Under the pieces are notes generated by a model. That model did no database searches. It worked only from the letters and a program-made list of their open reading frames with translations, and was not told where the DNA came from. From contig JAAYVZ010000208.1 of assembly GCA_012516935.1 (NCBI GenBank), positions 1 to 37,301 on the forward strand: a DNA stretch of 37,301 nt, read 5' to 3'. This DNA is from Holophagae bacterium (GTDB lineage: Bacteria; Acidobacteriota; Thermoanaerobaculia; Thermoanaerobaculales; Thermoanaerobaculaceae). Shown here in pieces: positions 1 to 37,301 of this stretch (position 1 is its first letter; the number at the start of each line of letters is the position of its first letter). The position numbers and the translations under genes were made by a program.

Positions 1-176
1 AGCGCCGCCATCGCCGCGGCGGCCCTGGCGGCGCCGCCAGCAGCGGCGGCGAGTTGGTCGGCACCCGCCCGTGCGACCTGTGCCACCGGCGTGCCGTCGA
101 ACGGCGAGCGTACCTCGAACGCGCCCGCGGTGCCCTCTTCCCAGCGCCCCCCGACCAGCAACGTGCGTTTTTCCAT
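1..176 (-). CDS. Aldehyde dehydrogenase family protein, N-terminal part (runs off the left edge)
   Basis: The minus strand reads from an ATG at 176 into an open frame that continues past base 1, so only about 58 residues are visible. They begin MEKRTLLVGGRWEEG and continue through FEVRSPFDGTPVAQV into an Ala-rich helix. This is the usual N-terminus of the NAD(P)-dependent aldehyde dehydrogenase superfamily: a short strand with a G-x-W motif, then a V-x-[SN]-P-[FY]-[DT]-G-x-x-[VI] segment, then an Ala-rich helix. The catalytic Cys and Glu lie outside the window, so the substrate cannot be named. A GGAGG ribosome site lies 5 bases before the ATG. The gene diverges from the secreted-protein gene at 297, and the 120 bases between them probably hold both promoters. 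The family call is good; the subfamily is unknown. Confidence 0.8.
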   Translation of the reverse strand, partial: MEKRTLLVGGRWEEGTAGAFEVRSPFDGTPVAQVARAGADQLAAAAGGAARAAAAMAA

Positions 177-213
177 CACCGCCTCCAGCCGGGCAGGCGC
201 GCCCGGTGTGGCC

Positions 214-219
214 AGGATA
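214..219 (-). promoter_or_regulatory. Candidate -10 box for the aldehyde dehydrogenase gene
   Basis: The minus strand shows TATCCT 38 bases before the ATG at 176, with a GGAGG ribosome site in between. No convincing -35 hexamer is visible. The call rests on the hexamer alone. Confidence 0.3.
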
Positions 220-266
220 CGCCGCGCCGGTGGCCCGAACCTTCCTCGTGAACGGGCGTACAAGAA

Positions 267-287
267 TCGCCGGGTGTCACCCGGCGA
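267..287. promoter_or_regulatory. Perfect 21-nt palindrome in front of the gene at 297
   Basis: TCGCCGGGTG, then a single T, then CACCCGGCGA form a perfect 10-bp inverted repeat with an odd centre. It lies between two divergent genes, and its right arm runs into the GAGGA ribosome site (286-290) of the gene starting at 297. It could be an operator for a dimeric repressor that covers the promoter or translation start, or an RNA hairpin that masks the ribosome site. I see no second copy in the window, so neither role is established. Confidence 0.5.
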
Positions 288-296
288 GGAGCCGAG

Positions 297-1025
297 ATGC
301 GGCGATCCCTGGCGTTTGGCCTGATGGTGCTGGTGGCGGCGGTGGCGGGGGCGGTCCCCCCGGAGGCGACCACGCGTCGCCTCGAGGCGGCGCTCGAGTC
401 GCTCGAAAAGGACAACTTCGCGGGGAGCTACCGGCTCACCACTCGGGCGGTGGTCGCCAAGCCCGACGGTAGCGACCGGAAGGACACCCTCGACGTCCTG
501 GATATCCGCCAGCAGCGGGGAGCGGAGCCCGAGGTCGTGGTGGTGAGCGCGACCGCAAACGGCGAGGACGTGGCGGCCAAGCGCCGCGAGCAGCTCGCCA
601 GGCAGCAGGCTGTCAAGGCCAAGAAGAAGTCCAAGGAGAAAGAGGAGGACAACTCGATCTCGGCCTCGATGCGGCTGCCGCTCGGCAAGGACCTGGCGCT
701 GTTCGAGTTCGGCCCCACGCGAGAGGAAGGCGGGGCGCTCGTCGCCAGCTTCGCGCCCCGCCCGTCGGCGCGCAAGGAGAAAGACCTCACGCAGGGTACG
801 CTCGCCTGGGACGAGGTAAGCGGTGACCCGCTGTGGCTCGAGGCCACCTACTTCGACCCCCCCACCGGCGTGAAGGAGCTCGCCATGCGCTTCGAGATCG
901 CGCGCCAGGGCGAGGTTTTATACCTGCGCCGCACCACCACCAAGGGCGTCGGCGGGATGCTCTGGATCAAGCGCACCTTCGACCTCGAGATGACGATCAC
1001 CGACCTCGTACCGGCCTCGCAGTAG
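297..1025 (+). CDS. Secreted protein, possibly LolA/LolB-like fold, function unknown
   Basis: The 242-residue product starts with a Sec signal peptide (MRRSLAFGLMVLVAAVAGA, likely cleaved near residue 20), so it is exported. The ATG has a GAGGAG ribosome site 6 bases upstream. Residues 105-120 are a lysine/glutamate-rich charged stretch. The C-terminal half (about 150-240) alternates short strands, with an LWLEATYFDPPTGVKEL segment and a final Leu-Arg-Arg/Lys-Arg-Thr-Phe part. This resembles the outer-membrane-lipoprotein-sorting-like beta folds found in many secreted proteins, but I cannot assign it to a named family. Its TAG stop lies only 2 bases from the stop of the convergent cbiO-like gene. 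The coding call is firm and the function is open. Confidence 0.75.
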   Translation: MRRSLAFGLMVLVAAVAGAVPPEATTRRLEAALESLEKDNFAGSYRLTTRAVVAKPDGSDRKDTLDVLDIRQQRGAEPEVVVVSATANGEDVAAKRREQLARQQAVKAKKKSKEKEEDNSISASMRLPLGKDLALFEFGPTREEGGALVASFAPRPSARKEKDLTQGTLAWDEVSGDPLWLEATYFDPPTGVKELAMRFEIARQGEVLYLRRTTTKGVGGMLWIKRTFDLEMTITDLVPASQ

Positions 1026-1027
1026 GC

Positions 1028-1786
1028 CTACTCGTGCGGGTGGCGGTGGCGTAGCACGTGCGGGCGTTCGAGGCCGTGCGCGAGCATCAGCGCCTCGTCC
1101 GAAAGCAACGCCACCGTCTCCCCGGCCGCCACGATCTGCCCGTGGTCCAGCACGACGACGCGCGAGCACAGCTCGACCACTATCTCGAGGTCGTGGGTGG
1201 CGACGAGCATGGTGGCTGGGATCGAGGCGAGCAGCGCCTCGATCCCGCGGCGGCCGCGCGGGTCGAGCTCGCTCGTGGGCTCGTCGAGCACCAGCACCCG
1301 CGACTCGCAGGCGAGCAGCCCCGCCAGGCACACCCGGCGCTTCTCGCCGCGGCTCAAGTGGTGGGGCGAACGCGCCTCGAACCCCGCGAGGCCGACGCGC
1401 GCCAGCGCCGCCGTCACCCGCGCTCCCAGCTCCGGGCCGCCGAGCCCGAGCTGGCGGGGGCCGAACGCCACGTCCTCGCCCACGGTCGGGCACAGGAGCT
1501 GGTCGTCCGGGTCCTGAAACAGCAGCCCTACGGTGCGGCGGATCTCGTAGAGGTTCGCTTTCGTGATCGGCGCTCCGAAAACGCGCACCGCACCGGAGCC
1601 GTCGGGGGTTTCCGGGAGCACACCGTTGAGGTGGAGCAGCAGCGTCGACTTTCCCGCGCCGTTGGGGCCGATGATGCCGACGCACTCCCCCTCGGCAACC
1701 GCGAACGAGACCCCACGCAGCGCCGGGGTGCCGTCGGCGTACGCAAACGCCAGATCGCGCACCTCGATCGCGTTCACGGCCGCCAT
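1028..1786 (-). CDS. cbiO: ECF-type Ni/Co transporter ATPase (CbiO-like)
   Basis: This 252-residue ABC ATPase powers uptake by the energy-coupling-factor transporter encoded just upstream. Walker A is GPNGAGKST (residues 40-48), the Q-loop is in LLFQDPDDQ, the signature is LSRGEKRRV, Walker B is VLVLDEPTSELD and the switch His is in ATHD. The DPDDQ Q-loop and the SRGEKRR signature are typical of the CbiO/EcfA branch. The start was set at the ATG at 1784-1786, which gives MAAVNAIEV and overlaps the end of the cbiQ-like gene by 13 bases; longer in-frame readings run back through cbiQ out of frame. The C-terminus is His-rich (RHRHPHE), which may bind metal, as seen in other metal-uptake proteins; that is inference. 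The gene converges on the plus-strand gene ending at 1025. Confidence 0.93.
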   Translation of the reverse strand: MAAVNAIEVRDLAFAYADGTPALRGVSFAVAEGECVGIIGPNGAGKSTLLLHLNGVLPETPDGSGAVRVFGAPITKANLYEIRRTVGLLFQDPDDQLLCPTVGEDVAFGPRQLGLGGPELGARVTAALARVGLAGFEARSPHHLSRGEKRRVCLAGLLACESRVLVLDEPTSELDPRGRRGIEALLASIPATMLVATHDLEIVVELCSRVVVLDHGQIVAAGETVALLSDEALMLAHGLERPHVLRHRHPHE

Positions 1787-2388
1787 CCCCGCGCGCACAT
1801 CGCGGTGAAGACCCGCTCGGCGCGCTCGGAGGAGCGTACGAAAAGCTGCCCCGCACCCGAGGCGACCGAGCGCCACGAGCGGGCAGCGGAGCGCGAGAAC
1901 GCCCGGCTGGCTCGGGCCCGCTGCAGCCGCGCGGCTTCGTCCACGAGCACGAACACGTAGCGATACATGAGCGCCAGGACCGTGACCAGCAGCGAGGGGA
2001 CGCGGCACCGGCGCAGCAGCTCGAGCACCTCGCCGAACGGCGTCGTGTTGGTGAACAGGATCAGCGCCGCGAGCGAGAGCGTGCTGCGCGCCACCAGCAA
2101 GGCAAACCGCATACCGCCATCCGGTTGCCAGAGCGCGAGCGTGGCGACGACCACCACCACCGGCTCGAGCAGCAGCAGGCGCCGCAGCAGGAAGCCGGCC
2201 GGAATCCGCGACAGCCACGCCCCGGCCACGAGCAGTGCGGTCGCCACGACGAGCGCAGGCCACCACGACGGCCTCGCTACGGCCATCGCCATCACCAGGG
2301 TCAGCGTGGCGAGCGCCTTCAGCCACGCCGGGAGCGCGTGGACGGGGCTTGCGAGGCGGCTGTAGCGATCGAGGAAGTCGTGGCGCAC
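1774..2388 (-). CDS. cbiQ: ECF-type Ni/Co transporter membrane coupling protein (CbiQ-like)
   Basis: This is the T component that couples ATP hydrolysis to the substrate-binding CbiM subunit in the inner membrane. The 204-residue product has several hydrophobic segments, one a Leu/Val stretch at about residues 70-90. The C-terminal half has the two coupling-helix regions expected of the family, around VLELLRRCRVPSLL and the Ala-Arg-rich helices before TAMCARGW. The GTG at 2388 was chosen because VRHDFLDRYSRLASPVH is a standard CbiQ beginning. The frame extends further up, but only as shadow of the upstream gene. It sits 10 bases after the cbiMN stop and overlaps cbiO by 13 bases, so the three are one operon. 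It is somewhat shorter than the usual 220-270 residues. Confidence 0.88.
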   Translation of the reverse strand: MRHDFLDRYSRLASPVHALPAWLKALATLTLVMAMAVARPSWWPALVVATALLVAGAWLSRIPAGFLLRRLLLLEPVVVVVATLALWQPDGGMRFALLVARSTLSLAALILFTNTTPFGEVLELLRRCRVPSLLVTVLALMYRYVFVLVDEAARLQRARASRAFSRSAARSWRSVASGAGQLFVRSSERAERVFTAMCARGWRP

Positions 2389-2398
2389 GGTCTCGCCG

Positions 2399-3343
2399 TC
2401 AGGTTTCCGATCGCTGCCGGCGCCCGCTGGGCACGAGCAGCCGGCCGAGCAGGTAGGAGACGCCGAGCATGAGCAGCGTACCGGCCACACCGGCCAGCGC
2501 CGTGGCGAGCAGCGGCGAGCCGATTCCGGGCACGGCGTAGTCAGGCAGCGGCGCACCCGCGGTCGCGACCGCACGATGCTCGAACCCGAACCGCGTTGCC
2601 ACCCACTCGAGCCCGTCCGGTAGCGACGAGGCGAACGGAGCGCCGAGGGCGGCCAGGGCGAGGGCGAGAAGCAGCCCGCCGGGCACGAGAGAGGTACGGC
2701 GGTGGGTCGTCGGCTCGCCCCCGCCGACCAGCTCCGGGCGGATGGCGGCGATCGACACCAGCACCAGGGCCGTAATCACCGCCTCGCCGAGGCCGATGAC
2801 CGCGTGCACGCCGATCATCGCGGGGAGCACGAGGCGAGCCGGCGCGGTGTCTGAAAGCGCGAGCTCGACTGCACAGGCGGTGGCCGCCAGCAGCACCGAG
2901 CACCACGCGGCGAACGCCGCCGCCGTGACCGTGCCGCGCAACCCGACGCCGAGCCGGCGGACCAGGCGGTAGATGCCGCCCCCAGCCAGGCTGCCGATCA
3001 CCGCCATGTTGAGCGCGTTGGCGCCGAGCGCCAGAAGCCCGCCATCGGCGAACACCAGGCACTGCACGACGAGCACCGCGATCATGACGAGCACGGCGGC
3101 GGCCGGCCCGAGCAGGACGGCAGCGAGGGTCGCACCCAGCAGGTGCCCGGAGGTCCCCCCCGCGACCGGGAAGTTGAGCATCTGTGCCGCGAACACGAAC
3201 GTCGCCGCCAGCCCCATGAGCGGCACCTGCCGAGGCTCGAGCGTCCGGTGCAGGCGGCGCACGCACTCACCGACCACCACCGCGGAGATCGCCGCGGCGC
3301 CCACCGCCGTCTGGAGGCTCAGGAATCCGTCCGGAACGTGCAT
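2399..3343 (-). CDS. cbiM: CbiM-PDGLE fusion: Ni/Co-binding S component of the ECF transporter
   Basis: The 314-residue membrane protein binds the metal ion. Residues 1-210 match CbiM/NikM: the N-terminus is MHVPDGFLS, where His2 with the N-terminal amine is a metal ligand in the family, and His67 of GGTSGHLLG falls exactly at the second conserved ligand position. About six hydrophobic segments follow. Residues 235-314 form a second domain with the PDGLE signature (SSLPDGLEWVATRFGFE) between two transmembrane helices. That is the small accessory subunit (CbiN/NikN-like), fused here rather than encoded separately. The start is the ATG at 3343, because the N-terminal Met-His is functional in this family. 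Nickel versus cobalt cannot be decided; no B12-synthesis gene is adjacent and no cobalamin riboswitch is visible upstream. Confidence 0.92.
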   Translation of the reverse strand: MHVPDGFLSLQTAVGAAAISAVVVGECVRRLHRTLEPRQVPLMGLAATFVFAAQMLNFPVAGGTSGHLLGATLAAVLLGPAAAVLVMIAVLVVQCLVFADGGLLALGANALNMAVIGSLAGGGIYRLVRRLGVGLRGTVTAAAFAAWCSVLLAATACAVELALSDTAPARLVLPAMIGVHAVIGLGEAVITALVLVSIAAIRPELVGGGEPTTHRRTSLVPGGLLLALALAALGAPFASSLPDGLEWVATRFGFEHRAVATAGAPLPDYAVPGIGSPLLATALAGVAGTLLMLGVSYLLGRLLVPSGRRQRSET

Positions 3344-3400
3344 CTCGTCAGGTCTCCCGACGGTGCGAAGCCTAGCACGGCCCCCCACCCGCCCTCCCAC

Positions 3401-3434
3401 CCAGGACAACCTGGACCTCGTCCTGGACCTGGAC
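3401..3434. promoter_or_regulatory. Inverted and direct repeats upstream of the Ni/Co transporter operon
   Basis: About 60 bases before the CbiM start, CCAGGAC (3401-3407) and GTCCTGG (3420-3426) form a perfect 7-bp inverted repeat with a 12-base gap, and CTGGACC recurs three times between 3411 and 3434. The layout fits an operator for a metal-responsive regulator or a leader hairpin. It does not match the GTATGA-N16-TCATAC NikR box. Confidence 0.35.
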
Positions 3435-3566
3435 CGGGCGGAGGAAGAGCCCACCACAACCGGATCCCGACGGAAACGTGCAAGGGGGCGGCTGGCCTGT
3501 CCCGGGTGGAGGGCCGGGTCCGCGAGGCGAGTCCTGGTTCGAGAGCTACCAACCTGAGACTGTCTT

Positions 3567-5261
3567 CTACATCTCCACGTGCTCGAGGTTGCGGATCCCG
3601 GCCCGCAGCGGCAGCCACGTGGTGAGTGCGGTGAGGCCGAGCACCGCGGCGACGCAGACGGCGATGCCGGTGGCGGCCGACCAGTCGAGACCCCAGCGGC
3701 GGGCGACGTCGGCCCACCGCAGGGCGACGGTCTGCACCGTGGCGGCGAGCGAGACGTACCCCAAGCTGAGCATGAAACAAAGGGTGCCGCCGAGCCCCGA
3801 GACGATCCGGCCGGGGTTCTCCTCGCTGAAGTTGGGGTAGGTCGCCCCCAGCCCCACGGCGAGGGCGGAAAGCGCCAGGCTCGCGGCCAACACCGTGAGG
3901 AGCGACACCCCGAGCGAGACCGGTGGGAGCCCGAGCCGCCAGCCGGAGAGCAGCGCCAGGCCGCCCGTCACCACGGCGGTGGCGACGGTCGACAGCCACA
4001 GCTTCTGCCAGATGATGCTGCGTCGCGGCAACGGCGCCAGCGACAGCAGCCAGAACCGCCGCCCTTCGAGGCTGACGAGCGGGAAGACGAAGCGCGTCGT
4101 GAGGGTGGCGGCGACGAGCAGGCTCGCCATGGTGTTGAGAAGGGTGATCCAGCCCTGCCACATGAGCGCCGATACCGCTTTCGGGGTGGTGCGCATGTTG
4201 GCCACGTACAGCGCCAGCACGCCGAAGAAGATCGCCGCCTGCGACCACTGTGCCGGGTCGCGGGCGAACTGCAGCACGTCCTTGACGACGAGCCAGCGCT
4301 GGGGCGCCGGCAGGCCAACGAGCAGGCGTGGCAGCCAGCCTCGTCCCGCTGTGCGCCGGCGTCCCGTTGCCCTCGAGGCGAGTGCCGACCATGCCCCGAG
4401 CAGCGTCGCCTGGGTGACGCCGCCCAGCAACCACCCGGCGAAGGTGGCGTTGGCCGTGAGCATGGCAAGGTTGAAGCCGACCGTTGCCCGGTCGCTACGG
4501 GTCGCAGCCACCAGCGTCTCGGCGAACCAGGTGGACGGCAGGTATGGGCTGTGGGCGCGGCCCGAGAGCTCCACCAGCCGGCCGAGGTCGACCGTCTCAC
4601 GGAAACGGGTCTCCTGAAGGCGCGGGCGGACGAGCACGACAGCGGCTACCACCAGGACGACAGCTCCAGCCACGAGCCACCTGTGCGGCAGCCGCGGCAC
4701 GAGCCGCGCCGCGCCGAGCGCCAGCATGCACCCGAGGGCGGCCGGGATGACGACGAACGGCAGGAAGGCGACCAGTGCGGTGGGGTAGAGCGTCCACGGC
4801 GCGTGGCGCACGAGGCCGTACGCGAGCAGCACCGGCGAGCCCAGGTAGGCCGCCGACCAGGCGCCGAAGAACGCCACCTCGGCGAGCTTGGCGAGCGAGA
4901 GGACGCGCAGCGGGACGGGGGTACCCAGCAGCAGCCGCATCTCGGCGCTGCGGAAGTAGCTCTGGAAGGCGAGCAGGGCGCAGGAGAGCACCAGCATCAC
5001 CTGGAGGACCAGGGCGGCGATCCCCAGCACGCGCGGCATCATCACTTCGCTGATCGAGACGGCGGCGTCCCCCACCATCCCCACCCCGAACCGGTCGATG
5101 GCGTGCAGGCCGCCCCACGCAAGGGCGAAGACGGCGACCCACAGCAGCACCATCCCGACGACGACCACCGCCACCTTGAGCCGGGACTCGCGCCGCACCC
5201 CGGCGATCGCGTGCTCGAGCCGACGCGCCTCGGCGGTGAAGATCGCCGCCAGCGGGCTCAC
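3567..5261 (-). CDS. ABC-2-like transporter permease
   Basis: This 564-residue protein is mostly hydrophobic, with about 12 predicted membrane spans and an arginine-rich loop near the middle. It is the membrane partner of the ATPase encoded immediately upstream. The GTG start at 5261 shares 4 bases (GTGA on the coding strand) with the ATPase stop, which indicates translational coupling. The start gives VSPLAAIFTAEARRLEHA, a cytoplasmic N-terminus before the first span. The length and the many segments suggest two fused ABC-2-type halves, as in large bacterial exporter permeases. The substrate is unknown; with a transglutaminase-like protein in the same operon, export of a peptide or envelope component is possible but not shown. 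The gene is followed by 223 bases before the next minus-strand gene. Confidence 0.8.
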   Translation of the reverse strand: MSPLAAIFTAEARRLEHAIAGVRRESRLKVAVVVVGMVLLWVAVFALAWGGLHAIDRFGVGMVGDAAVSISEVMMPRVLGIAALVLQVMLVLSCALLAFQSYFRSAEMRLLLGTPVPLRVLSLAKLAEVAFFGAWSAAYLGSPVLLAYGLVRHAPWTLYPTALVAFLPFVVIPAALGCMLALGAARLVPRLPHRWLVAGAVVLVVAAVVLVRPRLQETRFRETVDLGRLVELSGRAHSPYLPSTWFAETLVAATRSDRATVGFNLAMLTANATFAGWLLGGVTQATLLGAWSALASRATGRRRTAGRGWLPRLLVGLPAPQRWLVVKDVLQFARDPAQWSQAAIFFGVLALYVANMRTTPKAVSALMWQGWITLLNTMASLLVAATLTTRFVFPLVSLEGRRFWLLSLAPLPRRSIIWQKLWLSTVATAVVTGGLALLSGWRLGLPPVSLGVSLLTVLAASLALSALAVGLGATYPNFSEENPGRIVSGLGGTLCFMLSLGYVSLAATVQTVALRWADVARRWGLDWSAATGIAVCVAAVLGLTALTTWLPLRAGIRNLEHVEM

Positions 5262-5986
5262 GTCTCGTCCTCTCGGGTAAGCTCGAGGAACACGTCCTCG
5301 AGGCTGCCGGGGCGCTCCACCAGGCTCTTGATCTCGTCCACACTGCCGAGCGCGAGCCGCCGCCCCCGGTGGATGATGCCGATGCGGTCGGCCACCTCCT
5401 CGGCGATCGACAGCGTGTGCGTCGACATGAAGACGGTCAGCCCGGCACGCGTGCGCTCCTTGAGGAACCACTTGAGGCGATGGATGCTGCGCGGGTCGAG
5501 ACCGACCCACGGCTCGTCCACCACCACCACCTGTGGCTCGTGCAGGAAGGTGACCGCGAACGAGAGCTTCTGTCGCATGCCGTGCGAGAGGTCGCCGATG
5601 AGGTGGTTCGCGAGGCCGACGAGATCGAACGTCGCGAGCACCTCATCGATGCGTTCCGCAAGACCTTTCGGCGGCAGGCCGTATAGCCCAGCCACGAGCT
5701 GCAGTAGCTCCCGGCCGGTGAGCCGATCGAAAAGGAACGGCATGTCGGGCACATAGCCGAGCATCCGCTTGGCGGCCTCGGGCTCGCGCACCACGTCGTG
5801 CCCGCCGACCGTGGCCCGGCCGCTGGTGGGCCGCAGCAGCCCCGTGAGGACCTTGATGGTGGTGGTCTTACCGGCACCGTTGGGGCCCAAAAAGCAGAAG
5901 AACTCGCCCGCACGGACCTCGAGGTCGAGGCCTTCCACCGCCGACGTGTCGCCGAAACGCTTGGTGAGAGCCTCGGTGCGGATCAT
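5258..5986 (-). CDS. ABC transporter ATP-binding protein (exporter class)
   Basis: The 242-residue ATPase has Walker A GPNGAGKT (residues 34-41), signature LSHGMRQKL, Walker B VVVVDEPWVGLDP and switch His in STHTLS. The YVPDMPFLFDRLTGRE segment after the Q-loop region is typical of ATPases paired with ABC-2 permeases (CcmA/NatA group). The C-terminal tail ends in SLEDVFLELTRE, also characteristic of that group. The ATG at 5986 is preceded by a strong GGAGG, and it overlaps the stop of the upstream transglutaminase-like gene by 4 bases (ATGA). The longer open frame back to 6136 is shadow. It energises the permease encoded directly downstream. Confidence 0.92.
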   Translation of the reverse strand: MIRTEALTKRFGDTSAVEGLDLEVRAGEFFCFLGPNGAGKTTTIKVLTGLLRPTSGRATVGGHDVVREPEAAKRMLGYVPDMPFLFDRLTGRELLQLVAGLYGLPPKGLAERIDEVLATFDLVGLANHLIGDLSHGMRQKLSFAVTFLHEPQVVVVDEPWVGLDPRSIHRLKWFLKERTRAGLTVFMSTHTLSIAEEVADRIGIIHRGRRLALGSVDEIKSLVERPGSLEDVFLELTREDET

Positions 5987-7455
5987 CTGACCTCCTTCAC
6001 CTCGAGCTCGATGCGGCCGAGAAAGGCGACGAGCTCCGGCCAGCGCTCGACGCCCCCGGCGAGCAGCTTGAGGTGGGTCGCATCGGCCACGTCCTGACCG
6101 TAGGTGGGGTCGGTCCATACCCAGTGGCCGAGCCATACCTCAGGCCAGGCGTGATACCCGAAACCGCCGGCCTCCTCGCTCCACACCATGCCGATGGCCG
6201 TCCGGGCCGGCAGCCCGGCCGCACGCAGCAGCGCCACCGCCAGCACCGTGTGCTCGTTGCAGTCGCCCTCCCGGGCGTCGAGCACGGCGAGAGCCGAGGG
6301 TAGGCTGGCGACCAGGCGCTTGGCCAGGTGCTCGTGGACCCAGCGGTTGATGCGCAGCACCCGGTCCCAGTCGTCCGCGGCTGCGTGCGTGATCTCCGCT
6401 GCCAGGGCACGGATGCGGGGGTGGTCGGACTGCACCAGCAGCTCGGGCTGGGCGAACGCCGCGATCTCGGTGGGCAGCGGTGTCGGCAGGGTGCGGGCAG
6501 CCGGTGGCTTCGGCGCGATGATCCAGAGGTTCGAGTCGGCCGGCACCTGATTCTCGTCCGCGGGGAGGGGTGGCGCCTGGGCGGCGCTCACCCGTACGAG
6601 CAGGCGGGTCGCACCGGTATGCGGCGGCACCCCCCGGGGAGTGACGATCGTCGTTGCCACGAGGTCCATCGGCGCACCCTGGCGCAGGGCCTTGCGCGCC
6701 TCGTCGCGGGTGAGGGCGCGCAGCGTCAGCCCGAACGGCGTCCTGGCCTGCAGCAACTCACCATCCTCGCCAATCCACAGCCGGTAGGTCGCGCCCTGCG
6801 AGTCGAGCTCGGCGAGGCACGCCGAGCGCACCGCCCCCAAGACCTCGATCTCCTCGCTGCCGAGGCCGCGCAGGTGGGCAACCTGTGGGCGCAGCGACAG
6901 GGGATCGAGTGTCCGCACCTGCACCTCGCGGCCCGGCTCGAGGGCGGCGGTGGGCAGCGCGAGAGGCAGCGCGCTGGCGTCGAGCTGGGCGGCGTCGAAC
7001 GGAACGCGGAACCCCATCGTTTGCCCGGCCGACTCGATTTCCCCTTCGAGCGTGCCTCCCTCGGCGCGGCCGCGCACCGCCAAGCGCTGGTGCTCGGCTT
7101 CGAGATGGCCGTGCAGCTCGGCTACCGGCGGGTTCGGGGCGTACCACACCTGCCCCCCGATTCGCAGGCTGGTCGGGGCGTCGAACAGACGCAGCCACAG
7201 GTGGCCGGTGAGACGGGCGGTGACGCCGACCCGCCCGTGGCGCGTCTCCGGCTCGACGGTGGAGTAAAGGACACCGATTGGGTCGTCGCCGGCGTATACC
7301 CCCAGAAAGCTTTCGCGCAGCCCCGGTACGGCTCGCGCGAACCGCGGCCCGAGGTCGGCCTCGAACCGGCGGTGCTGACGCCACCCCAGCCACCCCCACG
7401 ACCCGATGAAAGCCGCGATCACCACCGCCGCACGTAGGTACCGCCGCACCGTCAC
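5983..7455 (-). CDS. Membrane-anchored transglutaminase-like (papain-fold) protein
   Basis: The 490-residue product has one N-terminal transmembrane helix (about residues 8-26, LRAAVVIAAFIGSWGWLGW), a large probably periplasmic beta-rich region, and a C-terminal transglutaminase-core domain. The catalytic triad is visible: Cys399 in EGDCNEHT, His435 in YHAWPEV and Asp449 in WTDPTYG. Bacterial members act as proteases or amidases, or as cross-linking enzymes; the substrate here is unknown. The GTG at 7455 was chosen because it places the membrane anchor at the N-terminus and lies 9 bases after a TACAAT box. An ATG at 7545 is the alternative but would add a Pro/Gly-rich leader. The gene opens an operon with the ABC ATPase and permease, coupled by a 4-base overlap, so the three products probably work together at the envelope. 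Confidence 0.85.
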   Translation of the reverse strand: MTVRRYLRAAVVIAAFIGSWGWLGWRQHRRFEADLGPRFARAVPGLRESFLGVYAGDDPIGVLYSTVEPETRHGRVGVTARLTGHLWLRLFDAPTSLRIGGQVWYAPNPPVAELHGHLEAEHQRLAVRGRAEGGTLEGEIESAGQTMGFRVPFDAAQLDASALPLALPTAALEPGREVQVRTLDPLSLRPQVAHLRGLGSEEIEVLGAVRSACLAELDSQGATYRLWIGEDGELLQARTPFGLTLRALTRDEARKALRQGAPMDLVATTIVTPRGVPPHTGATRLLVRVSAAQAPPLPADENQVPADSNLWIIAPKPPAARTLPTPLPTEIAAFAQPELLVQSDHPRIRALAAEITHAAADDWDRVLRINRWVHEHLAKRLVASLPSALAVLDAREGDCNEHTVLAVALLRAAGLPARTAIGMVWSEEAGGFGYHAWPEVWLGHWVWTDPTYGQDVADATHLKLLAGGVERWPELVAFLGRIELEVKEVR

Positions 7456-7464
7456 CCCTGCCGG

Positions 7465-7470
7465 ATTGTA
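7465..7470 (-). promoter_or_regulatory. Candidate -10 box for the transglutaminase/ABC operon
   Basis: TACAAT on the minus strand is followed by 9 bases and the GTG at 7455, with no ribosome site at usable spacing. This suggests a leaderless or nearly leaderless transcript. No -35 element is recognisable. Confidence 0.4.
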
Positions 7471-7568
7471 CGGCCCGCGGCCGCCGCCCGTCGCCTTCCC
7501 GGCCGAACGGTTGTTGGCTGGTGGTCGTTGGGTCACCGGCCCCACCCCCCTGTTACGGCCGCGGCGCC

Positions 7569-7600
7569 GCCCCTCCCCGCCACTCTCTTTCGGGAGGGCG
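7569..7600 (-). terminator. Possible stem-loop after the 2-oxoglutarate dehydrogenase gene
   Basis: CGCCCCTCCC (7569-7578) and GGGAGGGCG (7592-7600) can pair with one bulged C around a 13-base loop, 20 bases beyond the kgd stop. No T-run follows, so intrinsic termination is uncertain. Confidence 0.3.
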
Positions 7601-7620
7601 TGAGAACCAACAGCCAGGAC

Positions 7621-10600
7621 CTACGAGCTGCCGTCAAGGGCAGAGGCCACGAGCGCATCTTGCTCCGCCTGGTGGACGTGGGCGGAGCCGGTGGCCGGGC
7701 TACCCGAGGCCGGGCGGCTGACGAGCCGCACCGGTCGGCCGTCGGCGAGCGGCTCGAGGTGCGGCAGGACGAAGAACGCCGCCCCCATGTTGGCCGGTTC
7801 TTCCTGTACCCAGACGAGCTCCCGCACGGTGGGTAGGGCAGCCAGCGCGGCCGCAACCTCGGCGGTCGGAAACGGGGCGAGCTGCTCGACCCGCAGGAGG
7901 AACGGCCCGGCTGCCTGCTGCGCCCGGCCCTCGAGGAGGTCGTAGAACACCTTGCCGGCGCACAGCACCAGGCGGGTCGGCGCGGCCGGTGGGGCGGGGT
8001 CGGGCAGCAGAGTGCGGAAGGCGCCCGCGAGGTCGTGGGCTCGGCTCGTCGCGGCCGGCAGGCGCAGCAAGCTCTTGGGGGTCATGACCACGCACGGTAC
8101 CGCCGGCTCGCAACGCGCCTGGGCGCGTAGGAGGGGGTAGTGCTGGGCCGCCGTGGACGGCACGAGGACGCGCAAGTTGTCGCCGGCGCACAGCTGCAGG
8201 AAGCGCTCGAGGCGGGCCGAGGAGTGCTCCGGCCCCTGCCCTTCGAAGCCGTGTGGGAGCAGCAGTACGAGCGAGCTGCGCTGCCCCCACTTCTCGGTCG
8301 CTGCGGCCAGGAACTGGTCGATGATGATCTGGGCGCCGTTGGCGAAGTCGCCGAACTGCGCCTCCCACATCACCAGCGCTCGTGGTCGCTGCAGCGAGTA
8401 ACCGTACTCAAATCCCAGCACTGCGTACTCGGAAAGCAGCGAGTCATAGACCATGAACGCGGCGCCCGCCGGAGCGAGCTCGGCGAACGGCATCCACTCG
8501 CGCCCGGTGGCCTGGTCAACGAGCACGGCGTGGCGGTGCGAGAACGTGCCGCGCCGCGAGTCCTGCCCCGACAGCCGCACGGTGAACCCCTCGGCGAGCA
8601 GGGTTCCGAACGCCAGCGCTTCGGCTGCGCCCCAGTCCACGGCGTCGTGCGCGAGCATCCGACGCCGCTGCTCGAACAGCCGCACGAGCTTGGGGTGGGC
8701 CTGGAAATCGGCCGGCAGCGTGCACAGCCGGTCCATGACCACCTGCAGCTGCCCGGCTTCGATCTCGGGCGGCACCGGCAGCGGCGGCGCCGGCGGTGGC
8801 GGAGCAGTACGCACGTGTGCAGCCGGGGCGTGGCCGTGGTCGGTGGCCTCGAACGCCGCGTCGAGGCGGCGCTGGAAGTCGCCGAGCGCCGCCTCGGCCT
8901 CCTCGAGCGTGAGGTGGCCGCGGTTGACGAGGCGCTCGGTGTACAGCTTGCGCACCGAGCGGCGATCGCGGATGCGGGCGTACATCAAGGGCTGCGTGAA
9001 CGCCGGCTCGTCGCCCTCGTTGTGCCCCCACTTGCGGTAGCACTGGATATCGATCACCACGTCCTTGCGGAAGGCGTAGCGGAACGCCATGGCCAGCGTG
9101 GCCACCGCGAAGCACCCCTCCGGGTCCTCGCCGTTGACATGGAACACCGGCGCTTGCACCATCTTGGCCACGTCCGTGGCGTATACCGAAGAGCGGGCGT
9201 CGGCTGGCGTGGTGGTGAAGCCGATGCCGTTGTTGACCACCACGTGGACCGTACCGCCGGTGCGGTACCCTTGCAGGGCGCTCATGTTGAGCGTCTCGGC
9301 GACCACGCCTTGCCCGGCGAAAGCGGCGTCCCCGTGGACGAGGACCGGCACCACGCGGATGTGCGACGTGTCACCGATCTGGTCTTGGATCGCTCGCGCC
9401 ATCCCCTCGACGACCGGACTCGCGGCCTCGAGGTGAGAGGGGTTGCAGGCCAGCGTCACCCGCGCCTGCCGGCCGTCCGGGCCGGTGTAGCTGCCGACGG
9501 CGCCGAGGTGGTACTTGACGTCGCCGGTGCCCTCGCGGCTCTGAGGGTCGAGGTTGCCTTCGAACTCGCCGAAGATCCTCTCCATCGGTTTGCCGAGGAT
9601 GTTGGCGAGCACGTTGAGCCGACCGCGGTGGGCCATCCCCATGACGACCTCGGTCGCTCCCATCGTGATCGCCTCGCCGATCAGACGGTCCAGGACCGGG
9701 ATGAGCACTTCCCCGCCCTCGAGCGAGAAGCGTTTGTGGCCGACGTACTTGGTGTGCAGGAAGCGCTCGAACGCCTCAGCAGCGTTGAGGTCTTGAAGGA
9801 TCCGTTTCTTGTCCTCGCGGCCGACCAGCTTCCCCCACTCCACGCCCTCGACGCGCTGCTGGATCCAGGCCTTCTGGTCCGGTTCCTGGATATGCATGTA
9901 CTCGATGGCGATGGTGCCGCAGTACGCCTGGCGCAAAATGGCGATGATCTCGCGCAGCGGCAGTCGCCCCTCGCCGGCGAGGCCGCCGGTGGCGAACTCG
10001 CGGTCGAGGTCCCATACCGTGAGGCCATAGCGGCTCATCTCGAGCTCGGGATGAGTGGGCACCGCCGTGGCGAGCGGGTTGGTGTGCGCCAGCAGGTGGC
10101 CGCGCACCCGGTACATGTTGATGAGCTGCATGACCGCGACCTGCTTGTCGGCGAGCGCTGCGGCCCCATCCTCGCCGAGATAGGGGTTGCGGTCGTCGGA
10201 CAGCCGCAGCGGCTCGTGCGGGACCTCGAGCGAGGCGAAGACATCCTCGTAGAAGCGGTGCTCCCCGGCCAACAGCTCGGTCACCTCGCGCAGGTACGCA
10301 GCGCTGTCGGCACCCTGGATAACCCGGTGGTCGTACGTGCAGGTCAGCGTCATGACCTTGGAGAGCCCGAGCCTGGCGAGGGTGCGCTCGTCGGCGTGCT
10401 GGTACTCGGCCGGCCAGGCGATGGCGCCAGCGGCGAGGATGAAGCTCTGCCCGGACATCAGGCGAGCCAGCGAGTGGGTGGTGCCCATCATCCCGGGGTT
10501 GGTGAGGGACTGGGTCACGTCCTGGAAGTCCTCGGGTGTGAGCTGGCTGCGCTGAGCTTTGCGGACCACGTCGTTGACCGCTGCGAAAAAGCCCGCGAAC

Positions 10601-11187
10601 GACATCGCCTGGGCGTTTCTCACCGCCGGCACCACGAGGCCGCGCGAGCCGTCTCGGCGCTGCACGTCCACCGCCAGGCCGAGGTTCACGTACGGCAGCG
10701 TGCGCTTGTGCGGCCCGCCCGCAGCCTCGAGGTAGACGGTGCGCATCGCTGGGTGGTTGGCCAGCGCGCGCACCAAGGCGTAGGCGACGAGGTGAGTGAA
10801 GCTGACCTTGCCGCCGGTGTCCTCGGCCAGGTGCTGGTTGAGCAGCGCTCGGTTCTCCTCCATCAGCTTGACGGCCACCGTGCGCACCGAGGTGGCGGTG
10901 GGGACGGCGAGCGAGGCCTCCATGTTCTCAGCCAAGCGGCGGGCCGGGCCGACGAGCGGCACGGCATCGGGAGGCAGCGCGGTCTGCCTCGCGACCGGGG
11001 TGGAGGGAGCGGTTGGAGCGGACGCTGGCGCCGGTGCGCTGTGACCGGGAGCCGGGCGGTAGTCGGAGAAAAACTCCTGCCAACCGACGCCGACCTGGTC
11101 GGGGCGCTCCTGTAGCTCCCGGTACATCTCGTCGATGAGCCAGGTGTTGGGGCCAAACTGCTCGGGGGGGGTGAAAGGCTCGCTCAT
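7621..11187 (-). CDS. kgd: Fused 2-oxoglutarate dehydrogenase E2-E1 (multifunctional oxoglutarate decarboxylase)
   Basis: This 1188-residue enzyme carries the thiamine-diphosphate E1 step of 2-oxoglutarate oxidation plus an E2-type succinyltransferase core in one chain, at the centre of the TCA cycle. Residues 1-45 are the family N-terminal helix (FGPNTWLIDEMYRELQERP). A Pro/Ala linker follows, then at about 85-330 an E2 catalytic domain with DHRVIQGAD (active His near 286). From about 360 on is the E1 part, with LINMYRVRGHLLAHTNPL, MGMAHRGRLNVLANI and the ThDP/Mg segment HGDAAFAGQGVV. There is no lipoyl domain. This architecture is that of mycobacterial Kgd, usually near 1220 residues. The ATG at 11187 has no ribosome site but lies 6 bases after TACCAT, so the mRNA may be leaderless. 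No E3 or separate E2 gene is in the window. Confidence 0.96.
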   Translation of the reverse strand: MSEPFTPPEQFGPNTWLIDEMYRELQERPDQVGVGWQEFFSDYRPAPGHSAPAPASAPTAPSTPVARQTALPPDAVPLVGPARRLAENMEASLAVPTATSVRTVAVKLMEENRALLNQHLAEDTGGKVSFTHLVAYALVRALANHPAMRTVYLEAAGGPHKRTLPYVNLGLAVDVQRRDGSRGLVVPAVRNAQAMSFAGFFAAVNDVVRKAQRSQLTPEDFQDVTQSLTNPGMMGTTHSLARLMSGQSFILAAGAIAWPAEYQHADERTLARLGLSKVMTLTCTYDHRVIQGADSAAYLREVTELLAGEHRFYEDVFASLEVPHEPLRLSDDRNPYLGEDGAAALADKQVAVMQLINMYRVRGHLLAHTNPLATAVPTHPELEMSRYGLTVWDLDREFATGGLAGEGRLPLREIIAILRQAYCGTIAIEYMHIQEPDQKAWIQQRVEGVEWGKLVGREDKKRILQDLNAAEAFERFLHTKYVGHKRFSLEGGEVLIPVLDRLIGEAITMGATEVVMGMAHRGRLNVLANILGKPMERIFGEFEGNLDPQSREGTGDVKYHLGAVGSYTGPDGRQARVTLACNPSHLEAASPVVEGMARAIQDQIGDTSHIRVVPVLVHGDAAFAGQGVVAETLNMSALQGYRTGGTVHVVVNNGIGFTTTPADARSSVYATDVAKMVQAPVFHVNGEDPEGCFAVATLAMAFRYAFRKDVVIDIQCYRKWGHNEGDEPAFTQPLMYARIRDRRSVRKLYTERLVNRGHLTLEEAEAALGDFQRRLDAAFEATDHGHAPAAHVRTAPPPPAPPLPVPPEIEAGQLQVVMDRLCTLPADFQAHPKLVRLFEQRRRMLAHDAVDWGAAEALAFGTLLAEGFTVRLSGQDSRRGTFSHRHAVLVDQATGREWMPFAELAPAGAAFMVYDSLLSEYAVLGFEYGYSLQRPRALVMWEAQFGDFANGAQIIIDQFLAAATEKWGQRSSLVLLLPHGFEGQGPEHSSARLERFLQLCAGDNLRVLVPSTAAQHYPLLRAQARCEPAVPCVVMTPKSLLRLPAATSRAHDLAGAFRTLLPDPAPPAAPTRLVLCAGKVFYDLLEGRAQQAAGPFLLRVEQLAPFPTAEVAAALAALPTVRELVWVQEEPANMGAAFFVLPHLEPLADGRPVRLVSRPASGSPATGSAHVHQAEQDALVASALDGSS

Positions 11188-11193
11188 GATCGT

Positions 11194-11199
11194 ATGGTA
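11194..11199 (-). promoter_or_regulatory. Candidate -10 box of kgd, leaderless arrangement
   Basis: TACCAT on the minus strand is followed by exactly 6 bases and then the kgd ATG. Transcription would start at or within a base or two of the start codon. There is no Shine-Dalgarno sequence at usable spacing. Confidence 0.45.
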
Positions 11200-11332
11200 C
11201 CTGCCTGGACCGCCATCACCCAGTCGGGGGACGGGCGACAAACCTGGCAACCCATCCGGCGCCCCTGACCTTCCCGCGGCGGCCAGGTTCGGCGACGAAA
11301 GCTCCCGGCCGGAGGCATCGCGCTGTGCACGG

Positions 11333-11338
11333 TAGAAT
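11333..11338 (+). promoter_or_regulatory. Candidate -10 box of the DUF504/ATPase/RNase III operon
   Basis: TAGAAT is followed by 8 bases and then the GTG at 11347. No clear -35 hexamer is present. It lies in the 159-base divergent region shared with kgd. Confidence 0.4.
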
Positions 11339-11346
11339 CCCTTCCG

Positions 11347-11541
11347 GTGAGTGAGCATTCGTTGGTGTGTCCGGCAGGCGACAGGCTCGTCGAGCTTGGA
11401 CGTCTGCGTCGCTTCCCGGTTGGAGGTCGGCACCGGCTGGCGCTGGTCGGGTGGAGCCTCACCGCGACGGAAGCGGTGGTTGGCTCGATCGCCCCCGCCG
11501 CCGGGCAGCGGGAACTCCCGCTGCGCGTGGTGGGGGGCTGA
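11347..11541 (+). CDS. Small hypothetical protein, first ORF of the RNase III operon
   Basis: This is a 64-residue open frame from a GTG placed 8 bases after a TAGAAT box, ending 4 bases before the start of the DUF504 gene. Third codon positions are mostly G or C, as in neighbouring genes, and the overlapping frames give Arg-rich, unlikely proteins. The predicted product (SEHSLVCPAGDRLVELGRLR...) has no motif I recognise, no signal peptide and no membrane span. It could be a real small partner of the downstream RNA genes or merely a translated leader that feeds ribosomes into the DUF504 start. I lean slightly towards a real gene, with low certainty. Confidence 0.42.
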   Translation: MSEHSLVCPAGDRLVELGRLRRFPVGGRHRLALVGWSLTATEAVVGSIAPAAGQRELPLRVVGG

Positions 11542-11545
11542 GGCG

Positions 11546-11806
11546 GTGACCGTTCGGGAGCTCCTCAACCGCTTGCGGTGGGATCCCACAGCGGTGCGGG
11601 TCGGGGTGACGATCGAGCTGCGGGTGCGGAAACAAGGGCGTGAGACGACGCAACAGCTGCCGTTCGAGCTCGTGCAGGAGATACTCCCGGCGGGGGTCGT
11701 TTCGCAGGACGGTACGTTCCTGCCGTACCATCGGATAGTTGCGGTGCGGCGCGGTCGCGAGGTGCTGTGGCCGGCGCCAGCAAGGAGTGAGCATGGGCAA
11801 ACGTGA
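11546..11806 (+). CDS. DUF504 / MJ1316-type RNA-end-binding protein
   Basis: This 86-residue protein begins VTVRELLNRLRWDP and ends with DGTFLPYHRIVAVRRGREVLW. These two blocks are the hallmarks of the DUF504 (UPF0248, MJ1316) family: an N-terminal LNR-[IL]-[KR]-WD helix and a C-terminal IP-[FY]-HR-[IV]-strand ending in a VW. The family is commonest in archaea and is proposed to recognise RNA ends carrying cyclic phosphates, because the same domain is found attached to RNA ligase and repair enzymes; the biochemical role is not settled. The GTG at 11546 was chosen to match the family start. The last 14 bases overlap the ATPase gene, so the two are translationally linked. The assignment is by eye and no alignment was possible. 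Confidence 0.78.
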   Translation: MTVRELLNRLRWDPTAVRVGVTIELRVRKQGRETTQQLPFELVQEILPAGVVSQDGTFLPYHRIVAVRRGREVLWPAPARSEHGQT

Positions 11807-14090
11807 GCTTCTGATCGGGGGCACGGTGGCGGCTGGCGCCGCCGAGCCGGTGCGGCTGAGCGCCGACGTGCTCACCACGCACGGGGTGATCCTCGGCATG
11901 ACGGGTTCGGGCAAGACGGGTCTGGCGGTCGTGATGCTGGAGGAGCTCGCACGGCAGCGGGTGCCGCTTCTCATTTGCGACCTCAAGGGCGACCTCACCA
12001 ACCTGCTGTTGACGTTTCCGGGTCTGGCACCGGCCGACTTCGTGCCCTACCTGCCGGTGAGCACGCCGCCGGCGGAGCGACAGGCGGCGGCCGAGGCGGT
12101 CGCCGGGCGCTGGCAGCAGGGGCTCGCGCAATGGGGGTTGGGGTCGGCCGAGATCGCCGAGCTGCGCCAGGCGGTGCGCTGGCAGCTCCTCACCCCGGGC
12201 TCCGGGGTAGCGCCGGTGAACCTCCTGCCGGCGCTCGCTCCACCCGAGGGCTACGACCCCGACCTCGACCCCGACGGGGCGCGGAGCCGTCTCGACGGTA
12301 CCGCCGCCGGCTTGCTGGCGCTCGTGGACCGCGGCGGCGACCCGCTTTCGGACCGTGACCACGTGCTGCTCGCGACGCTGCTCGATGCCGCCTGGCGGCA
12401 GGGTCAGGCGCTCAACCTGGCCGAGCTCATCCGGCAGATCGCTTCCCCTCCCGTGAGCCAGTTCGGGGTGCTCGACGCCGAGACGTTCTACCCGAGCAGG
12501 GAGCGCCAGGGTTTGGTGGTGGCGTTCAACACCGTGTTGGCGAGCCCGGCGTTTGCGGTCTGGACGCGTGGTGTGCCGCTGTCGATGGAGGAGATGGCTG
12601 GGTCGCCCGAGACGCCATGTGCGACGATTCTCTACCTTGCCCATCTCGCCGATCGCGAGCGGCTCTCGTTCCTCACCTTGTTGTTCTCGACGCTGCTATC
12701 GTGGGTGCGCTCCCAGCCCGGGAGCGAGAGCCTGCGGGTGCTGCTGTACCTCGACGAGGTACAAGGGATCCTGCCGCCCTCCGCCATGCCGCCGACCAAA
12801 CCGCCGCTGCTGACGCTACTCAAGCAGGGGCGGGCGTTCGGGGCCGGCGTGCTGCTCGCGACCCAGAACCCGGTGGACCTGGACTACAAGGCGCTCGGCA
12901 ACGCCGGCCTCAAGCTGCTCGGCCGCCTCGACACCGAAAACGATCGTCGGCGCGCCCTCGAGGGGCTGGATCTCGCCGGTGGTGCCCCGGAGAAGGCAGT
13001 AGCCAGCCTCCAGCCGCGCCAGTTCCTGCTCGCCGGTGCGCGCGCCGGCACCCCACAGGTCATCACCTCACGTTGGGCGATGTCGTACCTGCGCGGTCCC
13101 CTCACCTTGACGGAGGTGAAGCCGCTGATCGCCGGGCTCGCCATGCCAGCGGTGACGGCTGCAGCCGTCCCGGCCGTCCCCGCCGCGATCGACCTTCCGG
13201 ACGTCGAGGAGCTGTACGCCGCCGGACCGAACCTGCACCCGGCGGTGCTCGTGGAGGGGCGGGCCGTCTTCCGCAAGGCCGCACCGGCCGTGCAGCGCGA
13301 GGTGGTGGCGAGCTGGGTGGCGCCACTCGCTGAGCGCCGGATCGTCTGGGAGCGCCTCGCGGTTGCCGATCTGCCGCCGCTTGGAACCCGGCCGCCGGAG
13401 GGCTCGAGCTTGGGCGAGCTGCCTTCCAACGCCGGGGTGCTCATCAAGGGAGCGGCGCGAGAGTTCGTGCGCGAGCTCGCGGCCCACCCAGCCGAGGCGC
13501 TGTGGCACCGGCAGCTCAAGCTGGTGCAGGACGAGCACGAGGACGATGAGGGGTTCCGCGCCCGTTGTTTGGAGGCCGCGCGTGCCACCATGGACACCAA
13601 GACCGAGCAGCTCCGCGAGCGCTACGAGGACAAGCTGCGGCGCATCGACGACAAGCTGGTCCGCGAGCAAATGGAGCTGTCGCGCGGCCAGCAAGACCTG
13701 GCGGCGCGCCAGCGGCAGCAGCAGCTCACGGTCGCGGCTGGCGTCGGTGACACCCTGCTCTCGGGGCTCGGGGCGCTGCTCGGTGGCCGACGGACGGGGA
13801 TCTCCAGTGCCGTGCGCAAAGGCGCATCCACCGCGCGACAGGCGAGCGAGAAGCAGCGCATGACCGACCGGGCACGGGTCCAAGTCGCGAAGTCGGAGCA
13901 GGAGATCGCCGAGCTGCAGGGGGAGCGACAGCGCTTGCTCGACAAGCTGCAGCAGGAGATTGCAGCGCTGCAGTCCGAGGTGGAGCGTCTCGCCGCAGCG
14001 GTGGAGCGGGTACCGCTGGTGGCGGCGGCACGCGAGATCACGGTGCGGCGCGTGGCGCTCGTGTGGTTGCCTCCGGACACGGCGCGATGA
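11793..14090 (+). CDS. HerA/DUF87-like P-loop ATPase with C-terminal coiled coil
   Basis: The 765-residue protein has Walker A GMTGSGKT (residues 35-42), followed by LLICDLKGDLTNLL, and Walker B LLYLDE with Asp321-Glu322. A sensor-like segment follows (LLATQNPVDLDYKALGN), in the style of HerA/FtsK/VirB4 motor ATPases. A long coiled coil of Glu/Gln/Arg-rich heptads runs from about residue 605 to 650 and again from 690 to 745, separated by a small Gly/Ala-rich hydrophobic segment (DTLLSGLGALLGG). HerA-type ATPases are usually hexameric nucleic-acid translocases. The ATG at 11793 has an AAGGAG site and lies inside the end of the DUF504 gene. Its stop overlaps the RNase III start (ATGA). The context points to an RNA role, but the substrate is unknown. 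Confidence 0.82.
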   Translation: MGKRELLIGGTVAAGAAEPVRLSADVLTTHGVILGMTGSGKTGLAVVMLEELARQRVPLLICDLKGDLTNLLLTFPGLAPADFVPYLPVSTPPAERQAAAEAVAGRWQQGLAQWGLGSAEIAELRQAVRWQLLTPGSGVAPVNLLPALAPPEGYDPDLDPDGARSRLDGTAAGLLALVDRGGDPLSDRDHVLLATLLDAAWRQGQALNLAELIRQIASPPVSQFGVLDAETFYPSRERQGLVVAFNTVLASPAFAVWTRGVPLSMEEMAGSPETPCATILYLAHLADRERLSFLTLLFSTLLSWVRSQPGSESLRVLLYLDEVQGILPPSAMPPTKPPLLTLLKQGRAFGAGVLLATQNPVDLDYKALGNAGLKLLGRLDTENDRRRALEGLDLAGGAPEKAVASLQPRQFLLAGARAGTPQVITSRWAMSYLRGPLTLTEVKPLIAGLAMPAVTAAAVPAVPAAIDLPDVEELYAAGPNLHPAVLVEGRAVFRKAAPAVQREVVASWVAPLAERRIVWERLAVADLPPLGTRPPEGSSLGELPSNAGVLIKGAAREFVRELAAHPAEALWHRQLKLVQDEHEDDEGFRARCLEAARATMDTKTEQLRERYEDKLRRIDDKLVREQMELSRGQQDLAARQRQQQLTVAAGVGDTLLSGLGALLGGRRTGISSAVRKGASTARQASEKQRMTDRARVQVAKSEQEIAELQGERQRLLDKLQQEIAALQSEVERLAAAVERVPLVAAAREITVRRVALVWLPPDTAR

Positions 14091-14806
14091 GCGGGCGCGA
14101 GGACGCCCTCGACGCCTTCGAGGCGGCGCTCGGCTTCCGCTTCAAAGACCGCTCCCTGCTCGATCTCGCACTGCGCCACCGCTCGGCGGCGCACGAGCAG
14201 ATGATGGGCTCCAACGAACGGCTCGAGTTTCTGGGCGACGCCGCGCTCTCGCACGCCGTCGCGGCGTTGCTGTATGCGCGCTGGCCGGCTGCCAGCGAGG
14301 GCCAGCTCACGCGAGCGCGCTCGGCGGTCGTGCGCGAGGTGACGCTGGCGGCGGTCGCCCGCGAGCTGGGTATCGCCGACGTCCTCGACCTGGGCAGTGG
14401 CTTGCGGGGCGAGGCTCCCAGCCCGTCGTTGCTGGCCGACACACTGGAAGCCGTGCTCGGTGCGGTGCTGCTCGATGGGGGTTGGCGGGTGGTGCAACGT
14501 TTGGTGCGCAGGCTGCTTGGCCCGGTGCTCGCCGACCTCGATCCCGATGGTCTTGGTCGCTCCGAGCCGAAGTCGGAGCTGCAGGAGCACGCCCAGCGGC
14601 ACGGCTGGCCGCTACCGACCTACCGCGAGGTGGAGCTGCGCGGTCCGGCGCACGCCCGGACCTACGTCTACGAGGTGGAGCTGCACGGCCGGGTGCTGGG
14701 CCGCGGCGAGGGCAGCTCCAAGCGCAGCGCCCAACACGCTGCGGCGTTGGATGCACTCGCGTCGCTACCGAGAGGAGAGGGGATAGGAAACGACGGGGCG
14801 GGGTGA
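14087..14806 (+). CDS. rnc: Ribonuclease III
   Basis: This 239-residue enzyme cleaves double-stranded RNA in rRNA and mRNA maturation. The signature NERLEFLGDAALSHAV is present with metal ligands Glu47 and Asp51. The second metal pair is Asp118 and Glu121 in SLLADTLEAVLGAVLLDGG. Residues about 165-235 form a double-stranded-RNA-binding domain (PKSELQEHAQRHGWPLP, then the KRSAQHAA helix). Length and domain order are standard. The ATG at 14087 overlaps the ATPase stop by 4 bases. In many bacteria rnc sits with era, acpP or lepB; here it ends an operon with DUF504 and a HerA-like ATPase, which is unusual. The call is firm. Confidence 0.97.
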   Translation: MSGREDALDAFEAALGFRFKDRSLLDLALRHRSAAHEQMMGSNERLEFLGDAALSHAVAALLYARWPAASEGQLTRARSAVVREVTLAAVARELGIADVLDLGSGLRGEAPSPSLLADTLEAVLGAVLLDGGWRVVQRLVRRLLGPVLADLDPDGLGRSEPKSELQEHAQRHGWPLPTYREVELRGPAHARTYVYEVELHGRVLGRGEGSSKRSAQHAAALDALASLPRGEGIGNDGAG

Positions 14807-14820
14807 CCGAAGGCCAGGAG

Positions 14821-14838
14821 CGGCCGGCCTTTCGGCCG
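14821..14838. terminator. Stem-loop between converging rnc and DUF4388 genes
   Basis: CGGCCG, GCCTTT, CGGCCG forms a GC-rich hairpin 14 bases after the rnc stop, between two converging genes. It lacks a T-run, so it may slow or protect 3' ends rather than terminate on its own. Confidence 0.35.
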
Positions 14839-14912
14839 ACGGAGGTACTGCGGAGGGAGCGGGTCCGAGGCGGCGTCGATGCTCGGGTTCGGAGCCGAGC
14901 AACGGCGAGGTG

Positions 14913-16256
14913 CTAGCCCGCTGCCGCTACGGCGGCATGGGCCTCGGCGAGCGCGGCCTTGATTGCCGGTGTCTGGCGGCGGGCGGCGCTTTGTAGAAGG
15001 TGCGAGAAGCCAGGCAGTGCCCCGGCGGCATGCTCGATGAGGTAGCTGAGCTGGACGGCGGGGTGCCCGGGAGGCGAGGCGGTGATGGCGGCCATGATGG
15101 CGTCGGGGAGGCCGGCGGCAATGCCGGCGGCGATGCCGACCCGTGGCAGGAGATGGTGGAGGGCACACCGCTGCATCGCTGGGCTCGCCAGAGGGCTCGC
15201 GGTGAGGGCGGTCACGACCAGCTCGAGCAGCACCACCGGCAGCGCCGCCACCGAGTCGGCGATGTCCTCTGAGAGGCCGAGTCGGTTGGCGATCGGACGA
15301 GCAGCGGCGGCGCGCCGCCGGACCAGCCGGCTCAGCGTCTCCTCCGCCTCCTCGGGCACGGCCCGCTGCCAGCGTGGGCTCTCGATGATGAGGCTAGCGA
15401 TGTACGGGGCGTCTTCCCCGGCGATAGCCCATGCCTCGCGAGGGCCGGTGGCGCGCGGGTAGCCCGGGGCGTCGACGCAGTTGACGATGCACAGCAGGTC
15501 CCACACCAGGCTGGGCGAATCGGTTGCCTCGACCGGCTGACCGGCGTCGAGGCGGGCACGGGCCCGAGCAATGTCCAAGGGGCCGACCGGTAGTAGCGGC
15601 GGCCCCTGTGAGATCCACCGTTCGAACAACGTACCGACCTTGAGAAACACCTGATATGCTTCGGCGAATCGCGGCGCTTCGATATGCTCTCCCTCGAGCT
15701 CCTCGAGGATCGTCCAGAACAACCCCTCGAGCGTTTTGCTGTCGAGGCTGACCGCGCTCACCGGCTTGCTCGGGTCGACGGGCGGCAGCGTGTCGACCTG
15801 GTAGGCCGCCTGCATGATGAGGTTCGAGCAGTCGAGCTGAAGGTCCACCGGCATGTCGCGCGGGATCGGCCAATCGGGCTTGAAGGTGAAGAGCACGCCC
15901 TCTTCCTGCAAGATGCGGCTGGCGAGCGTGGCGGCGAGGCTGCGCCCGGCCTCGACCAAGACACTGACTGGAACGTCGCCCTGCTCGATCAGGACCGAGG
16001 TCAGGAGCTTGTTTTTGGTCTGCGAGACGGCGAGCGCGCGCAAGAGCACGTCGTGTGACGCCGCTTGCTGCCGCAGCAGCCACGAGGCGAGCCGCTCGCT
16101 GGCCTGGGAGGACGACACGAACGCGATCTTGCCGCGCTTGACGTCGAGCGATCGCGTCGTGGGTCCGGCGGACAAGAGCAACCGCCCGGTGGCTCGGGTC
16201 AGGCGCAGCCACTCGAGCAGGTCACCGATGTGCAGGCGATCGAGGGTGCCCGACAT
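14913..16256 (-). CDS. DUF4388 (PATAN-type) domain protein
   Basis: The 447-residue soluble protein begins MSGTLDRLHIGDLLEWLRLTR and continues with GRLLLS and VKRGKIAFVSSS, which is the DUF4388 domain (residues 1-105). This domain is common in Deltaproteobacteria, Acidobacteria and relatives, often near two-component or motility regulators, and is thought to act in signalling. The rest (about 180-447) is largely helical and has no motif I can name; its last 100 residues are Ala-rich repeats that look HEAT-like. No partner regulator is adjacent. The ATG at 16256 fits the family start, but an in-frame GTG at 16265 lies 6 bases after CATACT and could be the start of a leaderless mRNA, adding VHE. 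It diverges from the nucleotidase gene at 16406. Confidence 0.8.
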   Translation of the reverse strand: MSGTLDRLHIGDLLEWLRLTRATGRLLLSAGPTTRSLDVKRGKIAFVSSSQASERLASWLLRQQAASHDVLLRALAVSQTKNKLLTSVLIEQGDVPVSVLVEAGRSLAATLASRILQEEGVLFTFKPDWPIPRDMPVDLQLDCSNLIMQAAYQVDTLPPVDPSKPVSAVSLDSKTLEGLFWTILEELEGEHIEAPRFAEAYQVFLKVGTLFERWISQGPPLLPVGPLDIARARARLDAGQPVEATDSPSLVWDLLCIVNCVDAPGYPRATGPREAWAIAGEDAPYIASLIIESPRWQRAVPEEAEETLSRLVRRRAAAARPIANRLGLSEDIADSVAALPVVLLELVVTALTASPLASPAMQRCALHHLLPRVGIAAGIAAGLPDAIMAAITASPPGHPAVQLSYLIEHAAGALPGFSHLLQSAARRQTPAIKAALAEAHAAVAAAG

Positions 16257-16271
16257 CTCGTGCACGGCGTC

Positions 16272-16277
16272 AGTATG
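16272..16277 (-). promoter_or_regulatory. Candidate -10 box of the DUF4388 gene, leaderless arrangement
   Basis: CATACT on the minus strand is followed by 6 bases and an in-frame GTG at 16265, the same geometry as kgd. No ribosome site is present before either candidate start. Confidence 0.4.
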
Positions 16278-16316
16278 CCAAAGTCCGGCTGGTTTTTCGC
16301 GCCGCAACAGCGCGGC

Positions 16317-16322
16317 TATACT
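16317..16322 (+). promoter_or_regulatory. Candidate -10 box of the nucleotidase gene
   Basis: TATACT lies 83 bases before the ATG at 16406, giving an untranslated leader of about 75 bases that ends in a strong GAGGAGG ribosome site. A -35 element is not evident. Confidence 0.4.
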
Positions 16323-16405
16323 CCACCGGCGGTGGGAACGCGGTGGGCAATCACCGCGGCCCCGCCCGGTAGCACCGGCACAACGGTGTTTCTCGAGGAG
16401 GTCGG

Positions 16406-18058
16406 ATGCGATCGCGAGCTTTCTTGCTTGGCTTGCTTGTTCTTGTCGGCGCCGGGCTTGCGTCCGCCACCGAGCTGACGGTGCTCTTCACCTCCGACAT
16501 GCACGCTCACGTGCTGCCGTACGACGATGTTCGTCAACGTCCGGGGCGAGGCTCGATTGCCCAGGTGAAGAGCTACGTGGACGCGACCCGTGCGCGGGTG
16601 GGCAACCTCGTGGTGCTCGACGGCGGGGACGCCATCCAGGGCACCCCGCTCGCACACTACGCGCTGACCACGTCGGTCGGTGACGGTTCGGATCCGGCGA
16701 TCGCCGCCATGAACCTGGTTGGCTACGACGCGGCCGTGCTCGGCAACCACGAGTTCAACTTCGGCTTGGAGGTGCTGCGGCGCTCGCTCGCGCAGTCCCG
16801 TTTCCCGTGGCTGGGTGCCAACCTGGTCGGGGCGTCGGGCGAGCGGCTGCCCGTGCACCCCCACCGGCTGATCAAACGTGGGAGCGTCCGTATCGCGGTG
16901 CTCGGCCTCGCCAACCCCAACATCCCGCACTGGGACCCCCCCTCGCACCTCGGCGCGGTGACGTTCGCCGACCCCGTGGCGGTAGCGGCCGCCGAGGTCG
17001 CCGCCGTGCGCGAACGGGCCGATCTGGTCATCGTGCTCCTGCACGCCGGGTTCGAGCGTGACCTCGCAACCGGAGAGCCGGACGGCTCCGACTACGAGAA
17101 CTACGCCTGGCGCGTCGCTCAGGTGCCCGGGATCGACCTCCTGCTGACCGGGCACACCCACGAGAGCATCCCGCCACGGAAGCTCGGCAACGTCATCGTC
17201 GCCCAGCCGGGCAAGTGGGCCGAGTTCGTCACCCGGATCGACCTCAAGCTCGAGAGGCGCAAGGGGAGGTGGCAGATCGCCTCGTGGACGGGCTCGAATC
17301 AGGCGATGGAGAAACAGCCCGTTCACCCCGCGGTCGTGGCAGCGGTCGAGAAACTCCAAGACCGTGTCCGCGCTGAGCTCGCCAGGGTCGTCGGCGAGCT
17401 CGGCGCGCCGCTGACGTTGGGGGGCGTGCCGACCCGCGACGACGCTACCGTCGACCTCGTGCATGCGGTCCAGCTCGCTGCCACCGGTGCCCAGCTTTCG
17501 CTCGCCGCACCCCTTTCGAGCGCCCGCTATGAGGTGCCCGCGGGGCCGCTGCAGATGCGGGTCCTGCACGGCTTGTACCCGTATCCGAACACGGTGCTGA
17601 TGGTCGCTCTCACCGGCGCCCAGCTCCACAACGTCGTCGAGCACGCCGTGCGCGGGTGGCAGGGACTCGACTGCTCCCGCCCACAGGGGTGTACCCTCCT
17701 GCGCGATCCTCGGCTGCCCTACTACAACTACGACACCCTGCAAGGCGCGACCTACCTGGTGAACCCGCTGGCGCCGGTCGGCCAGCGCGTGCGCAACCTA
17801 CGCGTGAGCGGGAGGCCCGTCGAGCCGACGGCAACCTACACGCTGGCGGTCAACTCCTACCGGGCGGTTGGCGGCGGCAACTACCCCCATCTGTTAACGG
17901 CGCCGCGTCTGAAGGAGATCGATCGTCCGATGGTCGAGCTCATTGCGGAGTACATTGCCCGTCTCGGCACCGTCACTCCCGAGGCCGATGACAACTGGGC
18001 GTTCGCGATCCCCCTCGCCGAGGCCGTGGCACCTCCCTCGACCCTGCCGGTGCCGTAG
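16406..18058 (+). CDS. Periplasmic 5'-nucleotidase / 2',3'-cyclic phosphodiesterase (UshA/CpdB family)
   Basis: The 550-residue product starts with a Sec signal peptide (about residues 1-22), so it acts outside the inner membrane. The metallophosphatase half (24-270) shows all metal motifs: Asp31-x-His33, GGD at 73-75, GNHE at 113-116, His213 in LLHAGF, and GHTH with His250 and His252. The C-terminal nucleotidase domain (about 330-530) has YPYPNTVLMVALTG, the YNYDTLQGATY substrate loop and NSYRAVGGGNYP. The family hydrolyses nucleotides or 2',3'-cyclic nucleotides to scavenge phosphate and nucleosides. The aromatic YNYDTLQG loop leans to the CpdB side, but specificity cannot be fixed from sequence. 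The start has GAGGAGG 4 bases ahead. A weak CACCGG/CCGGTG stem (18122-18146) follows the stop. Confidence 0.9.
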   Translation: MRSRAFLLGLLVLVGAGLASATELTVLFTSDMHAHVLPYDDVRQRPGRGSIAQVKSYVDATRARVGNLVVLDGGDAIQGTPLAHYALTTSVGDGSDPAIAAMNLVGYDAAVLGNHEFNFGLEVLRRSLAQSRFPWLGANLVGASGERLPVHPHRLIKRGSVRIAVLGLANPNIPHWDPPSHLGAVTFADPVAVAAAEVAAVRERADLVIVLLHAGFERDLATGEPDGSDYENYAWRVAQVPGIDLLLTGHTHESIPPRKLGNVIVAQPGKWAEFVTRIDLKLERRKGRWQIASWTGSNQAMEKQPVHPAVVAAVEKLQDRVRAELARVVGELGAPLTLGGVPTRDDATVDLVHAVQLAATGAQLSLAAPLSSARYEVPAGPLQMRVLHGLYPYPNTVLMVALTGAQLHNVVEHAVRGWQGLDCSRPQGCTLLRDPRLPYYNYDTLQGATYLVNPLAPVGQRVRNLRVSGRPVEPTATYTLAVNSYRAVGGGNYPHLLTAPRLKEIDRPMVELIAEYIARLGTVTPEADDNWAFAIPLAEAVAPPSTLPVP

Positions 18059-18183
18059 CTATCGGTGCCCGGCGGATGGCGATCGGAGGGCGCGGCTGCA
18101 AGCCCTGCCCCTCACCCCCGCCACCGGTCGGACGGAAAGGCCGGTGCGAAGACGGGCTTTGGTGAAAAGCGGTGGGACGACCG

Positions 18184-19608
18184 CTACTGCTTCGGCTCCT
18201 GGAGAGCGCGCATGAGGGCGGCGCCGAAGGCAGTGACCTCCGGTTTGCGCTCGACCTTGCGCTCCTCGGCCCACTTGCGGAACTCCTTGACCGCTTTGCC
18301 CTCCTTGGCCTTCTTGACGGACAAGGAGATGCGTTTGCGGGCGGGATCCACCGACAACACCGTGGCGGAGACACGCGAACCGGGTGTGAAGCTCGATCCG
18401 AGGTCGGCTCCGCGTGAGAGGTCGGTTTCTGAGGCCGGGATGAGCGCCGTGACGCCGGGCTCGAGCTGAACGAAGACGCCGAAGTTGGCGGTGCGCTCGA
18501 CCGTACCCTCGACCATCGCCTCGACCGCGTAGCGCTCGGCGGCGTCGACCCACGGGTCGGAGGTAGCCATCTCGCGCAAGGTCAGTGAGAGCCGCCGGCG
18601 GTCGAGGTCGCATTCGCGCACCCAGCCGCGTACCGGCGCGCCGGCAGCGAGGGCCGGGTCGTCGAGCTTCATTCCGGGCGGGAGCTGGGAGACGTGAATG
18701 AGGCCGTCGACCCCAGGCATCAGCTCGACGAACAGCCCGAACTCGGTCTTGCGGGCGACCGTGCCCTCGAAGGTGGCACCGGAGGGGAAGCGTGCTGCGA
18801 CCTCGGCCCACGGATCGGGCTCGAGCGCTTTCATCGACAACGCGATCCGGTTCTTCTCGCGGTCGGCCTCGATGACCTTGACCTTCACCGTGTCGCCGAT
18901 CTTGACCACCTGGGTCGGGCGCACGCCGATGCGGTGGGAGAGCTCGGAAATGTGGACCATGCCGTCCACCCCGCCGAGGTCCACGAACACGCCGAAGTCG
19001 CGGATGCTCTTGACCGTACCCTCGATCTCGGCCCCGGGCACGAGGCGCGCCCAGGCGGCGTCAGCGGCGTGCTCACGCTCCTCCTTGAGGACGGCGGCGC
19101 GGGAGACGACCATGGTCTGCAGGTCGTCGGAGACCTCGATGATGCGGAAGCGGAACACCTTTCCGAGGTAGGAGTCGACGTTGCGCGGGAACCCGAGCTC
19201 GATTTGCGACATCGGGCAGAAGGCACGGATTCCGGCGATGGACACATCGTAGCCGCCCTTGTTGCGGCCGGTGACCTTGCCCTCGACGGGGATGGCGTTG
19301 GCGGCGGCACCGCGCAGCGCCTCGCGCTCACGGCGCTCGATCACGAGCTTGTGCGAGACCCGGATCTCGGGCGAGAGGGCGATGACGATGGCGTCGAGCC
19401 CGTCGCCCGGCCGCAGCTCACCGACCTCGGTCCGGTCCATGACCGCCTCGGACTTGCCGCCGACGGCGATCAGCACCACGTCGCCGTGGACAGCCATGAT
19501 CGTGCCGGTGATGAGCTGGCCGATCTCGAGCTCGTCGTTCTGGAAGGAAGCAGCCAACGCCTCGGCGAAACTCTGCTGCTCGGTGGTGGGGTTCGTGTCT
19601 TCGGTCAT
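18184..19608 (-). CDS. rpsA: Ribosomal protein S1-like RNA-binding protein with five S1 repeats
   Basis: The 474-residue protein has five S1 (OB-fold) repeats at about residues 27-90, 108-175, 195-262, 280-350 and 367-440. Repeats 3-5 carry the classic GTV-x-x-x-x-x-FGVFV-x-L motif (as FGVFVDLGG, FGLFVELMP and FGVFVQLEP). The first two repeats are more divergent, as in true S1, where they bind the ribosome. S1 unwinds and delivers mRNA to the 30S subunit. E. coli S1 has six repeats and 557 residues; shorter versions are common. The ATG at 19608 follows AAGGA. The open frame upstream to 20097 is shadow. The C-terminus is lysine-rich. If leaderless mRNAs are common here, dependence on S1 would differ between transcripts; that is inference. 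Confidence 0.9.
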   Translation of the reverse strand: MTEDTNPTTEQQSFAEALAASFQNDELEIGQLITGTIMAVHGDVVLIAVGGKSEAVMDRTEVGELRPGDGLDAIVIALSPEIRVSHKLVIERREREALRGAAANAIPVEGKVTGRNKGGYDVSIAGIRAFCPMSQIELGFPRNVDSYLGKVFRFRIIEVSDDLQTMVVSRAAVLKEEREHAADAAWARLVPGAEIEGTVKSIRDFGVFVDLGGVDGMVHISELSHRIGVRPTQVVKIGDTVKVKVIEADREKNRIALSMKALEPDPWAEVAARFPSGATFEGTVARKTEFGLFVELMPGVDGLIHVSQLPPGMKLDDPALAAGAPVRGWVRECDLDRRRLSLTLREMATSDPWVDAAERYAVEAMVEGTVERTANFGVFVQLEPGVTALIPASETDLSRGADLGSSFTPGSRVSATVLSVDPARKRISLSVKKAKEGKAVKEFRKWAEERKVERKPEVTAFGAALMRALQEPKQ

Positions 19609-19677
19609 ATCGGATCCTTGCCGCCTGGCCCTGCTCCAGGCGCAGCCACGGGCTGTCCCCGTTCGGCTGAGCCTGTG

Positions 19678-19683
19678 ATTGTA
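19678..19683 (-). promoter_or_regulatory. Candidate -10 box of the S1 gene
   Basis: TACAAT on the minus strand lies 69 bases before the ATG at 19608, preceded by TG. It would give a leader of about 60 bases ending in AAGGATCC. No -35 match was seen. Confidence 0.4.
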
Positions 19684-19710
19684 CACCCTTTTCCCGGCCT
19701 TGGTGCGGAC

Positions 19711-19737
19711 GAGAGTCGAGGGTTGGGAGTCGAGAGC
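19711..19737. repeat. Dispersed GAGAGTCGAG-type repeat, copy A
   Basis: GAGAGTCGAG at 19711-19720 and GGGAGTCGAGAG at 19725-19736 form a degenerate tandem pair in the gap between the S1 and gamma-glutamyltransferase genes. The same core recurs after the CPBP protease gene and after the PhoU-like gene. Confidence 0.5.
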
Positions 19738-19903
19738 GTTTCTCTGCTCATCCCACCCGACCCCGCACCTCGCTCCCGACAACCTTGGCCCGGTTGTGGG
19801 CGTGGTGGTGCGTGTGGACGTTGGCGCCCCAACGCTCGGCGCGCGTGTCCGACTCCCGCCGCAGACCTCACCTCCGTTCACCGAGCACCGGGAGGGTGAG
19901 CGA

Positions 19904-21601
19904 TCAGTACCCCATCGCGCAGCCATCCTTGCGCGACTCGCTGGCGCCGGTGTACACGCCGGTCGCGGGATCGCGCCAGATCGCTTGATAGCCGCCGAAC
20001 GAAATACCGCTGGCCTCGACCAGCCGGTGGCTGCGACGGAGCAGCTCTTGGCGGATCTCGAACGGCACGCCCGATTCGAGGTGGAGCACGCCGCCATCCT
20101 CCATCATCGTGCCGGTCGGTTCGGAGGAGCCGGTGTGGTAGAAGCGTGCCGCGTCGCCGGCCTCCTGGAGGTTCATGCCGAAGTCGAGGAGGTTGACGAG
20201 CACCTGCACGTGGCCCTGTGGCTGCATATCCCCGCCCATCACGCCGAACGCCATGAGCGGCACGCCATCCCGGGTCACAAACGCCGGGATGATGGTGTGG
20301 AACGGGCGCTTACCGGGCGCGAGCGCGTTGGGGTGCCCAGGATCGAGGGCGAACAGGGCGCCGCGGTTGTGGATCCCGAACCCGAGCTCGGGCACGACGT
20401 ACCCGGAGCCGAAGCCGGTGTAGTTGGACTGGATGAGGGCGACCATCTGGCCGCGCCCGTCGGCGGTGACGAGGAAGGTCGTATCGCCGTCACGCAGGGC
20501 TGGGTTGCTCGGCTCGAGCCGCCGCGCCGCACGGCGCATGTCCACACGCGCCGCCTGCCGGCGGGCGTACCCCTTGTCGAGCAGGCCGGCGACGGGTACC
20601 GCCGCAAACACGGGATCGGCGTAGAAGCGCGCTCGGTCCTCGTAGGCGAGCTTCTTGATCTCGACCAGCAGGTGCCAGAAGTCGGGGTTGTCCCGGCCCA
20701 TCCCCTTGAGGTCGTACTCCTCCAACATGTTGAGCATCTCGAGCGCGGCCAGCCCCTGGCCGTTGGGAGGCAGCTCCCACACCGTGTGTCCGCGGTAGGT
20801 GGTCGAAAGCGGCGTCACCCACTCGCTGCGGTGCGCGGCCAGATCGTCGAGGGTGAAGAAGCCTCCGACTCGCCTCGAGAACGCCACGATCGCCTCCGCC
20901 ACCCGGCCGCGGTAGTAGCCGTCACGACCTCCCAGCGCAACCGTCTCGAGCGTGGCGGCGAGCGCCGGGTTCGAGAACGGCTCCCCCTCACGCGGGGCGC
21001 GCCCGCCGGGCATGAATACCTCGGCGAACCCCGGTTTGTCACCGAAGCGCCCGACCGCGCGGGCCCAGCTCGCGGCGATCACCTGTGCCACCGGCACTCC
21101 CTCGCGGGCGTAGGCGATCGTGGGTGCGAGCAACGTCTTGAGGGGGAGGCGCCCGAAGCGTGCGTGCAGCTCGGTCCAGCCGTCGACGCAGCCGGGCACG
21201 GTCCAGGCAAAGGGCGTGTGCTCGGGGATCGTCCCATCCTTCTCCTTCGTCACCGCATCGATCGTCAGAGCGGCCGGCGCACGGCCCGAGCCGTTGAGGC
21301 CCCAGAGCTTGCCGGTGCCGGGGTCCCAGACGATCGCGAACAGGTCCCCGCCGACGCCGCACGAGACCGGCTCCACGAGCCCGAGCGCCGCGTTGACCGC
21401 GATCGCCGCGTCGACGGCGCTGCCGCCCTGCTTGAGGACGTCGACGCCGACCTGTACTGCCAGGGGGTGGGCGGCCGCCACCATGCCGTGTCGGGCGAGC
21501 ACCGGCGAGCGCGTAGCGAACGCTCTGCCGACCGGACGGTCGGCTCCCAGCACCAGCGACGAGCCGAGCAGACACGCACTTGCAAGCAACAACAACCGCA
21601 T
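19904..21601 (-). CDS. ggt: Secreted gamma-glutamyltransferase family protein
   Basis: The 565-residue proenzyme has a Sec signal peptide (MRLLLLASACLLGSSLVLG) and the N-terminal nucleophile hydrolase fold that cleaves itself into two subunits. The predicted nucleophile is Thr374 in GDTTFLVTAD, close to the family position (Thr391 in E. coli). Other marks are SAVDAAIAVNAALGLVEP, SCGVGGDLFAIVW, ELPPNGQGLAALEMLN and GGDMQPQGHVQVL. The usual TTH is TTF here, as in several GGT-like subfamilies, so glutathione need not be the natural substrate. A GGAGGTG ribosome site precedes the ATG at 21601; the frame's further upstream starts lack one. It probably breaks gamma-glutamyl bonds in the periplasm. 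It diverges from the CPBP protease gene. Confidence 0.92.
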   Translation of the reverse strand: MRLLLLASACLLGSSLVLGADRPVGRAFATRSPVLARHGMVAAAHPLAVQVGVDVLKQGGSAVDAAIAVNAALGLVEPVSCGVGGDLFAIVWDPGTGKLWGLNGSGRAPAALTIDAVTKEKDGTIPEHTPFAWTVPGCVDGWTELHARFGRLPLKTLLAPTIAYAREGVPVAQVIAASWARAVGRFGDKPGFAEVFMPGGRAPREGEPFSNPALAATLETVALGGRDGYYRGRVAEAIVAFSRRVGGFFTLDDLAAHRSEWVTPLSTTYRGHTVWELPPNGQGLAALEMLNMLEEYDLKGMGRDNPDFWHLLVEIKKLAYEDRARFYADPVFAAVPVAGLLDKGYARRQAARVDMRRAARRLEPSNPALRDGDTTFLVTADGRGQMVALIQSNYTGFGSGYVVPELGFGIHNRGALFALDPGHPNALAPGKRPFHTIIPAFVTRDGVPLMAFGVMGGDMQPQGHVQVLVNLLDFGMNLQEAGDAARFYHTGSSEPTGTMMEDGGVLHLESGVPFEIRQELLRRSHRLVEASGISFGGYQAIWRDPATGVYTGASESRKDGCAMGY

Positions 21602-21772
21602 GGGACACCTCCGGCCGATGATACCCCTCACCCAACCCGATCGAGGTCAGAAGCGGGGAGTCGCGGGTCCCAAGACCCTCGCCCGACTGCCGGGGGAAAA
21701 GCTGTCCTCCTTTCTGTACCGGTCCGACCGCTGACAGCCACCAGCGAGCTGGCTGATGGGCGAGGGGGACGG

Positions 21773-21778
21773 TACACT
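21773..21778 (+). promoter_or_regulatory. Candidate -10 box of the CPBP protease gene
   Basis: TACACT lies 9 bases before an in-frame ATG at 21788 and 81 bases before the ATG at 21860 that has a ribosome site. Either a leaderless long form or a leadered short form is possible. Confidence 0.35.
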
Positions 21779-21859
21779 CACCATCCGATGTCGCTGGCGT
21801 CCGTCAGACCGTCTTGCATCGTGCGCCTGCCCGACCCGGACCATGGAGGGGCAGCATCC

Positions 21860-22753
21860 ATGGGTCGGTGGGTCGCTGTGCTCGTGCTCGGGGCAGTCGG
21901 GGGTGCGGCACTCACGGCACCAGCGGTAAACGCCTTGGTGGCGCACTGGCTCCCTGGAGCCGGCTGGCCGTTTTCGCGGGTGTTCGACCGGCTTGCGGTG
22001 CTGTTTGCCCTGGTGCTGATCGCTGCGCTGCGAAAACGTTTGGGGATCGAGCGGCTGGTTTCTGCCTGGCGGGCCGAGGGGTGGTGGGTCTGGCTGCGGC
22101 AGGCACCGGTCGGGTTTGTGGCCGCGGGTGCACCGGCACTGGCAGTGCTGCCGCTGGTCGTCGCCCATACGCCGGTGGGGTGGGCCGGTCGCACCTGGCA
22201 GATGGCGTTGTGGGTGCTGGTGCGCGCCGTCCCGGGCGCGGTGCTCGTCTCGGCGCTGGAGGAGAGCTTCTTCCGGGTGACGGTGTTCGGCGGGCTGGCG
22301 CGGCGGTGGCCGATGAGCGTGGCGTTGGGCACCAGCAGCGCACTCTACGGCGCGGTTCACTTCATCACGCCGGACCGCAGCTTCGTCGCCACCTCCGCTT
22401 CGCCTCTGGAGGGCTTGCGCTACCTCGGTTCTGTCCTGGGCCGGCTGCTCACGACGCCGACGCTCGTAGCGGTCGCCGGGCTGTCGTTGATGGGCGCGGT
22501 GCTGTGCGTGGTGCTGTGGCGTACCGGCTCGCTCGCGCTCTGCGTCGGGATGCACGCCGGCTGGTTCGCGGTGACCAAGGTCGCCATCTACCTCTCGACG
22601 CTCGAAGCGGGTGCTCCCGCAGCCGGTTCGATCGGCAAACGTCTCCTACTGCTCGGTAGCCCCTGGGTTTGGCTCGCCGCCGTCCTCACCGCCGTTTTTG
22701 TCCTGCTCCAACGCCCACCCGGTCGAGAGTCGAGAGCCGAGAGTCGGAAGTGA
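21860..22753 (+). CDS. CPBP (CAAX-type) family intramembrane glutamic protease
   Basis: The 297-residue membrane protein has about seven to eight hydrophobic spans. The catalytic motifs of the CPBP/Rce1 family are present: EExxxR (Glu134-Glu135 to Arg139 in SALEESFFRVTVF), His167 in LYGAVHF, and a later HAGWF motif. Bacterial members process membrane-bound peptides or give bacteriocin self-immunity; the substrate is unknown. The ATG at 21860 has GGAGGGG 8 bases upstream and starts with a hydrophobic helix. An in-frame ATG at 21788 would add 24 residues and could be used from a leaderless transcript. The last ten residues (GRESRAESRK) are encoded by the dispersed GTCGAGAGTCGA repeat, which also supplies the sequence around the stop, so the natural C-terminus was probably altered by the repeat. 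Confidence 0.88.
   Translation: MGRWVAVLVLGAVGGAALTAPAVNALVAHWLPGAGWPFSRVFDRLAVLFALVLIAALRKRLGIERLVSAWRAEGWWVWLRQAPVGFVAAGAPALAVLPLVVAHTPVGWAGRTWQMALWVLVRAVPGAVLVSALEESFFRVTVFGGLARRWPMSVALGTSSALYGAVHFITPDRSFVATSASPLEGLRYLGSVLGRLLTTPTLVAVAGLSLMGAVLCVVLWRTGSLALCVGMHAGWFAVTKVAIYLSTLEAGAPAAGSIGKRLLLLGSPWVWLAAVLTAVFVLLQRPPGRESRAESRK
22718..22750. repeat. Dispersed GAGAGTCGAG-type repeat, copy B, inside the 3' end of the protease gene
   Basis: CCCGGTCGAGAGTCGA (22718-22733) is identical to 32151-32166, and GCCGAGAGTCGGAAG (22736-22750) is identical to the complement of 32243-32257. A short AGCCC/GGGCT hairpin (22756-22773) follows. Confidence 0.6.
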
Positions 22754-22926
22754 GAAGCCCAAAGCTGAGGGCTGTCCCGACCGGTTCCGCACGGATAGCC
22801 CAGGGCGGGAATCGAAGGCGAACGTCTCCCGGCTCGGGCCTTGCTCGGGTCCCGGAGCCCGGACCCCACGCCCGGTCAGCCGCGGCAACCCCTGGATCGC
22901 TCTCGACCCGCGGAGAACAGCCCCAT

Positions 22927-24657
22927 CTACTCGTACAGATGGCGCTTGATCTTCTCCGTGGGGGTCTTGTCGAACTCCTTGTCGAGCAGGCGGAAGCCGG
23001 ATAGACGGGAGTAGGCGGCGAGCTGGGTGTTGACCTCGGCCAGCAGCCCCTTGAAGTGCTCCCCGAGACGAGCCTGAATCTGCGGATCCGACAGCCCGTG
23101 CAGGTGCAGCTCGCGGGTGAGCAGGTCGTAATCGGGGTAGATGAGGGCGACGAGCCCAGTCTCCCGCTTGACCACGAGGCACTCGACGACCGACGGTGAG
23201 CGGGTCAGAAGGTGCTCGATTTCCTCGGGGTAGATGTTCTCTCCGGAGGGGCCGAGGATCAGGTTCTTGGAGCGGCCCTTGAGGTAGAGGAAGCCGTCCG
23301 CGTCCTGCACCCCGAGATCGCCGGTGCGCAGAAAACCGTCGGCGGTGAACAACGCCGCCGTGGCCTCGGGGTTGCGGTAGTACCCCTGGGTGACCATCGG
23401 CCCGCGCACCTGCACCTCGCCGACGCCGGTCGAGGGATCGGGGTCGGCGATACGCAGCTCGATCCCGGCCACCGGCGTGCCGCAGCTCCCGGCCCGGGTA
23501 TGCTCGACCCGCGAGCCCGTGATCAACGGCGCGCACTCGGTCATGCCGTAACCGATGGCGTAGGGGAAACCGCCGATGCGCAGGAACCGCTCGACGTCGG
23601 AGGCGAGCGGCGCACCGCCGAGCCCCATGAACTTGACCTGGCCGCCGAATGCCTGCAGCAGGCCCTCGACCGCTTTGCGATACACGACCCGGCGGAGCAG
23701 CGGCAGCCGAGTCATGGTGCGCAGCAGCAGCTTGCTCTGGATACGCGGCTGCACCTTCTTGCGGAAGATCTTCTCGATGATGAGCGGGACCGCGAAAACG
23801 ATCGTCGGGTGGACGGCTGCGAACGCCTCTTGGAGCACCTTCGGAGAGGGTTTCTGGTGCAAGAAGGTGACCGACGAGCCGGAGTGCATACAAGCCAGGA
23901 AACCGCAGGTGCACTCGTAGGTATGGGCCATCGGCAGCAGCGATAGGAAGCGGTCGGCTGGGCCGAGGTCCACGTAGCGCACCGCGGCCACGACGTCGCT
24001 CACGAGGTTCTGCTGCGTGAGCATCACGCCCTTGGAGTAGCCGGTGGTACCGGAGGTGTAGACGATCGCCGCCAGGTCACCGGGCTGCGGTGTGTGCTCG
24101 ACCTTGCCGAACGGCAGCTTGTGCTCGGCCAAGAACTGCTCGGCGCGCTCGCGCCACTCCCCGACGCGCTGACGGAGCTGCTTGACGATCTCGGGCAGGT
24201 GCCGCAGGTCGAGCTCATGGTAGTCCTCGAGCAGGAACGCTCGCTCGAGGTCGGGGAAGGTGCCGCCCTCGATCTTCTCCACCAGGGAGGCAGCGACGAA
24301 GATCGCTTTGGCGCCGGACATGTTGATGATGTTGTGGATGGCGGTGGGATGGAACTCGGTGAGGATCGGCACCGCCACCGCGCCGTGGGTGACGAGGGTG
24401 AGAAAGGCGATTCCCCAGTGGATCGAGTTGAGCCCCAGCAGCGCGACCCGGTCGCCTGGACGAATGCCGGCGCGCTTGAGGGCTTGGCCGAGGATGGTGA
24501 TCTGCTCCGCGGTCTCGCGGTAGGTCACGGAGCGCCCGCCGAGCTCGGCGAGGAAGCGGTGCTCGGCGTGGTTCTCGAGGCAGAGCGTGATGTACTCGGA
24601 TAGGGTCTGGGCGCGAACGAAGAAGCAGTCGTCGGCCGGCGGCTGTTGAGCGCTCAT
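22927..24657 (-). CDS. Long-chain acyl-CoA ligase / AMP-binding enzyme
   Basis: The 576-residue enzyme activates a carboxylic acid, probably a fatty acid, to its acyl-adenylate and then the CoA thioester. The P-loop-like A3 motif is YTSGTTGYSKG (residues 200-210). Other marks are MAHTYECTCGF, GYGMTECAPL, a GFLRTGDLG motif with the ATP-binding Asp, and the catalytic C-terminal Lys569 in TPTEKIKRH. The N-terminus is soluble with no signal peptide. Size and the GRSKNLILGPSGENIYPEEIE hinge place it near bacterial FadD15-type ligases rather than acetyl-CoA synthetase. The ATG at 24657 follows GGGGGAGG. It diverges from the metal-transporter gene; no other lipid gene is adjacent, so its pathway role is open. 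Confidence 0.92.
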   Translation of the reverse strand: MSAQQPPADDCFFVRAQTLSEYITLCLENHAEHRFLAELGGRSVTYRETAEQITILGQALKRAGIRPGDRVALLGLNSIHWGIAFLTLVTHGAVAVPILTEFHPTAIHNIINMSGAKAIFVAASLVEKIEGGTFPDLERAFLLEDYHELDLRHLPEIVKQLRQRVGEWRERAEQFLAEHKLPFGKVEHTPQPGDLAAIVYTSGTTGYSKGVMLTQQNLVSDVVAAVRYVDLGPADRFLSLLPMAHTYECTCGFLACMHSGSSVTFLHQKPSPKVLQEAFAAVHPTIVFAVPLIIEKIFRKKVQPRIQSKLLLRTMTRLPLLRRVVYRKAVEGLLQAFGGQVKFMGLGGAPLASDVERFLRIGGFPYAIGYGMTECAPLITGSRVEHTRAGSCGTPVAGIELRIADPDPSTGVGEVQVRGPMVTQGYYRNPEATAALFTADGFLRTGDLGVQDADGFLYLKGRSKNLILGPSGENIYPEEIEHLLTRSPSVVECLVVKRETGLVALIYPDYDLLTRELHLHGLSDPQIQARLGEHFKGLLAEVNTQLAAYSRLSGFRLLDKEFDKTPTEKIKRHLYE

Positions 24658-24752
24658 GGACCTCCCCCGCTACCGATGGCCGGGCGAGCCCTTGGTGGTG
24701 GCATCAGATCGTGGCCCGACGGTCGGAAGCTCCCGTGACGACGATAGCACGC

Positions 24753-26735
24753 ATGGGCTTGCTGCCGCCTCTTGACAGCCGGGAGGTTTTTGCCCACCGT
24801 CGGGCGGTGAGCGCTGACGGCCACGATCCGCCCCCACCCAGCCTGGGCGAGATCCGCGCCAGCGTGGCGGTGCCGAAGACACCGTCGTTCTGGCGTCGAC
24901 TGTTCGCCTTCATTGGGCCGGCGTACCTCGTCAGCGTGGGCTACATGGATCCCGGCAACTGGGCCACCGACATCGCGGCCGGTGCCAAGCTCGGCTACGC
25001 CCTGCTCTGGGTGCTGCTGATGTCGAACCTCATGGCGGTGCTCCTGCAGAGCCTTTCGGCCCGGCTCGGCATCGTGACCGGGATGGACTTGGCGCAAGCC
25101 TGCAGGGCGATGTTCGACCGCCGGGTCTCGTGGGTGCTCTGGATCCTGGCTGAGGTCGCCATTGCCGCCTGCGATCTCGCCGAGATCCTCGGCTCGGCGA
25201 TCGGGCTTCAGCTCCTGTTTGGCCTGCCGCTGCTGATCGGCGTGGTGGTCACCGCTCTCGATACGTTTCTGCTGCTTTTCCTGCACAGCAAGGGTGTGCG
25301 GATGATGGAGGCGTTCATCGTCGTCCTTATCACCACGATCGGCGTCAGCATGGCGGTCGAGGTGGTGCTGGCCAAGCCACTCTGGGGCGAGATCGCCGGC
25401 GGGTTCGTGCCGTCGCTGCCCGGCGAGGGGGCGCTGTTTTTGGCCATCGCCATCCTGGGTGCCACGGTGATGCCCCACAACCTCTACCTGCACTCAGCGC
25501 TGGTGCAGTCGCGTCGGATCAGCCACACGCCCTCCGGGATCCGCTCCGGGGTTCGGTTCAACACCATCGACTCGGTGGTCGCGCTCAACGGCGCCTTTTT
25601 CGTCAACGCCGCCTTGCTCGTGCTGGCCGCCGCTACCTTCCACACCGCGGGGCTGTACGAGGTGGCGGATATCGGCCAGGCGCACCGCCTGCTCGAGCCG
25701 ATTCTCGGCAGCACCGTGGCACCGATCGCTTTCGCGGTGGCGCTCATCGCCGCCGGGCAGTCCTCCACGATCACCGGCACGTTGGCCGGGCAGATCGTCA
25801 TGGAGGGCTTCGTCCAGCTTCGTCTCCGCCCGGTCGTGCGGCGTCTGGCGACCCGTGCCTTGGCGCTCGTGCCGGCCGTGGCCACGATCGCCTTTGCCGG
25901 CGAGTCATCGACCGGCTTCTTGCTCGTGCTCTCGCAAGTCGTGCTGTCACTCCAGCTCTCGTTCGCGGTGGTCCCGCTCGTGCACCTCGTCTCGGACCGG
26001 CGCTGGATGGGGCAGTACGCCATCAAGCCCCGGACGCAGGTCGTGGCCTGGGTGGTAGCGGGTGTGATCGTGGTGCTCAACCTCAAGCTGACGGCAGACT
26101 CGCTCGCCAGCTTCCTCGACGGAGCCGGTGCCTGGGCCTGGCTGCTCTGGATCAGCGCGGTACCCGTCGCGGCGGGGCTCGTGCTCGTGCTCGGCTACGT
26201 GGCCGTCGTGCCGGTGCTGGAGCGGCTGCGGGGCCGGCCCACCCCGATGTACCTGAACGTGCACGGCCCCTCCGCCATGCCGCCGCTCGCGCCGCCGAAG
26301 CCGCCGCGCCGGGTCGCCGTGGCCGTGGACTTCTCGGCCGCTGACGGTGCCGTGCTGTCCCACGCCGTGAGCCTCCTGCACGGGGTGGGACGGGGGGCGC
26401 GGGTGCGCCTGCTCCACGTCGTGGAGTCGGGCGGTGCTCGGCTGATGGGCCCCGACGTGCGGGACGGTGAGGCCAGGGCGGACCAGGCACGGCTCGAGAT
26501 GTACGTGGATGAGCTCGCCGAGCACGGGGTGGAGGCCGACTTCGACCTGGGATTCGGTGAGCCCGTGGGTGAGCTGGCACGCCTCGTCGAGGAGCACGGT
26601 TCGGACCTGGTCGTGCTCGGCAGCCATGGGCACGGTGGGCTCACCGACTTCGTGCTCGGCACCACGGTCGAGCGCCTGCGCCACCGCGTGCGCGTACCGG
26701 TGCTCGTGGTCCCGATTGGCGGTGCCGCAGGGTAG
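24753..26735 (+). CDS. Nramp metal transporter fused to a universal-stress (UspA) domain
   Basis: The 660-residue protein joins a proton-coupled divalent metal importer to a cytoplasmic regulatory domain. Residues about 45-470 are Nramp: GYMDPGNWATD holds the metal-site Asp and Asn in helix 1, and MPHNLYLHSALVQSR is the conserved helix-6 metal-site and loop region. About 11 membrane spans follow. Residues about 515-655 are a Usp fold starting RVAVAVDFS and ending in the ATP-binding pattern VVLGSHGHGGLTDFVLGTTVERL. An ATP-sensing gate on Mn/Fe uptake is a reasonable inference. The ATG at 24753 and the GTG at 24807 are both possible starts and neither has a ribosome site; I prefer 24753. It diverges from the acyl-CoA ligase gene with a 95-base gap. 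Confidence 0.9.
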   Translation: MGLLPPLDSREVFAHRRAVSADGHDPPPPSLGEIRASVAVPKTPSFWRRLFAFIGPAYLVSVGYMDPGNWATDIAAGAKLGYALLWVLLMSNLMAVLLQSLSARLGIVTGMDLAQACRAMFDRRVSWVLWILAEVAIAACDLAEILGSAIGLQLLFGLPLLIGVVVTALDTFLLLFLHSKGVRMMEAFIVVLITTIGVSMAVEVVLAKPLWGEIAGGFVPSLPGEGALFLAIAILGATVMPHNLYLHSALVQSRRISHTPSGIRSGVRFNTIDSVVALNGAFFVNAALLVLAAATFHTAGLYEVADIGQAHRLLEPILGSTVAPIAFAVALIAAGQSSTITGTLAGQIVMEGFVQLRLRPVVRRLATRALALVPAVATIAFAGESSTGFLLVLSQVVLSLQLSFAVVPLVHLVSDRRWMGQYAIKPRTQVVAWVVAGVIVVLNLKLTADSLASFLDGAGAWAWLLWISAVPVAAGLVLVLGYVAVVPVLERLRGRPTPMYLNVHGPSAMPPLAPPKPPRRVAVAVDFSAADGAVLSHAVSLLHGVGRGARVRLLHVVESGGARLMGPDVRDGEARADQARLEMYVDELAEHGVEADFDLGFGEPVGELARLVEEHGSDLVVLGSHGHGGLTDFVLGTTVERLRHRVRVPVLVVPIGGAAG

Positions 26736-26851
26736 GGGCCGTCGGGCTGCCACGACACCTGGGCCGCGCTGGCGGTGGAAGAGGTGGATCTGGTGCCCGG
26801 CGAGTGGGCCGAGCTCGACACCTACCCGATCGCGGTCCAGCTCACATTCGC

Positions 26852-29500
26852 CTACGCGTTCGGGTCGCCCTTCTCCTTCTTGGGAGCGGCCTTCAAGTCC
26901 TCCCACCAGCCGGGCTCGCCCTTGAGGTAGCGCTCGAACCAGGCCACGATCGCCCGCGACCAGACGATGCGCTTGGCGTGCTCGAGGATCATGTGGTCCT
27001 GGCCCTCGACCTGCAGGTACTCGACCGGCGCGCCCAGGAGCTTGAGGGCGGTGAAGAAGCTGTCGCTCTCCCCGACCGGCACGTTGGTATCGGCCTGGCC
27101 GTGGGTGAGCAGGAGCGGCGTCTTCACCTTGTCGGCGGCGAACAGCGGGCTTTGCCCGACGTAGAGGTCCGGGCGGTTCCAGGGGAACGAGTCGGCCGCG
27201 GAGCGGGCGTTGTAGGTGTACCCCCAGTAGCCCTCACCCCAGTACGAGGAGATCGACGAGATCCCGGCGTGCGACACCGCGGCGGCGAAGAGGTCGGTCC
27301 TGGTGACCAGCGACATCGTCGTGAACCCCCCGTACGAGGCGCCGATGCAGCCGACCCGCTTGCCGTCCACGTACGGATGCGCCGCCAGGAACTGCTTGGT
27401 GGCGTCGATGATCTCGTCCACCACGAGCGAGCCCCACTCGTTGACGTGGCGCGCAGAGTGTGCCTGCCCGTAGCCGATCGCTCCCGAGGGCTGCGGCACG
27501 TACACCACGTAACCCAAAGCCGCCCACCACTCCTTGGGGTAGCGCCCGCCGAACGCCTGGTTGATCGGTGTGGTGCCAGCGTAGTAGTTGACGATCGCCG
27601 GATACTTCTTGGCCGGGTCGAAGTCGGGGGGCAGGTAGACGCGGCCGTCGATCTCGATCCCGCTCGCGACGGTGCAGCGCCAGGGCTCGACGCGCCCCGG
27701 ACGAATCGCCGGCCACCAACCGCTTGCGGGGTCGAAAAGGACCTTCGAGCTGCCCGAGCTCAGGTCCAGGACCTCGACCCGCTCGGGTCGCCACGGCGAG
27801 CTGCCGGCAACGACCAGGGTCGGCGCGGCTTTGGCCAATGAGGAGTTGGTGATCACCGCTGAGCCCGTGTCCAGACGCTCGTACCGCTTGGTCGCGAGAT
27901 CGAGGCGGAGCACGCCCACCTCGTCCTTGACGGCCGCCAGCACGATGACGGCTCCGGCCGCCTGGCTCCATTCGGCTCCCAGGATGGACGGATCGAGCTC
28001 GCGCGACAGCGGCTCGACGCCATCGGCTTGCGGATCCCAGAGGTAGAGCTGGCCATCCCCGTCGTTGGGGGTTACGCCAGCCGGTAAGACGGTGCCGGCC
28101 GCACCGAATTCCGAAGGACCGGCAACCACGAGCAGCCGTCCGGGCGGACCGTACGAGGCGCCGGCGAGCCAGCGGAAGTCCCTGAGCTTGTTGGCGGCCA
28201 GCGTGGCGAGATCCATCTCCCACAGCTCGGTGCGATAGTACGGGCGCGCCGTGAGGTCCTCGATTTGCCGGGTGAAGAGCAGGCGCGAGCCGTCGGCCGC
28301 GATGTCCTCCACCCGGCTCGATAGCTCGCCGGCGGTGAGACGGACGCGGGCGCCGTCTCGGCCGCGTGCCAGCCACAGGTAGGTCTTGTCACGGAACCCC
28401 TTCTGACGGTCGACGATGCTCTCGACGAGCTTGATCCCGCGCCGGTCCGGATCGGCTCTGGCCGTGGTCCAGTAGACCACCGCCTCGGCGCCGGCTGCCC
28501 AGCGGTAGCCCCCGAGGTCCTCGATTCGTTCGAGCAGCGGAGTCGTGCCGCCCGACTCGAGGTCGGCGATCCACAACGTTGACAACGCCCGCTCGCTGCC
28601 GTTCTTACCCTTCCTGTCAGCGGTGGTGAAACCGAGCAACCGCGGTGCCGCCCAGGCGGCGCTGCTGGTCTCGGCGCCGCGCCGGCTCCAGCGCACGGCG
28701 CCGTCAGCCGTCGAGCGCACCTCGATCCAGCTCTCCGAGTCGTCGGTTCCCGGCACGATCCGGCGCAGCGTGACCGCTACCAGCGCTCCGTCCGGCGAGA
28801 CTGCGAGAGAGGAGACGTCGGTGCGATCGAGGATGTCGAGGATGTCGAGGGTGCGCTCGGGCGAGGTCGCGAGCTCAAGGTCGGGACGGCTCGGGGCCGA
28901 CAGACGGACCCCGGCGGTCCAGGTCCCGGTCCGATCCGGCTCGGTGATTGCCTGGACCACGAGCAGGTGGCTGCCAGGCAGGAGCTTGACCGTTCCCTTG
29001 CCATCACCGCCGGCCGACGTGCCGCCACCGGCCGCCACCTGGGTGCCGTCGACGAGCAGTCGCTGCGCGCTCGAGCCGAAAAGCTCGAGCTCGAGCGTCT
29101 GCCAGCGTGGGACCTCCACCGAGGCCGCCAACCAGGCGGCACGGGGCGTGCTGGCAGCACCATTGGCGACCGTGACCAACCCGTCCTTCCCGGCCACGAC
29201 CTCCTTCCACTCGAGGGTGGTGGCGCCGAGCCAGGGGATCCGTGTTCCCGCCCGCGGAGCTGCCTCCAGCGGCGGCAGGAGCGCTGCTTTGAGCAGCTCC
29301 GACGGGCCGTACCCACCCCGCTTATCGGCGCCGAACGCCGGCAGCGGCAGCGGGGCCGGACCGAGCATCAGCCATCTCGAGACGGCGACGGATGCCGTGG
29401 GCTTCTCCTTGGCTGCGGGCGAGGACGCGGCTCCCGCGGCCAGCGCCAGCGAGGCGAGTTGGAACGATGCTGCAAACGCGATCAGTGGGCGGAATCGCAT
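26852..29500 (-). CDS. Secreted S9 family (prolyl-oligopeptidase-type) peptidase
   Basis: The 882-residue serine peptidase has a Sec signal peptide (residues 1-24 or so). About residues 60-225 form an extra beta-rich domain (PRWQTLELELFGSSAQRLLVDG, then LLPGSHLLVVQ) that resembles carbohydrate-binding or PA14-like sandwiches. A beta-propeller follows to about 600, then an alpha/beta-hydrolase domain. The catalytic triad is Ser722 in GASYGG, Asp804 in HGQADTNVP and His836 in EGQDHMILEH. S9 enzymes cut short peptides, often after Pro or as acylaminoacyl or dipeptidyl peptidases; specificity here is unknown. The ATG at 29500 has GGAGGGG 3 bases ahead. It diverges from the SH3-domain gene and converges on the Nramp-Usp gene. 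Confidence 0.93.
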   Translation of the reverse strand: MRFRPLIAFAASFQLASLALAAGAASSPAAKEKPTASVAVSRWLMLGPAPLPLPAFGADKRGGYGPSELLKAALLPPLEAAPRAGTRIPWLGATTLEWKEVVAGKDGLVTVANGAASTPRAAWLAASVEVPRWQTLELELFGSSAQRLLVDGTQVAAGGGTSAGGDGKGTVKLLPGSHLLVVQAITEPDRTGTWTAGVRLSAPSRPDLELATSPERTLDILDILDRTDVSSLAVSPDGALVAVTLRRIVPGTDDSESWIEVRSTADGAVRWSRRGAETSSAAWAAPRLLGFTTADRKGKNGSERALSTLWIADLESGGTTPLLERIEDLGGYRWAAGAEAVVYWTTARADPDRRGIKLVESIVDRQKGFRDKTYLWLARGRDGARVRLTAGELSSRVEDIAADGSRLLFTRQIEDLTARPYYRTELWEMDLATLAANKLRDFRWLAGASYGPPGRLLVVAGPSEFGAAGTVLPAGVTPNDGDGQLYLWDPQADGVEPLSRELDPSILGAEWSQAAGAVIVLAAVKDEVGVLRLDLATKRYERLDTGSAVITNSSLAKAAPTLVVAGSSPWRPERVEVLDLSSGSSKVLFDPASGWWPAIRPGRVEPWRCTVASGIEIDGRVYLPPDFDPAKKYPAIVNYYAGTTPINQAFGGRYPKEWWAALGYVVYVPQPSGAIGYGQAHSARHVNEWGSLVVDEIIDATKQFLAAHPYVDGKRVGCIGASYGGFTTMSLVTRTDLFAAAVSHAGISSISSYWGEGYWGYTYNARSAADSFPWNRPDLYVGQSPLFAADKVKTPLLLTHGQADTNVPVGESDSFFTALKLLGAPVEYLQVEGQDHMILEHAKRIVWSRAIVAWFERYLKGEPGWWEDLKAAPKKEKGDPNA

Positions 29501-29663
29501 GGGCCCCTCCGGTCCGCACAGCGTACCAGGAACCGGCGTGGGTGGGATGTGCCTGCGGGTGGGCGCGGAAGGCTGGTGGGTTCCCCGCGGGGAGGGTGTC
29601 GGTTGCGGGCGGCGGGCCGCTCGGGTCCCCCGCCGCGATGATCCGTCGTGACGTGACCCGCGC

Positions 29664-29669
29664 TAGAGT
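29664..29669 (+). promoter_or_regulatory. Candidate -10 box of the SH3/TonB-C gene
   Basis: TAGAGT lies 21 bases before the ATG at 29691, with a GGAGGAGG ribosome site between. The spacing fits a short-leader mRNA. Confidence 0.35.
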
Positions 29670-29690
29670 GGTCGGAGGAGGTGGCGGTCG

Positions 29691-30302
29691 ATGGCGAGGT
29701 GGGCAACGTGGTCGTGGATTCTCGGCGCGGTCGCCGGAGAAGTGGTGCTCATGCAGGCGTGTGCAACGGCGCCGCTGCCGCTTCCGGAGCCTGGGCCGCC
29801 GCCGGCGCCGGTGGAGGTGGTCGAGGCACCGGAACCGGCGGCGCCACCACCGGTCTACGTCCGTGTGACCGGTTCGAGCCTCAACGTTCGGGAGGGAGCC
29901 GGGACGTCGTTCAAGGTGGTGGGCACGACGAAGAAGGGCGAGCGGCTGCTGGTGCTGGGCGAGGACGGGAAGTGGCTCAGGGTCCAGCTCACACCGGAGC
30001 AGGAGGGCTGGGTACACGGGATGTATGTCAAGCCCGAGAAGACGTGTCCGCCGGACAAGAACACCGCTGAGATCCTCAACCAGCCGGACGTCGTGCTGCG
30101 GCCGGCCGGGGCCCGGGTCGTGCTCGAGGCGACCGTGAGCGCACTGGGTTTCGTGACGGCCGTAACGTTGGTCGAGAACACTACCGGTGACGACGCGCTG
30201 CGGAGAGAGGCCGAGTCCGAGCTGCGCGCGCTCCGCTTCTCTCCGCCGGTGCGCAACTGCAAGCCCCAGCCGTTCGTTTATTCCTACACGCGGAGTTTCT
30301 GA
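29691..30302 (+). CDS. Exported SH3-domain protein with a TonB-C-like C-terminal domain
   Basis: The 203-residue protein has an N-terminal membrane or signal segment ending VVLMQAC, which could be a weak lipobox (Cys24), then a Pro/Ala-rich linker. Residues about 55-115 are a bacterial SH3 domain (SSLNVREGAGTSFKVVGTTKKGE, then GWVHGMYV). Residues about 125-203 look like a TonB C-terminal domain: VVLEATVSALGFVTAVTLVENT, then a helix, then LRFSPPVRNCKPQPF, whose end resembles the TonB-C pattern of a strand-helix-strand with a Pro-rich W/F-x-P motif. SH3b domains bind peptidoglycan peptides, so a role linking the wall to an energised outer-membrane partner is conceivable. No ExbB/ExbD gene is near. 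GGAGGAGG is well placed. Confidence 0.75.
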   Translation: MARWATWSWILGAVAGEVVLMQACATAPLPLPEPGPPPAPVEVVEAPEPAAPPPVYVRVTGSSLNVREGAGTSFKVVGTTKKGERLLVLGEDGKWLRVQLTPEQEGWVHGMYVKPEKTCPPDKNTAEILNQPDVVLRPAGARVVLEATVSALGFVTAVTLVENTTGDDALRREAESELRALRFSPPVRNCKPQPFVYSYTRSF

Positions 30303-30325
30303 GCCACCGCCAAGCGAGCGCGTGC

Positions 30326-30331
30326 TAGACT
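30326..30331 (+). promoter_or_regulatory. Candidate -10 box of the PiT phosphate transporter gene
   Basis: TAGACT lies 71 bases before the ATG at 30402 in the 99-base gap after the SH3 gene. No pho-box is recognisable. Confidence 0.3.
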
Positions 30332-30401
30332 CTCAACCGTTCTGGGACGGCTTCTCGTGCGAGGGTGCGCCGCGCTCCGGCCCAGAAACCAACGGTGAGC
30401 C

Positions 30402-31415
30402 ATGATCGACTGGATGTTCGTGCTGCTCGTCTTCATCGTGTTCGCGGCGCTGGTCTTCGACTTCCTCAACGGCTTCCACGATGCGGCCAACTCGATCGCT
30501 ACCATCGTCTCGACCCGTGTGCTCTCGCCCGGCCTAGCCGTGATCTGGGCGGCGTTTTTCAACTTCGTGGCCGCCTTCGTGTTCCCGCTCAGGGTCGCAA
30601 CCACCATCGGCAAGGGGCTGATCGCGCCCGAGGTGGTGACGGAGTACGTAATCCTGGCCGGGCTGCTGGGCGCCATCTTCTGGAACCTCTTGACGTGGCT
30701 CCTGGGCTTGCCGACCAGCTCATCGCACGCCCTCATCGGCGGCTTCGCCGGAGCGGCGATCGCCGCCGTCGGGATCGACGCCATCCTCTTCAGCGGCTGG
30801 ACCAAGACGGTGGCGTCCATGTTCCTCTCGCCGGTCATGGGGCTGGTCCTCGGCCTCGCGATGATGATCGCCGTGTCGTGGATACTCCACGACAAGGCAC
30901 CGTCGCGGGTCGACGGGTGGTTCAGGCGGATCCAGCTCGTGTCCGCCAGCCTCTACAGCCTCGGGCACGGGGGCAACGATGCCCAGAAGACGATAGGGAT
31001 CATTGCCATCCTGGTCTTCACCTACCAGCGCAACGCCGGCCAGAACCCCCAGGACATCCACATCGCGCCGTGGATGATACTCACCTGCTACGGCGCCCTC
31101 GCCGTGGGCACGCTCTTCGGCGGATGGCGGATCGTCCGCACGATGGGCACGAAGATCACCAAGATCAGGCCGGTTGGCGGCGTTTGTGCCGAGACGGCGG
31201 CGGCACTGACGCTTTTTGCCAACTCGCACCTCGGGATCCCGGTGTCGACGACGCACACGATCACCGGCGCGATCATGGGTGTGGGGGCCACGCAGCGCCT
31301 GTCAGCGGTGCGGTGGGGCGTCGCGAAGCAGATCGTGTGGGCGTGGTTCCTCACCATCCCGTGCTCGGCGTTGGTGGCAGCCCTGGCGTACGGAGTCATC
31401 TCCCTCTTCCTCTGA
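30402..31415 (+). CDS. pit: PiT family low-affinity inorganic phosphate transporter
   Basis: The 337-residue transporter carries metal-phosphate with protons or sodium across the inner membrane. Both family signatures are present: GFHDAANSIATIV near the N-terminus (about residue 24) and the second repeat GGNDAQKTIGII near residue 195. LPTSSSHALIGG and VSTTHTITGAIMG are the conserved re-entrant loops. About ten spans are predicted. The length is shorter than E. coli PitA (about 500), matching the compact PiT group that pairs with DUF47 proteins. Its partner DUF47/PhoU-like gene follows 66 bases later. The ATG has only a weak GGTGAG site. Regulation is not evident from sequence. Confidence 0.94.
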   Translation: MIDWMFVLLVFIVFAALVFDFLNGFHDAANSIATIVSTRVLSPGLAVIWAAFFNFVAAFVFPLRVATTIGKGLIAPEVVTEYVILAGLLGAIFWNLLTWLLGLPTSSSHALIGGFAGAAIAAVGIDAILFSGWTKTVASMFLSPVMGLVLGLAMMIAVSWILHDKAPSRVDGWFRRIQLVSASLYSLGHGGNDAQKTIGIIAILVFTYQRNAGQNPQDIHIAPWMILTCYGALAVGTLFGGWRIVRTMGTKITKIRPVGGVCAETAAALTLFANSHLGIPVSTTHTITGAIMGVGATQRLSAVRWGVAKQIVWAWFLTIPCSALVAALAYGVISLFL

Positions 31416-31441
31416 GCCGCTCCACCCGAGGCGAGACGGTC

Positions 31442-31469
31442 TATACTGCACCCCGCGCCCCCCGGCGCG
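31442..31469 (+). promoter_or_regulatory. TATACT box and hairpin before the PhoU-like gene
   Basis: TATACT (31442-31447) is followed by a perfect CGCGCC-CCCC-GGCGCG hairpin (31454-31469), then GGAGG and the GTG at 31482. The gene may thus have its own promoter, or the hairpin may set its ratio to the transporter. Confidence 0.4.
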
Positions 31470-31481
31470 TCGGAGGTCCCC

Positions 31482-32105
31482 GTGCGCTGGTTCCTGCCCA
31501 AGAGCAACGATTTCCTCTCGATGTTCCGCCACGCCTCCGACAACATCGTCGACGGTGCCGCGCTGTTCCACGAGATCACGCTCGACCCCTCGAACCTCAA
31601 GGAGAAGGTAGAGCGGCTCAAGGAGATGGAGCATGTCGGCGACCGTATCACCCACGAAGCCATGGATCTTCTGAACCAGCACTTCATCACGCCGTTCGAC
31701 CGTGAGGACATCCACGCGCTCATCTCCCGGCTCGACGACGTGATCGACGTGACCGACGCCGCCGCCCAGCGGCTCGTGCTGTTCCGTATCACCGCGATTC
31801 CGCCCCACCTCCGGCGCCTGGCGGAGATCCTGCTCTCCTCGACCCGCGAGATGCAGCGTGCCCTGGTTGCCCTGCACAACCGCAAAACGCACGCCGAGGC
31901 GCTCAAGGCATGCGTCGAGATCAACCGCCTCGAAAACGATGCCGATGTGGTGCACCGCGAGGCGCTCGGGGAGCTGTTCGCCAACTCGACCGACGCCATC
32001 ACGATCATCAAGCTGAAGGAGCTTTACTCCCTCCTCGAATCGGCCACCGACCGCTGCGAGGACGTGGCGAACGTCGTCCAGAGCATCATCATCAAGGCCT
32101 CCTGA
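31482..32105 (+). CDS. DUF47 / PhoU-like partner of the phosphate transporter
   Basis: The 207-residue all-helical protein begins VRWFLPKSNDFLSMFRHASDNIVDGA, the standard opening of the DUF47 (TIGR00153) family. It keeps the acidic PhoU-type metal-site patterns (EHVGDRITHEAMD, EINRLENDADVVH and SATDRCEDVANVV). Such proteins accompany PiT transporters and are believed to regulate phosphate flow; most are encoded before the transporter, whereas here it follows. The GTG start at 31482 has GGAGG 5 bases upstream and fits the family N-terminus. The stop lies before a convergent gene and a repeat-bearing gap. Confidence 0.9.
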   Translation: MRWFLPKSNDFLSMFRHASDNIVDGAALFHEITLDPSNLKEKVERLKEMEHVGDRITHEAMDLLNQHFITPFDREDIHALISRLDDVIDVTDAAAQRLVLFRITAIPPHLRRLAEILLSSTREMQRALVALHNRKTHAEALKACVEINRLENDADVVHREALGELFANSTDAITIIKLKELYSLLESATDRCEDVANVVQSIIIKAS

Positions 32106-32150
32106 TCGGCCGCCGACCCCGACGCTCGAACGCCGACCGCCACCCGCCCG

Positions 32151-32166
32151 CCCGGTCGAGAGTCGA
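32151..32166. repeat. Dispersed repeat, copy C (direct arm)
   Basis: CCCGGTCGAGAGTCGA is identical to 22718-22733. It sits 45 bases after the PhoU-like stop between converging genes. Confidence 0.6.
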
Positions 32167-32242
32167 AGGCCGCCCACTCGCCGGGAGTGGGAGAGGACCC
32201 GCGACGGACCCCTCCCCTCGGACCAGCCCGCGGAGGATCCGT

Positions 32243-32257
32243 CTTCCGACTCTCGGC
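32243..32257. repeat. Dispersed repeat, copy C (inverted arm)
   Basis: CTTCCGACTCTCGGC is the exact complement of 22736-22750. Together with 32151-32166 it brackets the gap between converging genes, and the two arms could form a long imperfect stem. Confidence 0.6.
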
Positions 32258-32278
32258 CGTCGACGGCTGGGCAGCAGC

Positions 32279-32851
32279 CTAGCTCGACAGGTAGGCGTAG
32301 ACGTTGACCGCGGCGGTCTTGTCCGAGGTGTTGAAAAGCAGCACCCGGTAGCGCGGGAACGCCACGGTGGCGCGGGCCTGGCTCGAGGCGAAGTACGGCG
32401 CGGTGCCGCTGCCGGTCGAGGCCTTGACCTCGATCGCGAACAGGAGCTGGCCGTGCTCCTCGAGCGCTCGCTGCGTCAGCTCGTCGTCGGGGACGAGGAA
32501 CGCCCCCACCTCCCCGGCTTTCACCATCTGGTCCTTGATCTGCCCGGCGACCCCGACGACCATGCTCACGAACCCATCGGTCGAGATCGTCCCGGCGTTG
32601 ACGAGGCGGGTCGTGTCGCCCTTGCCCACCGGGGGTACCAGCACGTCGCGCAGCGCCACCATGCTGCCCTGACGGATCGGGCCGGCCACCGAGACCTCGC
32701 CCTGCACCGTGTACGTCCTCGGCTGGTTGACGATGACCACCCGCTGCACCTTGCCCGGCGCAATCGGAAAGGTCTCCTCCTCCATCTCCTGGGCGAGCGT
32801 CGAGGCGGCGAGGGTGGCGAGGACGAGCGCGACGACGAAGGGCTTGACCAT
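32279..32851 (-). CDS. Secreted protein of unknown function
   Basis: The 190-residue product has a clear signal peptide (MVKPFVVALVLATLAASTLAQ), so it is exported. The mature part is beta-rich and acidic at the start (EMEEETFPIAPGK), with segments such as VQGEVSVAGPIRQGS and FPRYRVLLFNTSDKTAAVNVYAY that suggest a small beta-sandwich. No family is recognised. The ATG at 32851 follows GGAGG with a 5-base spacer. It is separated by 219 bases from the next minus-strand gene, and that gap shows nothing beyond short GC-rich inverted repeats. Confidence 0.75.
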   Translation of the reverse strand: MVKPFVVALVLATLAASTLAQEMEEETFPIAPGKVQRVVIVNQPRTYTVQGEVSVAGPIRQGSMVALRDVLVPPVGKGDTTRLVNAGTISTDGFVSMVVGVAGQIKDQMVKAGEVGAFLVPDDELTQRALEEHGQLLFAIEVKASTGSGTAPYFASSQARATVAFPRYRVLLFNTSDKTAAVNVYAYLSS

Positions 32852-33070
32852 GAAAGCCTCCGAGCTACCTCGGTCTACGGCAGCACAGAGCCGGCCGTTG
32901 GGGTGTGCAACGAGCTGCCCGACGGCCGTCTCGGCCCAGCTCTTATCTCCCGGCGCTTGGCGCCACGTCAGGGTGCTCGCTGGCGGCTGTTGCTCGATGT
33001 CGCCACCGCTGTCCTCGGGCTCGCGCCGCCTCGTCTTGCGATACCCGGCTTTCCTCGGAGCGCCTCCCTT

Positions 33071-34279
33071 TTACTGTGGGGTGGTCGCGTCGGGCGGCGG
33101 GGTTCGGGATCGCTTCAGGTCCAGGAGGCTCTCCACCTCCCGTGCGCAGGGATCCTCTATGGGGATCAGCGCCTCCGGGAGGTCCAGCCGCTCGGCCAAC
33201 CCTTTCCTTGCCACGACCGCGGCCTCATCGCTCAGCGCCATAGAGGCTGGGCATTCGCCCGCGATCTGCACCAGCCCGACGAGCTGGTCGGTCGTGGTGT
33301 CCCAGATGTCGAGCCGGCAACCGCCGTCCTCGCGCAAGGGGTCGCGGACAGCCAAGCCCACGAGGTTCCGGTAGGTCGCAACCGCTGCCACCGCGCGCTG
33401 GTACACGCGGCGGCGAGGGGCGTCCGGGCCGCTGAGCCTGGACGCGATGGCCTGCAGCTCCGGGTTTTCTGCGAGCTTTGCCGGATCGAAGAGCTGCTGC
33501 ATCCTGCGGGTCGACTCCTCCGAGGACAGCTCGCGACCCTCTGCCGCCAGGCACGCGGGCGGCACGATCGGCTGCGGCGCCGCTCCCTCCCGCCCGACCG
33601 GCCACAGCTCGTACGCCGCGTGGGGCAGGAACCACAGCTTTCTTCCTTGCACGAGCAGCGCGCTGGCGCGGGCGATACCTTCGGCGCCGAGGCCCGCGAG
33701 GCGCTCTTCGAGGTCGGCCGGTACGCCGAGGTCGGCGAGCTTCTCGCCCCGCGTGTCGATGAGCTGGAAGGCCAACGGTGGTCCTGCGCCCGGCTTCCCA
33801 ACCGCTTCGGCGCTCCGGTTGGCCAGGAAGGTGAGGACGTAGCCGTCGGTATGGGGCGAGGCCGCCAGGACCGGGCCGGGGGCGGAGAAGCGCACCTCCT
33901 GTTTGCACTCCCGAAGGCTATAGACGCCAACCTGCGTCCCACCTTCCGCGCCCGGTGAGGGTGCGAAGCCGGCGACGAGGAGGCTCTCGCCGCGAAGCGC
34001 CGCGGCGGCTCCGGACGCGATCGACGCCGTCATGGACTCCGGGAGCTGGCAGTTCGCGACCTTGGCGCCTTTCCGGTCGAACAGTGAGAGCACACCGGTC
34101 TCGCGGTCGACGATCGCGAACTCGCCGGAAAGCCCCGCGGCGAACGAGTAGGTGTTTGGAAGCGTGATCGGCTCTAATCGGCCGCCAGCGACGGCGGCGT
34201 TGGGGTGCTGAAGCAGCGCTGCGCAAACGAGGCAGAAGCGCACACCCGCTGAGAGAGCCGGCCTTCGTTGCATCGCCAT
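33071..34279 (-). CDS. Secreted protein of unknown function, possibly beta-propeller
   Basis: The 402-residue product starts MAMQRRPALSAGVRFCLVCAALLQHPNAAVAGG, a signal peptide, with GGGAGG 7 bases ahead and a GATAAT box at 34329-34334. This start was preferred to the much longer frame that begins at 34771, because an internal signal peptide in the middle of a chain is unlikely. The N-terminal half has repeated strand-turn units (FAIVDRETGVLSLFDRKG, then SLLVAGFAPSPG and FQLIDTRGEKLADL) that fit a propeller-like fold, often paired with quoting of variables in the outer envelope. The C-terminal third is helical, with a Cys pair. No family is recognised and no operon partner is certain. Confidence 0.7.
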   Translation of the reverse strand: MAMQRRPALSAGVRFCLVCAALLQHPNAAVAGGRLEPITLPNTYSFAAGLSGEFAIVDRETGVLSLFDRKGAKVANCQLPESMTASIASGAAAALRGESLLVAGFAPSPGAEGGTQVGVYSLRECKQEVRFSAPGPVLAASPHTDGYVLTFLANRSAEAVGKPGAGPPLAFQLIDTRGEKLADLGVPADLEERLAGLGAEGIARASALLVQGRKLWFLPHAAYELWPVGREGAAPQPIVPPACLAAEGRELSSEESTRRMQQLFDPAKLAENPELQAIASRLSGPDAPRRRVYQRAVAAVATYRNLVGLAVRDPLREDGGCRLDIWDTTTDQLVGLVQIAGECPASMALSDEAAVVARKGLAERLDLPEALIPIEDPCAREVESLLDLKRSRTPPPDATTPQ

Positions 34280-34771
34280 CGCACGCCCTCCCTCGACCCG
34301 CCGGAGCTTCGCGCCCGCGGCGTGGGGCATTATCACCCTACTCGAAGCAGACCCAGGCGCGGCGCGGGTCGCCAGCCGCGAACCGTCGGAGTCGTAGGCG
34401 AAGACGTGCGGTCTGGGCGGCATCGGCGCGAATGCCCCCCGCTCGACGAACCCCTCACCGTCCCAGGTGGCGAGACGCCCGTTCTCGCAGTCGGGTGCGG
34501 CGACGACGGTGTCGGACACCTGCGCCAGCACCCACGGGCCGTGCATCCCTGCCGTGAGCTCGCTCGGCAGCGGGCCCACGACGAGGTCGCCGAAGCTGAT
34601 CGTGGGCGGGCCGCCAGCACCCGCGCCGGCGGGGACGACACACACGGCGAGCGCCGCGACCACGTACAGGGCTGGCCTTCCTGCCGACCTTGGTGACCGT
34701 CTGGTACGTCCCAACCTCGTGCTGCCGAGGCTCTGTCGCGTTGAGCCGCGGAGCTGTGGGTCCAGCTTCAC
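34280..34771 (-). pseudogene. Upstream open frame with its own signal peptide, probably truncated
   Basis: From a GTG at 34771 the minus strand encodes an Arg-rich start, then a hydrophobic signal-like segment (ALYVVAALAVCVVPAGAGAGG), then about 90 residues (SFGDLVVGPLPSELTAGMHG...). The frame has no stop of its own and runs in frame straight into the next gene's signal peptide. The simplest reading is an exported protein that lost its C-terminus. A single 566-residue protein covering 33071-34771 is the alternative and would be odd, because it would contain an internal signal peptide, ribosome site and -10 box. Confidence 0.4.
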
Positions 34772-34838
34772 TCACCGGACTAGACCGATGCATGAGAGAA
34801 CCACGGTCGGGGACGTGCCTGCGTATTGCATGGCCCCT

Positions 34839-37094
34839 TCATTCCCCAGGTTCGAGGATCGGGACGGTTGCCAGCGCATGGCCATTCGGAGACAGAATCA
34901 AGCTTTCTGTGCACACGGCATCCCGAGTCAGTGACCCTGCAGCCAGCTGGATGGCCGATGGAGCTGGCAGTGCACACACCCGGTAGCTACCGGGCTCCAG
35001 AGCCGGTATCGTCAGCGGCTCGCCAGGTTGAACGCGGTTCATGCCCATCCACCGAATGAGCGTTGGGAACCCCACTACCACGCCGTTGTGCTCCAGCACC
35101 GTCGTGACACGCCTCGGGTCGTTTGGAGGCTGCGGCACTCGGACGGTGATAGCCCCCCCTAAAGGCTGCACCCGTAACACGATGAGTGAATTCTCCTTGG
35201 GCGGCACCTGGACTCGGTTCGCCGACCACGAGTATCCCACGGCCATGACAACGATATTGGCCTCGCTGGCCCACGAAGGTATCGCGACCTCGAATCGCCC
35301 GTCAATCCCGGTCACCGCCTCGCTGCCTGGGCTCGGTTGGCCCACTGGAACGACCGTGACGACCGCGCCAATCACGCCCCCGGACGAGCTGACGACCCGA
35401 CCAGCGAGCTGCTTGCGCCCGCGAAGGACCAACACGGTGTTGCGAACCGGATTCTCCGACCGCACCTCGAGTTGAGTAGCGTCGGAGACCAGGCCTTCCG
35501 AGCTCGCCATGAGGAGGGTTCGGCCAACACCGAGCCCACGAAACTGGAAGTCCCCGTGGCGATCCGTCTGGATCTCGGTTTGGGGCTCCCGTGTGGAAAG
35601 GGACCGAGCGACGACCGACGCTCGGGCAACGGAACGGCCGCTCTCGTCCACGACTTTTCCTTCGACGAGCGTGTCCGGGATCTCGATGGTCACCTCAGCT
35701 ACGGCCTTGCCCGGTCTTTTTCTGATCGGGACGTTTCCCATGTCGCGTTTCAGCTGGGGGTTACGCGACCCAACGGTGACCTCCCATTCGCCTTCGCGAG
35801 GGAGCGTGCACTCGAATCGACCGAGGTCGTCAGTCCAGACCTTGATTGCGACCTTGCCGTGGACTCCCCCGAAGACCACGACTCCGGCGAGGGGCTTGCC
35901 ACCAAGGGTGAGCCGCCCTTCGACCGGAATCACGGGAACGGTGACTTCTTCCTCCTGCACGAGCTGCTGCATCAGAAGCGGCGTATCGACCCAGTTCGAA
36001 CCGTCCGCGTCGCTCACTTGGAGCGAGTACGGACCTTGCGGAACGTCGGTGAAGAGCCAGCGTTCCGATCCGTCTGACTCGCCATCGGGGAGCCGCTCGG
36101 ACTCGAAGGGATCGTCGAGCCGGCGGAACAGCGTCACTTTCCATGGCCGGCCTTGTGGATCAAGCGGTGGCTGCACGCGTACCGTCAGCTCTCCAGGCGG
36201 CTCGAGGATAATGGGCTCCTTGACCTCGGTCTCGACGTTCTCGACGACGAGGATGGGTCCCGTCGTGGTCGGGGAGTAGGGGGCCTGGAAAGCTCTGATC
36301 ATGTAGCTTCCTGGCGCAAGCCCCGCGAGGTGGAAGAAACCCCTTTCGGTTGGGTGGGTGGACAGGATCGCGCCGTTGGTTCGCCGTGCAGCCTCGCCGG
36401 TGAGAGCCACCGTTGCCTGTGCTGGGGAAAGCTCGACGCGGCAGGTGGAGGGGCTCGGCGGTCCTGAGGTGGTTTCCACCCAACCAACAACAGATCCGCC
36501 CCTGGTGAAGGTCAGCGCACCGAGGTCGAGCGATCCAGCCCTCGGCACCTTCGCCCCCCAGACGAAGTGCGACACGAACCCCTCCGCGCGGAGTCGCAAA
36601 TCCAGCGTCCCGGCAGGTACCTCGCAGCGGAAGCCAGAACCTTCAGTCGGGCACTCCAGCTCGCCTCGGGGGCTTTCCCCCTGGTCTCCAGGCGGTGTGA
36701 AGGAGAATCGGCACCCGATGTCAGGCTGAGTCTCCAAGCCCTGCGGGAAGATGGCTCTGCCGGTGACGGTGCCGGTGGGCCAAAGGCTGAGGCCAACCGC
36801 CGTAGTGCCCCGAGTCCCGTCTACGAAGACGAGCCTGCTCTCGCCCCAGAACCCCTTCGCACCGACGGTGATTACGTAGGCAGTATTTGCGCGAAGCTCC
36901 GCTTGCAAAGCGGACGGTACCTGGACCGTCTGTGTCCATTCGGGCGAACTCTGTTCCGAAGGTCGGGCTTCGATTCTGGCTATGACCGTCTTCTCCGACG
37001 CTGGACCTTGGAGGTCGATCCTGACCGTAACTGGGGTGGCCGAGGCCACCCCGCACGCCAGTAGTGGGATCAACACACCCAGCCGTGCCTTCAT
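34839..37094 (-). CDS. Secreted protein of repeated carboxypeptidase-regulatory-like domains
   Basis: The 751-residue product has a Sec signal peptide (MKARLGVLIPLLACGVASA) and then a string of beta-sandwich units. They are seen as VTGRAIFP, VVGWVETTSGPP, VEGRLTLGGKPLAGVVV, VEGKVVDESGRSVARASVV and LAGRVVSSSGGVIGAVV, each followed by a G-x-F-x-[VL] strand (GRFECTLP, GDFQFRGL and GRFEVAIP). This is the CarboxypepD_reg-like/Cna-B-like pattern used as structural or adhesive stalks on cell-surface and outer-membrane proteins. No catalytic domain is visible. The ATG at 37094 lies 2 bases after the stop of the upstream Cys-rich gene, so the two are co-transcribed. Base composition is visibly less GC-rich than the central genes, which may reflect recent gain. 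Confidence 0.82.
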   Translation of the reverse strand: MKARLGVLIPLLACGVASATPVTVRIDLQGPASEKTVIARIEARPSEQSSPEWTQTVQVPSALQAELRANTAYVITVGAKGFWGESRLVFVDGTRGTTAVGLSLWPTGTVTGRAIFPQGLETQPDIGCRFSFTPPGDQGESPRGELECPTEGSGFRCEVPAGTLDLRLRAEGFVSHFVWGAKVPRAGSLDLGALTFTRGGSVVGWVETTSGPPSPSTCRVELSPAQATVALTGEAARRTNGAILSTHPTERGFFHLAGLAPGSYMIRAFQAPYSPTTTGPILVVENVETEVKEPIILEPPGELTVRVQPPLDPQGRPWKVTLFRRLDDPFESERLPDGESDGSERWLFTDVPQGPYSLQVSDADGSNWVDTPLLMQQLVQEEEVTVPVIPVEGRLTLGGKPLAGVVVFGGVHGKVAIKVWTDDLGRFECTLPREGEWEVTVGSRNPQLKRDMGNVPIRKRPGKAVAEVTIEIPDTLVEGKVVDESGRSVARASVVARSLSTREPQTEIQTDRHGDFQFRGLGVGRTLLMASSEGLVSDATQLEVRSENPVRNTVLVLRGRKQLAGRVVSSSGGVIGAVVTVVPVGQPSPGSEAVTGIDGRFEVAIPSWASEANIVVMAVGYSWSANRVQVPPKENSLIVLRVQPLGGAITVRVPQPPNDPRRVTTVLEHNGVVVGFPTLIRWMGMNRVQPGEPLTIPALEPGSYRVCALPAPSAIQLAAGSLTRDAVCTESLILSPNGHALATVPILEPGE

Positions 37095-37096
37095 CG

Positions 37097-37301
37097 TCAC
37101 TTGGAGTAGGTGCACGTTGGACTGCCCTGGTAGTCGCCGCCAAAAAAGCAACCCCACTCGTTGTAAGTGATTGTGTTTACGCATGGTGTGTGACCGATGT
37201 GAGAGACGGCGTCGACGTTGGCGCAATGGTAGTCGGCGCCTGCCCATGGTTGGCACGACCTACAAGTGGGACCCCCACCGCCCCCTCCCCCTCCCCCTCC
37301 G
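37097..37301 (-). CDS. 3' end of a Gly-run, Cys-rich exported-type protein (runs off the right edge)
   Basis: The minus strand has an open frame that enters from the right edge and stops at 37097-37099, 2 bases before the next gene's ATG. The visible 67 residues are ten glycines, then PTCRSCQPWAGADYHC, then NVDAVSHIGHTPC, ending GGDYQGSPTCTYSK. Six cysteines in 55 residues, in a pattern ending in paired aromatic residues, suggest a disulfide-knotted extracellular domain joined by a glycine linker. I do not recognise the family. It has a stop immediately before a well-supported gene, and its codons fit the neighbourhood. The start and the rest of the protein lie outside the window. Confidence 0.72.
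   Translation of the reverse strand, partial: GGGGGGGGGGPTCRSCQPWAGADYHCANVDAVSHIGHTPCVNTITYNEWGCFFGGDYQGSPTCTYSK

Follow-up and report, generated by a model that had tools for sequence, protein, structure and literature searches.

Genes and other features of the locus

The window analysed here is a 37,301-nt stretch of DNA from a metagenome-assembled genome (MAG; 3.7 Mb, 98% complete) of the Thermoanaerobaculaceae (Acidobacteriota), a family of soil and sediment bacteria. The locus of interest has the following features:

11333-11338, plus strand: TAGAAT, a possible -10 element of the operon, proposed from the sequence and from an analogous TACAAT in 11 family genomes
11347-11541, plus strand: 64-aa ORF with a GTG start, of doubtful standing as a gene; alternatively an untranslated leader
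11490-11538, plus strand: long G+C-rich hairpin directly ahead of the DUF504 gene, predicted by folding; a possible, speculative RNase III target
11546-11806, plus strand: DUF504/MJ1316 protein, 86 aa, GTG start (PF04457)
11793-14090, plus strand: HerA/FtsK-fold ATPase with a C-terminal coiled coil, 765 aa, ATG start (DUF87; fold match)
14087-14806, plus strand: rnc, RNase III with a dsRNA-binding domain, 239 aa, ATG start (TIGR02191, dsrm)

The original prediction described three genes overlapping by 14 and 4 bp, and this arrangement is confirmed: the DUF504 and HerA-like genes share ATGGGCAAACGTGA, and the HerA-like gene and rnc share ATGA. In close pairs all three genes have dN/dS values of 0.11-0.24, which indicates purifying selection. 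The family assignments also hold, with profile scores above the cut-off for DUF504 (PF04457, 40 bits against 26.3), for the ATPase (DUF87, 37.9 bits against 23.2) and for RNase III (TIGR02191, 195 bits against 166), and the RNA theme proposed for the locus is upheld.

The DUF504 protein carries two motifs, LNR.RW(D) and (I/L)P(Y/F)HR, that are conserved in 11 family sequences and are also found in archaeal and Myxococcota forms. Its AlphaFold model has a pLDDT of 87.8, and a fold search with it against the PDB returned nothing below E 0.45. A profile search of the PDB gave only matches to erbB-4, which we judged to be chance, and neither kind of search found a solved structure for the MJ1316/DUF504 family. 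The RNase III, encoded by the sole rnc copy detected in the genome, has a dsrm domain and, when aligned to a solved bacterial enzyme of this kind (chain 7r97), shows the acidic active-site motifs NERLEFLGD and LADTLEA.

The predicted fold of the ATPase resembles solved HerA hexamers (4d2i, E 1.2e-12), with further matches to DndH and TdpAB. Walker A (GMTGSGKT, with MTGSGKTG invariant) and the DE of a Walker-B-like LLYLDE are conserved in the homologue alignment. The protein scores only 18.5 and 22.2 bits against the HerA equivalogs of NCBIfam, where the cut-off for canonical membership is 800. Most solved HerA relatives work on DNA, and it is possible, if on balance somewhat unlikely, that this one belongs with the DNA motors of HerA-NurA or anti-phage systems and rides in the operon by chance, an explanation compatible with either of the two readings of DUF504 and RNase III weighed below. 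The fold search matched it to DNA translocases and to ATPases of defence systems, and it has weak matches to HerA defence profiles and to mad8 of PADLOC (3.6e-12 over part of the profile, which we judged to be superfamily similarity). However, a strong defence-profile match is absent, and no NurA-, SIR2- or DUF4297-like partner was recognised adjacent to it in the sampled regions, in which the neighbours were domain-scanned in part.

The region upstream of DUF504

A possible 64-residue ORF had also been proposed ahead of DUF504; nothing homologous to it precedes DUF504 in the other genome of the same genus or in the rest of the family, and its GC by codon position is equivocal. With TAGAAT standing 8 nt 5' of its GTG, this stretch could represent leader sequence and not a gene. 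A longer DUF504, extended N-terminally from 11351, was rejected because the codon-position GC of the added part is unlike that of coding sequence. The segment 11345-11560 folds at -120.7 kcal/mol, more stably than shuffled sequences (z -2.58), and the window gave no Rfam match. E. coli RNase III is autoregulated through cleavage of a leader hairpin, and by analogy the hairpin at 11490-11538 is conceivably a candidate site for such a loop.

A consensus scan for a full sigma-70 promoter found none. The related genera g2, g4 and g211 have TACAAT 5-7 nt upstream of the DUF504 start codon in 11 of 11 genomes (L024-L034), counting two in which a neighbouring GTG or ATG was taken by eye as the start; the background is about 0.0007 per 8-nt slot, and the 11 genomes are related to one another. 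This spacing suggests that TACAAT is the operon promoter in these genera and that it would give a leaderless, or nearly leaderless, transcript beginning at or near the DUF504 start codon. The window's genome has no TACAAT directly before DUF504 and has TAGAAT at 11333-11338 instead.

Distribution and gene order in the Thermoanaerobaculaceae

Few Acidobacteriota encode DUF504: it turned up in 8 of 396 genomes sampled from the phylum. Within the Thermoanaerobaculaceae it is present in 13 of 17 genomes, representing four of six genera, and there it is linked to rnc wherever the contigs permit checking, with identities among the DUF504 proteins of these genera going down to 47%. The genera g2 and g4 have DUF504 followed directly by rnc, mostly with a 4-bp overlap and with no ATPase between. 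A HerA-like gene separates the two in the window, which belongs to g1 (the sister MAG of this genus has a contig that breaks off within HerA, short of the place where rnc would show), and in g211 (genome G397). The g211 order was joined from a pair of contigs: the first breaks off within HerA, and the second opens with the C-terminal end of HerA and continues into rnc, the two genes overlapping by 4 bp. DUF504 is missing from g3, in which murA and rnc are close together, and from the outlying genus g212. The idea of a single conserved three-gene module was thus not supported by the comparison, the ATPase standing between DUF504 and rnc in two genera only. The linkage of DUF504 to rnc was borne out across four genera, all of this family; the samples searched beyond it yielded no further case.

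Homologues of the HerA-like gene are elsewhere or absent in g2, g4 and g3, and three g2 genomes keep a copy elsewhere that is 66-68% identical. Across the phylum a clear homologue is present in about 60 of 247 genomes (our own count of strong matches), standing alone, and no gene recurs throughout as its neighbour in the regions that were inspected, as judged from gene calls that were domain-scanned in part. In g1 as in g211 the DUF504 stop falls within the CGTGAG that also holds the HerA start, and in a rooted tree of the rnc, DUF4388 and 5'-nucleotidase proteins, in which many outgroup rows are rnc only and long branches are present, g1 groups with g2 and not with g211, a g1+g211 clade being rejected (p-AU 0.014). 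The homologous junction in two genera that are not sisters suggests that the DUF504-HerA-rnc order is probably ancestral, the ATPase having later been lost or moved.

An old trio with tight overlaps in the window and, over two contigs, in G397 is what would be expected if the HerA motor fed nucleic acid to RNase III under the guidance of DUF504. We nevertheless think such a machine very unlikely, given that rnc stays in g2, g4 and g3 (as DUF504-rnc in g2 and g4) with HerA absent or elsewhere, that the relatives of the ATPase across the phylum have no constant partner, and that most of the solved ones act on DNA. Because the trio is broken up in other genera, the ATPase does not appear to be needed by the DUF504-rnc pair, and we treat it as an optional passenger rather than a core part of the operon.

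We give equally little credence to the overlap being a meaningless accident of a compact genome. Synteny in the family extends to the flanking genes for MurA, an epimerase, a DUF4388 protein and a 5'-nucleotidase, as such an accident would have it, but the unit is retained over four genera and survives changes of neighbour, and both the overlap and the promoter are conserved. Even within the window's genus the upstream neighbours differ, with KGD in the window and other genes in the sister MAG. By its conserved linkage and overlaps, the core of the operon is DUF504 followed by RNase III. As a separate observation, the window also encodes, at 16406-18058, a 5'-nucleotidase/2',3'-cyclic phosphodiesterase-like protein (resembling CpdB and UshA) that is probably exported and whose gene lies near rnc in much of the family.

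DUF504 relatives elsewhere

In the Myxococcota, DUF504 genes lie between rtcB and rtcA (L150:4678-7225 and L152:4792-7458) or form the N-terminus of RtcA (L151:228-1799 and L080:7986-9431), the matches in L152 and L151 being slightly below the Pfam cut-off with alignments that span the whole domain; in one case a Tpt1/KptA gene is found a few kb off. We found no description of these operons or fusions. Other bacterial DUF504 domains are fused to EEP, 2'-5' RNA ligase (2H) and poly(A) polymerase domains, and MJ1316 has been treated as a recogniser of 2',3'-cyclic ends (PMC6514570). Taken together, these sequence contexts support work on RNA ends or RNA repair for bacterial DUF504. The expectation that archaeal DUF504 would also lie next to RNA genes was contradicted in the sampled archaeal phylum (L188-L204), where its neighbours are an ArsR-family gene (PF09824), argininosuccinate lyase or BtpA, and where neither RtcA nor RtcB was matched within 1.5 kb.

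RtcB is encoded in nearly all Thermoanaerobaculaceae genomes, on other contigs and never beside DUF504; this includes the window's genome, in which RtcB lies on a different contig from DUF504, so that the two do not form an rtcBA-type operon, and in which RtcA was not found. Within the family RtcA occurs only in g3, which has no DUF504, and is absent from every DUF504-bearing genome. This mutual exclusion says little, since it comes from one clade and the Myxococcota carry both. We also noted by eye that the divergent RtcB of the window's genome (L218:3870-6680) is head to head with a SelD-like (selenophosphate synthase) gene.

Discussion

The data presented here give good support to a real pairing of DUF504 with rnc in the Thermoanaerobaculaceae, one that is undescribed as far as we searched: in the literature searched, of which coverage was partial, we found no description of the pair, nor, as had been claimed earlier, of any system with all three genes. 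To our knowledge, few dedicated partners of RNase III are known in bacteria. We tentatively favour the explanation that DUF504 is an RNA-end-recognising accessory of RNase III, the two acting together on RNA that is broken or structured. DUF504 would bind RNA ends, perhaps those on which breakage or cleavage by a toxin leaves a 2',3'-cyclic phosphate, and would pass the structured RNA bearing them to RNase III to be trimmed or destroyed; alternatively, it would control RNase III on such RNA. RNase III products have 5'-phosphate and 3'-hydroxyl ends, so DUF504 would recognise the substrates of RNase III and not its products. End binding is suggested by the family context of DUF504, whereas contact with RNase III is suggested by the gene linkage.

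Several observations speak for this explanation: DUF504 and rnc stay paired in four genera while the upstream neighbours changed in g1; the genes overlap in most genomes, TACAAT precedes DUF504 in 11 of 11, and selection is purifying; and the DUF504 relatives have rtcB/rtcA neighbourhoods, RtcA fusions and fusions to end-processing enzymes. Against it, linkage within a single family in which other genes are syntenic too could reflect shared history and not repeated selection, g3 keeps rnc without DUF504, the archaeal neighbours are not RNA genes, and DUF504 has no credible PDB relative or fold match.

Ranking close behind is plain co-expression, a plausible alternative in which a common promoter drives the genes of two independent RNA housekeeping proteins, DUF504 and RNase III, that never meet, with DUF504 serving RtcB-type repair or tRNA handling in trans. 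The Myxococcota relatives go with RtcB and RtcA and not with rnc, nearly all family genomes have RtcB and those with DUF504 lack RtcA, and the DUF504-rnc linkage is confined to one family, all of which would fit co-expression; however, the RtcB genes of the family are on other contigs, whereas the DUF504-rnc overlap lasts across genera. A bolder extension of the RNA-end explanation, which we consider improbable, is a DUF504-guided RNase III in which DUF504 would be an end-sensing subunit, the clearance counterpart of RtcB-DUF504-RtcA, with an ancestral HerA motor mostly dropped. Through this operon the function of MJ1316/DUF504 could be tested concretely, as could the idea that bacteria sense the ends of a broken RNA to decide if it is repaired or destroyed.

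Comparison with known systems

The ATPase shares the HerA/FtsK fold of HerA-NurA, SIR2-HerA, DUF4297-HerA and TdpAB, but differs from them in its long C-terminal coiled coil, in having no nuclease, SIR2 or DUF4297 partner recognised adjacent, and in that genes of its type stand alone in most Acidobacteriota. The MJ1316-EEP-2H-poly(A) polymerase proteins of Acidobacteriota and Myxococcota, which we take to be LENG9-like repair proteins, have the same DUF504 domain fused to RNA-end enzymes, whereas DUF504 here is stand-alone and groups with the archaeal and RtcA-linked forms and not with the EEP-fused ones. The likeness to the rtcBA operon is that its Myxococcota versions have DUF504 inside the operon or fused to RtcA, which points to the handling of 3'-phosphate or cyclic ends; here, in contrast, DUF504 is paired with RNase III, the DUF504-bearing genomes of the family lack RtcA, and RtcB is unlinked. 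Finally, rnc belongs to operons in other bacteria too (rnc-era and acpP-fabF-rnc), and, as in those, it would share its transcript here with a further gene of RNA metabolism or housekeeping; in the outgroup family f2 a different gene lies upstream of rnc, and in the Thermoanaerobaculaceae operon that upstream place is held by DUF504.
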